The notes under the pieces are model-generated. The model did no database searches, had not been told where the DNA came from, and worked only from the letters and a program-made list of their open reading frames with translations. Both the position numbers and the translations under genes were made by a program. 64,000 nt of DNA from Geminicoccus roseus DSM 18922 (GTDB lineage Bacteria; Pseudomonadota; Alphaproteobacteria; Geminicoccales; Geminicoccaceae): contig NZ_ATYL01000003.1 in assembly GCF_000427665.1 (NCBI RefSeq), positions 1 through 64,000 of the forward strand. Direction: 5' to 3'. Shown piece after piece: positions 1-64,000 of this stretch; the stretch's first letter is position 1; each line of letters begins with the position of its first letter.

Positions 1-426
1 CCCGGCGCGGATCCGGTGGATGTTCCTAGGGGCGCCGGACAGGGCACGCGGCCAAGCCTCACCGGGATTTGCCGGACGATCCATTCCGCGCCACCGGGCG
101 GCGGCCGGCTCTCGATGCCAGGCAAACGATCCCTGGCATGGTCGCCCGACCGCGAAGCCTGCGGCGGCGGATGCCGATCTCCTGGATGGCGGGCAGCGGT
201 GCGGCCGGCTTGCGTGGAGGGCCATGGCAGCGCCACTGGCGCAGAGGGCCGGGATCTGGATGCAAATTGCGAGATGCTGCTGATCTGGCCGCATCCCGCC
301 AGCATGACGATCCGCACCCGGTCGATGGGCGGGATAGAGCATCGGCCGACCTGATCGAATCGTCGGGGATCCCCCTGAGGCGCTGGTTCTGATTCACGAT
401 GTCCGCCGGGATGGAGGCCGGCTTGG
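1..426. other. No recognisable gene; IS-flanking debris
   Basis: No open frame in this stretch resembles a known protein, and no long frame has a convincing ribosome binding site. It abuts a decayed IS630-type transposase and may hold the left end of that element or other transposon debris. No terminal inverted repeat could be identified with confidence. Confidence 0.5.
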
Positions 427-1450
427 ATGTCCAAGGCGCTTTCCGGCGATCTTCGTGAGCGTGTTGAAGGCAGTGGCTGAGGGCGCAAGCCACCGAGCGG
501 CAGCGTCGCGATCTGGCGTCAGCGCCGCGAGCGTGAGCCGGTGGCGCGCGCTGGAGCGGACGCAGGGCGATCCGCAGCCTGGTCCGCCCGGTGGTGATCG
601 CCGCTTCGTCCGCGTCGAGGCGCAGGATGGCTGATCCGAGAACTGCTGGAGGCAACGCCCGATATCACCCCGGAGGAACCGCGCGCGGCGCTGACCCAAG
701 CGCGGCCGAGGCTTTGGTTGCGGCACCCTGCAGGGGTTCTTCCGCCGTCACGGGCTGACACGCAAGAAAGGAGCGGGCACGCTACCGAGCAGGACCGTCC
801 CGATGTCCTGAAGCGCCGGCAGGCGTGGTTCGACGGCCGGACCGACCTTGATCCCGAGCGGCTGGTGTTCATCGATGGTCGAGCGCCAGCGGCGATCGAC
901 GGGGCCAAGACGAACATGGCCCGCACGCACGGAGGTTGCCCCCGCGGCGAGCGCCTGCGCATGGGCGTCCCCCACGGGCACTGGAAGACGGCTACTTTCG
1001 GGAGCGCCCTGACCACGCGCGGGATGATCGCGCCCGTCGTCCTGAACGGCGCGATCCATCGCGATGCCTTCGAGACCTACGTCGAAAAGGTTTTCGTTCC
1101 CGAACTGCAACGTGGCGGCATCGTCATCATGGACAACCTGTCCGGCCACAAGGGACCAACGACGCGCGCGCTGATCGAGGCCGCAGGGGCGAGCTTGCCG
1201 TTCCTTTCGCCCGACAGCCCCGACTTCAACCCATGATCCGGCAGGAGCCGGATCATCCGCCCCCTGAAAGGGCCCGGTACAGCAGGACCGGGAGGCGAGA
1301 TCGCTTCCGCCAGGCTCAAGGCCATGCTGCGAAAGGCGGCCGGGCGCGCCGTTGAGGGCCTCTGGACCGGCCATCGGCCGCATCGCCGCCGCCTGCAACC
1401 CCGCAGGGTGGGCCAACCACTTCAGTGCATGCGGATACGATCCAGACTGA
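427..1450 (+). pseudogene. Decayed IS630-family transposase
   Basis: This is a broken DDE transposase readable in several frames. It opens with ATG and MSKALSGDLRERV, then shifts frame into an HTH segment (ASHRAAASRSGVSAASVSRW). The catalytic core follows around 860-1234, with VFIDG, GAKTNMARTHG, PHGHWKT, VIMDNLSGHKG and SPDFNP. The C-terminus is recovered in another frame near 1310-1450 (RLKAMLRKAAGRAVEGLW, then GWANHFSACGYDPD and TGA). At least three frameshifts or stops, and an 80-base interruption after SPDFNP carrying a perfect palindrome, rule out activity. The family call rests on the TKTNM-like, HGHWKT and MDN-HK blocks typical of IS630 elements. Confidence 0.85.
1233..1256. repeat. 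Palindrome inside the IS630 remnant (copy 1)
   Basis: A perfect 10-bp inverted repeat (ATGATCCGGC, loop AGGA, GCCGGATCAT) lies where the transposase should continue past SPDFNP. The 11 bases CCATGATCCGG at its left edge recur exactly at 2516 in a second palindrome. It may be a small palindromic element inserted into the dead transposase. Confidence 0.6.
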
Positions 1451-1870
1451 TGGGATTCCGCTCTAGCGCCGGCCCGGGCCTTGACCGCCGCCACCGTCCA
1501 GGACCGGTCGGCGCCGGGCTCGACCAGCCAGGGTTGCTCTGCCCGGCTTGCACCGGTCCCGCCACAGCGAACCCTTCCGGCAGAACGGCCCACCGGCTGA
1601 AGGCGTGGTGACGTCTGTGGCGCTGGACCAGCGCGGGCACCCGGCCCCTCTTGCGGCCGCTCCTCCGCCAGGCTGTCTCCCGGTGTCTCGGCGAAAGGAC
1701 GGGGGCGTGGATTCAGCCGGCGGATGTCGGCCGCAGATGGCACTTGGCGACGGTCGGCGCGGCAGATCCGGCTAGGACGATCATAATCCTTCCGTGGATG
1801 AGGCGCCGTGTTGGAAGCCCGGAACGTGGGATCAGGAGAAGCGTGGCCGGATGGTCCGACTGCCAGCAAG
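1451..1870. other. No recognisable gene between two IS remnants
   Basis: This 420-base stretch joins the IS630 and IS5 remnants. Short frames exist on both strands, but none shows a family motif or a sensible start. It is most simply read as further transposon debris. Confidence 0.45.
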
Positions 1871-1884
1871 GCCAGACGCTATCT

Positions 1885-2110
1885 ACTGATCAGGCCGACG
1901 AGAACTGGCAGCGGATCAAGCCGCTGCTGCCTTGACCCGCCCACGTTGGCGCAGCCCGGGATTGGCTGTCGGGATGTGCGGAACGCAATCCGCCGCATGT
2001 CGCGCATTGGTGGCGGCTGGCGGATGCTGCCGATCCACCAGGGGTCGTGGCAGGCCAATTGCTGGTGGTTCTGCCGCACGAGCGGCTGCGGCACCGGGAA
2101 GAGGGTCCGC
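1885..2110 (+). pseudogene. Decayed IS5-family transposase fragment (N-terminal part)
   Basis: One frame reads TDQADENWQRIKPLLP and stops at TGA (1933). A shift of one base gives RDVRNAIRRMSRIGGGWRML followed by PIHQGSWQANCWWFCR. Both are the N-terminal blocks of IS5-group transposases (TDEQW-PLLP, then NAIRYL-GGWRMLP-WQTVYWWFRR). The DDE catalytic part is not recognisable downstream. The fragment is frameshifted, lacks its start and its 3' two thirds, and cannot be functional. Confidence 0.7.
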
Positions 2111-2619
2111 GGACGCCAGCGGCACGTCGGGGTCGAGACCGATGACCGTCAGCAGGAGATCTTCCGGAGGCGAGGCGGGCGGCAGAGTAAACGTCCGGCC
2201 GGATGACCCGCCAGAGCCGCCCGGCGCCGGAGTACGGGATGCGCCTCGGTGTTCCCCAGGTCTCCATCCAGGTTGCCATCGGCCGACCCCCTCCTGTGTC
2301 GCATCCGCCATTCATGCCCGTGCTCGAACGGGCTTTCGGCCGAGGGTGTCGTGGGAGCGCCGGCCAGGTCGGCAAGCTCCGGCACGTTGAGGGGGCCAGG
2401 GACAGTCCGCGGAACCGGCCGCCCCTCCTCCGCCGCCAGCCACCGCAGCTTGCCGCAGCTCGGGCTGAGCTGTCGCCTCGGGCAGGCCACGCCGGGCGAT
2501 CCGGGATATGCAAGACCATGATCCGGGCCGCCACGAGCCGGATCATGGGGAGAGGACCTTCCGAATCCGAGGTTCAGGATCGCCGGGCATCGGGCGTGGC
2601 AGGGAGATTGGCTGCCGCG
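2111..2619. other. No recognisable gene; ends in a palindrome
   Basis: Several overlapping frames occur on both strands, which is usual in GC-rich DNA, but none matches a known protein. The stretch lies between the IS5 remnant and the 3' end of a minus-strand glycosyltransferase gene. Near its right end is the second palindrome (2516-2548). Confidence 0.45.
2516..2548. repeat. Palindrome related to the one at 1233 (copy 2)
   Basis: Eleven-base arms CCATGATCCGG and CCGGATCATGG are separated by 11 bases. The left arm is identical to bases 1231-1241. It lies about 70 bases downstream of the minus-strand glycosyltransferase stop, so it could also end that transcript, although no T-run follows. 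Confidence 0.55.
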
Positions 2620-3822
2620 TCAGCCCGCCAGCGGCGAGCTCAGGTCCCGGGGCAACGGGGCGCGGTCGGGGACCGCGGTCTCGGCCAGGCCGGGCGGCGG
2701 CGGCAGGTCGGGAGGTTCGTCCCGGCCCAGCGCTTCCAGCACCGCCAGGGTGCGGGCGGCCGCGGTCTGCCAGGTGAACAGCCGCGCCCGTGCCAGCCCC
2801 AGCCGGCGCTGGCGGCTGGCCTGCTCCGGATCGGCCAGCACCGCGTGCATCGCAGCGGCGATGGCGTCCGGGTCGTCGGGATCGACCGTGGGCGCCGCGG
2901 CGCCGACGACCTCCGGGCAGGCGCCGCCCGTGGAGGTCACCACCGGGGTGCCGCAGGCCATCGCTTCCAGCAGCGGGATCCCGAACCCCTCGTAGTAGGA
3001 CGGGAAGGCGAACAGCTCGGCCAGCGAGAGCACCGCCGGAAGGTCGTCCTCGTCGATCCAGCCGGGCAGATGGACCCGGGCGGCCAGGGCCGGATCGGCC
3101 AGCGGCTCCAGCGCCCTCCGGCCGTGAAAGGCCGGCCGGCCGGCGACCACCAGATCGTGCGGGACCGATCCCATCAGCCGGCGGAACGCCTCCAGAAGGC
3201 CGCCAACGTTCTTCTGCCGGTAGATCAGCCCCAGATAGAGCACGAAGCGTTCCGGCAGGCGGTAGCGCGCCCGCACCCTGGCCAGGACCTGCGGGTCGGT
3301 GACCGGCTGGAACCGGGGGGAGACGCCGTGGTGGATCGTGTTGGAACGACCGGCCGTGAACGGAAAGCGGGCGGCGAGCCGGCGGCGGCTCTCCTCGGAC
3401 ACGCTGATCGTGTGCCGTGCCTTGCGCAGGTAGAGCGGCAGGGCCACGGCCTGATAGGCCCGCAGCCGCCAGCCATAGTTCTCCGGCACCACGAACCAGT
3501 CGGCGCCGTGCAGGACGAACAGGCAGGGCGCCTTCGCCAGGAACGGCATGGCGTGCTTGGGGTTGAAGACCACGTCGACGCCGGCCCGGTTGCAGTAGCG
3601 CGGCACGGCCCACTGGTCCCAGGCCATCCGCCCGGGCGCCCGCAGGACCACGGGATGGACATGGGCCTGGCCGGCCCATTCGGCCGCGGCGGCGGGATCG
3701 TCGAACAGCAGGTCGAAACGGTGACAGGTGCCCCGGTCCACGAGGCCGCGGACGAGCTCGCGCGTGTAGGTGCCGGTTCCGCCGCCCTCGGCGGCGTGCC
3801 GCATCATGACGGCAATCCGCAT
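2620..3822 (-). CDS. Glycosyltransferase, GT4-type (GT-B fold)
   Basis: A cytoplasmic glycosyltransferase of about 400 residues, probably transferring a sugar from a nucleotide sugar in surface-polysaccharide synthesis. The N-terminus reads MRIAVMMRHAAEGGGTGTYT, the usual GT-B start with a glycine-rich loop. The second Rossmann domain begins near RFVLYLGLIYRQKNVGGLLE, and the donor-site motif EGFGIPLLEAMACGTPVV (E-x7-E) is intact. I chose the ATG at 3822, which has a GGAGG-like site a few bases upstream, over an in-frame GTG at 3849. The gene stands apart from the large polysaccharide cluster at the other end of the window and borders IS debris. Donor and acceptor cannot be read from the sequence. 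Confidence 0.85.
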   Translation of the reverse strand: MRIAVMMRHAAEGGGTGTYTRELVRGLVDRGTCHRFDLLFDDPAAAAEWAGQAHVHPVVLRAPGRMAWDQWAVPRYCNRAGVDVVFNPKHAMPFLAKAPCLFVLHGADWFVVPENYGWRLRAYQAVALPLYLRKARHTISVSEESRRRLAARFPFTAGRSNTIHHGVSPRFQPVTDPQVLARVRARYRLPERFVLYLGLIYRQKNVGGLLEAFRRLMGSVPHDLVVAGRPAFHGRRALEPLADPALAARVHLPGWIDEDDLPAVLSLAELFAFPSYYEGFGIPLLEAMACGTPVVTSTGGACPEVVGAAAPTVDPDDPDAIAAAMHAVLADPEQASRQRRLGLARARLFTWQTAAARTLAVLEALGRDEPPDLPPPPGLAETAVPDRAPLPRDLSSPLAG

Positions 3823-3901
3823 GCCCCTCCGCGTCCGCTTAGTTCCCACCCCTCACCTGGGCCGATACGGCGAGCTTTGCCAACTCGCCTTCCGGAAACA
3901 A

Positions 3902-3940
3902 CAACAGACCCGGCGCGTCAGCACCGGGTCTGTTGATTTT
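3902..3940 (-). terminator. Intrinsic terminator downstream of cysNC
   Basis: A perfect 12-bp stem (CAACAGACCCGG, 10-nt loop, CCGGGTCTGTTG) lies 22 bases past the cysNC stop. On the minus strand it is followed by TTGTTTCC. On the plus strand ATTTT follows, so it may work in both directions. Confidence 0.8.
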
Positions 3941-3962
3941 GCGTCCGGTGTGCCCGGCTGCT

Positions 3963-5825
3963 CTATACGCCGAACTGGTTGCGGACGAAGCCCATCAGCA
4001 CCTCGACGCACTCCGCCTCGCTCTGCCGGTCGGTCTCCACCACCACGTCCGGGTTCTCGGGCTCCTCGTAGGGGGCCTGGATCCCGGTGAAGTCGGTGAT
4101 CGTGCCGGCGCGGGCCTTGCGGTAGAGGCCCTTGGGGTCGCGCGCCTCGCAGGCTTCCAGCGACGCCTTGACGTAGATCTCGCGGAACCGCTCGCCGGCC
4201 GCCTCGCGGGCGCGCTGCCGGTCAGTGCGGTAGGGCGAGATGAACGAGGTCACCACCAGGAAGCCGGCATCGGCGAACAGCGCCGCCACCTCGCCGATCC
4301 GGCGGATGTTCTCGGCGCGGTCCTCCGGACCGAAGCCCAGGTCCTTGTTCAACCCGGAGCGGACATTGTCGCCGTCCAGCACATAGACATGCCAGCCCTT
4401 GGCGAAGAGCTCGCGCTCGAGCGCCAGCGCCAGGGTCGACTTGCCGGCGCCGGACAGGCCGGTCAGCCAGAGCACGCCGCCGCCATGGCCGTTGCGCAGG
4501 GCGCGGGCCTCGCGGGTGACCGCATGGCCCACTGCATGGACGTTGGTCGCCTTGACCGAGAGCTGGCGGCGCTGGTCGGGATAGCCCTCCATCGACACCA
4601 GGCCCGCGGCCACCGTCAGGTAGTCGTCGACCAGCACGAACCGCCCGGTGCCCGGCACCGCCCGATACTCGTCCAGGGCCAGCATGCGCGTGCTGCGGAA
4701 GATCACCTCCGCCGCCTCGTCGCGCTCCACCTGGTCGACCTGGCGCTCGCCGAGGTCGGTGGTGTCGATGACCTTCTCGATCTTCTCGACGACGACCTGG
4801 GCCTCCACCGTGGCCAGCTTCAGCGTGTAGCTGCGGCCGACCTGGAGCGGCTTCTTCGACAGCCAGAACAGCTTGCCGCGGAAGACGTTGGTCAGAACCG
4901 GCGCGTTCTCGACATGGCTGATCACCTCGCCGCGCTCGACGAAGATCTGCTCGCTGAGCGTGATCCCCACCGAGGTGCCGGCCACGGCGCTGCCGGGCGC
5001 CTCCGGCACGTTCCAGCTTTCGATCGAGGCGACGGTCACCATCTTGTTGGACGGCGAGAACTGGATCTGCTGGCCGACCTCGATCCGGCCGCTCTCGATC
5101 CGGCCGGCGATGATCCGGCGCTGGTCGAACTTGTAGACGTCCTGCACCGGCAGGCGCAGCGGCGCGTCGACGCCGCGGGCGCGCGGCGACAGCTCGTCCA
5201 GCACCTCGACCACCGGCGGGCCCTGGTACCAGAGCATCCGCTCGCTCTTGCTGACCAGGTTGTCGCCATCGCGGGCGGCGATCGGGATGATGTGCGAGGG
5301 CTCGATGTCGAGCGAGCGCAGGTTGCCGCGGATCGCCTCGGCCACGGCGCCGAACCGCTCGGCGTCGTAGTTCACCAGGTCCATCTTGTTGACCAGGACC
5401 GCGACCTGCCGGATGCCCAGCAGGTGCAGGACATAGGCGTGGCGGCGCGACTGCTCCTTCACGCCCTCGTCGGCGTCGACCAGCAGGAGCGCGGCGTCGG
5501 CGGCCGATGCGCCGGTCACCATGTTCTTCAGGAACTCGCGGTGGCCGGGCGCGTCGATGATGATGTAGTCGCGCTTCCTGGTGGCGAAGCGGATGCGCGC
5601 GGTGTCGATGGTGATGCCCTGGTCGCGCTCGGCCTGCATGGCGTCCAGCGCGAAGGCCCATTCGAACGGCATGCCGCGCTTTTTCGACATCGCCTGCAGC
5701 GCCTCGAACTTGCCCTCGGGCAAGGAGCCGGTGTCGTGGAGCAGGCGGCCGATCAGGGTCGACTTGCCGTGGTCCACGCTGCCGACGATGACGATGGCAA
5801 GTTTCTGACCGCTACGGTCGGACAT
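3963..5825 (-). CDS. cysNC: Sulfate adenylyltransferase subunit 1 / APS kinase fusion
   Basis: This 620-residue bifunctional enzyme of assimilatory sulfate activation joins a CysN GTPase, which drives ATP sulfurylase with CysD, to a CysC adenylylsulfate kinase that makes PAPS. The GTPase motifs are all present: GSVDHGKST near residue 15, DAPGH and NKMD. The kinase P-loop GLSGAGKST lies at about 456-464, with [16 protein letters not shown] and SFISPYR after it. Length and domain order fit the fused form common in proteobacteria. It follows cysD by 61 bases on the same strand and is very likely its operon partner. A strong hairpin terminator lies just downstream. Confidence 0.97.
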
Positions 5826-5886
5826 CTTCGGATTCCGGAAGAACGAGGTATCGGGGCGGGATCAGAGAGCCCAAGGTGGAGCCCGG

Positions 5887-6681
5887 TCAGAGGTAGCCGG
5901 ACGCGCGCAGGCGCTCGAAGCTGTCCTCGGCCTCGTGGTCCATGGCGCGACCGGAGCGCTCGGCCACCTTGGTGGTCTCCAGCTCCGCGATGATCTCGTC
6001 GATGGTCGACGCGGTGGACGGCACCGGCTTGGTGATGTCCTCGTCGCCGAGCGAGCGGTAACGCATCCCGTTCTTGGCGAAGTACAGCTCGATCGCCGGG
6101 ATGTTCTCGCGCTTGGTGTAGCGCCAGATGTCCAGCTCCGTCCAATGCAGCAGCGGGTGGATCCGCACGTGCACGCCGGGCGGGAAGCTCGTCATGTACT
6201 GCTCGAACACTTCCGGCGGCTGGTCCTTCAGGTTCCAGGAACCGTCCAGGCTGCGCGGCGAGAAGTAGCGTTCCTTGGCGCGGATCGCCTCCTCGTCGCG
6301 GCGGATGCCGGCGACCAGGCCAGTGAACTGGTGCTTGAGCAGGGCCGCGCGCAGGCCCAGCGTCTTGCGCTCGGCCGAGCGGGCGGCCGGCGGCAGGGAC
6401 GGGTCGGTCTGCTCGATCGGCGGGCATTCCTCGCGGATGAAGTTCAGGCCCCACTCCTTCGCGTAGCGATCGCGAAAGGCGTACATTTCCTTGAACTTCT
6501 TGCCGGTGTCGACATGCATCACCGGGAAGGGCACGTGGCCGAAGAAGGCCTTGCGGGCCAGCCAGAGGACGACGTTGCTGTCCTTGCCCAAGGACCAGAG
6601 GATCGCCGGCCGCTCCAGCTTGGCGAAGGCCTCGCGGAGGACGTAGACGCTCTCGGCTTCGAGCTCGTCGAGATGGGACAT
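5887..6681 (-). CDS. cysD: Sulfate adenylyltransferase subunit 2
   Basis: The ATP sulfurylase catalytic subunit (264 residues) makes adenosine 5'-phosphosulfate from ATP and sulfate together with CysN. It belongs to the PP-loop superfamily, and the nucleotide loop reads SLGKDS at residues 30-35. MHVDTGKKF and RSLGDEDITKPV are further CysD blocks. It is the first gene of a cysD-cysNC operon. The 260 bases upstream are shared with a divergent aldo/keto reductase gene and should hold its promoter. No known riboswitch could be recognised there. Confidence 0.97.
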   Translation of the reverse strand: MSHLDELEAESVYVLREAFAKLERPAILWSLGKDSNVVLWLARKAFFGHVPFPVMHVDTGKKFKEMYAFRDRYAKEWGLNFIREECPPIEQTDPSLPPAARSAERKTLGLRAALLKHQFTGLVAGIRRDEEAIRAKERYFSPRSLDGSWNLKDQPPEVFEQYMTSFPPGVHVRIHPLLHWTELDIWRYTKRENIPAIELYFAKNGMRYRSLGDEDITKPVPSTASTIDEIIAELETTKVAERSGRAMDHEAEDSFERLRASGYL

Positions 6682-6942
6682 GATCGCTGAGTGATCCGAT
6701 GACGGCAGTGGGGTCCGGGAGGATGTCGCAGGCCGTGGCCGCGGCGGGTAGCCTCCTACACGCGGAGGGAGGCATGCGCAAATATCCCCCTGCGGGTCAA
6801 CTGTCCTAAGGGCGCAGGCGCATGAACATGCCTCGACCGTGCCGGCCCTGCATGAGGCTGCCGGAAACGGGCGGCTGGAACTGGCGCCAAGGGAGCCTTA
6901 GGTCTGGGCGGCCGGAGCGGGCCGGCGGAGCTGGAGCAGAGC

Positions 6943-7956
6943 ATGAACCAGGTGTGGAAGGCCGAGGATGGGCGCTACGGGGCGGCCCGGTTCCGGCGCT
7001 GCGGCCGCAGCGGGATCCTCCTGCCGGCGATCTCGCTGGGGCTTTGGCAGAATTTCGGCGGGATCGACCGGATCGAGACCGGCCGCCAAGTGCTGCGCCG
7101 CGCGTTCGACCGGGGCGTCACCCATTTCGACCTCGCCAACAATTACGGGCCGCCGCCGGGCTCGGCCGAGGAACAGTTCGGGCGGATCCTGGCCACGGAC
7201 TTCCGCGCCTATCGCGACGAGCTGATCATTTCCACCAAGGCCGGCTACCCCATGTGGCCCGGCCCCTATGGCGACCGCGGCTCGCGCAAGTATCTCCTGT
7301 CCAGCCTGGAGCGCAGCCTCGTCCGGATGGGCCTGGACCGTGTCGACATCTTCTACAGCCATCGCCCCGACCCGGAGACGCCCATGGAGGAGACCATGGG
7401 CGCCCTCGACCAGGCGGTGCGCAGCGGCAAGGCGCTCTATGCCGGCCTGTCCAACTATTCCCCCGAGCAGACCCGGCAGGCTGCGGCGATCCTGAAGTCG
7501 CTGGGCACGCCCTGCCTGATCCACCAGCCGCGCTACTCGATGCTGGACCGGGTCACCGACGGCGGCCTGCTCGACGTGCTGGGCGAGCAGGGGATTGGCT
7601 GCATCGTGTTCTCGCCGCTGGCGCAGGGCCTGCTCAGCTCCAAGTACCTGGAGGGCATTCCGGAAGGCTCGCGCGCCACCCGCGGCACCACCTCCCTGAA
7701 GCCGGAGCGGCTGACCCCGGAACTGCAGGCCCGGCTGCGCGCGCTGAACGACATCGCCCGCGAGCGCGGCCAGAGCCTGGCGCAGATGGCGCTCAGCTGG
7801 GTGCTGCGCGACAAGCGGGTCACCTCGGCGCTGATCGGCGCCCGCGACGTGGCGCAGCTCGACGACAGCCTGGACGCTTTAGCCGCCCCGGCGCTGAGCG
7901 AGGCCGAGCTGGCCGCGATCGAGCCGCACCTTCCGGCCTCGGGCACGGCGCTGTAG
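6943..7956 (+). CDS. Aldo/keto reductase, YghZ/Gpr-like
   Basis: A 337-residue cytoplasmic NADPH-dependent aldo/keto reductase with a TIM-barrel fold. The catalytic segment THFDLANNYGPPPGSAEE carries the Asp and Tyr of the tetrad, with Lys in STKAGYPMWPGPYGDRGSRK and His in FYSHRPDPETP. The GPYG-GSRKYL insert and the HQPRYSMLDR block are typical of the E. coli YghZ (L-glyceraldehyde 3-phosphate reductase) subgroup, which may detoxify methylglyoxal. It is divergent from cysD and followed by an EcsC-family gene. The exact substrate is unknown. Confidence 0.88.
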   Translation: MNQVWKAEDGRYGAARFRRCGRSGILLPAISLGLWQNFGGIDRIETGRQVLRRAFDRGVTHFDLANNYGPPPGSAEEQFGRILATDFRAYRDELIISTKAGYPMWPGPYGDRGSRKYLLSSLERSLVRMGLDRVDIFYSHRPDPETPMEETMGALDQAVRSGKALYAGLSNYSPEQTRQAAAILKSLGTPCLIHQPRYSMLDRVTDGGLLDVLGEQGIGCIVFSPLAQGLLSSKYLEGIPEGSRATRGTTSLKPERLTPELQARLRALNDIARERGQSLAQMALSWVLRDKRVTSALIGARDVAQLDDSLDALAAPALSEAELAAIEPHLPASGTAL

Positions 7957-8073
7957 CGGCGAAAGGCACCACCGGACGGTCCTGGTCCCTGCCATGGGCA
8001 CCGGGGCTGGCCGGAACCATTTCTTGTTGCGGGCGGCGCGCCCGAGGGCAACGCGCAGGAAGCGGGGGAAAAG

Positions 8074-8919
8074 GTGAGCACGCAGGAGCTAGTGTCGGTC
8101 CCGGACAGGTCGGTGCAACCGGGGATCGAGATCGCCGGGACCGACCGCATCGTCCTGCGCGAAGCCGTCCGCCTGCTGGAAGGGCCGAGCTTCACCGCCC
8201 GGCTGGCTTCCCTGGCCGGGACGCCGGTGGCGATCCTGGGCCGCGCCCTGCCCCAGTCCGCCAGCGAGATCATCTCCCGGGCGACCGCGGCCGCGCTGTC
8301 GCGGGCGTTCGGCTTCGTCCTGAAGACGGTGCCGCAGCGGGACGGGCAGCCGCGCCTGCGCACCCACCAGGCGCTGGCTAGCCTGTCCGGCGCGGTGGGC
8401 GGCGCGTTCGGCCTGGCTTCCCTGCCGATCGAGCTGCCGGTATCCACCACCATCATCCTGCGGGCGATCGCCCAGATCGCCCAGAGCGAGGGCGAGGACC
8501 TGAGCCGGCCGGAAGCGGCCCTGGCCTGTTTGCAGGTGTTCGCGCTGGGCGGGCAGGCGGGCTCGCCCCATCTGCACGAGAGCAGCTATTTCGCGGTGCG
8601 CACCGCGCTGGCCAAGTCGGTCGCCGAGGCGGCCCGGCAGATCGCCGGGCGCGGCGTGCTCGACCGCAGCGCCCATGCGATCACCCGGCTGCTCACCCAG
8701 ATCGGCGCCCGCTTCGGCATCACCGTCTCGCAGAAGGTGGCGGCCCAGGCGGTCCCGGTGCTGGGGGCGCTGGGCGGGGCCGCAGTGAATGCCGCCTTCA
8801 CCAACCATTTCCAGTCGCTGGCGCGAGGCCATTTCATCGTGCGCCGGCTGGAGCGGACCTATGGCAAGGAGTCGGTGCGGAGCGCCTACGAGCAGATCCG
8901 CGCCGAGGAAGGCCTCTGA
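8074..8919 (+). CDS. EcsC family protein
   Basis: A 281-residue protein matching the EcsC family, named after Bacillus EcsC; its biochemical role is not known. Landmarks are FVLKTVPQRDGQPRLRTHQA, the hydrophobic glycine/alanine stretch SGAVGGAFGLASLPIELPVS, and QKVAAQAVPVLGALGGAAVN near the C-terminus. These hydrophobic patches suggest membrane association without clear spanning helices. I chose the GTG start because GGGGGAAAA lies just upstream. It ends 16 bases from the convergent GFA-family gene. Confidence 0.8.
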   Translation: MSTQELVSVPDRSVQPGIEIAGTDRIVLREAVRLLEGPSFTARLASLAGTPVAILGRALPQSASEIISRATAAALSRAFGFVLKTVPQRDGQPRLRTHQALASLSGAVGGAFGLASLPIELPVSTTIILRAIAQIAQSEGEDLSRPEAALACLQVFALGGQAGSPHLHESSYFAVRTALAKSVAEAARQIAGRGVLDRSAHAITRLLTQIGARFGITVSQKVAAQAVPVLGALGGAAVNAAFTNHFQSLARGHFIVRRLERTYGKESVRSAYEQIRAEEGL

Positions 8920-8935
8920 GCCGGCACTGGCGCGC

Positions 8936-9433
8936 TCACTCGACCCACAGGCCCCGGCTCCTGTGCCAGTCCTCCAGGGACTGTTCGGGATAAAGGTCGA
9001 ACCGGGCGTCGTCCGGCCCGAGCTGCGGTTCCACCCAGGACGGCTTGAAGCGCAGCATCAGGTGCACCGAGGAGGGCGGCCGGGGCAGCTCGCTGTCGAT
9101 CGCCGAGGCGAACGGGTGGATCAGGTCCGGCCATTCCGGCGAGAACAGCCACAGCGCCGTGGCGCAGCGCGCGCAGAAACGGCGCTCCGCGGTGGACAGC
9201 TCGCAGCTGCCGTCCTCCTGGCGGATCTCGGCCCGGAACACCGCGATGGCTTGGTCCGGATCCTCGACCTTCAGGCTGTCCGAACGGGCGCCCAGGTTGA
9301 TGGCGTAGCCTCCGCCCCCGGCGGTCTTGCGGCAGATCGAGCAGTAGCAGCGCTGATAGGGCTGCGGGGTATGGCTGTCGCAGGAGAAGCGGACGGCGCC
9401 GCAGCGGCAGGATCCGTGGAGGGTGACGGGCAT
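8936..9433 (-). CDS. GFA family protein (glutathione-dependent formaldehyde-activating enzyme-like)
   Basis: A 165-residue zinc-binding Mss4-like protein. Zinc ligands are visible as CRCGAVRF, CYCSIC and CARCATALW. Most members of the family have no proven activity; the founding member was reported to speed the joining of glutathione and formaldehyde. The ATG at 9433 is preceded by GAGG seven bases away. A second, diverged GFA protein is encoded at 28731-29210. Confidence 0.85.
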   Translation of the reverse strand: MPVTLHGSCRCGAVRFSCDSHTPQPYQRCYCSICRKTAGGGGYAINLGARSDSLKVEDPDQAIAVFRAEIRQEDGSCELSTAERRFCARCATALWLFSPEWPDLIHPFASAIDSELPRPPSSVHLMLRFKPSWVEPQLGPDDARFDLYPEQSLEDWHRSRGLWVE

Positions 9434-9632
9434 GGCCTGACCTCGTGCGCTGGATGCTTGGACCGACCATACATTCTGCCGCCACGGCCGCCACCCATGC
9501 ACCGGCCGTCCCTGGCAGCTGCGACCGCAGGCCCCCTGCCCGCCCCCCTCGACAGCCTGCCCCTTCGGGATCATCACGGGATGACCCAGGCCCGCCCACC
9601 AAGGAGGCGGGCCGGCATCAGGGAGACAGGGC

Positions 9633-10421
9633 ATGGGCTACGGACTGGAAGGGCGGAGCGTCGTCATCACCGGCGCTGCGCGCGGGATTGGCGCCGAGAT
9701 CGCCAAGGGCCTGGCGGCCGAGGGTGCGAAGATCGCCGTGGCGGATCTGAGCGAGGAGGCGGCAGGGCCGGTGGCGGAGGAGATCCGCGCCGCTGGCGGA
9801 TCCGCGATCGCCGTGGCTGCGGACGTGCGCGACCGGGGGCAGGTCCAGGCGATGATTCAGGCCGCGGTGAAGGCGCATGGCCGGCTGGACGTGATCTTCA
9901 ACAATGCCGGGATCGCCCAGGTCCGACCCTTCCTCAAGATCACCGAGGAGGACTGGCACAACGTCATGGACGTGAACGGGCTGGGCGTCCTGATCGGGAT
10001 GCAGGAGGCCATCAAGGTGTTCCTGGAGCAGGGCGGCGGCGGCAAGATCGTCAACACCGCCTCGATCGCCGGCAAGCAGGGCTATGACCCGCTCGCCCAT
10101 TACTGCGCCAGCAAATGGAGCGTCGTGGCGCTGACCCAGGCGGCGGCCCGCGCGTTCGGCAAGGACAAGATCAACGTCAACGCGATCTGCCCGGGCGTGG
10201 TCGGGACCGAGATGTGGAAGGTGATCGACCGCGGCTTCCAGGAGCACGGCCTGAGCCAGGGCGAGGACGCCTCCTTCCACGACATGGCGTCCCAGGCGGT
10301 GCTGGGCCGACCCTCGGTCGCCAAGGACCTGGTGGGCGTCGCCAAGTTCCTGGCGTCCAGCGATTCCGACTTCATGACCGGCCAGTCGCTGCTGGTCGAT
10401 GGCGGGATGGTGTTCGTCTGA
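9633..10421 (+). CDS. Short-chain dehydrogenase/reductase (SDR)
   Basis: A classical SDR of 262 residues using NAD(P)H. The cofactor loop reads TGAARGIG near residue 14, NNAG lies near 91, and the catalytic residues are Ser in NTASIAGKQG and Tyr-Lys in YCASKW. It ends in the usual LLVDGGMVFV. The Asp after the second strand (VADLSEE) suggests a preference for NAD. The overall pattern resembles polyol and acetoin/butanediol dehydrogenases, but the substrate cannot be assigned. It appears to be a single-gene unit before the ECF sigma operon. Confidence 0.88.
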   Translation: MGYGLEGRSVVITGAARGIGAEIAKGLAAEGAKIAVADLSEEAAGPVAEEIRAAGGSAIAVAADVRDRGQVQAMIQAAVKAHGRLDVIFNNAGIAQVRPFLKITEEDWHNVMDVNGLGVLIGMQEAIKVFLEQGGGGKIVNTASIAGKQGYDPLAHYCASKWSVVALTQAAARAFGKDKINVNAICPGVVGTEMWKVIDRGFQEHGLSQGEDASFHDMASQAVLGRPSVAKDLVGVAKFLASSDSDFMTGQSLLVDGGMVFV

Positions 10422-10559
10422 GGGACCGGGTCCGGCCGGCTGCGGTCCAGCCGGGCCCCTGGAAGGAATCTGCGGCAGGAACAGTGAATAAATCCGGCGG
10501 CCGGTCGTCCAACCTGCGATCCACGGATGATGGGACGGGGCGCTGCCGGATGAGGGGCG

Positions 10560-11069
10560 ATGTCGGAGATCGATGACGAGGAGCTGCGGGCGATCCTGCC
10601 ACGGCTGCGACGGTTTGCCCTGTCGCTGACCCGCGAGCCGGCCGCGGCCGACGACCTCGTGCAGAACTGCCTGGAGCGGGCGCTGTCGCGCTGGGGCAGC
10701 AAGCGCAGCGGCGGCAGCACCCAGTCGTGGCTGTTCGCCATTCTCTACCGGCAGTTCATCGACGGAAGCCGGCGTGCCCGGCGTCTTGCCCGCCTGCTGT
10801 CCTGGTTTGGCGATCCCGATGCGATGGCGGCCTCGACCGAGGACCTCGTCCTGGCGCGGTCGGCGCTCGACATGTTCGGCGACTTGCCCGCCGAGCAGCG
10901 GGCCCTGCTGGTGCTGACCGTCGTCGAAGGCGTGACCTATCGGGAAGCGGCCGAGATCCTGGGTGTGCCGATGGGCACGGTGATGTCCCGTCTGAGCAGC
11001 GCGCGGCGTCGGTTGCGTACTCTGGTGGACGGCGAGATGGAGCAGCCACGCCTGCGGGTGGTCAAATGA
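10560..11069 (+). CDS. RNA polymerase sigma factor, ECF type
   Basis: A 169-residue ECF sigma factor with only region 2 (LRRFALSLTREPAAADDLVQ, WLFAILYRQFID) and region 4 (LPAEQRALLVL, then GVTYREAAEILGVPMGTVMS). It directs RNA polymerase to a small regulon, most likely including its own operon. Its stop overlaps the start of the anti-sigma gene (ATGA). Peroxidase and cytochrome b561 genes follow, so an oxidative or redox signal is the likely input. It is not the general-stress factor EcfG, since no PhyR or NepR gene is adjacent. No clear ECF promoter could be identified upstream. Confidence 0.93.
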   Translation: MSEIDDEELRAILPRLRRFALSLTREPAAADDLVQNCLERALSRWGSKRSGGSTQSWLFAILYRQFIDGSRRARRLARLLSWFGDPDAMAASTEDLVLARSALDMFGDLPAEQRALLVLTVVEGVTYREAAEILGVPMGTVMSRLSSARRRLRTLVDGEMEQPRLRVVK

Positions 11070-11815
11070 ACGAGATCCGACCGGACGAAGCGGACCTGCA
11101 CGCCCTCGTCGATGGCCAACTGGACGGGGCTGCGCGGCGCCGGGTGGAGGAACGACTGGCGGTACGGCCGGACCAGGCCACTCAGGTGGCCGGGTGGCGG
11201 CGCGATGCCGAGCGCCTGCGCGCGGCCTGGGCAAATCCCGAGATGCTGCCGGCCAACCCGGCGCTTGACCCGGCGCGGGTGCGGCACCGGCTGCAGGCGC
11301 GCCGGCGGCGGTACTTGGCGATGGCGGCGATGCTGGCGCTGACGCTTTGCCTGGGCGCCACCGGCGGCTGGCAGATGCGGGAGGCTACCCTGGTGGCGGC
11401 CCACCCGCCGATGGAGGACGCCCTCCAGGCCTACCGGCTGTTCGCCGACGAAGCAGCGAGGTCGCGCCCGGACGGTTCAGTGGCGGAAATCCAGCCATGG
11501 CTTGCGGCACGCTTCGGTGACAGCGGGGCGCTGCCGGACCTGCAGGCACTGGGACTGCGCCCGGTCGACGGGCGCCTGCTCGTCACGGACAATGGGGCCG
11601 CGGCGATGGTCCTCTACGAGGATGCCGGGGGACAGCGGGTGAGCTTCTACATCCGGCCACGGCCGTCGCGCGTGGACAGGATTGAGGGTGCCCGCCGGGA
11701 CGGCGATCTCCTGGCCCAGTACTGGACGCGCGGCGACTACAGCTATGCCGTGGTGACCAGATCCGACGACCCGCGTGCCGACGACCTGCCGGGAATGTTC
11801 GCGCGGGACACGTAG
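11066..11815 (+). CDS. Membrane anti-sigma factor
   Basis: This 249-residue protein has the usual anti-sigma layout. A cytoplasmic N-terminal helical domain (DEADLHALVDGQLDGAARRR) precedes one membrane segment near residues 74-92 (YLAMAAMLALTLCLGATGGW) and a periplasmic C-terminal domain. No HxxxCxxC zinc motif is present, so it is not a classical zinc anti-sigma factor. Its ATG overlaps the sigma factor stop, which implies coupled translation and a one-to-one complex. It would hold the sigma factor at the membrane until a periplasmic signal arrives. The partner assignment is inferred from gene order. Confidence 0.85.
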   Translation: MNEIRPDEADLHALVDGQLDGAARRRVEERLAVRPDQATQVAGWRRDAERLRAAWANPEMLPANPALDPARVRHRLQARRRRYLAMAAMLALTLCLGATGGWQMREATLVAAHPPMEDALQAYRLFADEAARSRPDGSVAEIQPWLAARFGDSGALPDLQALGLRPVDGRLLVTDNGAAAMVLYEDAGGQRVSFYIRPRPSRVDRIEGARRDGDLLAQYWTRGDYSYAVVTRSDDPRADDLPGMFARDT

Positions 11816-11881
11816 CGACAGCTCCATCCGATCCGGGAACGACATCACAGGCTGCAGCCACTGGCTGCGGAGGAGGTAGGC

Positions 11882-12994
11882 TTGTCTCATGATCTGCCGC
11901 AGCAGGGTGAACACGGGCAGGGCGCGGTCCGTGGAACGGCGGCGCTCCTGCGCCTTGGCGCCATCGGCGCTGCCATGGTCGTGGCCGCGACCGGTTTCGC
12001 GTTCGCGGGTGGCTGGCTGACGCCTGGCCGCCTGTCGCCGGAGCAGGTCGCCGACGCGCTGGAGCGCACCAACGGCCACCATCCGGGCTTTCGCCGCAAC
12101 CATGCCAAGGGCGTCTGCATCTCCGGCACGTTCGCAAGCAGTGCCGCCGGAAGCGAGCTTTCCCGGGCAAGCGTGTTCGCCCAGAGCCGGGTTCCGGTGC
12201 TCGGCCGGCTGGCCCTGGCATCGGGGCGACCGGACGTGCCGGATACCGCAAGCCCGGTCTGGAGCATGGCGCTGCGCTTCCTACCAGCCGACGGCGACGA
12301 GTGGCGCACCGGCATGAACAGCATCCCGGTCTTCACGGTGCGCAATGCCCGGGAATTTGCCGGGCTGGTGATCGCGGGGAGGCCGCATCCCGCCACGGGA
12401 AAGCCGGACCCCGCCGTGATGCAGGCCTTCCTGAAGGCGCATCCGGCCACGGCGAAGGCGCTTGCCACCATCAAAAGCGCGCCCAAGGCAGCAAGCCTGG
12501 AGACGGCCACCTACAACAGCCTCAATGCGTTCCGCTTCGTCGACCGGGACGGCGGCAAGAAAGCGGTGCGTTGGTCGATGGTGCCGGAGCAGGCTGCCTC
12601 CGCGTCGCCCAAGGAGACCGGCTCGGATCCGAACTACCTTTTCGACGACCTGATCCAGGCCGTGCATCGGCAGGAGCTGCGCTGGCATCTGGTGGTGACG
12701 CTGGCGGAGCCAGGCGACGTCACGGCCGATCCGACCGTCGCCTGGCCCGCCGATCGCCGGCGGATCGATCTCGGCACACTGACGATCGACCGGGTGGAAG
12801 GCGAGGATTCCGGCAGCTGCCGGGACGTGAACTTCGATCCGCTGGTGCTCCCGTCGGGGATCGAGCCGTCGGACGACCCGATCCCGGCAGCGCGCTCGGC
12901 GGTCTATGCGGAATCGGTGCGGCGTCGGGATGGCGAGCCCAAGCAGCCGAGCGCGGTCCGGACCCCTCCGGTACGCCCTGGAGAGGGCGAATGA
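11882..12994 (+). CDS. Catalase-related peroxidase (SrpA type), membrane-anchored or periplasmic
   Basis: A 370-residue heme protein of the catalase-related peroxidase group. After a hydrophobic N-terminal segment (about 22-46) come the distal His region RNHAKGVCISGTF, the LSRASVFAQ block, FRFVDRDGGKKAVRW, and a C-terminal RSAVYAESVRRR whose Tyr is the expected heme ligand. The N-terminal helix should place it on the periplasmic side. The TTG start is supported by GGAGGAGGT a few bases upstream. Its stop overlaps the ATG of a cytochrome b561 gene, suggesting that the two exchange electrons. It probably removes peroxides under control of the upstream sigma factor. Confidence 0.88.
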   Translation: MSHDLPQQGEHGQGAVRGTAALLRLGAIGAAMVVAATGFAFAGGWLTPGRLSPEQVADALERTNGHHPGFRRNHAKGVCISGTFASSAAGSELSRASVFAQSRVPVLGRLALASGRPDVPDTASPVWSMALRFLPADGDEWRTGMNSIPVFTVRNAREFAGLVIAGRPHPATGKPDPAVMQAFLKAHPATAKALATIKSAPKAASLETATYNSLNAFRFVDRDGGKKAVRWSMVPEQAASASPKETGSDPNYLFDDLIQAVHRQELRWHLVVTLAEPGDVTADPTVAWPADRRRIDLGTLTIDRVEGEDSGSCRDVNFDPLVLPSGIEPSDDPIPAARSAVYAESVRRRDGEPKQPSAVRTPPVRPGEGE

Positions 12995-13578
12995 GCGCGC
13001 GCTTCACGGCCCCTGCCCGCCTGCTGCACTGGGTGATGGCGGTCCTGATCCTCGCCATGCTGTTCATCGGCGTCGGCATGGTCTCCACCGTATCGACCCG
13101 CTATCCCATGCTGCTCGCGATCCACCGGCCCCTGGGCATCTGCATCCTGGTGTTGGCGCTGGTCCGGCTCGCCTGGCGGCTGGGACAACCTGCCCCGCCC
13201 CTGCCCGCGGACCTGCCAGCCGTGCAGCGGGCCGTGGCGAGGCTGTCGCACTACCTGCTCTATGCTCTGATGATCGCGCTGCCGCTGGTCGGCTGGGGGA
13301 TGCTGTCGGCCCAGGACTACCCGATCGTGCTGGCGCCGGGGCTGCACCTGCCGCCGATCCTGCCGGCCGACCCGATGCTCTACGCCAACCTGCGCGCTGC
13401 CCATGAGGTCCTGGCCTACCTGTTCTTTGCGGCCATCCTTGGGCATGCCGCGGCGGCGCTGATGCACGGGCTCGTCCGCCGCGACGGGGTGTTCTCCAGC
13501 ATGACGCCATGGCCGACCGGGAGCCGGCCACTCCAGGCACCGACCCGCCACGATGAACGGAGCGGGTTCAGCCGATGA
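12991..13578 (+). CDS. Cytochrome b561 (CybB type)
   Basis: A 195-residue four-helix membrane diheme cytochrome. Heme-ligand histidines are visible in ARLLHWVM, AIHRPLG, HEVLAYLF and LGHAAAALMHG. Cytochromes of this family pass electrons from the quinone pool to periplasmic partners. Its ATG overlaps the stop of the SrpA-type peroxidase, the most likely electron acceptor. Sigma, anti-sigma, peroxidase and b561 together look like one redox-stress operon. The 3' end overlaps the tail of a decayed minus-strand gene by a few bases. Confidence 0.9.
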   Translation: MSARFTAPARLLHWVMAVLILAMLFIGVGMVSTVSTRYPMLLAIHRPLGICILVLALVRLAWRLGQPAPPLPADLPAVQRAVARLSHYLLYALMIALPLVGWGMLSAQDYPIVLAPGLHLPPILPADPMLYANLRAAHEVLAYLFFAAILGHAAAALMHGLVRRDGVFSSMTPWPTGSRPLQAPTRHDERSGFSR

Positions 13579-13845
13579 TCGACTTCGTGATGCGGGCGCC
13601 CAGCGTGTACTTGGGGTCGACCATGTTGCCCAGGCGGACGCGGCCTGCCTGGGTCAGCAGCAGGTAGGCCCCCAGCTTGTCGAAGCCATGCCCGACGACC
13701 ATCCCGTCGATCGGCTCGCAATTGGCGATCCGGGCAGCGGGTCCTGCAGCATGGCGGTGTCGCTGTTAGCGACCAGGCCGCCGAAGCCGTGCATCGGCAC
13801 CACCATGCCGATGCACGGCTTCGGGCCGCGCGGTGCGATGGCGTG
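13568..13845 (-). pseudogene. C-terminal fragment of an acetamidase/formamidase-like gene
   Basis: Reading the minus strand gives AHAIAPRGPKPCIGMVVPMH and GFGGLVANSDTAMLQDPLPG. After a one-base frameshift it continues CEPIDGMVVGHGFDKLGAYL, LLTQAGRVRLGNMVDPKYT and LGARITKSIIG, then a stop. The final block (AY-L---AG-VR---MVD---G--I-KSI) resembles the C-terminus of the acetamidase/formamidase family. There is no start, and the 5' part is missing because the amidase gene begins just beyond. The family assignment is from memory of the motif and is moderate at best. Confidence 0.5.
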
Positions 13846-13891
13846 GGCATCATTGCTTATGCAGGAATCGGCAAGAAAATGCCCAGAAAAG

Positions 13892-15298
13892 TCACAGTTC
13901 CGGATGGCGGGTGTGCCAGTCCGTGGCCTGTTGGAAGGCGTGGCCGGCGCACAGCAGGGTCTGCTCGGACAGATGCGGGCCGACCAGCTGGAAGCCCACC
14001 GGCACGCCGATGTCGGAGAAGCCGCAGGGCAGCGTGATGGTCGGGCTGCCGCTGACGTCCAAAGGTGCCGTGTACTTGAGCAGGCGGGTCAGTTCCGAGG
14101 GATCGCCCAGGGCCAGCCGCTCCAGGGACGGCCCGGGCAGGAACAGGCCGGGGATCAGGACCAGGTCGACCTTGCGGAACAGACGGGCGAGCCGGCCCTT
14201 GAACCGGTCGCGCTCGATCGCCATCGCCGCCAGGTCGAGCGGTCCCTGCGCCAGCCCGATGTCGATGAAGCCGGCCAGGGTCGGGCCGTACTCGTCCCGG
14301 CGGGAGGGGTAGGTCTCCCGGTGGACATGGGCTGTCTCGTAGGCGCAGAACGCCACCCAGCTTTCCAGCACCGACTGGCTGTCGGGGAACTCGACCTCCA
14401 CCAGCTCGGCGCCGAGCGAGGCCAGCACCGCGGCGGCGGCCTCGGTCAGCTCGACCACCCTCGGGTCGACGTCCTTGGTGTTGTAGTCGCGGTCGATGCC
14501 GATCCGCAGGCCGCGCGCGCCGAACACGCCGGCCGCCTGCACCGCGCCCAGATAGTCCGGGACGGGGGCCAGCAGCGTGGTCGGGTCGCGGTCATCCTCG
14601 CCCGCGATCGCGTGCAGCATCACCGCAGCATCGGCGGCGCACCGGGTCATCGGGCCCAGATGGTCCAGCGTGTCGGACAGGACGAACGAGCCGTGGCGGC
14701 TGACCCGGCCCCAGGTCGGCTTCAGGCCGGTGACGTTGTTCATCAGCGACGGGAAGCGGATCGAGCCGCCGGTATCCGAGCCGATCGAGCCGTAGCAGAG
14801 GCCGGCGGCGGTCGCGACGCCCGAGCCCGAGGAGGACGAGCCTGCCCAGTGCGCCGGGTTCCAGGGATTGAGCGGCGCCTGCACCGTGGGATGATGCTCG
14901 GCATAGGCGCCCTCGGTCATCTTCAGCTTGCCGAGGGTGACCGCACCGGCGGCGGTCAGGCGCGCCGGCACGGTGCCGTCTTCGTCGGGTACGTAGTCGG
15001 CATAGATCGCCATGCCGCCGGTGGTCTTCACGCCCTTGGTGAAGCAGAGGTCCTTCAGGCCGATCGGCACGCCGTGCAGCGGCCCGCGATAGCGGCCGCT
15101 CATGATCTCGGCCTCGGCGGCCTTGGCCTGCGCCATCGCCTGGTCGGCGGTCACGGTCACGTAGGCATGCAGCCTGGGCTGCAGCGCCTCGATGCGCTCC
15201 AGCATGGCCGCGGTCACCTCGACCGGGGAGATCTGTTTGGTGCGGATCAGCCCGGCAATGTCGACCAGGTTGGCATAAGGGAGCTGCGATGAATCCAT
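13892..15298 (-). CDS. Amidase (amidase-signature family)
   Basis: A 468-residue amidase-signature hydrolase. The Ser-Ser-Lys triad is visible: Lys in GVPIGLKDL, cis-Ser in GSSSSGSGVATAAG and the nucleophile Ser in GSDTGGSIRFP. The length fits free amidases related to GatA. There is no gatB or gatC nearby, so a catabolic amidase is more likely than the tRNA enzyme. The ATG at 15298 has AAGGA nine bases upstream. Downstream lies an acetamidase-like fragment, hinting at a former amide-utilisation cluster. The substrate is unknown. Confidence 0.88.
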   Translation of the reverse strand: MDSSQLPYANLVDIAGLIRTKQISPVEVTAAMLERIEALQPRLHAYVTVTADQAMAQAKAAEAEIMSGRYRGPLHGVPIGLKDLCFTKGVKTTGGMAIYADYVPDEDGTVPARLTAAGAVTLGKLKMTEGAYAEHHPTVQAPLNPWNPAHWAGSSSSGSGVATAAGLCYGSIGSDTGGSIRFPSLMNNVTGLKPTWGRVSRHGSFVLSDTLDHLGPMTRCAADAAVMLHAIAGEDDRDPTTLLAPVPDYLGAVQAAGVFGARGLRIGIDRDYNTKDVDPRVVELTEAAAAVLASLGAELVEVEFPDSQSVLESWVAFCAYETAHVHRETYPSRRDEYGPTLAGFIDIGLAQGPLDLAAMAIERDRFKGRLARLFRKVDLVLIPGLFLPGPSLERLALGDPSELTRLLKYTAPLDVSGSPTITLPCGFSDIGVPVGFQLVGPHLSEQTLLCAGHAFQQATDWHTRHPEL

Positions 15299-15462
15299 GG
15301 TGAACGGGTCCTTAGTTCCGACGAGGCGGGCAGGGAGGCAGCAAACGGCTTGCCAACGGCCGAAGGTGGAGGTTCCCACAACGCCTGAGCGTCGGCTGGC
15401 GGGGACGTCGCTGGCTGGCCCCGCGCCCGGGCAGGGTGGTGCGGTCCGCTGGGAGGTTGTCT

Positions 15463-16407
15463 TTACCCGGCATGGTCGCCCCGGGTGATCCAGGCACGGT
15501 CGAACAGCTCGACAATCGAGCGGAACGCCGCCTGGGGAACCTGGTCCATGCCCATGGCCGTCCGGCTGCCCAGGAAGCCGGCGAGCTGCCGGTCGGCCGG
15601 CTCCGGGTCGTCCAGCTGCACCCCCATGCGCGCTAGGTCACGCGCGATCGACCCGCCCGCCGGCAGATAAGCCTCCCCCTCCGGCGGCCGGGCCTGCGCG
15701 ACTGGCAGGCGGATCATCAGGATCCGGGTCACCGAGGGGCACGGCTCCGGGCCGAGGATGGTGGTGCCGCACATCAGCCCGCCCAGGACGCTCACCGGGG
15801 CGGAGGGCGGGAACAGGCAGTACATGAAGTGGGCGTGGCCGTTCGGATCGCGCAGGTCCAGATGCAGCGCATGGCGGATGTCGGTCACGCTGCCCTGCAC
15901 GTTGAGCGTTCCGGTCGGCAGGTCCTCGACATAACGGGCCAGGAGCTGGTCCCGCTCGGTCGCGATCGACAGGAAGCCGCGCACCAGCCGGCCGCTGAAA
16001 TAGGGCGACCAGGCATGGGAGTAGCAGACATAGGCGCCCAGCAGGTCCGCCATCCCGTCGGCAGGGGGACGGGCCGGCTGGCCGCGAAAGGCCTCGGCGC
16101 GGCGCAGCAGGATCGCCCGGTCCTGGCGATGCCGCTGGCATAGCGCATCAAGGAAGGCTTCGAGGGAACAGTCGGCGATCCAGCTGCCGGCCTGTTCCAG
16201 CCCGGCCACCTGCCTCCAGTCCTCGTAGATGCTGCGCTCCCGCGGCCGGGCGCGGCCCTGCAGCCATTTGTGGGCACGCTCGATGTCGAAGGAGGTTGTG
16301 GGATTGACGCTGCGGAACGCCGAGGCGAGATCCTTGCGGGTCATCGCGCCGATCGCCGCAGCGGTCAGGCAGAGCTTGCGGTCGATGTCAGAGGCGCTGG
16401 TCGCCAT
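15463..16407 (-). CDS. Hypothetical protein, probably cytoplasmic
   Basis: I do not recognise this 314-residue protein. It has no signal peptide or membrane segment. The N-terminal 80 residues (ASDIDRKLCLTAAAIGAMTR, HKWLQGRARPRERSIYEDWR) are basic and helix-rich and could bind nucleic acid. The middle has a HAHFMYCLFPPSAPVSVLGG block suggestive of a beta-sheet sensor-like domain. The ATG at 16407 follows GGAGAAGG. It is co-oriented with the amidase 164 bases downstream, but the link is uncertain. A regulator with an HTH-like head is one possibility. Confidence 0.6.
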   Translation of the reverse strand: MATSASDIDRKLCLTAAAIGAMTRKDLASAFRSVNPTTSFDIERAHKWLQGRARPRERSIYEDWRQVAGLEQAGSWIADCSLEAFLDALCQRHRQDRAILLRRAEAFRGQPARPPADGMADLLGAYVCYSHAWSPYFSGRLVRGFLSIATERDQLLARYVEDLPTGTLNVQGSVTDIRHALHLDLRDPNGHAHFMYCLFPPSAPVSVLGGLMCGTTILGPEPCPSVTRILMIRLPVAQARPPEGEAYLPAGGSIARDLARMGVQLDDPEPADRQLAGFLGSRTAMGMDQVPQAAFRSIVELFDRAWITRGDHAG

Positions 16408-16925
16408 CCGCCCGCCTTCTCCGGAATGAAGCCAAGCAGCGGCCACCGCCGACGCAGGACATCCTTGTGGCGCAGTCAGCACCGGCGAAGCAATCGACCA
16501 TCCGATTCGGCGCCACCTCCCCGATTCGCAGGATCGGATTTCGCAGGATCGGAAGACGCCGCGTACTGCTTCCGTCGCTCGATCGAAGTGAAATATCCAC
16601 GCCGCCTGGCTGCTGGCAACGATTTCCGGAGTTGTGCAGCAGGGGCCGTTGGCTCCGGGATGACCCGTTCGCTGGCCGGACAGTCTTCTGCCGCCGCGTG
16701 GGGCCGGCGTCAGAAGACTGTCCGGAGATGGCCAGCGGCCTCTCGCCCTTCGTCAGCCCCAGAAGCGGGCGAGCGCGCCCGGCCGCGCGAGGACGGGACA
16801 AGCCGCGGCGCGTGGGCGTGAAGCCGCCGATCACCCTGCATCCCTCGGGCCGGCGGATGCCGTGCGCCTGGCTTCTCGAGAATCGACCTGCCGGGTGGGC
16901 GGACTGCCTGATCCGCCCCCTCCGC
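16408..16925. other. Gene-free interval with a large hairpin
   Basis: This 518-base interval has no recognisable gene. It contains a near-tandem direct repeat around 16533-16562 (TTCGCAGGATCGGA twice) and a large inverted repeat at 16670-16737, listed separately. The promoter of the minus-strand gene ending at 15463 should lie near 16420-16480. Confidence 0.55.
16670..16737. repeat. Large inverted repeat with a 6-base bulge
   Basis: The left arm CGCTGGCCGGACAGTCTTCTG pairs with CAGAAGACTGTCC, then skips GGAGAT and continues with GGCCAGCG. All 21 left-arm bases pair, around a 20-base GC-rich loop (first 20 of the arm: CGCTGGCCGGACAGTCTTCT). It has no T-run and lies over 250 bases from either neighbouring gene. 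It resembles the end structure of a small mobile element or a structured RNA more than a simple terminator. Confidence 0.65.
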
Positions 16926-17330
16926 CTAGTTGTCGTCGTTCTCGGCGAGCGCCCGGGCCAGGGTGCACAGGGCTTCCTGGTGGCGGCGGTTGGGCATGGC
17001 GATGAAGTTTCGCGCCAGCTCCAGCAGCATGCGCTGCTGCGGGGACGGGCTGACCTCGGCGATGCCGCTCATCCCCTCGAAGAAGAACCCGACATCCACG
17101 CCCAGGGCCTGCGCGATCTGGAACAGCCGGCCGGCGGCGATCCGGTTGACCCCCTTCTCGTATTTGTGGGCCTGCTGGTAGGTCACGCCGATGATGTCGG
17201 CCATCTGCTGCTGGGTGAGCCCCAGCATCGTCCGGCGGGCGCGCATGCGGTTGCCCACGAAACGGTCGATGTCCTGGGCCCGTGCGCGGCCGCTGCCTGG
17301 CGCGGAAAGCCCGTTGACCTTCCCCTTCAT
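16926..17330 (-). CDS. XRE-family HTH transcriptional regulator
   Basis: A 134-residue regulator with a clear Cro/CI helix-turn-helix at about residues 30-80: MRARRTMLGLTQQQMADIIG and VTYQQAHKYEKGVNRIAAGR, then LFQIAQALGVDVGFFFEG. This form is common in alphaproteobacteria. The C-terminal 50 residues are helical and may dimerise. Two ATGs lie in tandem, and I chose 17330 because GGAG then sits six bases upstream rather than three. Its targets are unknown. Confidence 0.88.
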   Translation of the reverse strand: MKGKVNGLSAPGSGRARAQDIDRFVGNRMRARRTMLGLTQQQMADIIGVTYQQAHKYEKGVNRIAAGRLFQIAQALGVDVGFFFEGMSGIAEVSPSPQQRMLLELARNFIAMPNRRHQEALCTLARALAENDDN

Positions 17331-17531
17331 CATCGTCTCCGGTGTGGATGCGAGGCAACGCACCAGCCTTACCGGTTGCGTCTGGACGCTACTCTAGGTC
17401 GTAAAGGTTAACGATCGGTTTGCGCCCATGACGTTTGTTGCGGCCTGGGCAGATCGCGCAGGGCGGCAAGGCGGCGCTTGCCAGCGGCGCGGTGGCGCGG
17501 CAGGTGCGCGGGAAAGCGAGGAGACGCTGAG

Positions 17532-17816
17532 ATGAGGATGACCGACCGGATCCGCGCCGCCCTGGCGCCCCTGGAACCGCTGGCGCTGCAGGTGGACGAC
17601 CGTTCCGCCGACCACCGCGGCCATGGGGGATGGCGGGAAGGAGGCGAGACCCATTTCGACGTGATGATCGTCTCGGCGAGCTTCCGCGGCCAGAGCCGGA
17701 TCGCCCGCCACCGGGCGGTCAACGCCCTGCTGGCTCCGCTGATGGAGGAGCGGATCCATGCGCTGGCCCTGCGTGCGCTGACGCCCGAGGAAGCCGGTTC
17801 GCCGCAGGCCTCCTGA
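17532..17816 (+). CDS. bolA: BolA family protein
   Basis: A 94-residue BolA-type protein with the class II KH-like fold. The signature ETHFDVMIVSASFRGQSRIA followed by RHRAVNALL is clear, and the conserved GHGG stretch precedes it. BolA proteins work with monothiol glutaredoxins in iron-sulfur cluster handling and in stress-linked morphology control. No glutaredoxin gene is adjacent. The start has GAGGAG eight bases upstream, and ATG at 17538 is an alternative. Confidence 0.92.
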   Translation: MRMTDRIRAALAPLEPLALQVDDRSADHRGHGGWREGGETHFDVMIVSASFRGQSRIARHRAVNALLAPLMEERIHALALRALTPEEAGSPQAS

Positions 17817-17935
17817 GCCGGGCCTCCTCCCGCCCGAAGAACGAGGGCCCCGGGGACCGCAGACATGGACAGGTGCCGGCGAACGCGCGATGGGTGCCCG
17901 GCAACGGCGCCCGCTCCGCAGTCTCGGAACCGTCC

Positions 17936-19141
17936 ATGTCCTCCGCCCCGCCCCGATCGGCCGCCCACTCGGCGCGATCGAACCTCACCTGGCTCGCTGC
18001 CGGGTTCGGGCTCTGCTTCTTCTCGAGCTTTGGGCAGACCTTCTTCATCGCCCTGTTCGCCCAGGACATCGCGGCGATCGGCAATCTCAGCCATGGCGGC
18101 TACGGGACGCTTTATTCCGGGGTGAACCTGCTGAGCGGGTTCCTGATGCTGTGGCTGGGCGCGCAGATCGACCGGATCGACCTGCGGCGCTTCTGCATCG
18201 GGGCGGTGGCCGGGCTGGCGCTGGCCTGCGCCACCCTGGCGGCAGCACCGCACCCGGTGGTGCTGGCGGTGGCATTGTTCGGCCTGCGCCTGTTCGGGCA
18301 GGGGCTGATGAGCCATGCGGCGATGACCATGGTCGCGCGGCACCTGGGTGCGTTCCGCGGCCGCGGCATCGCCCTGGCAGCCTTAGGATTCAGCGTCGGC
18401 GAGGCGGTCCTGCCCACGCTCGCGGTGAACCTGCAGGGCTGGATCGGCTGGCGCGCGGTCTGGCTGGCCGCGGCCAGCCTGCTCGTGATCCTGATGATCC
18501 CGCTGCTGCTGGCCCTGGTCCCGGCTGGCCGCGGCGACGGCGGCGGGGGGAGAGGCATGGCCCGCCCGGCGCTCTGGCTCCTGCGCGACCGCCGCTTCCT
18601 GATGATCCTGCCGGTTCTGCTGGCCCCGCCCTTCATCTCGACCGGGATCTTCTTCCACCAGGTGGCGCTGGTCGACGCGAAGGGCTGGAGCCTCGCCCAG
18701 TTCGCCGCCGCCTTCGTGGTGTTCGCCTCGACCTCGATCCTTTCCTCGCTGAGCGGCGGCGTCGCGGTGGACCGGATCGGCGCCGGCCGCCTCCTGCCGG
18801 TCCTGGTGCTGCCGCAGGCGGCAGCCTGCCTGGTGCTGGCGGCGGGCCAGGAGCCGCAGGCGATCTTCCTGTTCATGGCGCTGGCAGCCCTCACCCAAGG
18901 CGCCTTCGCCACGGTCAGCACCTCGACCCTGGCGGAGCTCTACGGGCTTGGCGACCTCGGCAGCGTCCGGGCCCTGGTGACCTCGGCGACGATCATGTCG
19001 GCCGCGGCGGCGCCAGGCGTGTTCGGCCTCCTCCTGGACCACGGCACCGGCTTTGCCAGCATCTTCCTTGGCTGCGCAGCCTATGCCGCGGCCGCCAGCG
19101 GGCTTGCATGGCTCGGGTTGAGGCGAAGGTCGGCCGGCTGA
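17936..19141 (+). CDS. MFS transporter
   Basis: A 401-residue major facilitator with about 12 membrane segments. The GFGLCFFSSFGQTFFIALFA start and the conserved A-motif-like LGAQIDRIDLRR between helices 2 and 3 fit the fold. VAVDRIGAGRLLP is the matching loop in the second half. No substrate is apparent. It follows bolA by 120 bases on the same strand but is not obviously linked to it. Confidence 0.85.
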   Translation: MSSAPPRSAAHSARSNLTWLAAGFGLCFFSSFGQTFFIALFAQDIAAIGNLSHGGYGTLYSGVNLLSGFLMLWLGAQIDRIDLRRFCIGAVAGLALACATLAAAPHPVVLAVALFGLRLFGQGLMSHAAMTMVARHLGAFRGRGIALAALGFSVGEAVLPTLAVNLQGWIGWRAVWLAAASLLVILMIPLLLALVPAGRGDGGGGRGMARPALWLLRDRRFLMILPVLLAPPFISTGIFFHQVALVDAKGWSLAQFAAAFVVFASTSILSSLSGGVAVDRIGAGRLLPVLVLPQAAACLVLAAGQEPQAIFLFMALAALTQGAFATVSTSTLAELYGLGDLGSVRALVTSATIMSAAAAPGVFGLLLDHGTGFASIFLGCAAYAAAASGLAWLGLRRRSAG

Positions 19142-19293
19142 TCGTGCGGAACTGCCACAGTCCATGTGGCGCAATTGCCCGGTTGCCCGTGCCAAGAGTA
19201 AACTCTAGGTGAAGGTACGGCCATCGAGGGTAGAACCGCCGCGACCGTCGGCAGCCCTGGCCGCTTGCCCTACTGCCTCAACGGGGGATCCCC

Positions 19294-19869
19294 TTGCTCG
19301 ACTCCGCGCCGCTCCCCAGGCTGACGCGCCGTTCCTGGCTGTGCACCTTCGCCGCCGCCCCGGTCATCGCCGCAGCCTTCCCCGCCCCCGCGATCGCCAA
19401 CAGCAAGGCCAAGGGCGTGGAACGCGTCCTGTCCCTGTCCCACCAGCATACCGGCGAACGGCTGAAGGTGGTCTACAAGGCGGACGGTCGCCTCATCCCG
19501 GAAAACCTGCGCCGCATCGACCTGGTGATGCGCGACTGGCGGACCGACGAGGTCAAGCATATCGACACCGACCTGCTGGACCTGCTCTGGGAGCTGCACC
19601 GCAAGCTCGAGACCAACGCGTCCATCGACGTCCTGTCCGGCTACCGTACGCCCGAGACCAACGCGATGCTCCGGCGCAAGAGCCGCGGGGTCGCCAAGAA
19701 CAGCTTCCACATGAAGGGCCAGGCGGTCGACCTGCGGATCTCCGGCCGCACTCCCCGGCAGATCCGCAACGCCGCGCTCGCGCTGAACAAGGGCGGGGTC
19801 GGCTACTACCCGGTCTCGCATTTCGTCCATGTCGACACCGGCGCCCCGCGAGCCTGGTCGGCGCGCTGA
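19294..19869 (+). CDS. DUF882/YcbK-like murein peptidase, exported
   Basis: This 191-residue protein belongs to the M15-like DUF882 family, which includes E. coli MepK (YcbK), an endopeptidase cutting peptidoglycan cross-links. A signal follows RRSWLCTFAAAPVIAAAFPA; the twin Arg suggests Tat, as is usual in this family. Zinc-site residues are seen in SFHMKGQAVDLRI and HFVHVDTG, and SGYRTPETN is conserved. The TTG start follows GGGGGA. It probably acts in the periplasm on cell-wall remodelling. Confidence 0.88.
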   Translation: MLDSAPLPRLTRRSWLCTFAAAPVIAAAFPAPAIANSKAKGVERVLSLSHQHTGERLKVVYKADGRLIPENLRRIDLVMRDWRTDEVKHIDTDLLDLLWELHRKLETNASIDVLSGYRTPETNAMLRRKSRGVAKNSFHMKGQAVDLRISGRTPRQIRNAALALNKGGVGYYPVSHFVHVDTGAPRAWSAR

Positions 19870-19995
19870 CCCGAGGGTGCTGCGGCGGTTGCGTGAAGCG
19901 AATGGGGCGGAGCCGCCACTCCCCTGCCCCGGGCGGAACCGGCCCATCCTCCCGATGTTCGTTCCAGCAAGGAACCGAACACCGGAGAAGCAGCC

Positions 19996-20379
19996 ATGTC
20001 TGCGACCTCGAGCGATCTCCAGGGCAGTGTCGAAGCCAACGAGACGAGCACGCTCATCGCCTCCGACAAGGTCGAAGGCACGGAGGTCTACAACCGTGCC
20101 GGCGACCATCTCGGCACCATCCACAACCTGATGATCGACAAGACCAGCGGCCAGGTCGCCTACGCGGTCCTGTCGTTCGGCGGGTTCCTCGGCATCGGCA
20201 GCACCTACCACCCGCTGCCGTGGCGCGCCCTGACCTATGACCGGATCAGCGGCGGCTATGTGATCGACATCGACAAGAACCGGCTGGAGGGTGCTCCGAG
20301 CTATTCCGCGGACCAGGACCAGGGCCACTGGATGGACCGGGACTACGGCCGGCGCATCGACGAGTTCTACGGCTACTGA
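19996..20379 (+). CDS. PRC-barrel domain protein
   Basis: A 127-residue protein with one PRC-barrel domain at about residues 22-100 (GTEVYNRAGDHLGTIHNLMI, GQVAYAVLSFGGFLGIGSTY). Stand-alone PRC-barrel proteins are frequent in alphaproteobacteria and often belong to stress regulons, but their biochemical role is poorly known. A GGAAC lies about 60 bases upstream without a proper CGTT partner, so I do not claim an EcfG promoter. A hairpin terminator follows the stop. Confidence 0.88.
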   Translation: MSATSSDLQGSVEANETSTLIASDKVEGTEVYNRAGDHLGTIHNLMIDKTSGQVAYAVLSFGGFLGIGSTYHPLPWRALTYDRISGGYVIDIDKNRLEGAPSYSADQDQGHWMDRDYGRRIDEFYGY

Positions 20380-20394
20380 GCGGGAATGACGCGG

Positions 20395-20438
20395 GCCACG
20401 GAGGCGTTTGCCCGCACGCGGCGCCTCGCCTCCGTGGC
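20395..20438 (+). terminator. Hairpin terminator after the PRC-barrel gene
   Basis: A perfect 12-bp stem (GCCACGGAGGCG with CGCCTCCGTGGC) with a 20-base loop starts 15 bases past the stop codon. No T-run follows, so its strength as an intrinsic terminator is uncertain. Confidence 0.55.
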
Positions 20439-20558
20439 GCCATCCTGATCGCGATGTTCCGGGAAAAGGGATCGAAACCGGCGGCTGGTTGATGCAAGGT
20501 CCAGCGCGAGCCGGCCTGCACGGCTGGAAAGCTTCACAGCGGACCGGAACGATCGAGG

Positions 20559-21779
20559 ATGGGTCCCTACACTGCGGTCATCGCGGTCGTCATCGGCGCG
20601 GCCCTCCTGCAGTTCGCCAACGCCCTTTTCGCCATCCTGCTGCCGGTGCGGCTCACCTTGGCCGAGGCCTCGCCGGTGGTGGTCGGGCTGATCGGCACCG
20701 CCTACGGCACCGGCTTCCTGTTCGGCTGCGCCCTGGGCCCGCACCTGGTGCGCCGGGTCGGCCATATCCGCGCGTTCGCGGCGCTTGCCGCCGCCTGCGC
20801 CCTGGTGGCGATGGCCTTCGCCGCGACACTGTCGCCCTGGCTGTGGACGCTGCTGCGCTTCCTGATGGGCGTTGTGCTGGCGGGGCTGTTCGTGATCGTC
20901 GAGGCTTGGCTCGCCGCCGCCACGCCCAAGGATGCCCGCGGGGGGGTGATCGCGTTCTACTTGGTCACGATCAAGGCCGCGGTCGTGCTGGCGCAGACCT
21001 CGTTCGCCCTTGGCGTGCCGACCGCACCGGTCTGGATCGGCCTTGCGGTGGCGGGATTCATCGCAGCCCTGATCCCGGTGACCCTCACCCGCACCAGCGA
21101 GCCGCCGATGCCGACCGAGTTCGGCTTCCGGCTGGCGGAGCTCTGGCGGACCGCGCCGGCAGCGGTGGTGGGGGTGATGGGGGCCGGGCTGATCAACGGC
21201 GCGGTGCCGGCCCTCCTGCCGGTCTGGGGCGACCAGATCGGCATCGGGGTGAGCCTGCCGGTGATCCTGCTTTCGGCAATGCAGGCAGGGTCGCTGCTGG
21301 TGCAGTGGCCGCTGGGCCGACTGTCGGACCGGATCGACCGGCGCTGGGTGATCGTCGCCTGCCTGGCGGGCGTCGCCGGCTTCTCGGGCATCCTGGCCGC
21401 CTTCCCGCCCACAGGGCAGCCGGCCCTGCTCGTCCTGTTCCTGCTGCTGGGCGGGGTGGCCTTGAGCTTCTACGGGATCTGCGCCGCCCATGCCGCCGAC
21501 CAGGTCCAGCCGGGCGGGATGACCAGGCTCGCGTCCGGCATGCTGTTCATCTGGGCGGTCGGTGCCGCGAGCGGGCCGCTGATCGCGGCCAAGCTCATGG
21601 AGATTACCGGCCCCTCCGGGCTGTTCCTGTTCTGTGGCGGGGTTACCGGCGGAGTAGCGGGCTTCGTGCTCTGGCGGATGACCAGAAGGGCGGCGGTGCC
21701 GCCGGAGGAACGGCCCGGATTCGTCAACCTGCCGGCGACCTCGCCGTCGATCGGCCAGATCGACCCGCGCGCCCGCTGA
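20559..21779 (+). CDS. MFS transporter (YcaD-like)
   Basis: A 406-residue, 12-helix major facilitator. The N-terminus (LLQFANALFAILLPVRLTLA), TAYGTGFLFGCALGPHLVRR and VIVEAWLAAATPKDARG are characteristic of the YcaD/UMF group of unknown substrate. It precedes the TRAP receptor gene by 54 bases on the same strand, so the two may be co-transcribed, although MFS and TRAP systems do not normally work together. Confidence 0.85.
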   Translation: MGPYTAVIAVVIGAALLQFANALFAILLPVRLTLAEASPVVVGLIGTAYGTGFLFGCALGPHLVRRVGHIRAFAALAAACALVAMAFAATLSPWLWTLLRFLMGVVLAGLFVIVEAWLAAATPKDARGGVIAFYLVTIKAAVVLAQTSFALGVPTAPVWIGLAVAGFIAALIPVTLTRTSEPPMPTEFGFRLAELWRTAPAAVVGVMGAGLINGAVPALLPVWGDQIGIGVSLPVILLSAMQAGSLLVQWPLGRLSDRIDRRWVIVACLAGVAGFSGILAAFPPTGQPALLVLFLLLGGVALSFYGICAAHAADQVQPGGMTRLASGMLFIWAVGAASGPLIAAKLMEITGPSGLFLFCGGVTGGVAGFVLWRMTRRAAVPPEERPGFVNLPATSPSIGQIDPRAR

Positions 21780-21833
21780 CGGCCCGCCCTTCCCCGTGTA
21801 GGGTCCGGCCGGGCCAAAAATGGAAGGTGGCAG

Positions 21834-22931
21834 ATGATCGGGCGGCGCAACCTCGTTTCCGGCGTGGCCGGGACAGCGGCAGGACTAGGTCTGGCGCTGC
21901 CGCCGAAGCCGGCTTCGGCGCAGGAGATGCCGGAGCTGCACTGGCGGCTGGTGTCCAGCTTTCCCAAGGGCCTGGACACGCTGTTCGGCACCGCGAGCCG
22001 GTTCGCCGAGGCGGTTTCGGAGCTCAGCGAGGGCCGCTTCCGCATCGACGTGTTCGCAGCCGGCGAGATCGTGCCGGGCCTGCAGGTGCTGGATGCCGCG
22101 CAGAACGGCACGGTCGAGATCGGCCACGGGCCCAGCTACTTCTATTCCGGCAAGGACCCGACCTTCACCCTGTTCACCAACCTGCCCTTCGGCCTGAACA
22201 CCCGGATGCAGAACGCCTGGCTCTACCAGGGCGGCGGTATGGAACTGCTCCAGAGCTTCATGGAGAAGTACGGCGTCCACGCGATGCCTGGCGGCAATTC
22301 CGGCTGCCAGATGGGCGGCTGGTTCCGCAAGGAGATCAACTCGCTGGCCGACCTGAAGGGCCTGAAGTTCCGGATCCCGGGCATGGCCGGCCAGATCTGG
22401 GAGCGGCTGGGCGCCGTGCCGCAGCAGATCGCACCGGGCGACATCTACCCGGCGCTGGAGCGCGGCACCATCGACGCCGCCGAGTTCGTGGGCCCCTACG
22501 ACGACGAGAAGCTCAGCCTCTACAAGGTCGCCAAGTACTACTACTACCCTGGCTGGTGGGAAGGCGGCCCGCTGATCTGCACCATGGTCAACCTGGACAA
22601 GTGGCGGGAACTGCCCGAGCAGTACCGGGCGATCCTGACCTATGCCTCGGCGTACGCCAATGGCTGGATGAGCTCGAAATACGATGCCGAGAACCCGGCG
22701 GCGCTGAAGCGGCTGATCGCCGCCGGCACCGTGCTGCGCCCCTTCCCCCAGGACGTCATGCAGGCCGCCTGGGAAGAGGCGAACAAGCTCTATGCCGAGA
22801 TCTCCGAGAGCAACCCGGAGTTCAAGAAGGTCTACGACCACCTGGTCGCGTTCCGGGACGACCAGTACCTGTGGTGGCAGGTGACCGAGTTCGGCTACGA
22901 CGCCTTCATGGTGCGCAACCGGCGGGGCTGA
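21834..22931 (+). CDS. TRAP transporter solute-binding protein (DctP family)
   Basis: A 365-residue periplasmic receptor of a TRAP transporter. The signal region is GRRNLVSGVAGTAAGLGLAL and ends near SAQE, with an Arg pair that could suit Tat export. The conserved KGLKFRIPGMAGQIWERLGA and GDIYPALERGTIDAAEFVGP blocks hold the ligand-contacting Arg and the acidic loop. Similarity to the TakP subgroup suggests a 2-oxo acid ligand. No DctQ or DctM membrane gene is adjacent, so its permease must be elsewhere or it is an orphan. Confidence 0.9.
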   Translation: MIGRRNLVSGVAGTAAGLGLALPPKPASAQEMPELHWRLVSSFPKGLDTLFGTASRFAEAVSELSEGRFRIDVFAAGEIVPGLQVLDAAQNGTVEIGHGPSYFYSGKDPTFTLFTNLPFGLNTRMQNAWLYQGGGMELLQSFMEKYGVHAMPGGNSGCQMGGWFRKEINSLADLKGLKFRIPGMAGQIWERLGAVPQQIAPGDIYPALERGTIDAAEFVGPYDDEKLSLYKVAKYYYYPGWWEGGPLICTMVNLDKWRELPEQYRAILTYASAYANGWMSSKYDAENPAALKRLIAAGTVLRPFPQDVMQAAWEEANKLYAEISESNPEFKKVYDHLVAFRDDQYLWWQVTEFGYDAFMVRNRRG

Positions 22932-22944
22932 CGGCCGGGCCGGT

Positions 22945-22969
22945 CCGGGGGATGGTTCAGGTCCCCCGG
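22945..22969. terminator. Bidirectional hairpin between convergent genes
   Basis: An 8-bp GC stem (CCGGGGGA with TCCCCCGG) around a 9-base loop sits between the TRAP receptor and the convergent MFS gene, overlapping the MFS stop codon. It probably stops transcription from both sides. There is no T-run. Confidence 0.5.
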
Positions 22970-24114
22970 CTCCGCCAGGCCGCCAGGGCGAACAGCCCGC
23001 AGCCCAGCCCGATCGCGAACGGCAGGCCCAAGGCCGGGCTGGCGCTCATGGCCAATCCTGCCAGCGCCGGCCCGACCAGCGCCCCGCCGCCCCAGGCCAG
23101 GCTCATCACCGCATAGATGCCGACCAGGTCGCTGCCGGAGAAGCGGCTGCCGACCACGATCAGCATCACCGTGTAGATCCCCACGAACAGCCCGCCCCAG
23201 ACGAAGACGAAGCCATAGGCCAGCACGGGCGTGGCCAGCGTCCAGGGCCACAGGAACGCGCCGAGCGTCGCCAGCACGGCCAGGACCGTCGCCATGCGCC
23301 GGCGGTCGCAGCGGTCGAGCAGGAAGCCGATCGGAAGCTGCAGCACGATGGCGCCGACCATCAGCGTGGTGACCAGGCGAAGCCCATCCTGTTCCGGCCA
23401 GCCCATGGCGCCGGCATAGAGCGCGATGAAGGACAGGCCGGCGGTTTCCACGGCGGCATTGAGGAAGGTGGCGCCGATGGCGAGCGGGGCGATGCGCACG
23501 AATCGCAGCGGGTGGCGTGGCTTGTCCTCGATCGGCGGCGGGGCGTGGGCGATCGGGAGCAAGACCGGGACCAGGGCGGCAAGCGCGATGAGCGCACCGA
23601 CCAGATAGGCCTCCTGGCCGGTGCCGATGCCGGCGAGGATGGCCGGGCCGCCGGCAAAGCCCAAAGAAAGGGACGCCGTGTACGCGGCCATGATCCGACC
23701 GCGCATCCGTTCGGGGCTCAGCGCATTGGCCCAGGTCTCGGTCAGCACGAACAGGATCTCGGCGGCGATCCCCAGGCCCAGGCGGAGCGGGAACCAGAGC
23801 CAGACCGTGGGCATCCATGGGAACAGGGCAAGCAGCACGCCGCTGGCAAGGAGGGCCAGCAGGACGAGCCGGCGGGCGCCGAGCCGGCGGGTGAGCAGCG
23901 GCATGGCCGGGGCCACCAGCAGGACCCCCAGCGCGTGCATGGCGGCGTTCAGGCCGATCACCAGCTCGCCATGGCCATCCGCCGCCAGGTCCACGGCGAT
24001 CAGCGGCGCGGTCAGGCCGTAGGTCAGCCCGAAGATCGAGGCGGTGAGGATCACGATCGCGCAGGACAGCATCGTGGAGCGCGAGGCTTCCGGGGACGAC
24101 CCTGCCTCGTTCAC
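22957..24114 (-). CDS. MFS transporter
   Basis: A 385-residue major facilitator with about 12 helices; the loop LLTRRLGARRLV and LLDRCDRRRMATV are the paired cytoplasmic motifs. I chose the GTG at 24114, which overlaps the stop of the upstream gene as GTGA; a farther in-frame ATG at 24192 would overlap that gene by 80 bases. The overlap implies coupled expression with the membrane/papain-like fusion protein. The PERMRGRIMAAYTASLSLGF block suggests the drug or sugar efflux branch, but the substrate is unknown. Confidence 0.83.
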   Translation of the reverse strand: MNEAGSSPEASRSTMLSCAIVILTASIFGLTYGLTAPLIAVDLAADGHGELVIGLNAAMHALGVLLVAPAMPLLTRRLGARRLVLLALLASGVLLALFPWMPTVWLWFPLRLGLGIAAEILFVLTETWANALSPERMRGRIMAAYTASLSLGFAGGPAILAGIGTGQEAYLVGALIALAALVPVLLPIAHAPPPIEDKPRHPLRFVRIAPLAIGATFLNAAVETAGLSFIALYAGAMGWPEQDGLRLVTTLMVGAIVLQLPIGFLLDRCDRRRMATVLAVLATLGAFLWPWTLATPVLAYGFVFVWGGLFVGIYTVMLIVVGSRFSGSDLVGIYAVMSLAWGGGALVGPALAGLAMSASPALGLPFAIGLGCGLFALAAWRSRGT

Positions 24115-25454
24115 AGGGCCGTCACCGAGCGCGGGCGCTGGTGGCGCCGCAACGCCCGGCCGCGGCGCCACGGGTGCCGCAGCATCCGCCACACGGCATG
24201 GGCCGACAGGCGGGGCGGGTTCTCCAAAGCCTGGAGGTTGCGGGCGTAGTCGAGCACCAGGCCAGGCGTCCAGGCCATGGACTCGGCATGCTGGCGCAGG
24301 ATGGAGGCGGCCCAGAACTCCGTGCTCATCAGGACCCGCACGGCATGGCGCAGCCCCCGGTCAGGCCGGCCGAGCGTTCCCTCCAGCGCGATCTCCAGGG
24401 CGTGGGCGACGGCGCTCGAGCAGTTGCGGTTGGTCAGGTTGTAGGTCGCATCCCGGCGATAGACCTCCCAGAACCGCCGGAGCCGACCGGCGTCGAAGCG
24501 GCAAAAGCGCACTTGCTCGGTGGAGGGGCACCAGTCCGCCGCTTCCTGTGTGTAGGAGGGAAGGAAGCGGCCGGGTACGTCGTTCTCGGCGGTGGCGCGC
24601 AGCAGGCGGGCGAAGTCGTCCGGGGCGTGGTCGATCTCGATGGCGGGGTAGTGGCTGACATAGAGGTCCGGGGGCAGATCCAGGGCCGAGTGGCCGGTGG
24701 ACACCACGCCCTTGTGGTCGACGGCGGCGATGTAGCGATCGATCAGCGGACGGTGCCGCGGGTCGGACGCGGTGCCAAGTGCCGTCCAGACATGGACGGT
24801 CAGCTCCGCGCCGTCGGATGACACCGGCAGGTCGGCACCTTCCGCGAGCTGGCCCTCGCGCAGGAAATGGCCGCGGGCATAGAGCAGGCCCAGCGATGCC
24901 TGGGGGCGCAGCCGGCGCAGGCGCCAGCCGACCCTGGCCAGGGTCCAGCCCGAGAGCGCCAGCACGAGCGCCAGGCAGATAGGCACGGTGCCGAGATAGC
25001 GGCTGGGCCAAGGCTGCATCACCGAGGCCGCGAACAGGATCTCCAGCGCGCCGCCGGCGAGCGCGGTACGCCAGCCTGGGAAGCGCACCATCCAGGCGGC
25101 GGCAATCCGGAACAGACCGTCGGCGGCGAAGGTCAGCCCGAACAGGAGGGCGAGCACCAGGTGGTCGACCTGGAACGGCAGGACCAGCAGGAGGCCGGTC
25201 AGCAGCGTCAGCGCCGCCCACGCGCCGCGCAGTACCGGACGCAGGGCGATGCCAGCCAGGGCGATCGCCAGGCCGATGCCGGCCTCGACGACCAGCAGCC
25301 AGCCGAACAGCCTCAGCGGGAAGTACTGTACCCCGTCCAGCGCATCCAGGACGATCACGACGCCGGCCAGGATCCAGACCGCACCCAGCAGGGCGAAGGC
25401 CAGCCATCGGGTACGCAGGTACTCGGTCCCGAGCAGCAGGAGCAGGAGGCGCAT
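24111..25454 (-). CDS. HdeD-like membrane domain fused to a papain-like (permuted) domain
   Basis: A 447-residue two-part protein. Residues 1-200 hold about six membrane segments resembling the HdeD/DUF308 family (LDALDGVQYFPLRLFGWLLV). The C-terminal half looks like a permuted papain-fold hydrolase: a His in VSTGHSALDLPPDLYVSHYP and a Cys in TNRNCSSAVAHALEIALEG, with VRFCRFDAGR between. Proteins with this order (NlpC/P60-like, YiiX-like) cut amide or ester bonds in lipids or peptides. The start at MRLLLLL is chosen because membrane helices begin there; its ribosome site is weak. It is translationally coupled to an MFS gene. The function is inferred from fold only. Confidence 0.65.
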   Translation of the reverse strand: MRLLLLLLGTEYLRTRWLAFALLGAVWILAGVVIVLDALDGVQYFPLRLFGWLLVVEAGIGLAIALAGIALRPVLRGAWAALTLLTGLLLVLPFQVDHLVLALLFGLTFAADGLFRIAAAWMVRFPGWRTALAGGALEILFAASVMQPWPSRYLGTVPICLALVLALSGWTLARVGWRLRRLRPQASLGLLYARGHFLREGQLAEGADLPVSSDGAELTVHVWTALGTASDPRHRPLIDRYIAAVDHKGVVSTGHSALDLPPDLYVSHYPAIEIDHAPDDFARLLRATAENDVPGRFLPSYTQEAADWCPSTEQVRFCRFDAGRLRRFWEVYRRDATYNLTNRNCSSAVAHALEIALEGTLGRPDRGLRHAVRVLMSTEFWAASILRQHAESMAWTPGLVLDYARNLQALENPPRLSAHAVWRMLRHPWRRGRALRRHQRPRSVTAL

Positions 25455-25563
25455 CGGCGGGGCGATCCGGTTTGGCGGCTTTTCTTGGCGAGCAACCCCG
25501 GGACCGGGACACAATGCAAGCCGCGCCGAATATACAGTCGGCGCGGGGATGAACCGATGGTCT

Positions 25564-25603
25564 GGCAAGGACGCCTCCGGGCAGGGCCGAAGGCGTCCTT
25601 GCC
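25564..25603 (-). terminator. Hairpin immediately after pgi
   Basis: A perfect 13-bp stem (GGCAAGGACGCCT with AGGCGTCCTTGCC) begins two bases past the pgi stop. No T-run follows on the minus strand, but the placement strongly suggests transcription termination or 3'-end protection. Confidence 0.65.
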
Positions 25604-25605
25604 GC

Positions 25606-27231
25606 TCAGTTCTTCACGCGCGCCAGCAGCCCGGCGGTGGAGGCGTCATGGCTGCCGCTCTTGCCGCCGGTCAGCTCCTCCAGGATCGGCAGGGCCAGCT
25701 GCTTGCCCAGCTCCACGCCCCACTGGTCGAAGCTGTTCACGTCCCAGCAGGTCCCCTGCACGAAGATCGCGTGCTCGTAGAGGGCGATCACCGCGCCCAG
25801 GGTCCGGGCGTCGAGCTTCTCGTAGAGGAAGGTGATGGAGGGGCGGTTGCCGGTGAACAGTTTGTGCGGGACCAGCGCCTCCAGGGCCTCGCCGGACATG
25901 CCCTGGCGGGTGAGCTCGGCGCGCACCTCGTCCTCGGTCTTGCCGCGCATCAGCGCTTCGGACTGGGCCAGGCAGTTGGCGATCAGCTTCTGGTGGCCGT
26001 CGCCGATCGGGCTCCGGCTGGTCTTGGCCAGCAGGAACTCGCAGGGGATGATGCGGTTGCCCTGGTGGAGGAGCTGGTGGAAGGCATGCTGGCCGTTGGT
26101 GCCAGGCGAGCCCCAGATCACCGGCCCGGAGCCGAACACGACCGGCGAGCCGTCCAGCATCACGCCCTTGCCGTTGCTCTCCATGTCGACCTGCTGGAGA
26201 TGCGGGGTGAACAGCTCCAGGCGCTGGTCGTAGGGAAGCAGGGCGATCGAGCTGCTGCCCATCGCGTCGATTTCCCAGACCCGCAGCAGACCCAAGAGCA
26301 TCGGCAGGTTCTGGCCGATAGGGGCTGTCTGGAAGTGGCGGTCCATCTGGTGGGCGCCGTCCAGCAACTCCTTGAAGGTGGCAAAGCCCACCGAGAGCGC
26401 GATCGGCAGGCCGATCGCCGACCAGAGCGAATAACGTCCGCCCACCCAGTCCCAGAAGCCGAACATCTCGTCGGTGGAGATCCCGAACGCGCTGACTTCC
26501 TTGGCGTTGGTGGAAACCGCCACGAAATGGGCGCCCACCGAGGCCTCGCCCAGCGCGTCCGCCACCCAGGCGCGCGCCGCCCGGGCATTGGTCATGGTCT
26601 CCATGGTGGTGAAGGTCTTGGACGCGATCACGAACATGGTCGTGGCCGGATCCAGCGCCTGCAGGGTGTCGTGCATGTCGGCCGGGTCGACATTGGCGAC
26701 GAAATGGACGCGCAGCTCCGGCGAGGCGTCAGGCGACAGCGCCCGGACCACCATGCGGGGCCCCAGGTCCGAGCCGCCGATGCCGATGTTGACGACGTCG
26801 GTGATGCGCTTGCCGGTGGAGCCGGTCCGGCTGCCGTCGCGCACCGCGTCGGTGAACTTCTCCATCGCCGCCAGCACGCCGTTCACGTCCGGCATCACGT
26901 CCTGGCCGTCGACCTCGACCGGGCTGTTCGACCGGTTGCGCAGGGCGGTGTGCAGGACCGCGCGGTCCTCGGTCGTGTTGATCTTCTCGCCTTCGAACAT
27001 CGCGTCGCGGCGCGCCTCGATCCCGGCGGCGGCGGCCAGCTTCTCCAGGAGCTTCACCGTGTCCGAGGTGATCCGGGACTTGGAGTAGTCCATCAGGATC
27101 CCGCAGGCTTCCGCGGTGAAGCGCGGGAACCGGTCGTGGTCCTGCTCGAACATCGTCCGCAGGTGCTGCTTCTTCACCCCTGCCGCATGCGCCCGCAGCG
27201 CATCGAACGCTTCGGTTACTCGCTGGTCCAT
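25606..27231 (-). CDS. pgi: Glucose-6-phosphate isomerase
   Basis: A 541-residue isomerase interconverting glucose 6-phosphate and fructose 6-phosphate in the cytoplasm. Signatures include GIGGSDLGPRMV, FVIASKTFTTMETMTNA, GGRYSLWSAIGLPI and GTNGQHAFHQLLHQG (catalytic His), with the active-site Lys in QWGVELGKQLA. The ATG at 27231 has GGGAG six bases away. It supplies hexose phosphates that could feed the polysaccharide genes in this window. It is divergent from a flippase gene, with 109 bases between. Confidence 0.97.
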   Translation of the reverse strand: MDQRVTEAFDALRAHAAGVKKQHLRTMFEQDHDRFPRFTAEACGILMDYSKSRITSDTVKLLEKLAAAAGIEARRDAMFEGEKINTTEDRAVLHTALRNRSNSPVEVDGQDVMPDVNGVLAAMEKFTDAVRDGSRTGSTGKRITDVVNIGIGGSDLGPRMVVRALSPDASPELRVHFVANVDPADMHDTLQALDPATTMFVIASKTFTTMETMTNARAARAWVADALGEASVGAHFVAVSTNAKEVSAFGISTDEMFGFWDWVGGRYSLWSAIGLPIALSVGFATFKELLDGAHQMDRHFQTAPIGQNLPMLLGLLRVWEIDAMGSSSIALLPYDQRLELFTPHLQQVDMESNGKGVMLDGSPVVFGSGPVIWGSPGTNGQHAFHQLLHQGNRIIPCEFLLAKTSRSPIGDGHQKLIANCLAQSEALMRGKTEDEVRAELTRQGMSGEALEALVPHKLFTGNRPSITFLYEKLDARTLGAVIALYEHAIFVQGTCWDVNSFDQWGVELGKQLALPILEELTGGKSGSHDASTAGLLARVKN

Positions 27232-27340
27232 CACCGTCTCCCGTTGGATCTCCAGGGCGTCGCAAGGCGATGCCGCTTGGCAGGACGTCCGTCCAGCCCC
27301 AAACCGACGGCGAGTTCCACCCCGGACACGGATCACCCGC

Positions 27341-28633
27341 TTGCGCCGCCTCGTTCTCGATACTGCCTGGGTGCTGGCCAGCCGTCTGCTGATGCGCGGC
27401 GCCAACGTCGTGGCCCTGGCGCTCCTGGCCCGGGCGCTGCCGATCGCCGATTTCGGATTCTACGGCTTCCTGGTGGCCACCACGCTGATCCTCTCGGTAG
27501 CGCTCGACCTGGGACTGCGCCAGGCCGGCGCCTACGCGATCGGCCAGCGCGGGGTGCCGGCCGGCGCGGTCGCGACCACGGCCATGGCGTTCCTGGCGAT
27601 GGCCGCGCCGCTGGGGGCTATGGCGACCTGGCAGGCCTGCGCGATGGCCGGCTACGACCTCAGCCACCAGCTCCTGCTGAGCGCCGCAATGGTGACGCCG
27701 CCCCAGGTGGTGATGCGCACGCTGCAGGGACCGCTCCTGGGACTGAAGCGGGTGGCCGAGCTCAATGTCGGCGAGCTGGCGGTGCGCGCCGTCCTGCTGC
27801 TGCTGACCGTGCCGGCCTTCTTCCAGAACATGCTTGATCTGGAAACGGCGCTCCTGATCCTGGTGGCCGCGCAGTGGACGGGCGCCCTGGTGCTGGTCGG
27901 CCAGCTCCTGGTGCGGCTGCGCCCGCTGCCCCTGCCCTCCCTGGCCCTGTGCCGCGAGCTGGTGCTGGGCGGGCTGCCGTTCCTGGCCGGGATCATCGGG
28001 GTGATCCTGTTCAGCCGGGTTGGGATCTGGGCGATCACCGCGGTCGACCAGCCGGACCTGGTCGGCCGCTATGTCGGCACGCTGCGGATGACCGAGATCC
28101 TGGCGGAACTGGCGACCGCCGTGGGGGTCGCCGTGTTCGCCCACGGCGTCCAGCAGGACAAGAGTGGCCGGGGCGCCGCCGACACGATCCGGCTGGTGCG
28201 GCTGCTCACGATCAGCATGGCCGGGTTCGCGGTGGTGGTGGGCCTGGCGGCGCCCTGGCTCCTGGGCCTGGTGCTGGGCGAGGCCTATGTCGGCCAGGCC
28301 GATGCCCTGCGCCTGATGCTGCCGGGAGCGGTATTGGGCGCGCAGGCCAGCATGCTGTTCCCGGGCCTGTCCGCCCGCGGTCAGGCCCGGCTCGGGCTCC
28401 TGATCTTCGGCCCGGGCAGCCTGATCCACGGGCTGCTGGTGTGGTGGCTGACGCCGCGCCTGGGCGTGCCCGGGGCCGCGATCGGCTACACGATCGGCCA
28501 GGCGGTGGTGGCGGCGGCGGTGCTGTTCGCCTGGCACCGGATCTTCGGCACGAAGCTGCGCGACCTGCTGCTGCCCTCGGCCGAGGACGGGCGTAGCCTC
28601 CTGCGCCTGGTGCGAAGGCAGCGGCCAAGTTGA
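27341..28633 (+). CDS. Polysaccharide flippase (Wzx/MATE-like)
   Basis: A 430-residue membrane protein with about 12-14 helices, matching the oligosaccharide flippase / polysaccharide synthesis family. The N-terminus LVLDTAWVLASRLLMRGANV, then ALPIADFGFYGFLVATT, is typical, as is the polar helix GLPFLAGIIGVILFSRVGIW. Such proteins flip lipid-linked sugar units across the inner membrane. The only reasonable start is a TTG at 27341. It is over 22 kb from the exopolysaccharide cluster; no Wzx is otherwise seen in the window, so it may serve that cluster. Confidence 0.82.
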   Translation: MRRLVLDTAWVLASRLLMRGANVVALALLARALPIADFGFYGFLVATTLILSVALDLGLRQAGAYAIGQRGVPAGAVATTAMAFLAMAAPLGAMATWQACAMAGYDLSHQLLLSAAMVTPPQVVMRTLQGPLLGLKRVAELNVGELAVRAVLLLLTVPAFFQNMLDLETALLILVAAQWTGALVLVGQLLVRLRPLPLPSLALCRELVLGGLPFLAGIIGVILFSRVGIWAITAVDQPDLVGRYVGTLRMTEILAELATAVGVAVFAHGVQQDKSGRGAADTIRLVRLLTISMAGFAVVVGLAAPWLLGLVLGEAYVGQADALRLMLPGAVLGAQASMLFPGLSARGQARLGLLIFGPGSLIHGLLVWWLTPRLGVPGAAIGYTIGQAVVAAAVLFAWHRIFGTKLRDLLLPSAEDGRSLLRLVRRQRPS

Positions 28634-28730
28634 CAGGAGGGGGAGCGGCGACGACGCTTGGTGCCGGCGCGCCGCCAATCCGGTCCTGTTCAGGTGAAGG
28701 CCAGATGACGCACGTTCGCGGATCTTGTGG

Positions 28731-29210
28731 ATGACCGGCAATCTCGAAGGCGGCTGTGCCTGTGGCGCTGTCCGATACCGCATGGAGGCTGCGCCCATCT
28801 TCACCCATTGCTGCCACTGCCGCCATTGCCAGCAAGTCAGCGGCTCGGCCTTCGCGGTGAACACGATCATCGAGACCCGGCGCCTGACCCTGTGGGGGGT
28901 GGCGCCGACGGTGGTGACCACGCCCTCCGCCCTGCCCGCCGGCAAGAAGCTGCACCGCTGCCCGCGCTGCGCCACGGCGCTCTGGAGCAACCATGCAGCG
29001 TTCGGCGAGGCGATCGCCTTCGTCTTCGTCGGCACGCTGGACCGCCCGGACGCCCTGGTTCCGGCCCTGCACTGCTACACGGCGAGCCGGCAGCCATGGG
29101 TAGTGCTGGACTCCCATCTCCCGGCGCATGAAGGGACCTATGATCCTCGCTGGCACTGGTCCACAGCCTCCCAGGCCCGGCTCGCCGCAGCGACCGGGTG
29201 GTCCACGTGA
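28731..29210 (+). CDS. GFA family protein (second copy)
   Basis: A 159-residue zinc-binding protein of the GFA/Mss4-like family. Zinc ligands appear as GGCACGAVRY, HCCHCRHC and RCPRCATALW. It differs substantially from the copy at 8936-9433, so this is not a recent duplication. The ATG at 28731 is preferred to a TTG two codons earlier. Its stop overlaps the GTG start of an ion-channel gene (GTGA), an odd pairing. Confidence 0.85.
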   Translation: MTGNLEGGCACGAVRYRMEAAPIFTHCCHCRHCQQVSGSAFAVNTIIETRRLTLWGVAPTVVTTPSALPAGKKLHRCPRCATALWSNHAAFGEAIAFVFVGTLDRPDALVPALHCYTASRQPWVVLDSHLPAHEGTYDPRWHWSTASQARLAAATGWST

Positions 29211-30190
29211 GCGTCCGTCCCGGGCAGCGCTCCCTGGCGGGCGGGATGTCGGTGGCGATCCTGATGATCCTGCTGGTGTCGGCCGCGGTCGGAGCTCACC
29301 GGCCGCTGTTCGTGCTGATGATGATCCTGAGCGTCAGCGCCACCGTGCTCACGGTGGCGCGCCTGCTTCCCCATGCGGCGACCGTCAGCGCGACGCTCGC
29401 CACCTGCATCGCGATCTATACCGCGGCGTTCACCTGCGCCTCGATCGGGGTGTTCCGCGGCGCCAGCTGGGCCGCCGAAGCGGTGGGCTTCGTGCTGCCG
29501 CTGCTGGGCCTGGTCGCCGGGGTTGCCTGGAAGCGCCAGGTCATCCGGGCGCGGCTGCTTCGGCGGCAGCGCCGGCTCCGGCAGCGGATCCTGCTGCGCG
29601 GGATCGGCTGGCTGGCTGCCTGCTTCTCGATCGGAGCGGTCGCCGCGGCCACGGGGCCGGTGGAAGAGGACGCCAGTTCCGCGACCGTCTCGCTCCTGTG
29701 GGCGATGGCGGCGATCGCGGCGACCACGGTCTGGTTCGCTCCGGACATCGCCTGCCTGCTTGACGAGACCGGACGGCTGTTCCGGCTGTTCCTGGTCCGG
29801 ATGCGCACCAGGATCGTGCCGATCTTCTCGTTCCTGATCGTGTTCCTCATGATCGGGGCCGTGTTCGCCACGCTCTATGCGCTGGTCGATCATCATGCCG
29901 CGAGGCCGGCCTTCTCGGTGGCCGGGGCCGAGACCCGCCTGACCCTGCCCGACGCGGTCTATTTCTCGTTCGTGACCCTAAGCACGATTGGCTATGGCGA
30001 CATCACGCCGGTCAACGCGCTTGCCCGCTTCCTGGTGCTCGCCGAGATCGTGTTCGGCGTGGTGCTGCTGCTGTTCGCGTTCTCCGAGATCGCGTCCTAC
30101 GATCCGGAAGCGGAGCCGGAAGACGACGCTCCGCTCGAGGGCCAGCATGCGCGGGCTGGCGAGGAGCTGGAGCGGCAGCGTCAGGGATGA
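29207..30190 (+). CDS. Potassium channel-like membrane protein
   Basis: A 327-residue ion channel subunit. The selectivity filter TIGYGDITP lies near residue 263 between two membrane helices (IFSFLIVFLMIGAVFATLYA and FLVLAEIVFGVVLLLFAFSE). Five or so further hydrophobic segments precede it, and a basic linker (RLLRRQRRLRQR) lies between. There is no RCK or cyclic-nucleotide domain, so its gating is unclear. Four subunits should form the pore. The GTG start overlaps the upstream stop, implying coupled translation with the GFA protein. Confidence 0.88.
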   Translation: MSVRPGQRSLAGGMSVAILMILLVSAAVGAHRPLFVLMMILSVSATVLTVARLLPHAATVSATLATCIAIYTAAFTCASIGVFRGASWAAEAVGFVLPLLGLVAGVAWKRQVIRARLLRRQRRLRQRILLRGIGWLAACFSIGAVAAATGPVEEDASSATVSLLWAMAAIAATTVWFAPDIACLLDETGRLFRLFLVRMRTRIVPIFSFLIVFLMIGAVFATLYALVDHHAARPAFSVAGAETRLTLPDAVYFSFVTLSTIGYGDITPVNALARFLVLAEIVFGVVLLLFAFSEIASYDPEAEPEDDAPLEGQHARAGEELERQRQG

Positions 30191-30290
30191 CCCGCCGCGA
30201 CCCGCCACGGAACCGTCGATCTCCTGGTCCGGTTCGGCAGGCACGCGGGGCAGCGTCTTGCCCGGCCCTTGCGATAGAGTGCGAGCGACG

Positions 30291-31433
30291 ATGAATACCA
30301 AGCCGGTCCGGCATACGATCGGGATCGAGGAAGAATATCTCCTGGTCGACCTGGAGACCCGGGAGCTGGTGGCCAGGCACAACGACGCCTTCTTCAACGC
30401 CTCCCGCAAGGCCCTGGGCGAGGTCGTCACCTCGGAGCTGCTCCAGTCGCAGATCGAGATCGCGACCGGGGTGTGCAAGACGGTCGGCGCCGCGCGCAAG
30501 GAACTGGCGAAGCTGCGCGGCACGCTCGCCACGATCGCCCGCGAGCACGACATGGCGCTGGTCGCCAGCTCCACCCATCCCTTCTCGATGTGGGACGCGC
30601 AGCGCACCAGCAAGGGTGCGCGCTACCGCAAGATCGCCCAGGACTACCGGTTCGTCGCCCGCCGCGCCGTGGTGTGCGGCATGCATGTCCATGGCGGCAT
30701 CGACGACAAGGACCGGCGGATCACGGTGATGAACCGGCTGGTGCCCTACCTGCCGCTGTTCCTGGCGCTCTCGACCTCCTCGCCGTTCTGGCAGGGCCAT
30801 GCCACCGGGATGAAGGCGTTCCGGCCAACCATCTTTGGCGAGTTCCCGCGCACCGGCATTCCGCAGGTCATGGCGGACTGGGCGGAATGGAAGGCGTTCA
30901 CCGACCTGTTCGCGAAGTCCGGCCTTTGCACCGACTCCTCCAAGATCTGGTGGGACGCCCGGCCGAGCCTGCGCCAGCCGACCCTGGAGCTGCGGACCGC
31001 CGAGATCTGCACCCGCCTGGAGGACACGGTGACCCTGGCGGCGATCTACCAGTCGCTGCTGTCGCTGTTCGCGCGCACCGAGGACCCGGCGCCGCACCGG
31101 TTCCAGAAGCTCGTCACCGAGGAGAACAAGTGGCGCGCGCAGCTTGGCGGGGTCGAGGCGGAGCTGGCCTGCCTGAAGCGGGAGCGCCTGATCCCGGTCC
31201 GGCAGCTGGTCGAGGAACTGGTCGACGAGCTGCAGGAGGACGCCGAGGCGCTGGGCTGCGGCGAGGAACTGCACAAGGCCAAGGACATCGTCGCCCGCGG
31301 CACCAGCGCCGATGCGCAGCTGGCGGCCTGGAGGGCCGCCCGCGAGGCCGAGGTGAGCGAGGAGCAGGCCGGCCGGGACGTGGTCGACCTGCTGATCCGC
31401 CTGACCGTCGAGGGCACCAAGGCCGCGTTCTGA
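30291..31433 (+). CDS. Carboxylate-amine ligase, YbdK/GCS2 family
   Basis: A 380-residue ATP-dependent ligase of the glutamate-cysteine ligase 2 family. The N-terminal TIGIEEEYLLVDLETRELV holds the metal-binding Glu residues, and CGMHVHGGIDDKDRR, STSSPFWQG and RPSLRQPTLELRTAEICT are conserved. E. coli YbdK has weak glutamate-cysteine ligase activity; the true substrate of most members is not known. It appears to be a separate unit, starting 100 bases after the channel gene and ending at a strong hairpin. Confidence 0.92.
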   Translation: MNTKPVRHTIGIEEEYLLVDLETRELVARHNDAFFNASRKALGEVVTSELLQSQIEIATGVCKTVGAARKELAKLRGTLATIAREHDMALVASSTHPFSMWDAQRTSKGARYRKIAQDYRFVARRAVVCGMHVHGGIDDKDRRITVMNRLVPYLPLFLALSTSSPFWQGHATGMKAFRPTIFGEFPRTGIPQVMADWAEWKAFTDLFAKSGLCTDSSKIWWDARPSLRQPTLELRTAEICTRLEDTVTLAAIYQSLLSLFARTEDPAPHRFQKLVTEENKWRAQLGGVEAELACLKRERLIPVRQLVEELVDELQEDAEALGCGEELHKAKDIVARGTSADAQLAAWRAAREAEVSEEQAGRDVVDLLIRLTVEGTKAAF

Positions 31434-31438
31434 GCAAG

Positions 31439-31467
31439 GGCCCTTCCCCTGAGCCAGGGGAAGGGCC
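31439..31467. terminator. Bidirectional hairpin between convergent genes
   Basis: A 12-bp stem (GGCCCTTCCCCT with AGGGGAAGGGCC) around five bases begins five bases after the YbdK stop and ends six bases before the convergent aldo/keto reductase stop. Confidence 0.7.
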
Positions 31468-31472
31468 GGCCG

Positions 31473-32465
31473 TCATTCGTTGACCAGGATCTTCTCGGAC
31501 TCCTCCAAAAGCTTCGGCATGCTGGCATGGTCCAGCCGTTCGATTGCGTCCGCGCCGAGCTTCAGCTCGACCGCGCCGATCAGCTCGTCGATCTGGGCGA
31601 TGCTGGTGGCGCTGGCGATCGGCGCGGTCACGGACGGGCGCGCCATCAGCCAGGCCAGGGACACCTGGGCCGGGCTGGATCGAGTCTCGGCGGCGACCTC
31701 GTCCAGGACCGCCAGGATCCGCTGGCCGCGGGCCTCCAGGTTGGCGGCCATGCCACTGCCGCGCACGCTCTGGGAGAGGTCGGCCTCGCTGCGGTACTTG
31801 CCGGTCAGGAACCCCTTGGCCAGGGAGAAGTAGGTGACCACGCCCAGGCCGTGCTCGACCGCGACCTCCTCGAGCGCCACCTCGTAGGCCATCCGGTCGT
31901 AAAGATTGTAGTGCGGCTGGAGGACGTCGTAGCGCGGCAGGCCCTTGTCGGCCGAGACTGCCAGGGCCTCGGACAGGCGCGGCGCCTCGTAGTTGGAGGC
32001 ACCGATCACCCGCACCTTGCCCTGCTCCACCAGCCGGGCGAACGCGTCCAGGGTCTCCTCCAGCGGCACCTCCAGATCGTCCTGGTGGGCGAAGTAGAGG
32101 TCGATATAGTCGGTCTGCAGCCGGCGCAGCGAGGTCTCGACCTCCTCGGCGATGTAGGAGGCCTTCAGCCCGGTACGCCCACCACCCATGTCCATGCCGA
32201 CCTTGGTGGCCAGCATGATGCGGTCCCGGTTGCCGCGCGCCTTCATCCACTTGCCAATAATGGCTTCGGACTCGCCGCCCTGGTGACCGTCAGCCCAGAC
32301 CGAATAGACATCGGCAGTGTCGATCGCGTTCAGGCCGGCATCGACGAACCGGTCGAGCAGATCGAACGAGGTCCGCTCGTCCACCGTCCAGCCCAGCACG
32401 TTGGTGCCGAACACGAGCGGCGCGATCTTCAGGCCCGACTTGCCGAGTTCCCGCTGTTCCAACAA
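31473..32465 (-). CDS. Aldo/keto reductase
   Basis: A 330-residue NADPH-dependent aldo/keto reductase unlike the one at 6943. Catalytic residues are in NAIDTADVYSVWADGHQGG (Asp, Tyr), LATKVGMDMGGG (Lys) and DLYFAHQDDLEVPLEETL (His). It matches the AKR11/YajO-like branch often annotated as oxidoreductases of sugar or aldehyde substrates. It lies 96 bases downstream of sthA on the same strand, and could draw on the same pyridine-nucleotide pool. Confidence 0.88.
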   Translation of the reverse strand: MLEQRELGKSGLKIAPLVFGTNVLGWTVDERTSFDLLDRFVDAGLNAIDTADVYSVWADGHQGGESEAIIGKWMKARGNRDRIMLATKVGMDMGGGRTGLKASYIAEEVETSLRRLQTDYIDLYFAHQDDLEVPLEETLDAFARLVEQGKVRVIGASNYEAPRLSEALAVSADKGLPRYDVLQPHYNLYDRMAYEVALEEVAVEHGLGVVTYFSLAKGFLTGKYRSEADLSQSVRGSGMAANLEARGQRILAVLDEVAAETRSSPAQVSLAWLMARPSVTAPIASATSIAQIDELIGAVELKLGADAIERLDHASMPKLLEESEKILVNE

Positions 32466-32561
32466 CCATCTCCTTCACGTTCGACCAGGGCATTGTCGGG
32501 AGCAGTTGGTTCACGGAAGGCTCCAGGTAAAGGGGCGGGCCTCCCCTCCCCTGCCTGGCCG

Positions 32562-33953
32562 TCAGCCGTGCTGCATCCTGTTCCAGGCGTCCAGGGCGGC
32601 GATCTTGTAGGCCTCGGCCAGGGTCGGATAGTTGAAGGCGTTCTCGATGAAGTAGTCGAGCGTGCCGCCCAGGTTGATGACCGCCTGGCCGATATGGACA
32701 AGCTCGGTCGCGCCCTCGCCCACGATGTGGCAGCCCAGCAGGCGGCGGCCCTCCTGGCCGAAGATCAGCTTCATCATGCCCGAGTTCAGCCCCATGATTT
32801 GGCCGCGCGAGGTCTCGCGGAACCGGGCGATGCCGCATTCATAGGGGATGTTCTTCTGGCGGACCTGCTCCTCGCTCAGGCCGATCGTGGAGATCTCCGG
32901 CACCGAGTAGATCCCGTAGGGAAAGAAGCGCGGCGGCTCGAAGGCCTGGACGCCGAAGGCGTGGCAGGCGGCGAGCCGGCCCTGCTCCATCGAGGTGGAA
33001 GCCAGGCTCGGAAACCCGATCACGTCGCCGGCCGCATAGATGTGGGGCTGCGCGGTCTGGAAGCTGTGCGGGTCGACCTCCAGCCGGCCGCGGCCGTCCA
33101 CCCCGATCCCGCAGGCGGCGAGGTCGAGTTCGGCGGTGGCGCCGGCGCGGCCGGCGGCGTAGAGGACCATGTCGGCCTGCACGGTGCGGCCGTTCTCCAG
33201 GCGGATGGTGCAGGGCCGCGCCCCCGGCGGCTCGATGGCGGCGATGCCGGCGCCAAAGCGCAGGGTCATGCCGCGGTCGCGCAGATGGTGGACGAAATCC
33301 TCGACCAGTTCCTGGTCGATGAAGTCCAGCATGGTCGGGCGCGGCTCGATCAGGGTGACCGGCACGTCCAGGGCGCTGAAGATCGTGGCGTACTCGACGC
33401 CGATGACCCCTGCCCCGACCACCGCCAAGCTGCGCGGCAGCCGGTCGATCTCGAGGATCTCGTCGCTGTCGACGACGTGGCGGCCGTCGAAGGGAACGGA
33501 GGCCGGGCGGTGCGGCCGGGTGCCCACCGCCAGCAGGAAGCGGTCGGCCGACAGGACCAGGCTTTCGTTGCTATCGCCCTCCACCTTCAGATGGTGGGGA
33601 TCGAGGAAACGCGCGGTGCCGTGCAGGGTCGCGACCCGGTTGCGCGCGAACTGGTGCTCCAGGACCTCGACCTCGTGGTTGAGGGTGATGTGCAGGCGGT
33701 TCAGCAGGTCCCCGGCAGAAATTTCCTTCTTCACCCGGTAAGAACGTCCATAGAACCCGCGCTCCCGCCAGCCCGACAGGTTCAGGACGGTCTCGCGCAG
33801 GGTCTTGCTGGGGATCGTGCCGGTATGGACCGAGACGCCGCCGACCCGGCGGCCCTTGTCGACGACCAGCACGCTCTTGCCGAGCTTGGCGGCCTGGATG
33901 GCACCGCGGCGCCCGGCGGGTCCGCTGCCGATGACGATCAGATCGTAGCGCAT
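32562..33953 (-). CDS. sthA: Si-specific NAD(P)+ transhydrogenase
   Basis: A 463-residue soluble flavoprotein that moves reducing equivalents between NADPH and NAD+. The FAD loop is LIVIGSGPAGRRGAIQAAKL. The site that holds the redox disulfide in lipoamide dehydrogenases reads GGVSVHTGTIPSKTLRE, with no cysteines, as expected for SthA. VVGAGVIGVEYATIF binds NAD(P), and YAAGDVIGFPSLASTSMEQG binds FAD. The C-terminal dimerisation domain is complete. The ATG at 33953 sits at the flavin domain; the in-frame extension upstream has no conserved residues. Confidence 0.93.
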   Translation of the reverse strand: MRYDLIVIGSGPAGRRGAIQAAKLGKSVLVVDKGRRVGGVSVHTGTIPSKTLRETVLNLSGWRERGFYGRSYRVKKEISAGDLLNRLHITLNHEVEVLEHQFARNRVATLHGTARFLDPHHLKVEGDSNESLVLSADRFLLAVGTRPHRPASVPFDGRHVVDSDEILEIDRLPRSLAVVGAGVIGVEYATIFSALDVPVTLIEPRPTMLDFIDQELVEDFVHHLRDRGMTLRFGAGIAAIEPPGARPCTIRLENGRTVQADMVLYAAGRAGATAELDLAACGIGVDGRGRLEVDPHSFQTAQPHIYAAGDVIGFPSLASTSMEQGRLAACHAFGVQAFEPPRFFPYGIYSVPEISTIGLSEEQVRQKNIPYECGIARFRETSRGQIMGLNSGMMKLIFGQEGRRLLGCHIVGEGATELVHIGQAVINLGGTLDYFIENAFNYPTLAEAYKIAALDAWNRMQHG

Positions 33954-34016
33954 GACGTGTCTGCTCCGGACGCTGCCAGACGGCGCCTCCAAAAGCAGCA
34001 ATCGCCATGCCAGTGC

Positions 34017-34053
34017 GCACCCTGCCCTCCCCTCGCGGGGCGAGGCAGGGTGC
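34017..34053 (-). terminator. Hairpin terminator after the SDR gene
   Basis: A 10-bp stem (GCACCCTGCC with GGCAGGGTGC), extended internally by CCCC/GGGG pairing, begins 12 bases past the SDR stop on the minus strand. Confidence 0.6.
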
Positions 34054-34065
34054 CGGTTCAATCGA

Positions 34066-34860
34066 TCACACGATCGACTTCATCATGCCGCCATCGACAT
34101 AATAGGTGCTGCCGACGCTGTAGGTGGCCCGCTTGGAGCACAGGAACACGAAGAAGTCCGCGACCTCCTCGGGCGAGGCGAAGCGCTTGATCGGGGCCCA
34201 CTCGTCGGCGACACCCTGAATATAATCCTTCCAGGTCTTGTCGGTGCCCTCGGTGAGCTGGGTGGCGGTCTTCACCCAGTCCGGGGTCAGAGTCAGGCCG
34301 AGATTGACGGTATTCACACGAATGTTGTGCGGGATCAGCTCGTTGGCCAGGGTCTTGGAGAACATCAGCAGGGCGGACTTGGTGGTGTTGTAGATCGGCT
34401 CGTACCACAGGGGCTGGGTCGCGCAGATCGAGGCGTTGTGCAGGATCACCCCGCCGCCCCGCTTGATCATGGCCGGCGCCATGCCGCGGCCGAGCCGCAC
34501 CGCCGCCATCACGTGCAGGTCCCAGTAATACTGCCACTTCTCGTCCGGCGCTTCGAGGATGGTCTCGTTGCTGCCGGTGCCGGCATTGTTGATCAGGATA
34601 TCCGCGCCGCCGAACGCCTGCTCGACCTGGGCGATCAGCTGGGCGCAGCCGTCCGCGGTGGCGACGTCGGCGCCGACCGCCAGGGTGCGGGTGCCGTGCT
34701 TGGCGGCGACCTCGTCGGCCGCCTCCTTGGCGCGCTCGAGGTTGCGGGCCGCGACCACCACATGGGCGCCTTCCGCAGCCAGTCCGTGCGCGATCGCCAG
34801 GCCGATGCCGATGCTGCCGCCGGTGATCACCGCGACCTTGTCCGTGAGCCCCAGATCCAT
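34066..34860 (-). CDS. Short-chain dehydrogenase/reductase (SDR)
   Basis: A 264-residue classical SDR. The cofactor loop is TGGSIGIGLAIA, NNAG lies near 92, and the catalytic Ser and Tyr-Lys are in NASICATQPLWYEPIYNTTK. Arg in VAARNLER after the second strand suggests NADP. The C-terminus VGSTYYVDGGMMKSIV is typical. The stretch between TPDWVK and EWAPIKRF is long for the family and could shape an unusual substrate pocket. It lies 42 bases downstream of aroE in the same direction. The substrate is unknown. Confidence 0.87.
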   Translation of the reverse strand: MDLGLTDKVAVITGGSIGIGLAIAHGLAAEGAHVVVAARNLERAKEAADEVAAKHGTRTLAVGADVATADGCAQLIAQVEQAFGGADILINNAGTGSNETILEAPDEKWQYYWDLHVMAAVRLGRGMAPAMIKRGGGVILHNASICATQPLWYEPIYNTTKSALLMFSKTLANELIPHNIRVNTVNLGLTLTPDWVKTATQLTEGTDKTWKDYIQGVADEWAPIKRFASPEEVADFFVFLCSKRATYSVGSTYYVDGGMMKSIV

Positions 34861-34902
34861 GTCTCTTTCCCTCCCGATCGGCCGGCGGACGCCGGCCTTG
34901 CT

Positions 34903-35778
34903 TCAAGATCTCTTCTGCAGCACATCGAGCACCACCTGGCGGGCGGCGGCATCGACCACCGGGGTCACGCCGCCCCAATGGGCGAAGCCCGGCACGGCCT
35001 GGTGCAGCAGCATGCCGAGCCCGTCCACCACCGGATGGCCACGTTCACGGGCGCGGCGCAGCAGGCCGGTCTCCAGCGGGGTGTAAACGAGGTCGGCGAC
35101 CGGAGCGCTGCCGGGCAGGGCATCGAGCGCCAGGTCCAGATCCGGCTGGCCCTTCATGCCAAGCGAGGTGCACTGGACCAGCAGGCCGGCCCCATCGAGC
35201 CCCTCGGCACGCTCCTGCCAGGCGACGACCTCGACCGGGCGGCCGGGGAACATTGCCCTCAGGTCGCAGGCCAGCGCCTGAGCCTTGGCTTCGGTCCGGT
35301 TGATCAGGCGCATGCTAGGTACGCCGGCATCCAGCAGGGTGATCGCCACCGCCCTTGCCGCCCCGCCGGTCCCGAACAGGACGGCCGGCCCCTGCTCTGC
35401 CCGCCAGTCCGGCGCCTGCTCGGCCAGGTTCGCCAAAAAGCCGGCGCCGTCGGTGCTGGTGCCGTGCAGGCTGCCGTCGGGCTGGACCATCACGGTGTTG
35501 ACCACGCCCATCCGGGTGGCCACCGCGTCCCGCACGTCGACCGCGGCGAAGGCGGCTTCCTTGTGCGGCAGAGTGACGTTGCAGCCCAAAAAGCCGAGCT
35601 TGGGCAGCGTGCGAATCGCGGTGATGGCATCCTCGGGGCGGACGGGAAGCGGGACATAGGCGCCGTCGATGCCGTGCCGCTCGAACCAGAAGCCGTGCAG
35701 CACCGGCGAAAGCGAATGGGCGATCGGCCAGCCCATGACGCCGGCGACCCGCGCTGCCCCGGTGATCCGCATCCCCAT
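34903..35778 (-). CDS. aroE: Shikimate dehydrogenase
   Basis: A 291-residue NADPH-dependent enzyme of the aromatic amino acid pathway that reduces 3-dehydroshikimate. The shikimate-binding Ser pair is in IAHSLSPVLHGFW, the catalytic Lys in CNVTLPHKEAAF, the Asp in STDGAGFLANL, and the cofactor sites in LFGTGGAARAVA and RLINRTEAKA. The ATG at 35778 has AGGGGG upstream. It is divergent from parA, and the 205 bases between them hold a large hairpin and two palindromic sites. It probably forms a unit with the downstream SDR. Confidence 0.95.
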   Translation of the reverse strand: MGMRITGAARVAGVMGWPIAHSLSPVLHGFWFERHGIDGAYVPLPVRPEDAITAIRTLPKLGFLGCNVTLPHKEAAFAAVDVRDAVATRMGVVNTVMVQPDGSLHGTSTDGAGFLANLAEQAPDWRAEQGPAVLFGTGGAARAVAITLLDAGVPSMRLINRTEAKAQALACDLRAMFPGRPVEVVAWQERAEGLDGAGLLVQCTSLGMKGQPDLDLALDALPGSAPVADLVYTPLETGLLRRARERGHPVVDGLGMLLHQAVPGFAHWGGVTPVVDAAARQVVLDVLQKRS

Positions 35779-35802
35779 GCCCCCTGCAGGATTTGTTCCG
35801 GT

Positions 35803-35850
35803 CCTGCCACGTCCCGCCGGGCCCGTCGAGCCCCGGCGGGACGTGGCAGG
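35803..35850. repeat. Perfect 19-bp inverted repeat upstream of aroE and parA
   Basis: CCTGCCACGTCCCGCCGGG pairs perfectly with CCCGGCGGGACGTGGCAGG around 10 bases. It lies in the divergent aroE-parA intergenic region, three bases before the first parS-like palindrome. It has no T-run and points into no gene end, so it is more likely a binding site or a structured 5' leader of aroE than a terminator. Confidence 0.7.
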
Positions 35851-35853
35851 TTC

Positions 35854-35867
35854 ATCCGACGTCGGAT
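35854..35867. repeat. parS-like palindrome, site 1
   Basis: A perfect 14-bp palindrome, ATCCGACGTCGGAT. The same 14 bases recur at 35890 and at 37604, flanking parA-parB. The sequence is unrelated to the standard chromosomal parS (TGTTTCACGTGAAACA). It is a candidate binding site for the ParB encoded here. Confidence 0.7.
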
Positions 35868-35889
35868 ATGGGTGACACTGCCCCGGCAT

Positions 35890-35903
35890 ATCCGACGTCG
35901 GAT
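35890..35903. repeat. parS-like palindrome, site 2
   Basis: The second exact copy of ATCCGACGTCGGAT begins 36 bases after the first and 94 bases before the parA start codon. Two sites in tandem could serve both as a ParB loading site and as an operator for the parAB promoter. Confidence 0.7.
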
Positions 35904-35983
35904 GCAGCCGATGCTTGCTCCGACCGGATGCGCCGCGTAGCGATCGGACCAGCCAATTCGCTGCAAGCAACGGGACGTCCGAC

Positions 35984-36742
35984 ATGGCGGTGACCATCGC
36001 GATCGCCAACCAGAAGGGCGGCGTCGCCAAGACGACCACCACCTTTCATCTCGCCCACGCCCTGACACGGCGCGGCCGGCGGGTGCTGATGGTCGACGAC
36101 GATCCGCAGGCCAGCCTCACCGTCTATGCCGGCCATGATCCACGGCTCCTGGAGGCGGAGGACCGGACCCTGCACGCGCTGATGTTCGATCGGCGTCCGG
36201 CGGAAAAGGTGCTGATCGAGGGGGAGCCTACCCTGCTGCCTGCCTCGATCCGGCTGGCCTCGGCCGAGAGCGAGCTGGTGGCGGCCTGGAACGGCGCCAG
36301 CATCATCCGCGACAAGCTGCAGCCGCTGCACGACCGGTTCGACGTCATCCTGATCGACTGCTCGCCGTCGCTCGGCCTGCTGACCGTCAACGCGCTGGCG
36401 GCCGCCAACAAGGTCCTGGTGCCGGTCAAGACCGACTACCTGTCGATCATGGGCGTGTCCTTGCTGTTCGATACGGTCGAGCGGATCCAGACCCGGCTGA
36501 ACCCAGGCCTGAGCGTGCTCGGCCTGCTGCCGACCATCCACGACGTGCGCAACCGCCACGATCGCGAGGCGCTGGAAGAGCTGACCGCCGCGATGGGCGA
36601 CAAGCACCATGTGTTCGCGCCGGTCCGGCGCACCACCGCCTTCGATCGGGCCTCGGTCACCTCGGCGCCCGACGAAATCAAGGCCGACATCATCCGGGGG
36701 ATCGAGGAAGTCGCCGATGCGATCGAACGTGAAATCCGCTAA
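35984..36742 (+). CDS. parA: ParA family partition ATPase
   Basis: A 252-residue deviant Walker ATPase. The N-terminus is AIANQKGGVAKTTTTFHLA (Walker A with the signature Lys), with VLMVDDDPQASLT (A') and VILIDCSPSLGLLTVNALAA (Walker B). Such ATPases bind DNA nonspecifically and move ParB-bound sites apart. There is no N-terminal HTH, so it is of the Soj-like short type. The 3' end overlaps parB by 26 bases. Upstream are two copies of a 14-bp palindrome. No gidA or gidB neighbours are present, so this is unlikely to be the usual origin-proximal locus. Confidence 0.92.
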   Translation: MAVTIAIANQKGGVAKTTTTFHLAHALTRRGRRVLMVDDDPQASLTVYAGHDPRLLEAEDRTLHALMFDRRPAEKVLIEGEPTLLPASIRLASAESELVAAWNGASIIRDKLQPLHDRFDVILIDCSPSLGLLTVNALAAANKVLVPVKTDYLSIMGVSLLFDTVERIQTRLNPGLSVLGLLPTIHDVRNRHDREALEELTAAMGDKHHVFAPVRRTTAFDRASVTSAPDEIKADIIRGIEEVADAIEREIR

Positions 36743-37577
36743 GGCCGCGCGGCCCACCCTCAAGGACCGCCTGGCCGCCGACGCCTTGTTCAAGACCTCG
36801 GTGGACCTGCCCAAGATCGTCGAGCTGGACCTGGCGACGATCGATCCCGACCCGGGCCAGCCGCGCCGGCATTTCGACGCGCAGGCCATCGAGGAACTTG
36901 CCAGCTCGATCGAGGCCCATGGCCTGCTGCAGCCGATCCTGGTCCGGCGCGGCCCGACCCCCGGGCGCTGGATCGTGGTCGCGGGGGAGCGCCGCTGGCG
37001 GGCATCGGGCAAGCTCGGGCGCGCCACCATCGCCGCGATCGTCACCGATGGCGACCCGCTGGAGATCGCGCTGGTGGAGAACCTGCAGCGCGAGCAGCTC
37101 GGCCCGTTCGAGGAGGCTGCCGCGATCGAGCGGCTGATGCAGGACAAGGGCTGGACCCAGGATGAGGTCGGCCGGGCGGTAGGCAAGCGCCAGAATACGG
37201 TGTCGGCGCTCCTGTCGCTGGCGCGTCTGCCCGAGCGGATCCAGGTGGAATATGCCGAGGCGCCCGGCGTCGGCCGCTCGCTGCTGGTGGAACTCGCGCA
37301 GGTGCAGGAGGAGGAGGAGCAGCTGCGCCTCTGGGACCTGGCCAAGCAGGGCCTGGCGACGGTGCGCCAGATCCGTGCCGTGCGCCGGGGCGAGGGGGGC
37401 GAGGCCGTGATCCCGGGCCGGAAGCCGAAGCCGGCGCCACGCCTGGTCGGCGACAGCAGCCGGAAGCTGCTGGGCGCCCTCCGGGAGATCGACCGGCGCG
37501 ACCTCGACCAGGGCACCCGGGAAAGCCTGGAACGGCTCTGGCAGCTCCTGGGCGGCCTCCTGGGGAAGACTGGCTGA
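36717..37577 (+). CDS. parB: ParB family DNA-binding CTPase
   Basis: A 286-residue ParB. The CTP-binding N-domain is clear: QPRRHFD, GLLQPILVRRG, and the Arg patch VAGERRWRASGKLG with ENLQREQLGPFEEAAAIERL. The central HTH is WTQDEVGRAVGKRQNTVSAL, and a C-terminal dimerisation segment ends near RLWQLLGGLLGK. The ATG at 36717 has GAGGAAG six bases upstream and lies inside parA, implying coupling. The third 14-bp palindrome lies 26 bases past its stop. It should load at those palindromes and spread as a DNA clamp; this is inferred, not shown. Confidence 0.93.
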   Translation: MRSNVKSAKAARPTLKDRLAADALFKTSVDLPKIVELDLATIDPDPGQPRRHFDAQAIEELASSIEAHGLLQPILVRRGPTPGRWIVVAGERRWRASGKLGRATIAAIVTDGDPLEIALVENLQREQLGPFEEAAAIERLMQDKGWTQDEVGRAVGKRQNTVSALLSLARLPERIQVEYAEAPGVGRSLLVELAQVQEEEEQLRLWDLAKQGLATVRQIRAVRRGEGGEAVIPGRKPKPAPRLVGDSSRKLLGALREIDRRDLDQGTRESLERLWQLLGGLLGKTG

Positions 37578-37603
37578 ACGACGGAGCAGGGCAGGGGCTC
37601 CAC

Positions 37604-37617
37604 ATCCGACGTCGGAT
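37604..37617. repeat. parS-like palindrome, site 3
   Basis: The third exact ATCCGACGTCGGAT lies 26 bases downstream of the parB stop. A degraded relative, ATCCGATATGGAT, follows at 37649-37661. Together with the two upstream sites this brackets the parAB operon. Confidence 0.7.
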
Positions 37618-37720
37618 GCCATGCAACGTCGCAGGAAGTGACCGGTTGATCCGATATGGATGGTGAGTGCCTGGCTTCCCGTCACGGCGCCACCATGCCC
37701 TCGAACGGAGGGGAGAGCAT

Positions 37721-38509
37721 ATGCAGTCGGTCCCATCCACGGAGACGCCTCCGGCCCAGGGCGAACCTGCCGTCCTCGCGCAGCTGCAGCACAACCGCCT
37801 GCTCGGGGCCTTCGCGCCGGCGGACCGGAAGCTCCTCCTGCGCCACGCCGAGATTGTCGAGCTGGCCACCGGGACCGTCCTGGTGGAGAGCGGGGACGAC
37901 GTGGTCCACACCTACTTCCCCACCTCAGGGGCGATGGCCGCGCTGATCCTGGTGATGCGCGATGGATCGATCGCCGAGGCGGCGACCATCGGCAAGGAAG
38001 GCGCCATCGGGGGGATCGTCAGTGCCGGGCACAAGCCGGCCTTCGCCCGGGCCATGGTGCAATTGCCCGGACCCTGCCTGCGGATCGAAACCAGCCGGCT
38101 GGAAGAAGCCAAGCGGGCGAGCCCGCATCTGCACGACCTTTTCGCCCGCTATGCCGATGCTCTCCTGGCGCAGGTTTTACAGTCGGTAGTATGTAATGCT
38201 CTGCATTCGCTCGACCAGCGCTGCTGCCGCTGGCTGCTGACGACCCGGGACCGGGTCGGCGGCGATGCCCTGGACGTCACCCAGGAGTTCATCTCGCACA
38301 TGCTGGGCGTCCAGCGCACCACGGTCACCCGCACGCTTGGCGATCTTGCCCGCCGGGGCCTGATCGAGCAGGCCCGCGGGCGGATCACGATCCTCGACCC
38401 GCGCAAGCTCGAGAAGGCGTCGTGCGAGTGCTACCGGTCCGTGCGCGACCATTTCGCCCGGATCCTGCCGGAGATGGCCGAGCGACCTCCGGGATCAACA
38501 CCATTTTGA
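37721..38509 (+). CDS. Crp/Fnr family transcriptional regulator
   Basis: A 262-residue regulator with an N-terminal cyclic-nucleotide-like sensory domain (about 30-150; VLVESGDDVVHTYFPTSGAM, IGKEGAIGG) and a C-terminal winged HTH (VTQEFISHMLGVQRTTVTRT). The FPTSGAM stretch is typical of a common alphaproteobacterial Crp/Fnr subgroup of unknown ligand. No FNR-type Cys cluster is seen at the N-terminus. The ATG has GGAGGGGAGA upstream. Its targets are unknown. Confidence 0.9.
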   Translation: MQSVPSTETPPAQGEPAVLAQLQHNRLLGAFAPADRKLLLRHAEIVELATGTVLVESGDDVVHTYFPTSGAMAALILVMRDGSIAEAATIGKEGAIGGIVSAGHKPAFARAMVQLPGPCLRIETSRLEEAKRASPHLHDLFARYADALLAQVLQSVVCNALHSLDQRCCRWLLTTRDRVGGDALDVTQEFISHMLGVQRTTVTRTLGDLARRGLIEQARGRITILDPRKLEKASCECYRSVRDHFARILPEMAERPPGSTPF

Positions 38510-38701
38510 ATCGCCCCCGCTGTGCAAAGGATGTTATGTCGACTTGAGCACAGACGCTCGAGCCATGACTGTGCTTTGGTAGAAGAGGGCGTTCGTACCG
38601 CGGAAAGGGCAGCCGCTACGGAACTCCACCGTTCGCAGGGCGGCCTTCGCCGCATCGCATGAACGACCCTCACTGCACGAGGGAAGGGGGCTCGTCCTGA
38701 C

Positions 38702-39106
38702 ATGGCCGAAGGTCGTTCATCGGCGGTTGTACTCCTGGTGGAGGACGACCCCGTCATCTCGCTGGACACCAGCATGACGCTCCAGGACATGGGCGTCGCG
38801 CGGGTGGACGCCACGTTCACCCTTGAGGAGGCCGATGCCGCCATCAACCGGGAGACGCCCAGTCTCGCCCTGATGGACATCGACCTGCGGGGGGTGACCA
38901 GCTTCGCGCTGGCCGAGCGCCTGGTCGCCCTGGGCGTGCCGTGCGTGTTCACCACCGGGCATGGCCAGGAACTGCCGGTACCGCCCAGCCTGAAGGGCAC
39001 CCTGGTGATCACCAAGCCGTACGATCCCGCCCAGCTGCGGACGATCCTCCGGCCCTATCTCCATCCGCCGGCGGACGAGGCGCTGGTCCCGCCGGGCAAG
39101 GGCTAG
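38702..39106 (+). CDS. Orphan response regulator (receiver domain only)
   Basis: A 134-residue protein made of a single receiver domain. The acidic pair is in LLVEDDPVIS, the phosphoacceptor Asp in LALMDIDLRG, the Thr in VFTTGH and the conserved Lys in ITKPYD. There is no output domain and no kinase gene nearby. Such proteins in alphaproteobacteria often act in phosphorelays, including the general stress response. Its place next to the Crp-like gene gives no firm link. Confidence 0.9.
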   Translation: MAEGRSSAVVLLVEDDPVISLDTSMTLQDMGVARVDATFTLEEADAAINRETPSLALMDIDLRGVTSFALAERLVALGVPCVFTTGHGQELPVPPSLKGTLVITKPYDPAQLRTILRPYLHPPADEALVPPGKG

Positions 39107-39164
39107 GGCCATCGGTTCCCCCCAGGCGACGGACCGTTTCGCGGGAAGGGGATAGCAACGGGGG

Positions 39165-39716
39165 ATGACCATGGTGATAGGACAGGTGGAGAACCGCCTG
39201 GAGCCGCCGATGCCCGAGCCTGCTTTGCCCGCCAAGCCGATCGATCCCGCGACCCGGATCGGCCATGTCCACCTCAAGGTCGCCGATCTCGAGCGCGCAC
39301 TGGACTTCTACTGCGGCGTGCTGGGCTTCCAGCTGCAGCAGCGCTTCGGATCGCAGGCCGCCTTCATTTCTGCCGGCGGCTATCATCATCACATCGGGCT
39401 GAACACCTGGCAGAGCCTGGGCGGCCGTCCCCCGCCGCCGGGCAGCACCGGCCTGTTCCATCTGGCGATCCTTTATCCGACCCGCGCCGCCCTGGCCGAT
39501 GCGTGGAACCGGCTCAACCGGGCCGGGATCGTCCTGGACGGCGCCAGCGACCATGGGGTGAGCGAGGCCCTCTACCTGCGCGACCCGGACCAGAACGGGG
39601 TGGAGCTCTACCGGGACCGCCCGGAGGCTGAGTGGCCGCGCGACCGCGACGGCAGCCTGCAGATGGTCACCGCTCCCATCGACCTGGCAGGCCTTCTGGC
39701 CGAGCTGCGCCGCTGA
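39165..39716 (+). CDS. VOC family protein (CatE-like dioxygenase)
   Basis: A 183-residue vicinal-oxygen-chelate protein. The metal ligands are expected at His in RIGHVHLKVADLERALDFY, His in GLFHLAILYPT and Glu in QNGVELYRDRPE. The YHHHIGLNTWQSLGGRPPPP block is typical of CatE-like proteins, which cleave catechols or act as glyoxalases. Its stop codon touches the stop of the convergent LysR gene with no base between. Confidence 0.87.
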   Translation: MTMVIGQVENRLEPPMPEPALPAKPIDPATRIGHVHLKVADLERALDFYCGVLGFQLQQRFGSQAAFISAGGYHHHIGLNTWQSLGGRPPPPGSTGLFHLAILYPTRAALADAWNRLNRAGIVLDGASDHGVSEALYLRDPDQNGVELYRDRPEAEWPRDRDGSLQMVTAPIDLAGLLAELRR

Positions 39717-40625
39717 TCAGCGCGCGGCGACCTCCGACAGGATCCAGTCCCGGAAGGCCCGCACCGACCAGCGCTCGGCGTTGCGCCTGGGGGCCACCAC
39801 GAAATAGGAAAAGCGCGGCACGCTGAGCGACAGGGCGAACGGCTGGACCAGCCGGCCGGCGGCGAGGTCGTCGCCCACCAGGCTGGTGTTGCCCAGCGCC
39901 ACACCCTGGCCATCGATGGCCGCCTGAATGGTCAGGGCGCTCTGCTGGAAGTGCAGCCCGCGCTGCATGTCGACATCGGCCAAGCCTGCTGCCAGGAACC
40001 AGGTCCGCCAGTCCGGCCAGGAACCGTCCTGCGCCGGCCAGGCCTCGTGGATCAGGACGTGGTGGCGCAAGTCCTCCGGCACCCGGAGGGGCGGGTCGCC
40101 GTCCAGCAGCTTGGGGCTGCATACCGGAAAGACCTGCTCCTCGAACAGCCGGTCGACCCGCATGTTCGGATAGATGCCGCTGCCAAAGCGGATGGCGACG
40201 TCAATCTCGTCTCGGACGAAGTCGACCAGCCGGTCGTTGGCGTCGATCCGTACGTCCAGGTCGGGATAGAGCCGTCGGAACCGATCGAGGCGCGGCACCA
40301 GCCACTTCGCCGCGAACGAGAAGCCGGTACTGACCTTCAGGGTCGGCCGGATGGCCGGCGTGCCGATCTGCTCGACCGCCTGACCGACCAGGTCGAGGGC
40401 CTGACCCACGGCATCGCACAGCAGCTCACCCGCCTCGGTCAGCCGCACGTTGCGGCTGGTGCGCCAGAGCAGCCGCACCCCGACCTGTTCCTCCAGGGTG
40501 CGGATCTGCGCGCTCACCGCCGCCGGGGTGACGCTCAGTTCCTCGGCGGCGCGGGTGAAATTCAGGTGGCGTGCGGCGGCCTCGAAGGTCCGCAGCGCAT
40601 TCAACCCCGGGATGCGCCGGGCCAT
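39717..40625 (-). CDS. LysR-family transcriptional regulator (GcvA-like)
   Basis: A 302-residue LysR regulator. The winged HTH is at residues 7-66 (LNALRTFEAAARHLNFTRAA, ELSVTPAAVSAQIRTLEEQV), and the periplasmic-binding-like effector domain follows. The pattern fits the GcvA/AmpR branch. The ATG at 40625 has GGAG five bases upstream. It is divergent from the small DUF1127-like gene at 40749 with 123 bases between, the usual place for a LysR operator, so that gene is a possible target. Confidence 0.92.
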   Translation of the reverse strand: MARRIPGLNALRTFEAAARHLNFTRAAEELSVTPAAVSAQIRTLEEQVGVRLLWRTSRNVRLTEAGELLCDAVGQALDLVGQAVEQIGTPAIRPTLKVSTGFSFAAKWLVPRLDRFRRLYPDLDVRIDANDRLVDFVRDEIDVAIRFGSGIYPNMRVDRLFEEQVFPVCSPKLLDGDPPLRVPEDLRHHVLIHEAWPAQDGSWPDWRTWFLAAGLADVDMQRGLHFQQSALTIQAAIDGQGVALGNTSLVGDDLAAGRLVQPFALSLSVPRFSYFVVAPRRNAERWSVRAFRDWILSEVAAR

Positions 40626-40748
40626 GCCATCTCCGATCATCAAGCCAGGCTTCATGATGCTACAAGGAGCCCTCGCTGGGCAACCCGGGAAAAAAGGCGG
40701 ATAAGCTGGGAAGTCGATCGCGCTGGTGATCAATCGAGGTTTGAAGAC

Positions 40749-41021
40749 ATGTGTGCTGTCAGTATCCGGAGCGAGACCTTCGGACTCCACGTCCAGGATA
40801 GCGCGGGCCGGAGGGCTCGGCGGTGGCTGGCCCGCATGGCCGCGCATCTGCGGCCTGAGGGCCCCGACCCGCTACTCGCGCTGAGCGACCAGCAGCTGCA
40901 GGATATCGGCGCGGCGCCTGCGGTGATCTCGCGTGCCGCGGAGTTCCGGGCGGTGAACTCCTTCCGCGGGCCGGAAGGCCGGACCTGGGCCCTGCTGATG
41001 TATCGCGGACCGGCATCCTAA
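40749..41021 (+). CDS. Small DUF1127-like protein
   Basis: A 90-residue protein. The segment RRWLARMAAHLRPEGPDPLL, then ALSDQQLQDIGAAPAVI, is the DUF1127 pattern (an Arg/Trp-rich helix followed by L-D--L-DIG). Short DUF1127 proteins in rhizobia and Rhodobacter bind RNA or affect phosphate and carbon metabolism. This one has extra N- and C-terminal tails. It is divergent from a LysR gene. Confidence 0.75.
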   Translation: MCAVSIRSETFGLHVQDSAGRRARRWLARMAAHLRPEGPDPLLALSDQQLQDIGAAPAVISRAAEFRAVNSFRGPEGRTWALLMYRGPAS

Positions 41022-41051
41022 GAAGGACCGCCCTTGCGAAGCGCAGAAGGG

Positions 41052-41090
41052 GGGAGGGCGGCGACGACCCGGTCGCGCGCTGGCCCTCCC
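41052..41090. terminator. Hairpin between convergent genes
   Basis: An 8-bp GC stem (GGGAGGGC with GCCCTCCC) with an inner GCGAC/GTCGC stem lies between the DUF1127-like gene and the convergent beta-helix gene, eight bases from the latter's stop. It could end both transcripts. Confidence 0.5.
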
Positions 41091-41097
41091 GCCTTGG

Positions 41098-42462
41098 TCA
41101 CTTCTGGAGGTAGAAGGCGCCGGAGCCCTTCAGATAGACCTGGGGCGGCAGCAGCGTTTCCTGCGCGCCTTTAGTCCAGGCGTTCACCGCCGCCTTGTTG
41201 ACGACGAAGGAGCGGCGGACGACCGGGACCCTGGTGTCGGCGCTGGTATCGCGGATCGACAAGAAGTCGCCCTTATAGCCGCGCCCGGTCACGTAGATCG
41301 CGGCCTTGCCCCTCACCCTGTTCTTCTCGAACAGCACCGCCCGATTCCTGCGTCCGGTCAGGGTCAGGCGCGAGCGATGCTCGCAGATCGCCAGCATCCG
41401 CCCGATCACCTGAAGCTGCCGCTCGCAGCTGCGGGAGTTCAGGTCGTTGTTGGCGATGCGCAGGGGCCGGGCGATCCGGTTGAACGCGTTGCCAGTCACA
41501 TAGGCCCGCTCGACGTTGCGGGCGAAGACCCCGGTGCTGCCGTCATTCCGGCCATTGAAGACGTTGTTGCGGATGTTCACGTTGACGACGGTGCGGTCGA
41601 TCAAGGTCCCGCCGGCGGCGGTATCGGGCTCCTGGCCAGCCTCGACGCAGATCACCGAACAGATGTTGAACTTGTTGCGCTCGATCAGGATGTCCCTGGA
41701 CATCTCCTTCACCGAGACGGCGTGATTGAAGTAGCCATCGAACAGGTTGTTGCGCGCGACCAGCGTGTCGGTGCCGTGGATGCGCAGCCCGTAATCCATC
41801 CACGCCCGGCCGATCCCGCCCGGTTCCTTGCCGGAGATCATGCTGCGGAACACGTTGCCCTCGACGAGCACCTGAGCGACGTCACCTGTCTTCTTCCCGA
41901 AGAACAGCAAGCCATAGTTGCTGTTCTGCAGGAACTGGTTCTGCACGAAGGCCAGGTTCCTGCCGGACAGGACCTCGATGCCGCTGCTCGAACGGCCCTG
42001 ATCGGTGTGGAACGACAGCCCCTTGATCCGGACATAGGCGCTTTTGCTGATCTGCAGGCCGGTGTTGCGGAAGACGACCTTCTTCCAGGCCGCGACGGTG
42101 TGCCTGGCATCGCGCACGATCGGATGCTCCGCCTCGATCCGGATCGGCCGGGTGGCGGTGCCCTGGAGGGAGAGCCTGGCGCTCGGATAGTTGCCAAGCA
42201 GCAGGATCACCCGGTCGCCCGCCCGCAGCGTCGGCAAGAGCTTGTTGAACGCCCGGGGCCTGGACCGGCTGGTGCCGTTCCCGCCGCCATGAGGACTGGC
42301 ATAGAAGGTCCGCAGCGGCGGGCGTTCCCACTTAATGTAGCGATAGTCCACAGGTGGAGGCTTCAGCGCCGGTGCCGTTTCAGCCGCAGCGGATGCCGGC
42401 ACTCCGATAAACACCGCCAAGATTGTATAAACCAGGGCGGCGACCCTGCGGCATCCGGTCAA
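41098..42462 (-). CDS. Secreted right-handed beta-helix protein
   Basis: A 454-residue exported protein. A signal peptide spans about residues 1-27 (LVYTILAVFIGVPASAAAE). The body is a parallel beta-helix with repeated V-I--N-F turns. The block GYFNHAVSVKEMSRDILIER recalls the catalytic/calcium region of PL6 lyases, suggesting binding or cleavage of acidic polysaccharide. Cysteines in FNICSVICVEAGQEPDT may form disulfides. The TTG start has AAGGAG eight bases upstream. It is a paralogue of the adjacent lipoprotein. Enzymatic activity is an inference. Confidence 0.75.
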   Translation of the reverse strand: MTGCRRVAALVYTILAVFIGVPASAAAETAPALKPPPVDYRYIKWERPPLRTFYASPHGGGNGTSRSRPRAFNKLLPTLRAGDRVILLLGNYPSARLSLQGTATRPIRIEAEHPIVRDARHTVAAWKKVVFRNTGLQISKSAYVRIKGLSFHTDQGRSSSGIEVLSGRNLAFVQNQFLQNSNYGLLFFGKKTGDVAQVLVEGNVFRSMISGKEPGGIGRAWMDYGLRIHGTDTLVARNNLFDGYFNHAVSVKEMSRDILIERNKFNICSVICVEAGQEPDTAAGGTLIDRTVVNVNIRNNVFNGRNDGSTGVFARNVERAYVTGNAFNRIARPLRIANNDLNSRSCERQLQVIGRMLAICEHRSRLTLTGRRNRAVLFEKNRVRGKAAIYVTGRGYKGDFLSIRDTSADTRVPVVRRSFVVNKAAVNAWTKGAQETLLPPQVYLKGSGAFYLQK

Positions 42463-42564
42463 TGGCTCTCTCCTTCGACGGCATTACCGTTTCCGGAGAA
42501 GCGTTAGACACGATGCTTTCACGAATCCAAAAAATTCGAGATCTCAATCGTGCGGCGAATTTGT

Positions 42565-44004
42565 TCAGTCGTTCATACGGGAACAGCTCTGATCAGCCTC
42601 GCAGGCATGGGTCAGGTCCTTGCCGAGGCAGGGTTCCGGCCCGACGACGAAGCCTGGAGACCTGTCCAGGACCAGGCGGGGCGGCTCCGCCACGGCCGGC
42701 AGGCCCTCGGTCCAGCGATTGAACCCGGCCTCGTTCAGGATGAAGGGTCGCAGGCAGATGTCGACCCTGCCGGTGGCCGAGGAGTCGCTGACCACCAGCA
42801 CGTCATCGGGATAGCCCCGGCCGGCGACCAGCAGACGGGCGTCGCCCTCGACCTGGTTGGAACGGAACAGCACGCTGCGATTGCCAACGCCGATCTGGGT
42901 CAGCCGCGAATCCGGCTCGCACCCACCGAAGGTCCGCCCGACCAGGTAGAGCTGCCGGGCGCAGTTCTTCGAGTTGCGGTCATTGTTGGCGACGCGCAGC
43001 GGCTCGCTGATCCCGGCAAAGCGATTGCCGGTGACGAAGATCCGCTCGACGTTGCGCGCGAACACGCCGACCGTCCCATCGTCCAGGCCATCGAAGCTGT
43101 TGTCGGCGACCACGATGTTGGCGATGGTCCGCTCGGTCACGACATCGGCATGGGCGGTGTCCGGCTCCTGGCCGCCCTCGATGCAGACCAGCCCGCACAG
43201 CTCGAACCTGTTCTTCTCGATCACGACGTTGGCGGTCTTCTCCTTCAGCGAGAGGGAGTGGTTGAAGTAGCCCTCGAACAGATTGCCCCGGATGACCAGG
43301 GTGTCGCCTCCATGGACGCGCAGCCCGTAATCCATGCGCACGGCGCCGATTCCGCCCGCTTCCCCCTCCACGATCATGTTCTGGAAGACGTTGTTCTCCA
43401 CCAGCACCTGCCGGATGTCTGCGCCGGGCTGGCCGTTCAGCAGGAGGCCAGTATTGCTCTGCTGGAAGAACCGGTTCTGGACGAAGGCCAGATCGTGACT
43501 GCCCCTCACCGTGAGGCCGTTGCCGCTCTGGTCCGGTTCGACCTCGAAATCGATGCCCTGGACCCGCAGGAAGGCCGAACCGGTGACCTTGAGCTCGGTG
43601 TTCCTGAACACGGCCCGGTCGGTCGCGGCGAGCTTCAGGCCGGGTCCAGTGACCACCGGGTGCAGGGCCTCGATGCGAATAGGTGCTGCGGAGGTTCCCT
43701 TGGCTACGACCTTCGCGCTGGGGTAGCTGCCTGGCAGGAGCAGCACGCGGTCGCCTGGCTGCAGCGACGACAGGAGGGTGTTCAGGGCAGCCGGCGCCTC
43801 AAGGCTGGCGCCGCTCCCCGTGCCGGCCGGGCTGGCGAAGAGCGTGCGCTCAGCTGGGCTGCTCCAGTCGACCGGGACATACTCGATCGGCGCCGGTGCC
43901 AGCACCTGATCCCCGATGGACTCCAGGGGGGAGGTCGCACATCCGGCGACCGCAAAGGCCGCCAGCAACATCGTCGCCGCGAACAGTCTTCTGGTCGACC
44001 TCAT
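42565..44004 (-). CDS. Beta-helix lipoprotein, paralogue of the neighbouring secreted protein
   Basis: A 479-residue protein with a lipoprotein signal (LLAAFAVAGCATS, lipobox Cys near 22). It shares long blocks with the protein at 41098: YFNH-S-KE, CIEGGQEPDT, VGVFARNVERIFVTGN and RVANNDRNSKNCARQL. The C-terminus has extra cysteines. Residues after the lipobox do not include an Asp at +2, so outer-membrane sorting is likely. Its ATG overlaps the pabAB stop as ATGA. One gene for a lipid-anchored form and one for a free form suggests a division of labour on a surface polysaccharide. Confidence 0.78.
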   Translation of the reverse strand: MRSTRRLFAATMLLAAFAVAGCATSPLESIGDQVLAPAPIEYVPVDWSSPAERTLFASPAGTGSGASLEAPAALNTLLSSLQPGDRVLLLPGSYPSAKVVAKGTSAAPIRIEALHPVVTGPGLKLAATDRAVFRNTELKVTGSAFLRVQGIDFEVEPDQSGNGLTVRGSHDLAFVQNRFFQQSNTGLLLNGQPGADIRQVLVENNVFQNMIVEGEAGGIGAVRMDYGLRVHGGDTLVIRGNLFEGYFNHSLSLKEKTANVVIEKNRFELCGLVCIEGGQEPDTAHADVVTERTIANIVVADNSFDGLDDGTVGVFARNVERIFVTGNRFAGISEPLRVANNDRNSKNCARQLYLVGRTFGGCEPDSRLTQIGVGNRSVLFRSNQVEGDARLLVAGRGYPDDVLVVSDSSATGRVDICLRPFILNEAGFNRWTEGLPAVAEPPRLVLDRSPGFVVGPEPCLGKDLTHACEADQSCSRMND

Positions 44005-46073
44005 GCGGGAACCTCCATGGCAGCGGGCCGGGCGAGGGTGGCGTCACCTTCCAGGCGACCACCGAACGCCTCGACCAGCGCCTGGCACTTCAGGCGGACC
44101 TCGGCGAGCTCGGCGAGCGGGTCGGACAGGTCGACGATGGCGCCGCCGGCGCCGATGCTGATCCGGCCCGGCTCGACCACCGCGGTGCGGATCACGATCG
44201 ACAGGTCCACCCGGCCGTCTGAACCCAGGTAGCCGATCGCGCCAGAGTAGATCCCGCGCGGCCGCCCCTCCAGCTCGTCCAGGATCCTCATGGTGCGGAG
44301 CTTGGGCGCCCCGGTCATCGAGCCTCCTGGAAAGGCCGCGCGCACGCAGGCGATCGGCGAAGTGCCGCCCCGGAGCCGGCCGCAGATCGTCGAGACCATC
44401 TGGTGGACCGTGGCGTAGCGCTCAATCCGGAACAGGTCCGGGACATGCACGCTGCCGGTCGCGCAGACCTTCCCCAGGTCGTTGCGCAGGAGATCGACGA
44501 TCATCAGATGCTCGGAGCGGTCCTTGACGCTGGAGCGCAGCTTCTCGGCCATGGCCCGGTCCTGCCGTTCATCGGCCCCGCGCGCGATCGTGCCCTTGAT
44601 CGGGCATGCCTGGACGCTGCCCTCGGCATCGATGCTCAGGAAGCGCTCGGGCGACGAGGACAGGATGGCGAGGTCGCCGAAGCGGAGGAAAGCGGCAAAC
44701 GGGGCGGGGTTGATCCGGCGCAGGCGGCGATAGGCGTCGAGCGGATCGACCTCCACCTGCGCGGCGTACTCGTTGGTCAGGCAGATCTCGTAGCTCTCGC
44801 CCTGGCGGATCGCCTGTTGGGCAGCGGCGATCCGCTCCAGGTAGGCGTCGTCCGCCAGATGGGGCCGGAAGATGGGTCGGCCGCAGGGAGGGGGAGGTTC
44901 CGGCAGGGAAGGGGCCTCGGTGATGCGCTCGAGAGTGACGTCGAACCAGGCGTCGGCGCGTTCTTGCTGGCCCGGATGATCGAGGGCCAGGAGCACGACG
45001 CGCCCGGTCGCGTGGTCGAACGCGACGATCCGGTCGGCGAACAGGAGTTGCGCGTCCGGCAGCGACGAGTGGTGGGCAGCGGCGCCACCGGCATCGGCCT
45101 TCAACTCGTAGCCGAGATAGCCAACCCAGCCGGGAAGGAAAGGCACATCGAGCCCTGCCGGGCGCTCGATGCGCCGCTCGTCCAGCCACCGCTCGAGATC
45201 GTCGAAGACGGAGGGGTGGGTCTCGGCTTGCGGGATCCCTCGATCGGCCACCCGATAGGTGATCTGCCGGGCATGCGGCCCCGAGCCGTCGCCCATGAAC
45301 GACCAGCGGGCACCGGCGGCATCCAGCCGGGCGCTGTCCAACCAGAACGCCGTTCCCGACCGTCCGTAGAGGGCGACGAAGCTCCGCTCGGGGTCGGCGG
45401 CGCAGGGGCCGGCCCGCGTGAAGAGCTGCAGTTCTCCTCCGGCCGGCCTGGCCGTAGCTGGGCATGGGCGTGGCGGCGGGATGCGCCGGGGCGCGGAGGG
45501 AGAGACGACCAGATCCAGGAAGTTGCGGACCAGGGCAGCGCCATGCTCCGTATCGATCGACTCGGGGTGGAACTGGACGCCGTGGAGCGGACGATGGCGA
45601 TGGCGCAGGGCCATGATGATGCCGTCGTCCGACCACGCGACCGGCTCGAAGTCGGGCCCGGGCTCCGTCACCAGCAGGGAATGGTAGCGGATCGCCCGAA
45701 AATCCTGCGGCAGGCCGTGGAACAGGCCGGTGCCCAGGTGACGGATCCGGCTTGGCCGGCCGTGCATGACGGTGCGGGCATAGCCGATCCTGCCGCCGCC
45801 ATGGGCGGCCAGTCCCTGATGGCCGAGGCAGACGCCGAGGATCGGGCCCTGATAGGAGCGGATCAGGGCGGTGCAGATGCCGAAATCCGCCGGACGATCG
45901 GGCCGGCCCGGGCCGGGCGAGAGGATCACCGCATCCGGGCCGAACGCCGCGACCTGATCCAGATCGACCTGATCGTTCTTCACGACCCACGGCTCCGCCC
46001 CGCTCACCACGGCCACGAGCTGGGCGAGATTGAAGGTGAAGCTGTCGTAGTTGTCGACCAGCAGGAGCCGCAT
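44001..46073 (-). CDS. pabAB: Aminodeoxychorismate synthase, fused PabA-PabB
   Basis: A 690-residue fusion. Residues 1-190 are a class I glutamine amidotransferase (NYDSFTFNL, nucleophile Cys82 in GVCLGHQ, HPES at 169-172). Residues from about 250 on are the chorismate-binding synthase: LTNEYAAQVEVDPL, SSSPERFLS, PIKGT, HLMIVDLLRNDLG, GGSMTGAPK and YSGAIGYLG. The Lys in PIKGT is the PabB-type residue, where anthranilate synthase has Ala, so this feeds p-aminobenzoate and folate. It also fits folB being 4 kb away. Its stop overlaps the start of a beta-helix lipoprotein gene. Confidence 0.9.
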   Translation of the reverse strand: MRLLLVDNYDSFTFNLAQLVAVVSGAEPWVVKNDQVDLDQVAAFGPDAVILSPGPGRPDRPADFGICTALIRSYQGPILGVCLGHQGLAAHGGGRIGYARTVMHGRPSRIRHLGTGLFHGLPQDFRAIRYHSLLVTEPGPDFEPVAWSDDGIIMALRHRHRPLHGVQFHPESIDTEHGAALVRNFLDLVVSPSAPRRIPPPRPCPATARPAGGELQLFTRAGPCAADPERSFVALYGRSGTAFWLDSARLDAAGARWSFMGDGSGPHARQITYRVADRGIPQAETHPSVFDDLERWLDERRIERPAGLDVPFLPGWVGYLGYELKADAGGAAAHHSSLPDAQLLFADRIVAFDHATGRVVLLALDHPGQQERADAWFDVTLERITEAPSLPEPPPPCGRPIFRPHLADDAYLERIAAAQQAIRQGESYEICLTNEYAAQVEVDPLDAYRRLRRINPAPFAAFLRFGDLAILSSSPERFLSIDAEGSVQACPIKGTIARGADERQDRAMAEKLRSSVKDRSEHLMIVDLLRNDLGKVCATGSVHVPDLFRIERYATVHQMVSTICGRLRGGTSPIACVRAAFPGGSMTGAPKLRTMRILDELEGRPRGIYSGAIGYLGSDGRVDLSIVIRTAVVEPGRISIGAGGAIVDLSDPLAELAEVRLKCQALVEAFGGRLEGDATLARPAAMEVPA

Positions 46074-46269
46074 CGTTACCATCCGCCATCCGGAGCTTGC
46101 GGGCGCAAGGGGTGGCGCGCCGGCGACGATAGCACAAGGACCGTTGCTGGCCATTCGCTCCGGTTCGCCGCAGGCCGACCGGGATTGCGGCGGCAGGGAA
46201 CATTTGCCCGCGCTGAAGCTGGCGACCCGGCGCGCATGCGGGACATCGCGCGACGTCCCGCATCCAGGC

Positions 46270-47208
46270 TCAGTCCTGCGGCGTGGGCCTCATCACCCCG
46301 TTCTCGTCGCGGCGCAGCGGCGCCGGCTGCCTGGGCAGGGGGGCGCCCGGAGCTTCGGCGATCGTCACGCCGTGGGGCCAGTCGGCCGGCGCGATCGCGA
46401 CATAGCGGGCATAGCCGCCGGTTCCGCCCAGGGGCTTGGCGAACCCGATCGTCACCAGCGCGCCGGTCGGCGGGACCAGATCGAGATTGGTGACGCCCTC
46501 GGCCTGGGTATAGTGGTTGTGCAGGAGCCAGGCCTCGCCTTCCAGGGTGGGCGTGGCGTCGGTGTCGAGCGGCTCGTGGCCGTGGAACAGGATCTTGCGC
46601 TCCAGGTGCAGGAACTTCAGCGCGTCCAGGCCGACACCAGGGAACGGCTTGTCGTTGAAGTGCTCGACATCGTCCCATTTCTTCGACCAGTCCGAGCGCA
46701 CGAACACGACCGACCCTTCCGGGATGCGGCCATGCTCCTGCTCGAAGGCTTCAATGTCGGCGACCTGCAGGGCATAGCCCGGGTCGGCGGCCACCTTGCC
46801 GGAGATGTCGATCACCACCAGCGGGCGCACCGCAAAGGTCGGCGGCAGGTCGCTGATCGTGGCGCCATACTCGTCCCAATGGGCCGGCGGATCGAGCTGG
46901 GTGCCGTACTGGTCGGTCGGCAGCGTGTAGGCGGACGCGACGAAGCCATGGTCGGCGTAGGTGTAGACGTCGCCCTTGGCGACATAGCCCTCGATGTCCT
47001 TGCCCGCGGTGGCCGGCGCGAACGTGGCGTTGGCGAAGCCCGGCCAGACCGGCTGGACAGGTGCGAAGGCGTGGGTGAGGTCGATGTATTTCGCCGCTTT
47101 CAGCTGCTGCTCGTAGACGCCCCACAGGCCCGTCTCCTGGGCCTCCGCCCGGGCGGCAAGCAAGGCGCCGCAAATTGCGACCCCGGCCAGTATCCTACTC
47201 ATGCGCAT
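46270..47208 (-). CDS. Exported cyclase-family (PF04199-like) protein
   Basis: A 312-residue exported protein. A signal peptide (ILAGVAICGALLAARAEAQ) precedes a cyclase/kynurenine-formamidase-like domain: IDLTHAFAPVQPVWPGF, DQYGTQLDPPAHWDEYG and NHYTQAEGVTNLDLVPPTGA. The metal motif is normally HxGTHxDxPxH; here it is QYGTQLDPPAH, so two His are Gln while Asp and the last His remain. This Gln variant is shared by a subset of the family and may change the metal or the reaction. The ATG at 47208 has GAGGAA six bases upstream. Confidence 0.82.
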   Translation of the reverse strand: MRMSRILAGVAICGALLAARAEAQETGLWGVYEQQLKAAKYIDLTHAFAPVQPVWPGFANATFAPATAGKDIEGYVAKGDVYTYADHGFVASAYTLPTDQYGTQLDPPAHWDEYGATISDLPPTFAVRPLVVIDISGKVAADPGYALQVADIEAFEQEHGRIPEGSVVFVRSDWSKKWDDVEHFNDKPFPGVGLDALKFLHLERKILFHGHEPLDTDATPTLEGEAWLLHNHYTQAEGVTNLDLVPPTGALVTIGFAKPLGGTGGYARYVAIAPADWPHGVTIAEAPGAPLPRQPAPLRRDENGVMRPTPQD

Positions 47209-47287
47209 GTCGCGTTCCTCCATCATGATGGGCGGATTTCGACATGGAGGAAGCTGGGAAGGCAAGCCGGCCGAGCGCCGGCAGGCG

Positions 47288-47533
47288 CTATTGCACGTCG
47301 GCGTTGGGCGGGGCGATCTGGAAGTGGCGGCACCGCTCCACATGGGCCACGCCCTTGACCCGCCGGAGCCTGTTCAGCGTGCGCGCGTCATCGATCGAGC
47401 CGGAGACCGTGCCGACCATCGCCATCTGGTTCTCGACATGCAGGCCGGCCTCGACCATGTCCCGCAGCACGGCTGGAAAATCCTTCAAGCGGGCCTCGTC
47501 GACCGAGACCACGACGCTGAGCTTGCCGGTCAT
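47288..47533 (-). CDS. Small I9/propeptide-like protein
   Basis: An 81-residue protein without a signal peptide. The pattern KLSVVVSVDEARLKDFPAVL, VENQMAMVGTVSGSIDD and VKGVAHVERCRHFQIAPP fits the ferredoxin-like fold of subtilisin propeptides and I9 inhibitors, whose last strand enters the protease active site. The subtilase gene lies 218 bases upstream on the same strand. It may be a free inhibitor or folding chaperone for that protease. The link is inferred from fold and proximity. Confidence 0.65.
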   Translation of the reverse strand: MTGKLSVVVSVDEARLKDFPAVLRDMVEAGLHVENQMAMVGTVSGSIDDARTLNRLRRVKGVAHVERCRHFQIAPPNADVQ

Positions 47534-47751
47534 CTGACGCCTCGTGGAGTATCCATCCATATATGGTCGGAGCACATTGTTTGTGAACGTGCCTGGATTC
47601 AGAACGCGAGGCAAGGCGGACCCTAATCCACATCGACGCCGGACCAACAATCTCAATGAGAACATAACGTGAACATTCTGCTCGACTGGTCGTCGCCGCC
47701 GCCATTGCTTGGCCAAAGGCGGCCCTCTCGGGCGATATCATCGGCGACGCT

Positions 47752-49119
47752 TCAGAATGGCGCCTGGACCAGCCCAGCCCCGACATCCCGCCCCAACCGG
47801 TCAAGCCGGTGGGCGGACTGCACGAGGCGCGCCCACAGTGCACTCCCTCGGGCATCCGGGTCCGATTCGGCAATCAGCGCCGCGATCCCGGCGACATGCG
47901 GGGTCGCCATGCTGGTACCGTTGATCGTGTTGTAGAGTGTTCCAGGCCAGGCCGAGTAGACCGCCACCCCTGGCGCCGCGATGTCGACCTGGCCGCCCTG
48001 CGGATTCAGCCCGGCGCAGGAGAACCAGGCCACCCGAAGCTGCGGGTCCAGGGCCGCCACCGCCATGATCGAGGGGCAGTTCGCCGGATGCCCGACCGGG
48101 CAGAGCTGGTCCGGCCGCCGGCTGTCGTTCCCCGCTGCCGCCACGATCAGGGTGCCAGCCCGCAGGGCCCGCCGGCCGACCTGCTCGAAGATCACGGAGA
48201 AGGGCGTCCCGACCTCCACCGCGGCGCCCAGCGACATCGACACGATCGGGCAGCCGGCAGCGACCGCCCAGTCGATCCCGGCCAGGATGCCGCCGTCCGA
48301 CCCGCTGCCCCGGTCGCTCAGGACCTTGCCGGCATGGATCAGCGCGTTGCCGGCCACGCCGTAGCGCGGCAGGCGGTGCGGGAGCAGCGGGCCGCAGGCG
48401 GTCCCGATGCAATGGGTGCCGTGGCCGTTGCCATCCTGGACCTCCTCCCCGGTCACGAAGCTGCGGGCTTCGATCGCCCGGCCCTCGAAGTCCGGATGGG
48501 TGAGGTCCATCCCGGTGTCCAGGACCGCCACCCGGATCCCGTCGCCGGTCCAGCGCGTGGTGGTCGCCCGCACCGCCTGCAGGCCCCAAGTGGCCTCACT
48601 CTCGCTCTCGGTGCGGGGGAGGGTAGCCGCGGGCCGGTCGTCGCCGATCAGCCGGTCGAGCACGGAGTTCACGCCGTCCCGGTAGCCACGGAGGTACTCG
48701 GTCGACCAGCCGGCGCCCGTCGACGCGTTCGGCAGGCTCGGGACCGGCGACGGAATGCCGACCTTGCTGTCGGGAAAGGCATGGACGACGCGCTCCGGCT
48801 CGATCGCCAGGACGCCGCTGCCGGCGGCGACCGAGTTGAGCAGATGCAGGTCGCCTGGCGGGGTCGCGACCACCGCGACCTGCAGCGCGTCGAGCACCAG
48901 CCCGTCCGCCTCGGCGAAGGCCCCGACCGACGATCCGTCACGATAGTCGCTGGAATGGGCGACCCGCAGTCCGGCGACGCTCTTCAGCGCCGAGAGCCCA
49001 GTCTTGATGTCGTCCTCGGGAAGCAGGACCAGATAGCGGCCGGTATGGCCGGGCTGGGGCGGTTGGGTTGCCGAGGCCGTTTCCGCACGCACGGCCCGGC
49101 GGGCTCCTGACTTGGGCAA
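47752..49119 (-). CDS. S8 (subtilisin-like) serine peptidase without a signal peptide
   Basis: A 455-residue subtilase. Catalytic residues are Asp201 (VAVLDTGMD), His233 (GNGHGTHCIGT) and Ser403 (NGTSMATPHVAG), with Asn331 (VAAAGND) as oxyanion residue. The first 110 residues (GRYLVLLPEDDIKTGLSALK) may be a propeptide-like domain. No signal peptide is seen, which is unusual for the family. The TTG at 49119 has AAGGA seven bases upstream and lies 11 bases past the metallo-hydrolase stop, so the two are probably co-transcribed. A small I9-like gene follows. Confidence 0.87.
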   Translation of the reverse strand: MPKSGARRAVRAETASATQPPQPGHTGRYLVLLPEDDIKTGLSALKSVAGLRVAHSSDYRDGSSVGAFAEADGLVLDALQVAVVATPPGDLHLLNSVAAGSGVLAIEPERVVHAFPDSKVGIPSPVPSLPNASTGAGWSTEYLRGYRDGVNSVLDRLIGDDRPAATLPRTESESEATWGLQAVRATTTRWTGDGIRVAVLDTGMDLTHPDFEGRAIEARSFVTGEEVQDGNGHGTHCIGTACGPLLPHRLPRYGVAGNALIHAGKVLSDRGSGSDGGILAGIDWAVAAGCPIVSMSLGAAVEVGTPFSVIFEQVGRRALRAGTLIVAAAGNDSRRPDQLCPVGHPANCPSIMAVAALDPQLRVAWFSCAGLNPQGGQVDIAAPGVAVYSAWPGTLYNTINGTSMATPHVAGIAALIAESDPDARGSALWARLVQSAHRLDRLGRDVGAGLVQAPF

Positions 49120-49130
49120 GCTGGTTTCCT

Positions 49131-50003
49131 TCAGATGACCGCCTGGACGTTGCGCCGGTGGACTGCCTCGTAGGCGGGGAAGTAGTGGATCGCCCCGGAA
49201 TCGAAGGCGGGGCGGCAGAAGCTGGGCAGGTCCGCCTCCGCAAGGGCCGGTTCCTCCCGCACCCGCAGGAGCCTGGCGACATAGGAGCGGGTAGCGTCGA
49301 TCAACTCCGGTCCATAGCCGCCGGCCTCGATCGTCTCCAAAGCGCCATGATTGGGAAGGATGCGCCGGACGTTCCATCGCGCCATCTGCTCCAGGCCGCG
49401 CAGATGCACGGCCAAGCGCTCCGGCTCCACCACATAGGTGACCGGGTCCTCCAGCGTGTCGCCGGCCAGCATCAGCCCATGCTCCGGCAGGAGAAGGACA
49501 GTGCCGTCCAGGCTGTGCACGTCGGCGTGACGCAGTTCGACCTGGAACTGCCCGACCTGGAGTTCCAGCCTGTCCTCGTAGGTGCGGGTCGGCATGACCA
49601 GCGGCCGGATCGGCGGATCGCCAGCCTCCAGTTCCTGGCGGTGAGCATCGAGCGCTTCGGCGGTCAGCCGGTGCGCGAGGATCTCGCAGTCCTGGAACAC
49701 CTCGTTGCCGGCGACGTGATCGACATGCCAGTGGCTGAGCACCACCCGTATCCGGCGCACGCCGGCCTCGACCAAAGTGCGCCGGACGACCCGGGCATGC
49801 TGCAGGGAGATATGGGTGTCGTAGACCAGGGCGTCCTCGCCATCGACCAGGGCGTAGGTGCAGACACCCAGGGCGAAGGCGCCGTCGTCCAGCCAGTTGG
49901 GCTTGTCCGAGTGCAGCCGCATGCCTTCGATGCGGCCGTCGTAGAATGCGACCAGGCCCGGAAAGGGCCGGAATACCCGCATGGTCGAACCGAGCTGCTG
50001 CAC
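49131..50003 (-). CDS. Metallo-beta-lactamase-fold hydrolase
   Basis: A 290-residue MBL-fold protein with SHWHVDHVAG (His91, His93, Asp95, His96), a further His in ELRHADVHSLDG, Asp in LMLAGDTLEDP and His in LPNHGALETIE. The set is complete, so it should bind two metals. The GTG start is chosen for the AGGAGG ten bases upstream; an ATG at 49982 is an alternative. Likely a cytoplasmic hydrolase of unknown substrate, co-transcribed with the subtilase. Confidence 0.85.
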   Translation of the reverse strand: MQQLGSTMRVFRPFPGLVAFYDGRIEGMRLHSDKPNWLDDGAFALGVCTYALVDGEDALVYDTHISLQHARVVRRTLVEAGVRRIRVVLSHWHVDHVAGNEVFQDCEILAHRLTAEALDAHRQELEAGDPPIRPLVMPTRTYEDRLELQVGQFQVELRHADVHSLDGTVLLLPEHGLMLAGDTLEDPVTYVVEPERLAVHLRGLEQMARWNVRRILPNHGALETIEAGGYGPELIDATRSYVARLLRVREEPALAEADLPSFCRPAFDSGAIHYFPAYEAVHRRNVQAVI

Positions 50004-50108
50004 GCGATCGTCGCCTCCTGCCGCCTCCGGGGAGATTTGATACTAGCTTGGACGGAAACCCAGGTCCAAAAGCCCCGCACCACCTCACGGACCGAAGGAA
50101 CAGAGCGC

Positions 50109-50501
50109 TTGCGGGATCGGCAGATCATCCGGCTGAAGGGCCTCGTGCTCGACCTCGCGATCGGGGTGTTCGACGACGAGCACGGCCGCACCCAGCCGGT
50201 CGAGATCGAGGTGGAAGCATGGCGCGATGCCGGGGCCTTCACCAGCGGCCGCTACCAGGACTGCCTGGACTATCACCGGCTGTTCACGCATCTGACCGAG
50301 GTCTGGCCGACCCGGCCGCACCAGGCGCTCCTGGAAAGCTGGGCCGAAGACCTGATCGTTTTCGTGCTCGAGGATCCGCAGGTCGAGGGCTGCCGGGTCC
50401 GGCTGGCCAAGCTGGCGATCTATGGCGGGCGGGCGGTGCCGGAGGTCGAGATAATCCGTCATCGAGCGGGGCTGCGGCCGGCCGCTGATCGGCGCGCCTG
50501 A
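50109..50501 (+). CDS. folB: Dihydroneopterin aldolase
   Basis: A 130-residue FolB-type enzyme of folate synthesis, releasing glycolaldehyde from dihydroneopterin. The blocks IIRLKGLVLDLAIGVFDDEH, CLDYHRLFTHLTEVW and LLESWAEDLIVFVLEDPQV fit the family, with Glu in LLESWAE as the pterin anchor. The TTG start has AAGGA nine bases upstream. It is divergent from the MBL gene, and its folate role matches the pabAB gene nearby, although the two are not co-transcribed. Confidence 0.85.
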   Translation: MRDRQIIRLKGLVLDLAIGVFDDEHGRTQPVEIEVEAWRDAGAFTSGRYQDCLDYHRLFTHLTEVWPTRPHQALLESWAEDLIVFVLEDPQVEGCRVRLAKLAIYGGRAVPEVEIIRHRAGLRPAADRRA

Positions 50502-50527
50502 ATGCCGCCCCGGGAGGCGCCTATCCC

Positions 50528-50552
50528 GGAACCCTGCCACGAGCGGGCCGTT
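50528..50552 (+). promoter_or_regulatory. EcfG-type general stress promoter (small membrane protein)
   Basis: GGAAC and CGTT are separated by exactly 16 bases, the alphaproteobacterial EcfG consensus. The site ends 38 bases before the ATG of the 57-residue membrane protein. Confidence 0.75.
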
Positions 50553-50589
50553 CCACCGAAGTACAGGATGGAATGAGGAAAGAACGACG

Positions 50590-50763
50590 ATGGCTGCCAC
50601 CGATCGCCGCGTGTCCGAGCCAGGGCGGCACGATTCGAACGCCGTCAAGACACCGACCGATGCGCGCCAGGGCCGCAAGCTGGGGCGGATGCGCTACGTG
50701 CTGATGATCAGCGTGGCGCTCGCCATCCTTGCCATGGTCCTTGTCTTTGTCGGCGTCATCTGA
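50590..50763 (+). CDS. 57-residue single-pass membrane protein, probable stress gene
   Basis: A small protein starting MAATDRRVSEPGRHDSNAVK and ending in one hydrophobic helix (YVLMISVALAILAMVLVFVG). The N-terminal 35 residues are polar and basic, so the topology is probably N-in with a C-terminal anchor. GAGG lies 11 bases upstream, and a perfect EcfG-type promoter sits just before it. The context with dps and csbD, which have the same promoter, supports a general-stress role. I do not recognise its family. Confidence 0.7.
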   Translation: MAATDRRVSEPGRHDSNAVKTPTDARQGRKLGRMRYVLMISVALAILAMVLVFVGVI

Positions 50764-50848
50764 GCCAGGCGGAACCGACGCTCCCTGCGGGGATCATCGC
50801 CCCGCAGGAAACCGGCCCATCTACGAGGTGAGCCCGCAATGGCTCCCG

Positions 50849-51877
50849 TTACTCGATGATCCGGTCGATCCGGTACTCACGCATGTCCTTGGTGTAGGCG
50901 AAGGTCACGATCTCGCCGATCAGGCCCACCGCGATGATCTGGACGCCCAGGACCACCATCAGTGATGAAAGGATCAAGGCAGGACGGTCGACCAGAGGCG
51001 TGCCGAAGGCCAGCCTCGTGAAGATCAGCCATCCGGTCGCCAGCAGCCCAAGCGCCAGCACCGCCAGGCCGAAGCCGCCGAAGAACCGGAACGGCTTCTT
51101 CAGGAACTTCAGCAGGAAGAAGACGGTGACGACGTCCAGGATAAGGGAATAGTCGAGCGGTGCATTGGTGTCGCGGGGCGGGGTTCCCCCCCCGGGGCGC
51201 ACCGACTTCTCGACCACCTTGAAGCCATGGCGCAGAGCCAGCAGCGGGAAGAAGCGGTGCTGGTGACCGTAGAGCACGATCTCCTCGCCCACCTCCTTCT
51301 TTAGGGCGCGCACGCGGCAGCGCAGGTCGGCGAACGGCGACTGCAGGATGCGCTTGAGCACCCATTCCATCTTGCCGACGCCAAACACCGAGCCGCCGAC
51401 CCCGCTGCTCCGCTTGGCCACCACCATGTCGGCCGCTTCGAGCCCGCGGACGAGGTCCGGCAGGTCGGCAGGATCCACCTGCGCCTCCGGGACCAGGGTC
51501 AGGATCCGCGGCGCCCGAGCGCGCTTGAAACCCACCGATAGCGCCGCGGAATCGCCAAAGGTCTGGTTGAACACCAGCACCCGGACCGTATGGTCCGAAT
51601 CGCGCGCCAGCTTCTCCAGCTCCGAGGTGGTCTTCGGGAACTGCCCGTCAACGATGTAGAGGAACTCTACCGGCCCGAACTCGGCCAGGGCGGCGGCATG
51701 CCGCTCGTGGTGATGCAGGATCGATTCGGTTTCGCGGGAGACCGGCACGATCACCGACAGCTGGAAGTCGGCCGGCGCGAAGTCGGCCGGGCCGGTCTCG
51801 GGCGACCCGAGGACGCTCTCGTCGGGGAGGGTAGGGGTGGTGGTGCGGGTCATGAGATCCGAGGAGGGCTGGGTCAC
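50849..51877 (-). CDS. GT2-like glycosyltransferase with two membrane helices
   Basis: A 342-residue protein of the GT-A fold (SVIVPVSRETESILHHHERH, FNQTFGDSAALSVGFKRARA) followed by two C-terminal helices (FFGGFGLAVLALGLLATGWL, ILSSLMVVLGVQIIAVGLIG), as in DPM1/GtrB-type enzymes. The usual DxD reads EAQVDPAD, so metal binding may be altered. The GTG start overlaps the stop of the upstream GT2 gene (GTGA). The pair may make lipid-linked sugars for the exopolysaccharide cluster. Confidence 0.8.
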   Translation of the reverse strand: MTQPSSDLMTRTTTPTLPDESVLGSPETGPADFAPADFQLSVIVPVSRETESILHHHERHAAALAEFGPVEFLYIVDGQFPKTTSELEKLARDSDHTVRVLVFNQTFGDSAALSVGFKRARAPRILTLVPEAQVDPADLPDLVRGLEAADMVVAKRSSGVGGSVFGVGKMEWVLKRILQSPFADLRCRVRALKKEVGEEIVLYGHQHRFFPLLALRHGFKVVEKSVRPGGGTPPRDTNAPLDYSLILDVVTVFFLLKFLKKPFRFFGGFGLAVLALGLLATGWLIFTRLAFGTPLVDRPALILSSLMVVLGVQIIAVGLIGEIVTFAYTKDMREYRIDRIIE

Positions 51878-52827
51878 TGGACTTCCCGACCGGCTGGGCG
51901 GACGGCGAGATCAACAAAGGGGGCCAGGCTCTTGGAGCGCGCGCCCCAGATCAACTGGCCGAGAAAGGCCAGGAAGATCAGGAACAGGGACAGGGCACCG
52001 AACAGCAGCGTCACGCCGGCGAAGACCACCGACGAGCCGGCATAGGAGGTATCGGCGAAGACCACCGCGGACACCGCAGCGAACAGCGTCAGCAGGAGGG
52101 TGACCATGGTCAACCCGCTCAGCCACATCAGGGGCGAGCGGGCGAAGGTCAGGATCGTGCGGATCGAGATCAGGTCGACGAAGACCTTGTAGATCCGCGA
52201 GAAGCCGTACTTCGAGGATCCATGCATCCGGGGATGATGACGCACCACGATCTCGGCGATCTTCGGCCGGGCGAGCGAGCTCATGGCCGGGATGAAGCGA
52301 TGCATCTCGGAATAGAGCGGGATCTTCTTGATCAGGTCGGCCCGGTAGGCCTTGAGCGAGCAGCCATTGTCCTTGATCGGCACGCCGGTCACCCAGCCGA
52401 TCAGCCGGTTGGCGACCTTGGAGGGCAGGACGCGCGACCAGTGGTCCTTGCGGTCCTTGCGCCATCCCACCACCAGGTCGTGGCCGGCCTCGATCTGTTC
52501 CAGGAAGCGCGGGATGTCGCGCGGGTCGTTCTGCAGGTCACCGTCCATGGTGACGAGCACCTTGCCGTTCGCGACATCGATCCCGGCCATCATCGCCTGG
52601 GTCTGGCCGTAGTTGCGGCGGAACTTGACGATGCGGACCTTCGGCTTGCCGTGCCTCGGCAATTCACTCAGCCGCTCGACCGTGCGGTCGCGCGAGCCAT
52701 CATCGACGAAGACGAGCTCGACCTCCCGATCGATCGGGGCGATGGCATCACGGATCGCCTGGTACATCGGGAGGACATTGTCCTCCTCGTTGTAGACCGG
52801 GACGATGATCGACAGATCGACCGACAT
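51874..52827 (-). CDS. GT2 glycosyltransferase, GtrB/DPM1-like
   Basis: A 317-residue membrane glycosyltransferase. The N-terminal GT-A domain has SIIVPVYNEEDNVLPMYQAI, FVDDGSRDRT and TMDGDLQNDP (intact DxD-type motif), then RKDRKDHWSRVLPSK and two C-terminal helices. It probably loads a sugar onto undecaprenyl or a similar polyprenyl phosphate on the cytoplasmic side. The ATG at 52827 begins exactly at the conserved domain. It is the upstream partner of the coupled GT2 gene and the only one of the two with an intact metal site. Confidence 0.9.
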   Translation of the reverse strand: MSVDLSIIVPVYNEEDNVLPMYQAIRDAIAPIDREVELVFVDDGSRDRTVERLSELPRHGKPKVRIVKFRRNYGQTQAMMAGIDVANGKVLVTMDGDLQNDPRDIPRFLEQIEAGHDLVVGWRKDRKDHWSRVLPSKVANRLIGWVTGVPIKDNGCSLKAYRADLIKKIPLYSEMHRFIPAMSSLARPKIAEIVVRHHPRMHGSSKYGFSRIYKVFVDLISIRTILTFARSPLMWLSGLTMVTLLLTLFAAVSAVVFADTSYAGSSVVFAGVTLLFGALSLFLIFLAFLGQLIWGARSKSLAPFVDLAVRPAGREVQ

Positions 52828-53026
52828 GACACTCCGTGCTGTCCAATGGCGGGCCCGCGCTCGGGCGGCCCTTGCGCAGGGTGTGTAGTCTGGGAAGCCT
52901 TCCATGAAAAGCGACACCTCCCCTCGTGCGCCATCGGGTGCGTCATTGACACCCAGGCGGGGTGCCGCGGACGCACTTCCGGCGCCGTCTGCCGGCCTGC
53001 GCGTGAGGAGAACCGGTAGGTTTCAC

Positions 53027-53051
53027 GGAACGCCTGGGGCATTTTCCCGTT
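53027..53051 (+). promoter_or_regulatory. EcfG-type general stress promoter (dps)
   Basis: GGAAC, 16 bases, CGTT: a perfect match. It ends 59 bases before the dps start codon. Confidence 0.8.
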
Positions 53052-53109
53052 GGTAGACATCCGAAGTCGTCGCGGCGGTGCACCGGCCGCGACTCCAGGA
53101 GATGCCTTC

Positions 53110-53598
53110 ATGAAGACCCATTCCACGAAGAACGACACCCCCTCGAACGTCAAGGCGACGGTCATCGAGCTGCTGAACAAGAACCTCGCCGCGTCCATCG
53201 ATCTGGCGCTGCTGACCAAGCAGGCGCACTGGAACCTGAAAGGGCCCCAGTTCATCGCGGTGCACGAGATGCTGGACGGCTTCCGGACCCAGATCGACGG
53301 TCACGTCGACACGTTCGCCGAACGGGTCACGCAGCTCGGGGGCACCGCCCTGGGCAGCCTGCAGGCGGTCGCCAAGAACTCCTCGCTCGCACCGTACCCG
53401 ACGGACATCTATGCGGTGGCCGACCACCTCAAGGCGCTGATCGAGCACTACGGCGCGGTGGCGAACATGGTCCGCAAGGCGATCGACGAATCCGAGGAAG
53501 CGGGCGATCCCACCACCGCCGACATCTTCACCCAGGCATCGCGGGATCTCGACAAGGCCCTGTGGTTCCTCGAGGCGCATGTCCAGGAGAGCCACTGA
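53110..53598 (+). CDS. dps: Dps ferritin-like DNA protection protein
   Basis: A 162-residue Dps. The ferroxidase and intersubunit residues are in KQAHWNLKGPQFIAVHEMLD and DGHVDTFAERVTQLGG. Twelve subunits form a shell that oxidises iron with peroxide and coats DNA. The N-terminal tail (MKTHSTKN) is short but has two Lys. The ATG at 53110 has GGAG eight bases upstream, and a perfect EcfG promoter lies before it, so expression should rise in stress and stationary phase. It is convergent with csbD. Confidence 0.96.
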   Translation: MKTHSTKNDTPSNVKATVIELLNKNLAASIDLALLTKQAHWNLKGPQFIAVHEMLDGFRTQIDGHVDTFAERVTQLGGTALGSLQAVAKNSSLAPYPTDIYAVADHLKALIEHYGAVANMVRKAIDESEEAGDPTTADIFTQASRDLDKALWFLEAHVQESH

Positions 53599-53689
53599 CC
53601 AGGCTCGACCGGTCGGACCATCGGGATGCCGCAAGCATGGAAGAGCTTGGGGCATCCTTTCCGCCGCGCACCGGGCGGACGCTCCACAA

Positions 53690-53725
53690 AAAGGAACCGG
53701 CCCACCCCCTTCCGGGGGCGGGCCA
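53690..53725 (-). terminator. Intrinsic terminator after csbD
   Basis: A GC hairpin (GGCCCACCCCC with GGGGGCGGGCC, one mismatch) on the minus strand is followed by TTCCTTTTTG, a good U-run. It lies 40 bases past the csbD stop. Confidence 0.8.
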
Positions 53726-53764
53726 GCCTCCAATCGTCCTGAGGGCTCATGCCCGTCGGAGTGA

Positions 53765-53947
53765 TCAGCCTTTGTTGACGCTGTCGCGGACGCCCTTGGC
53801 TGCTTCGGTCACGTTGTCGGTAGCCTTCTTGGCATCACCCTTGACCTGATCGGCCTTGCCTTCGCTCTCGAGGCGCTGATCACCAGTGACCTTGCCGGCC
53901 GCTTCCTTGACGTTGCCCTTAACCTTGTCGGCGGTTCCGGATGACAT
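53765..53947 (-). CDS. CsbD family stress protein
   Basis: A 60-residue hydrophilic CsbD-like protein with repeated Lys/Gly/Asp segments (DKVKGNVKEAAGKVTGDQRL, KADQVKGDAKKATDNV). Members are abundant stress proteins of uncertain function. The ATG at 53947 has AAGGA seven bases upstream. A perfect EcfG promoter lies before it and an intrinsic terminator after it, so it is a single-gene unit. Confidence 0.93.
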   Translation of the reverse strand: MSSGTADKVKGNVKEAAGKVTGDQRLESEGKADQVKGDAKKATDNVTEAAKGVRDSVNKG

Positions 53948-53982
53948 CCTGTATTCCTTTCGAGCGTTGCTCACGTCAATAC

Positions 53983-54007
53983 AACGTCCCTAGGGATGGT
54001 GCGTTCC
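53983..54007 (-). promoter_or_regulatory. EcfG-type general stress promoter (csbD)
   Basis: On the minus strand GGAAC, 16 bases, CGTT is a perfect match, ending 35 bases before the csbD ATG. Confidence 0.8.
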
Positions 54008-54130
54008 AGTCAAGCGGCCCGAAAGCGGTCACGGACACGCGATCCCTTCATGACCGGCCGGAAATGCGACGTGGAGCAGGCAATGCCGATCCGGCGTGCC
54101 GGGAGCGCCGGATGGTTCCACCCTGGCGGT

Positions 54131-54904
54131 TCAGGAACTGGCAGGGCTGCGGGTCGGGAACAGGTGATACATGCCGTAATGGGCGAAATAGTAGAGGCTC
54201 CTGGCGAGGTTGAGCCCTTCCACCTCGCGATAGACCCGCCAGACATACCAAGCCGCCCGGATCTTGTTCCGGGAGACGGAGTTCCTGCGGACACGGTAGA
54301 ATGCCAGCGGCTCTTCCAGCCGTTCGGCGGTCACACCCTGCTTCAGGATCTTGAGCCACAGGGCGTAATCCTGCCGACGCCGGATGTCGGGCATCAGCGG
54401 CCGGCCACATTTCTCGGTATCGAACATCACGGTCAGGCAACCAATCGTGGTCCGGTGGGCCAGGAGGTCCGCATAGGTGACGCTCGATAGGCCCTTTCTG
54501 ACCTCCTCCGAACGCTCGCCGTCCTCGTTCACCGCCGTGTAGTAGGTGTGGCAAAAGGCGACGTCCCGCTCCCGCATGAAAGCCAGCTGCTTGCTGAGCT
54601 TGCTGGGCGCCCAGAGATCGTCGCTGTCCAGGAACGCCACATAGCGGCCTTGGGCGACGGAAAGCGCCGCGTTACGGCTCGCCGCCGGTCCCTGGTTCAC
54701 TGGCGAGGCCAGGAGCCGGATCCGGGGATCGTCATCCTGGAGCGAGCGCACGATCGAGCAGGTATCGTCGCTCGACCCGTCGTCGGAAACGAGCAGTTCC
54801 CAATCCCGGAAGTCCTGGGCCTGGACCGACCGGATGCTCTCGCCGATGAAACGCGCGCTGTTGTGCGACGGCATGATGATGGAGACGGTGGCGTTCTGCG
54901 ACAC
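54131..54904 (-). CDS. GT2 glycosyltransferase
   Basis: A 257-residue soluble GT-A glycosyltransferase: VSIIMPSHNSARFIGESIRS, LVSDDGSSDDT, NQGPAASRNAALSVAQGRYV and FLDSDDLW with the DxD-type site. The C-terminal portion (IRRRQDYALWLKILKQGV) is typical of exopolysaccharide or LPS side-chain transferases. The GTG start follows GAGG by ten bases. It lies 300 bases from the O-antigen ligase gene on the same strand. The sugar is unknown. Confidence 0.88.
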   Translation of the reverse strand: MSQNATVSIIMPSHNSARFIGESIRSVQAQDFRDWELLVSDDGSSDDTCSIVRSLQDDDPRIRLLASPVNQGPAASRNAALSVAQGRYVAFLDSDDLWAPSKLSKQLAFMRERDVAFCHTYYTAVNEDGERSEEVRKGLSSVTYADLLAHRTTIGCLTVMFDTEKCGRPLMPDIRRRQDYALWLKILKQGVTAERLEEPLAFYRVRRNSVSRNKIRAAWYVWRVYREVEGLNLARSLYYFAHYGMYHLFPTRSPASS

Positions 54905-55203
54905 GGATAGGGAACCTCACGTCTCGGTGCGGCCAGTGATCGGGATAAGGATGCCAGGCATCTGGGGGAGGGAAGTGATCGTGACCCCGAGACGTTTCCG
55001 GTCGACGGCGAGTCATGCGGCGGCTGCGGTCCCAATCCGGAGCACCGGGCACTCCGTTTTCCGGTCTGGACCATGGACCACCATGGAAGATCATCGAACT
55101 ACCTGTACGGCGCTCAGCTGGGACGCCCAGGCCCTAGCACCTCGTTTGGGTCCAGCTCAACGGGGGTGATGGGGATACGCGCCTGTACGCTGGAGAGAAG
55201 TCC

Positions 55204-56640
55204 CTAGACCCGTGCATCCGGCGCGTCAGTGTCGTCGAATGCCCGGGGGCGAAGGTGGCGGAACGCCGCCAGCTCATCGTCGGCATCGTCCACCACCCAG
55301 GGGCGATGGACACCCGCAGGCTCATCGTCCTCGCCGTCCAGGACATCTTCCTCCTCCTCGTCTTCCTCCGAACGCATCAGCAGCAGCCCCAGCATGACGA
55401 AAACCTGGCGGTTCTCGGGCAGGTCGCCCGAGGTCATCGCGTTCATGAGCACGTTGATGCACAGCATCGCCGAGGCGAGCAGAAGGGGGTCGGTACGCAG
55501 GCGGTGGACCGAGATGTTCCGGAGGCAGGCCCAGAACACACCGATCATGATCGCAAGGCCGACGAGGCCGAAATCGAACATGATGTCGAGGATGAAATTG
55601 TGGGGATGATCCTGGAAATCACCGTGATGGACCAGGATCGGCCAGCTTCCGATGCCATGGCCGAAGATCGGGGCTCGCGGGATCCACTCCAGGGCCGCCT
55701 CAAGATTGGCCGTGCGCCGAAAGTCGGACGAGCTAGCCAGTTCGCTGCCGCTGAGGAGCCCGCGGAACCGCGCCAGGGTGGACAAGGTGCCGAGGTCCGC
55801 GTCGGGCGAGGTGAAGGCGTAGATGATGACGCCAACGATCGCCACCAGCGCCAGCAGGATGGGGATCTGCATCTTCATCACCCGGACCCGCCCGCCCCGG
55901 GTGACCTTCCAGCCGATCACCGCGATCAGCAGCATCGGCACCACCCCGGCCACCAGGGGCCCGCGGCCGCCGCCGATCAGAAGCACCAGCATGAACATGC
56001 CGAGCAGCGCCATCAGGCCGATCCGCGCGAACGTCAGCCCGCTCCTGGTGGCCCAGAACGCACAGGCGATGATGGCACCCATGCCGCAGACCCGGCCGAA
56101 GCCCAGGTAGTTGTCGCCATTGTTGATCAGGAGGCGCCCCTGGAACCCCTGCCTCGCCCAGGCGAGCAGGGCCTCCACACCCAGCCAGATCGCGAAGAGC
56201 ACCACGAGCCGCATGAACCGGCGCACCCGTTCCCTCGAATTCGCCATGATCAGGGCGCCGGCAATCAGGCACCAGGTGTCGGTGATGGTCGCGAGCATGA
56301 GCTTCTCGCGGCCATACATGCGGCCTTCGGTCCAGATCAGGCCGATCCACATGTAGACCAGGAACACCGTCCACACCCCGAGGGCATAGGCACCCGGGAG
56401 GTAGAGCTTTTCCTGAAAAATCAGGACCAGGCCGACGGCGATGCTCGCCACCAGGAACAGGATGGTCGGGTCGATCGGGATGAACGCGAAACGGGGATCG
56501 GCCTTGTAGCGGCCGGCAAACAGGAAGAGGACGAACAGGGCTTCGAACGAGAACAGGTCGAGCAGCAGGCGAACGACCGGATTGCCGGTGGGAAGACCTC
56601 GCAGCGGAGCGATCTTCGGCAGGTTCAACACAAGCGCCAA
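55204..56640 (-). CDS. O-antigen ligase / Wzy-type polymerase
   Basis: A 478-residue membrane protein with about 11-12 helices. The conserved periplasmic loop (APIFGHGIGSWPILVHHGDF, QDHPHNFILDIMFDFGLVGL) matches the O-antigen ligase domain (WzyC), and GGGRGPLVAG is the Arg-bearing motif. The C-terminus is long and very acidic (MRSEEDEEEEDVLDGEDDEP). It should polymerise or ligate lipid-linked repeat units. The TTG start has AGGA eight bases upstream. It lies 76 bases downstream of the tyrosine-kinase gene. Confidence 0.88.
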   Translation of the reverse strand: MALVLNLPKIAPLRGLPTGNPVVRLLLDLFSFEALFVLFLFAGRYKADPRFAFIPIDPTILFLVASIAVGLVLIFQEKLYLPGAYALGVWTVFLVYMWIGLIWTEGRMYGREKLMLATITDTWCLIAGALIMANSRERVRRFMRLVVLFAIWLGVEALLAWARQGFQGRLLINNGDNYLGFGRVCGMGAIIACAFWATRSGLTFARIGLMALLGMFMLVLLIGGGRGPLVAGVVPMLLIAVIGWKVTRGGRVRVMKMQIPILLALVAIVGVIIYAFTSPDADLGTLSTLARFRGLLSGSELASSSDFRRTANLEAALEWIPRAPIFGHGIGSWPILVHHGDFQDHPHNFILDIMFDFGLVGLAIMIGVFWACLRNISVHRLRTDPLLLASAMLCINVLMNAMTSGDLPENRQVFVMLGLLLMRSEEDEEEEDVLDGEDDEPAGVHRPWVVDDADDELAAFRHLRPRAFDDTDAPDARV

Positions 56641-56716
56641 GGCGGTCGTCCTACTGTTCGGACCAGAGTGCCAACGAGAACCGGGGGGCGCTCCGAGCGC
56701 CCCCCGGTGATCGAGG

Positions 56717-59005
56717 CTAGTTCACGTAATAGTCCTGGTACTTGCCGTAGTACTGGGCGACGTCACCATAGCCGTACTGGGCATGCTTCTTGACGTCCAC
56801 CTGGGTCACCACGACGCCCCCGATCGGGACGTTGGTCTGGCGCAACGTCTCGAACGACAGGGTCACCGCGTCCTGCGGAGTCTTCGACCAGCGCACGCAG
56901 AACACGACCTGATCCGCGAGCAGGGCAGCCACCCGGCTGTCCGTCACGCTCATCACCGGCGCGCAGTCCAGGAACACGTAGTCGTAGGTCTGCCGCAGGG
57001 TCTCGATCAGCAGGCGCATCTTCTGGCTGTCGAGCAGATCGGTCGGGTTCGCCGTCTGCCGCTTGACCGGCAGGAAGTCCAGACCGCTGGCCGGGTCGTG
57101 CTGGACGACCTCGTCCAGGGTGCGGTCGCCCACCATGAACTCGACGATGCCGGCCGCCACCGGCCGCCCGAGCTCCCGCGCCACCGAGGGATGGCGAAGG
57201 TCGAGGTCCACCAGGATGACCTTCTTCTGCGAGCGGGCCGCGAAGGTCGCGAGGCTGGCGACGAAGGTCGACTTGCCTTCCTGGGGCAGCGACGAGGTGA
57301 CCAGGATCACCTTGGGCGGGTTGTCGATCGAGGACAGCTTCAGCGTCGTCAGCACCGAGCGGATCGATTCGGTGTAGGCCGAGAGCGGCTTCGCCATCAG
57401 GTACTGATGCGGCTTCTGGTTCCGCTTGAGGCGGTCCAGGCGCGGCACCAGGGCCAGCGGCTGCTGGCCGAGCAGGCGCTCGATCTGCCGGGACGAGCGC
57501 AGGCCGCGATCGCGCCGTTCCAGGAGCAGCGAGAGCAGCGAACCCACGACCAGGCTGCCGGCAAAGCCGACGGCACCGAACAGCCGGGGACCGGCGGTCG
57601 ACGGCTTGTCCGGCGGCGCCGCCACGGAAATGATCTTCGCATCCGCCTCGATCAGCTGCTGCTGCTCGCGGGTCTCCTTCGACCGCTGCAGGAACTGCTC
57701 GTAGAGCGCGCGGCTGGCGTCGGCCTGTCGCTGCAGTTCACGCAGCCTGATCTCGGCGTCGCGGTCCTTGACCGTGGTGCCCTTGGCCTTGTCCAGCTCG
57801 TTCTCGAGCGTCGCCACCCGGGTTCGGATCACCTCGACCTGATTGCCCAGGTTGGAGCTGATGCGGGCGACTTCGGCCGCGATCTTGCCGTAGAGCTGCT
57901 GCTTCTCCGTGGCCATCTGCTGGATCAGCGGATGGCGCGCCCCGAACTGCTGCTTCAGCTCGTTCTCGCGGCGGAGCAGGTCGCTTTCCTGGCTGCGCAG
58001 GGCGATGATCACCGGGCTGTTCAGCACCTCGGCGATCGTGTCGAGGCCAGCGCTTCCCTGGCCCATGTCCCGGGCGAGCCGAAGCTTGGCCTCCGCCCCG
58101 GCAAGCTCGGCGCGGGATTCGATCAGCTGCCGGTTCAGGTCGGCCAGCTGCTGGTCGTTCAGCGTGATGTCGCGGGTCGAGACCATGTCGTTCTCGGCGC
58201 GGAACCGCTCGACCTCGCGCTCGGCGGACTCGACTTCCTCCTTCAGCGCGGCCAGCCGCTCGTCGAGCCAGCCTGCGGCCTTGGTGGTCGCCGCGGATTT
58301 CGAGGCGACCTGCTCCTCGACATAGATCTGGGTGACCCGGTTCGCGACGTCCGCCGCCTTCTGCGGATCGGCCGAGGTGAAGGACACCAGCATCACGTAG
58401 GAGGGGTCGTCCAGCTTGACCTGATAGTTGCGGGCGAAGCGGTCCACCGCCGCCTGACGGTTCAGGGTCGGCGCCTCGCTCTCCAGGACAGGCAGCTTCT
58501 CCTTGGCCAGGCCGCTCGCGATCAGCAGGTTCTCCGGCAGCAGCGCCAGGAGGCGCTCCACCGGACCACCCACCGCATAGTCCAGGTTGCTCGGCTCGTT
58601 CTCGGGGTCCAGCGCCGGGTTGAACTCCGGATCCTCGAACAGGTTCATGTCGTCCATGACCCGCGCGATCTGGTCGCGCGCGGTCAGCAGCCGCACCTGG
58701 GTGGCGAGGGCCGGCAGGTCACCGGTCAGCCCGGCGACGACCTGCTGCAGGTTGACGACCGATTCGTCCTTGGGCTCGAGCATCAGCGCTGCGGTGGCGG
58801 TATAGCGCTTCTCGACCTGCATTCCCGCAATCGTCGCGGCGGTGGTGCCGAGAACGACCAGGGCAGCGATCAACCACTTCCGCCGCCAGAGGATACCGAA
58901 CAGTTCGCCCAGGTCGATCGAGTCCTGGTCGTCCTCGGCAGAGGCGGCACCGCGCTTGCCACGACGGATGGTGTTGCCGCTGTTCTGCATGTTGCTGGCG
59001 TTCAT
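56717..59005 (-). CDS. Wzc/GumC polysaccharide chain-length tyrosine autokinase (copy 1)
   Basis: A 762-residue polysaccharide co-polymerase/BY-kinase. An N-terminal Wzz domain with a membrane helix (WLIAALVVLGTTAATIAGMQ), a long periplasmic coiled coil and a second helix (GAVGFAGSLVVGSLLSLLLE) lead to the kinase: SSLPQEGKST, VILVDLDLRHP and YDYVFLDCAPV. The last 15 residues are Tyr-rich (YGDVAQYYGKYQDYYVN). It controls export and chain length. The kinase domain is fused, as in Gram-negative Wzc. The ATG at 59005 has GGAG close by. Confidence 0.92.
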   Translation of the reverse strand: MNASNMQNSGNTIRRGKRGAASAEDDQDSIDLGELFGILWRRKWLIAALVVLGTTAATIAGMQVEKRYTATAALMLEPKDESVVNLQQVVAGLTGDLPALATQVRLLTARDQIARVMDDMNLFEDPEFNPALDPENEPSNLDYAVGGPVERLLALLPENLLIASGLAKEKLPVLESEAPTLNRQAAVDRFARNYQVKLDDPSYVMLVSFTSADPQKAADVANRVTQIYVEEQVASKSAATTKAAGWLDERLAALKEEVESAEREVERFRAENDMVSTRDITLNDQQLADLNRQLIESRAELAGAEAKLRLARDMGQGSAGLDTIAEVLNSPVIIALRSQESDLLRRENELKQQFGARHPLIQQMATEKQQLYGKIAAEVARISSNLGNQVEVIRTRVATLENELDKAKGTTVKDRDAEIRLRELQRQADASRALYEQFLQRSKETREQQQLIEADAKIISVAAPPDKPSTAGPRLFGAVGFAGSLVVGSLLSLLLERRDRGLRSSRQIERLLGQQPLALVPRLDRLKRNQKPHQYLMAKPLSAYTESIRSVLTTLKLSSIDNPPKVILVTSSLPQEGKSTFVASLATFAARSQKKVILVDLDLRHPSVARELGRPVAAGIVEFMVGDRTLDEVVQHDPASGLDFLPVKRQTANPTDLLDSQKMRLLIETLRQTYDYVFLDCAPVMSVTDSRVAALLADQVVFCVRWSKTPQDAVTLSFETLRQTNVPIGGVVVTQVDVKKHAQYGYGDVAQYYGKYQDYYVN

Positions 59006-59629
59006 CGCGCTCCGACCAGTTGCGTTCCTGCGGCGTGCAGCATGGCCCGCCACCATAGAGGTTACGAAACGTTCACGAAAGTTGTAGCTTCCGACAGGAA
59101 TAATGCTAGCAGATAAGCATGCTTCCTACGGTGTCGAGTGTCACATGCACCCTGGGGTACATCCACACCGGACATCAGGGCGCAGGACGATCCGTCCGCC
59201 ACCCTATATGGCAATCCTGTCGGCTCGATCCCCTCACACGAGTCCTGCCCGGTTTCACACGTCATGGACATGCGTCGACCGCCGTATCCCGTCGAGTTCA
59301 GCGGCGCTCATACCCGAAGCACCGGCTCCGCGTAAAGCCGCGTGGCTTTGACCAGGTTCAGCGCCCCTATACACACTTCTGATGTGATGGTCGTCACCGT
59401 AAGGCGACAATCGTGCAGTACAGGATAGCGCTGCGCGGGTAGGTGGCGTTGAGAAAGCGGCCCATTCGTGCTCAGACTGCCTCGGTGGACATGGCACCAG
59501 GCCCGGAGGCGGCGCAGCCATGGTTCACGGAGCCGTGAGGAGGAGCATCATTCCTTCCGGTTTCGATCTTCCCAGTTGTCGAGATGGAGCGTGTTGTTCC
59601 ATCACCTAAAGCCGGAGACGTTCTCGCCG
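59006..59629. other. 624-base regulatory interval between divergent polysaccharide genes
   Basis: No protein was recognised here. It is less GC-rich than the rest of the window. About 55 bases upstream of the Wzc gene lie two 10-bp tandem units, GTTACGAAAC and GTTCACGAAA (59061-59080), a possible operator. Promoters for the minus-strand Wzc operon and the plus-strand glycosylphosphotransferase should lie here, but no convincing -35/-10 pair was seen. Confidence 0.55.
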
Positions 59630-61126
59630 ATGTCGGGTTTCTTAATGGCGACGAAGTCAGGTCACGCAGGCCGGCGAGCGATCATCTTGACGCACGACAC
59701 GCTGATGGCGGCGCTGTCGTTCGTCCTTGCCATGCTGCTGCGCGCGCCGGAGGTCTGGACGCCGGAGAACACCTACGCCCTCGTTCTCGGCACCGGCATT
59801 TTCGCCAGCCTGGCAGCGGTGGTGTTCTTCTCCCTCAGCCTTCACAAGAGCGTGTGGCGCTGGAGCTCCACCGCCGACCAGATGGCGGTGGTGCGCGCGG
59901 CCACGCTTGCCGTGTTCCTGTTCGTGCCGACCATGTTCGTGATCGGGCGACTGGAGGGGGTGGGACGCTCTGTCCCGTTCATCCAGTGGTTCGTCCTGGT
60001 GACGCTGCTGTCCGGCTCCCGCTTCATCTATCGCTGGTACATGACCCGCAAGGGCGACCGCAGGCTGTTCCGGCACCGCACGCCGGTCCTGCTGCTGGGA
60101 ACTGGGGAGGGTGCGGCGATCTACCTGCATGCCCTGGACGCCACACCGGGCTCTGCCTTCTACGCCGTCGGCATCCTGTGCGACCAGGGCCACCTGGTCG
60201 GGCGCTCCTTCAATGGCGTGCCGGTCCTGGGAGGCGCCGAGGACCTGGAGCAGGTCCTGGTCGACCTGGAAACCCACGGGATCTTTGCCGAGCGCATGAT
60301 CGTGACCAAGCCGCTGGAGGGCCTGCCGCCAGGCCTGGTCAGCCGGCTGGGTGGGATTGCGCGCCGCCACGGCGTGGAGATCGACTCGCTGCCGGACCTC
60401 CTGTCCTTGCGGCTGGGGGGTGGCGGCGTGATCGCCACGGCCGACGAGCCGATGCCGATCGGGGCGCCCCGCTGGCTGGAGATCAAGCGCCTCCTGGATA
60501 TCGCCACCAGCGCCGCCCTGCTGCTGTTCACGGCGCCGATCTCCCTGCTCGCTGCCTTCCTGGTGATGGTGGAGATGGGCCATCCGGTCCTGTTCCGTCA
60601 GGTGCGGCCGGGACATGGCCTGCGGCCGTTCACCTTGCTGAAGTTCCGCTCGATGCGGTCGCCGCGCAGTCCGGACGGCCGGTTGCTCAGCGACAGCGAG
60701 CGCACCGGGATGGTGGGAAGGTTCTTGCGCCGGACTCGCCTGGACGAGATCCCGCAGCTCGTGAACGTCCTGAAGGGCGACATGTCGTTCATCGGACCTC
60801 GCCCGCTGTTGCCGCGTGATCTGGCCGATCTCACCGATGGGGGATGGGAGCGCTCGCGGCTGCGCCCGGGCCTGACCGGCTGGGCCCAGGTGAATGGCGG
60901 CCACCAGCTGTCCAATCCGGACAAGATGGCCCTCGACCTGTGGTACATCCGCCACGCATCGCCATGGCTGGACCTCAAGATCATTGCCTGGACGGTACGG
61001 ATGGTGGTGTTCGGCGAGAAGGTCAACCAGGCGTCGATCGACGAGGCCCGCGCCTGGTTGAACAACCATGGCAGCGCCGGTGCATTCAACGCCCGCGAGG
61101 ATGTGGGCCCCGAGGCCGTTGCCTAG
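59630..61126 (+). CDS. Polyprenyl glycosylphosphotransferase (exopolysaccharide initiation)
   Basis: A 498-residue initiating transferase that puts the first sugar phosphate on undecaprenyl phosphate. Four N-terminal helices and a CoA-binding-like domain (PVLLLGTGEGAAIYLHALDA) precede the bacterial sugar-transferase domain: EIKRLLDIATSAALLLFTAP, FTLLKFRSMRS, RRTRLDEIPQLVNVLKGDMS, FIGPRPLLPRD and RPGLTGWAQVNGG. The ATG at 59630 is uncertain, with ATG at 59645 possible. It is divergent from Wzc and is the natural first step of the cluster. Confidence 0.92.
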   Translation: MSGFLMATKSGHAGRRAIILTHDTLMAALSFVLAMLLRAPEVWTPENTYALVLGTGIFASLAAVVFFSLSLHKSVWRWSSTADQMAVVRAATLAVFLFVPTMFVIGRLEGVGRSVPFIQWFVLVTLLSGSRFIYRWYMTRKGDRRLFRHRTPVLLLGTGEGAAIYLHALDATPGSAFYAVGILCDQGHLVGRSFNGVPVLGGAEDLEQVLVDLETHGIFAERMIVTKPLEGLPPGLVSRLGGIARRHGVEIDSLPDLLSLRLGGGGVIATADEPMPIGAPRWLEIKRLLDIATSAALLLFTAPISLLAAFLVMVEMGHPVLFRQVRPGHGLRPFTLLKFRSMRSPRSPDGRLLSDSERTGMVGRFLRRTRLDEIPQLVNVLKGDMSFIGPRPLLPRDLADLTDGGWERSRLRPGLTGWAQVNGGHQLSNPDKMALDLWYIRHASPWLDLKIIAWTVRMVVFGEKVNQASIDEARAWLNNHGSAGAFNAREDVGPEAVA

Positions 61127-61171
61127 AAGCCGGGTATCCTCGATCCGGCCGCGCCGATGGGCCGCGACCGC

Positions 61172-62260
61172 TCAGGCTCGGGCCATGCGGCCTTCCGGTA
61201 GCACCAGGGCTGCCATCGGATCGAACCCGATCGTGACCGGCCCACCTTCAGCGACGCCGGCGAACCCTGCATCGCCGCTCAGGTGAACCGTGAGTTCGCG
61301 GTCCGGCCCTTCGGCGACGAGGTTGGTGTAGGCTCCTTCAAGATCCAGCCGGATGACCCTGGTGTCGATCCGGTTGCCGGAGGAGGAAGCCTCGCCGAGA
61401 TGGCAGCGTTCCGGCCGAACGAACAGGATTGCGGGGTCGCCCTCCCGGGTCGCGCTGTCCCGGCGCCCGAACAGCCGGCCCATTGGCGTGTCGATGGCGG
61501 CGATCTCGCCATCGACAGCCACCACCCGACCAGGAAAAGCATTGTTCTCGCCCACGAAGGTGGCGCAGAACGCGGTGCTGGGATGGTTATAGACCTCGCT
61601 CGGGGTGCCCATCTGCTCGATCCGCCCGCTGCTCATGACCGCGATGCGGTCGGACATGGTGAGCGCCTCGCCTTGGTCGTGGGTGATGTACACGAACGTC
61701 ACCCCGGTGCGCCGCTGCAGCATGCGCAGTTCGGCGCGCATGTGCTGGCGCAGCTTCAGGTCGAGCGCGGAAAGCGGCTCGTCGAGCAGCAGGACTGACG
61801 GCTCCACCGCAAGCGCCCGGGCGATCGCGACCCGCTGACGCTGGCCGCCCGACAGCTCGGACACCAGCTTCTCTCCCTGGTTGGCCAGGGCGACCATCTC
61901 GAGCAGTTCATTGGCGCGCCGACGCCGTGCCGCCTTATCGACACCACGCACTTCCAGGCCGAACGCCACGTTCTCCCAGACCTTCATCAGCGGGAACAGG
62001 GCCAGGTTCTGGAAGATCAACGCCGTGGGGCGCCGGTTGGGGCCGATGCCGGCCATGTCCTTGTCCCCGATCAGGACCCGGCCGGCCGAGGGCTCCATGA
62101 AGCCGCTGATCATCCGGAGGATGGTGGTCTTGCCGCAGCCGGAGGGGCCAAGAAAGCTGAAGAACTCGCCGGGCTGAACCTGCAGGGAGACATCGTCCAC
62201 GGCAAGGAATGTGCCGAACCGCATGGTCACACGATCAAGCGTGATGCTCTGGCCGTCCAT
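61172..62260 (-). CDS. ABC transporter ATPase, PotA-like
   Basis: A 362-residue importer ATPase: Walker A GPSGCGKTTILRMISG, signature LSGGQRQRVAIARAL, Walker B LLLDEPLSALDLKLRQHM and switch THDQ. The C-terminal TOBE domain (VRPERCHLGEA) fits the spermidine/putrescine-thiamine-iron branch. No permease or binding protein is adjacent. It sits between the glycosylphosphotransferase and the second Wzc gene, so either it is an orphan or its partners are outside the window. Confidence 0.9.
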   Translation of the reverse strand: MDGQSITLDRVTMRFGTFLAVDDVSLQVQPGEFFSFLGPSGCGKTTILRMISGFMEPSAGRVLIGDKDMAGIGPNRRPTALIFQNLALFPLMKVWENVAFGLEVRGVDKAARRRRANELLEMVALANQGEKLVSELSGGQRQRVAIARALAVEPSVLLLDEPLSALDLKLRQHMRAELRMLQRRTGVTFVYITHDQGEALTMSDRIAVMSSGRIEQMGTPSEVYNHPSTAFCATFVGENNAFPGRVVAVDGEIAAIDTPMGRLFGRRDSATREGDPAILFVRPERCHLGEASSSGNRIDTRVIRLDLEGAYTNLVAEGPDRELTVHLSGDAGFAGVAEGGPVTIGFDPMAALVLPEGRMARA

Positions 62261-62398
62261 CGGGAAGCGTATCCCACCTGCGGGCTTCTAACGGAGCGCG
62301 AAGCTAGCAAGGCATTCACGCCTCGTGAAGTGGAGAAATGACGATAGATACTTCAAGACCCCCCAGACCGGTGGAAGTCCTGCACCCGCAAAAGCAAT

Positions 62399-62432
62399 GC
62401 GCCCATCCTCCGGCATGATGGAGAATGGGCGC
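62399..62432 (-). terminator. Intrinsic terminator after the second Wzc gene
   Basis: On the minus strand GCGCCCATTCTCC pairs with GGAGGATGGGCGC (one mismatch) around eight bases, followed by ATTGCTTTTGC. It lies 35 bases past the stop. Confidence 0.75.
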
Positions 62433-62467
62433 GCTCGCGTGAACCTGATCAGCGTCGATAACGAAGC

Positions 62468-64000
62468 TTACTCGGAGTAGTACTTGCTGTAGGTCCCGTA
62501 ATACTCGCCGGCATCCCCATAGCCGTAGCGCTTGTGCTTCTTGACATCGACCTTGGTCAGAACGGTGCCCAGCAGCTTGGCGCGGGCGCCGCGCAGCGCC
62601 TGCACGGCATTGAAGGCCAGCTGGTGCTTCGTCTCGGCCCACTGCGCCACGAAGACCACCGCGTCAGCCATCGGGCAGAGCAGCAGCGCGTCGTTCACGC
62701 CCAGCACCGGCGGGGAGTCGATCACGACGTAGTCGTAGTTCTCCTTTGCCTCCTCAATGAAGGCTCGCAGCTTGCGGCTTTCCATGAGCGCCGCCGGATT
62801 GGTCGGCCGGCGCCGCACCAGGATCAGGTCGACCCCGGAGGCCTCGTGGCGGACCACGGTGTCCTCGAACGCTGCCTCGCCGCCCAGCATCTCGACGATG
62901 CCATTGGCAGGCTCGACGCCGAAGGTCTTGCCCTGCACCGGACGGCGGGTGTCCAGGTCGATCAGCAGCACCCGGTGATCGGCAGCAGCCGCGACGACGG
63001 CCAGACTCTGCACCAGCGGGCTCTTGCCTTCGCCCGGCACCGAGGAGGTCACCAGGATGGTGCGGGCCGGCATGTCCACATCGGCGAAACGGATGGCCGT
63101 GCCCACGCCCCGGACCGACTCCGCGAAGACGGAAAGGGGCTTGTCCCGCAGGAAGCGCCACACCGGGCGATTGGCCGAGATCTCCTTGGTCTGCGGGATC
63201 AGGCCGATCCGCAGAAGGCCCAGATAGCGCTCGACGTCCTCGGCGGAACGAAGCCCCTTGTCCATCCGCTCCAGGAGCAGGGCGCCCATGCTGCCGACCA
63301 GCGAAGAGGCCACGAAGCCGACGGCCAGGAAGATCGGAAGGCCCGGGGTGGACGGCACAACCGGGCGCTGTGCCGCCGACAGGATCTTGGCATCCGAGTC
63401 CAGGATCTGCTGCTGCTCGCGGGTCTCCTTGTAGCGCTGGAGAAAGCTCTCGTAGAGCTGCTTGGTGGAAGCGGCTTCGCGCTCGAGCTCGCGCAGGCCG
63501 ACTTCCGCGACCATGCCTTCGCCGCTGCGGCCCTGGACCTGGCCCAGGTTCTCCTGGATGACCTCGATCTGCGCGGCGTTGACCTTCGCCTCGTTCTCCA
63601 TGTTGGCGATGATCCGCTCGATCTCGCCGTCGACGCTGCGGTTCAGCTTCTCCTTCTCCGCGGCGATCAGCTGGACGCGCGGGTGTTTCGCCCCGAAGGT
63701 CGCGCGCAGCTCGCCCTCCTGGCGCTCAAGCTCGCTTTCCTGGGCCCGAAGCTGCAGGACCAGCGGCGACGCCAGAACCTCGGGCAGCGTGTCGAGCGGC
63801 TGTCCCTGGGCGCGGAGCTCGCGCACGAAGGCCAGCCGCGCTTCCCGTCCGGCGAGCTGGGCCTGGGCGGCCAGCAGTTCGCGGTTTATGTCGGTAAGCT
63901 GCAGATCGGTCAGGTCCGTCCGGTTGCCGGAAGTCAGACTGTGGTCGATCTGGTACTGCTGGATCTTGGCCTCGACCGTCTCCAGTTCCTCGCGCAGTTC
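62468..64000 (-). CDS. Wzc/GumC polysaccharide tyrosine autokinase (copy 2, partial)
   Basis: The C-terminal 510 residues of a second BY-kinase; the start lies beyond the window. The coiled-coil region (QLTDINRELLAAQAQLAGRE) is followed by a helix (FLAVGFVASSLVGSMGALLL) and the kinase: SSVPGEGKSPLVQS, VLLIDLDTRRPVQG and YDYVVIDSPPV. The C-terminus is Tyr-rich (YGYGDAGEYYGTYSKYYSE). It is clearly paralogous to copy 1 but diverged. Walker A has GKSP rather than GKST; the metal-binding Ser is kept. Two kinases in one cluster suggest two polymers or a heteromeric complex. Confidence 0.9.
   Translation of the reverse strand, partial: ELREELETVEAKIQQYQIDHSLTSGNRTDLTDLQLTDINRELLAAQAQLAGREARLAFVRELRAQGQPLDTLPEVLASPLVLQLRAQESELERQEGELRATFGAKHPRVQLIAAEKEKLNRSVDGEIERIIANMENEAKVNAAQIEVIQENLGQVQGRSGEGMVAEVGLRELEREAASTKQLYESFLQRYKETREQQQILDSDAKILSAAQRPVVPSTPGLPIFLAVGFVASSLVGSMGALLLERMDKGLRSAEDVERYLGLLRIGLIPQTKEISANRPVWRFLRDKPLSVFAESVRGVGTAIRFADVDMPARTILVTSSVPGEGKSPLVQSLAVVAAAADHRVLLIDLDTRRPVQGKTFGVEPANGIVEMLGGEAAFEDTVVRHEASGVDLILVRRRPTNPAALMESRKLRAFIEEAKENYDYVVIDSPPVLGVNDALLLCPMADAVVFVAQWAETKHQLAFNAVQALRGARAKLLGTVLTKVDVKKHKRYGYGDAGEYYGTYSKYYSE

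Follow-up and report, generated by a model that had tools for sequence, protein, structure and literature searches.

The window analysed here is a 64,000-nucleotide stretch of the genome of Geminicoccus roseus DSM 18922 (contig NZ_ATYL01000003.1, positions 1 to 64,000), in which three genes follow one another on the minus strand in the order P0002, P0001 and P0003, with 11 bases between the first two and 218 bases between the last two. The initial annotation had placed an MBL-fold hydrolase, a subtilase and a small propeptide-like protein here, and its coordinates, strand and spacing agree with ours. The features are as follows.

49131..50003, minus strand: MBL-fold hydrolase P0002, 290 aa, GTG start, match to PF00753
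47752..49119, minus strand: leaderless subtilase P0001, 455 aa, 46.9 kDa, TTG start, match to PF00082
47534..47751, minus strand: intergenic gap of 218 bases between P0001 and P0003, with GAGG ahead of the ATG, as judged by eye
47288..47533, minus strand: stand-alone prodomain-like (I9-type) protein P0003, 81 aa, predicted subtilase inhibitor, ATG start

The 11-base spacing suggests that P0002 and P0001 share a transcript in the window genome. The gap between P0001 and P0003 exceeds every gap in the 36 related pairs described below (–4 to 147 bases with our choice of starts), and a consensus scan of it found neither a sigma-70-like promoter nor a terminator; with a gap of this length the two genes may be transcribed together or apart.

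Residues 192–442 of P0001 match PF00082 at an E-value of 1.8e-44, which assigns the protein to the S8 peptidase family, and Asp201, His233, Asn331 and Ser403 all lie in columns that are invariant across a ten-sequence alignment (A2), in agreement with the intact triad reported earlier. The protein consists of a prodomain-like N-terminal region (residues ~26–117), a linker, and an S8 catalytic domain (~176–455) with the triad Asp201/His233/Ser403. The 25 residues ahead of the conserved TGRYLV motif (LPKSGARRAVRAETASATQPPQPGH) contain no hydrophobic run and any earlier in-frame start would fall inside the MBL gene; a hidden signal peptide is therefore unlikely, as the initial annotation had supposed. 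Because N-terminal hydropathy gave no clear split (most family members 0.5–1.9, one relative, L036, 2.06, and five secreted controls 1.99–2.34), this claim is based upon the stretch ahead of TGRYLV.

Searches of Pfam and NCBIfam with P0003 alone gave no match and, as the curated cut-off of PF05922 (I9) was not reached, the protein is described here as I9-type and is not filed as a member of Pfam I9; among its relatives, 5 of 37 match Pfam I9 at E-values up to 1 (best 0.0021). Comparisons by hhalign, for which the single-pair probabilities and P values are rough, aligned the small-protein family with 24 Pfam-I9 sequences (probability 81, P 1.2e-5, 34 columns) and with 25 N-terminal regions of the family subtilases (probability 77, P 1.9e-5, 67 columns), the subtilase N-terminal domain itself matching the Pfam-I9 set weakly (probability 9.5). 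The N-terminal region of P0001 may be able to occupy the same site as P0003. When the small-protein profile was run against genomes from the phylum of G483, the genome with a Streptomyces locus, 23 of the 28 weak matches for which a locus was available (35 weak matches in all) lay in an ORF that also encodes an S8 domain, on the N-terminal side of that domain, and in a profile search of PDB sequences three designed proteins came first, followed by Tk-subtilisin propeptides (E 0.025–0.06), with the alignment spanning most of their length.

The AlphaFold model of P0003 (mean pLDDT 93.6) has a beta-alpha-beta-beta-alpha-beta order. In a Foldseek search with this model NapD was the best match and subtilisin propeptides were next. 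A second structural comparison (VIA) likewise placed NapD first (Z 9.7, rmsd 5.8), with ranks 2–18 occupied exclusively by subtilase propeptides or proforms (Z 9.5–8.0), mostly variants of Tk-subtilisin, and unrelated ferredoxin-like folds beginning at Z 7.8. Pfam NapD was matched by 2 of the 37 family members (best 0.0097). P0003 shares with NapD, a Tat proofreading chaperone, a ferredoxin-like fold, and structure alone is not decisive; unlike NapD, its gene context and the profile matches of its family to subtilase prodomains indicate the prodomain type. Based upon family profile, predicted fold and gene context, P0003 looks like a free subtilisin prodomain, and the earlier description of it as propeptide-like or I9-like is upheld on these grounds.

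To place the two proteins in an evolutionary context, 37 relatives were collected with the subtilase as the only query, and these comprised nine plasmid loci, the best 27 genome loci (L012–L038) and one locus (L092) from the viral_contigs set. The plasmid loci are nine of 391 records (H2–H8, H11 and H12; the Vibrio records H9 and H10 score the same as H8), and the genome loci come from the best 80 of more than 568 relatives, in which L012–L038 have E-values of 9e-73 or better and L039 onward of 2e-55 or worse; the line between close and distant relatives was drawn between L038 and L039 once this split was known. Among the matches listed, 36 of these 37 closest relatives carry the small gene directly downstream of the subtilase and on the same strand, in species from eight phyla (Pseudomonadota, Actinomycetota, Bacillota, Bacteroidota, Cyanobacteriota, Chloroflexota, Acidobacteriota and Deinococcota). 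A related small ORF was present in this position in all nine plasmid loci and, for the 28 other loci, was found by profile in 26 and accepted by eye in L035 (profile E 8.3); in L021 the subtilase is present and the small partner was not found. The genes of a pair overlap by 4 bases in 9 of the 36 cases. The same profile found no match at E < 1 downstream of any of the 38 distant subtilases with enough downstream sequence (these are 32 of the 53 loci L039–L091 and seven of the 79 viral loci L093–L171, less L061, which is cut at a contig end). The subtilase and the small protein constitute a conserved two-gene unit, and their pairing is beyond chance.

Searches of whole genomes with the small-protein profile, in which part of the first-look candidates were scored so that the counts are lower bounds, point in the same direction. 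In the phylum of the window (397 genomes including its own) at least five other genomes had strong matches, with a subtilase just upstream in 5/5, and in the phylum of G483 (296 genomes) there were at least two strong matches, including G483 itself, with a subtilase upstream in both. One of two weaker matches in the window's phylum (L178) falls in the prodomain region of a different subtilase, and the other (L179) is, by eye, a CBS-domain protein. By these lower bounds the pair is rare per genome, yet it is strictly paired where it is found. The arrangement had been called unusual, which holds for its rarity in individual genomes but not for its distribution, since it is widespread and resembles the PopC/PopD system considered below.

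Across the 37 pairs, the distances between subtilases correlate with those between the small proteins (Mantel r 0.665, with none of 2000 permutations as high), a correlation that is also explained by common inheritance. In the subtilase tree, where 15 of the 34 inner branches are without resolution, Acidobacteriota, Halomonadaceae and Geodermatophilus formed one supported group. The six rows labelled as alphaproteobacterial (the row of the window among them) need six changes, of which the well-supported branches force one, and all labels together need 18 changes in comparison to a shuffled mean of 20.1; L022 carries the label Actino, yet it is placed in Cyanobacteriota. This mixing of phyla suggests that the pair has spread horizontally. 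A phage origin was considered and rejected, as the phage records (38) had matches to the catalytic domain only and in none did these cover 80% of P0001; the genes next to L092, the sole close locus from the viral_contigs set, look bacterial. The most clearly defence-like setting among the loci is that of the Vibrio plasmid copy, which has a DNA methyltransferase and a dndB-like gene close by, and on a Methylobacterium plasmid a TIR-domain gene lies ~3.5 kb upstream of the pair.

In one relative (L024) the subtilase and the small gene are in frame and separated by one stop and 38 further codons, and a chain consisting of its catalytic domain and small protein, with the stop read through and the subtilase N-terminal region left out, was folded with AlphaFold. 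This model has a mean pLDDT of 88.5 and a pTM of 0.87 over 395 residues, with a disordered linker, and its catalytic part resembles subtilisins (match to 1c3l at E 9.9e-26). As the ~285 residues ahead of the disordered stretch would by our own reckoning give a pTM of about 0.72 at most if the small domain were unplaced, this domain is placed confidently against the catalytic domain in the model of this one relative, where the two are tethered by intergenic sequence. A strand at residues 384–386, which correspond to residues 70–72 of P0003, appears in this model and is absent from that of the free protein; the last five residues of the tail are uncertain (pLDDT about 55). The small protein may contact the active site.

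The C-terminal tail of P0003 reads H70-F-Q-I-A74-P75-P76-N-A-D-V-Q81. In superpositions on cleaved propeptide chains residue 74 of P0003 was the last one aligned and was paired, in the range given, with the end of the chain; with 3cnq_P the range of P0003 ran on to residue 76, and for uncut proforms it ended elsewhere. The ranges were as follows.

P0003 4..74 on 1spb_P 7..77
P0003 4..74 on 1scj_B 307..377
P0003 4..74 on 2z2y_B 5..69
P0003 3..74 on POIA1 1..76
P0003 4..76 on 3cnq_P 9..79

The end residue of a cleaved propeptide chain is taken by us to be P1, and from the range ends of these chains Ala74 of P0003 would be at P1. The tail seems to pass the P1 position of propeptides and to continue into proline. 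Subtilisins cleave poorly when proline is at P1', and an inhibitor with such a tail would probably withstand cleavage. A hydrophobic-[APG]-Pro tail is present in 22 of 37 small proteins and this motif is absent in the other 15; 17 of the 37 have a C-terminal Gln, and those that stop near the P1 position include L009, L011 and L018. The small proteins may accordingly represent two versions of one inhibitor, one of them product-like and the other threading the active site so that a proline occupies P1'.

The closest known system is PopC/PopD of Myxococcus xanthus, which governs signalling between the cells of this soil bacterium; the match is one of layout as judged by the published description. 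PopC (MEROPS S08.143) is described as a 50.8-kDa subtilase without signal peptide, whose N-terminal part has no recognised domains (PMC6434023), and as forming its own subgroup of subtilisins (PMC9549277); P0001 is similarly a leaderless subtilase of ~50 kDa with a polar N-terminus, in which PF00082 is the sole domain found. PopD is reported as an inhibitor of PopC encoded in a popCD operon, and from the site positions given the popD start is 1437 bases past the popC start (1210+227, 1031+406), which by size is approximately at the popC stop (PMC4320627); our small partner gene likewise lies directly downstream (218 bases away in the window). In the account of PMC6434023, PopD complexes with PopC and inhibits secretion of the protease until starvation brings about the degradation of PopD; PopC is enriched in the periplasm, and its N-terminus is still intact after secretion. 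PopC is exported and reported to cut CsgA. Besides PopC/PopD, no published bacterial stand-alone pair of this kind was found in a literature search that covered mostly papers available without subscription.

Among eukaryotes, POIA1 (1v5i_B, superposed on P0003 with Z 7.2) and SUB1-ProM of malaria parasites are free proteins with the prodomain fold, and the latter is described as a stand-alone prodomain-like, potent SUB1 inhibitor encoded beside subtilase genes (PMC6993865). In contrast to these, P0003 is bacterial and part of a two-gene unit, and its family often has a proline tail past P1. The intracellular subtilisins (ISPs) are leaderless bacterial subtilases like P0001, and they are reported to have a pro-peptide of their own in which a LIPY/F motif is inhibitory (PMC6220982); when P0001 was scanned for LIPY and LIPF, neither was present.

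In addition to pairing the protease with a small protein, the initial annotation had regarded the MBL-fold hydrolase as a partner of the subtilase. P0002 matches PF00753 at 1e-10, and a single functional module of hydrolase, subtilase and small protein would fit the 11-base spacing, with its suggestion of a common transcript, and the MBL-type HxHxDH motifs that occur in ORFs at 4 of 37 loci (L003, L017, L030 and L038), though at least 1 kb from the pair. However, a blastp search of P0002 against the ORFs of 44 family loci found no homologue at E-values up to 1e-4, no match to P0001 or P0003 lies within 1.5 kb of the MBL orthologue in genome G015, and the orthologue in a draft congener (G001; 81% over 151 residues, with the contig ending inside the MBL gene) adjoins folB in a genome where neither P0001 nor P0003 has a match. 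With no P0002 homologue at this cut-off in the 44 family loci and its orthologues having no subtilase beside them where this is visible, its membership in the conserved unit was rejected and the three-gene module is very improbable; conserved synteny extends to the subtilase and the small gene (paired in 36/37 best-listed relatives) but not to the MBL gene. A mobile addiction or abortive-infection module, in which the subtilase would act as a protease toxin and the small protein as its antitoxin, draws on the gene context, namely on the strict pairing and gene overlap, the patchy spread, plasmid copies and mixed phyla in the subtilase tree, the genes near the Vibrio and Methylobacterium plasmid copies mentioned above and the lack of P0001 and P0003 matches in the draft congener. 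Yet the neighbours say little in its favour. For 92 of the 106 neighbouring ORFs (from a simple ORF caller; 27 loci; L021 and ten ORFs of odd size were excluded), the largest Pfam family occurs in at most three proteins and the families are mostly metabolic and transport ones. PADLOC identified five families among them, mad2 twice and the others once, and three of the five are components of MADS (mad2, mad3 and mad8), of which the mad3 model is unspecific as it matches in 26/26 genomes and in 14/14 control genomes. P0001 itself matched a generic subtilase model (2.4e-27) and, through its subtilase part, IetS (1.5e-9), and the PADLOC models gave no match to P0002 or P0003. A popD mutant of M. 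xanthus, moreover, was grown and studied according to PMC6434023. An addiction module is thus rather unlikely, and the defence-like character hinted at in the initial annotation found no support among these neighbours.

It is also conceivable that P0003 serves mainly as a folding chaperone in trans, in the manner of the prodomains of secreted subtilisins, and inhibits the enzyme only in passing. Prodomains are described as commonly doing both jobs (PMC6993865), and the evidence from fold and placement is compatible with both roles. Against this stand the prodomain-like N-terminal region that the subtilase already has (P 1.9e-5 to the small proteins, with the Pfam-I9 probability of 9.5 noted above) and the look-alike PopC/PopD system, in which the popD mutant is reported to still produce and secrete PopC (PMC6434023), and we regard a mainly chaperoning role as unlikely.

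The reading that we favor, and consider probable, is that the unit pairs a leaderless subtilase with an inhibitor of its own that is produced alongside it, a separately encoded prodomain of I9 type, and that the enzyme is inactive until this inhibitor is removed. The earlier proposal of a leaderless protease with a separate I9-type partner of its own gains from the conserved pairing, the predicted fold and the confidently predicted placement. P0003 would dock on the catalytic domain in the manner of subtilisin propeptides, its tail would follow the substrate cleft and bring Ala74 to P1, and Pro75 at P1' would hamper cleavage of the tail. Regulated proteolysis, which has been reported for PopD of Myxococcus xanthus, is one way in which the inhibitor could be removed. 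We infer several parts of this reading, namely binding at the active site, the inhibition itself, the proline lock, release through degradation of the inhibitor and a cytosolic location. The last of these is not assured, since PopC likewise lacks a leader and yet was enriched in the periplasm.

More tentatively, and with somewhat less than an even chance in our estimate, the pair may be a unit that spreads horizontally and occurs in eight phyla or more: its freed prodomain would lock a leaderless subtilase by means of a cut-resistant proline tail, regulated destruction of the inhibitor would free a ready-made protease, and PopC/PopD would be one case of a general post-translational switch. If this is correct, a switch that has been described for a single bacterium may be widespread and the likely look of PopD can be predicted, and protease engineers would be interested in a naturally occurring prodomain inhibitor with resistance to its own protease. 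A family of small genes for a 'hypothetical protein' would likewise gain a function and a testable mechanism; this is how the small gene is annotated in all eight of the annotated plasmid records examined.

In the Geminicoccus roseus window, the region that holds the subtilase gene and the small prodomain-like gene is bordered by the following genes:

44001-46154, minus strand, fused glutamine amidotransferase/chorismate-binding enzyme, aminodeoxychorismate synthase-like, on one flank of the region
46270-47208, minus strand, member of the putative cyclase family (PF04199), the next gene downstream of the small prodomain-like gene
50109-50501, plus strand, FolB-like gene, on the opposite flank of the region

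The start of the cyclase family protein, as judged by eye, resembles a signal peptide.

Other types of genes were observed near this two-gene unit on several plasmids. On the Vibrio plasmid pSEA2 (L009, 1777-7384; L252), the unit has a dndB-like gene on one side and a gene for a DNA cytosine methyltransferase on the other. On a plasmid of Methylobacterium nodulans, it is preceded at a distance of approximately 2.5-4 kb by two genes, one encoding a TIR-domain protein and the other an MBL-fold protein (L003, 835-2588). Further protease genes are found near the unit on a Rhizobium plasmid (an S8/S53 peptidase; L004, 1-1473) and on a Streptomyces plasmid (a serine protease; L005, 6658-8646).

Two of the loci carrying the unit, one genomic (L024, 5300-6154) and the other from a plasmid (L008, 3646-4115), have a subtilase whose N-terminal region is divided between reading frames, which may reflect either a sequencing error or true decay. 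The neighbours of the unit in the IMG/VR contig (L092), viz. a ferric reductase, a phosphoesterase and TauE, appear bacterial, and this contig may be non-viral. Lastly, although one of the genomes (L022) is labelled as Rhodococcus, the tree tool placed it within the Cyanobacteriota; it is possibly a mislabelled or mixed bin.
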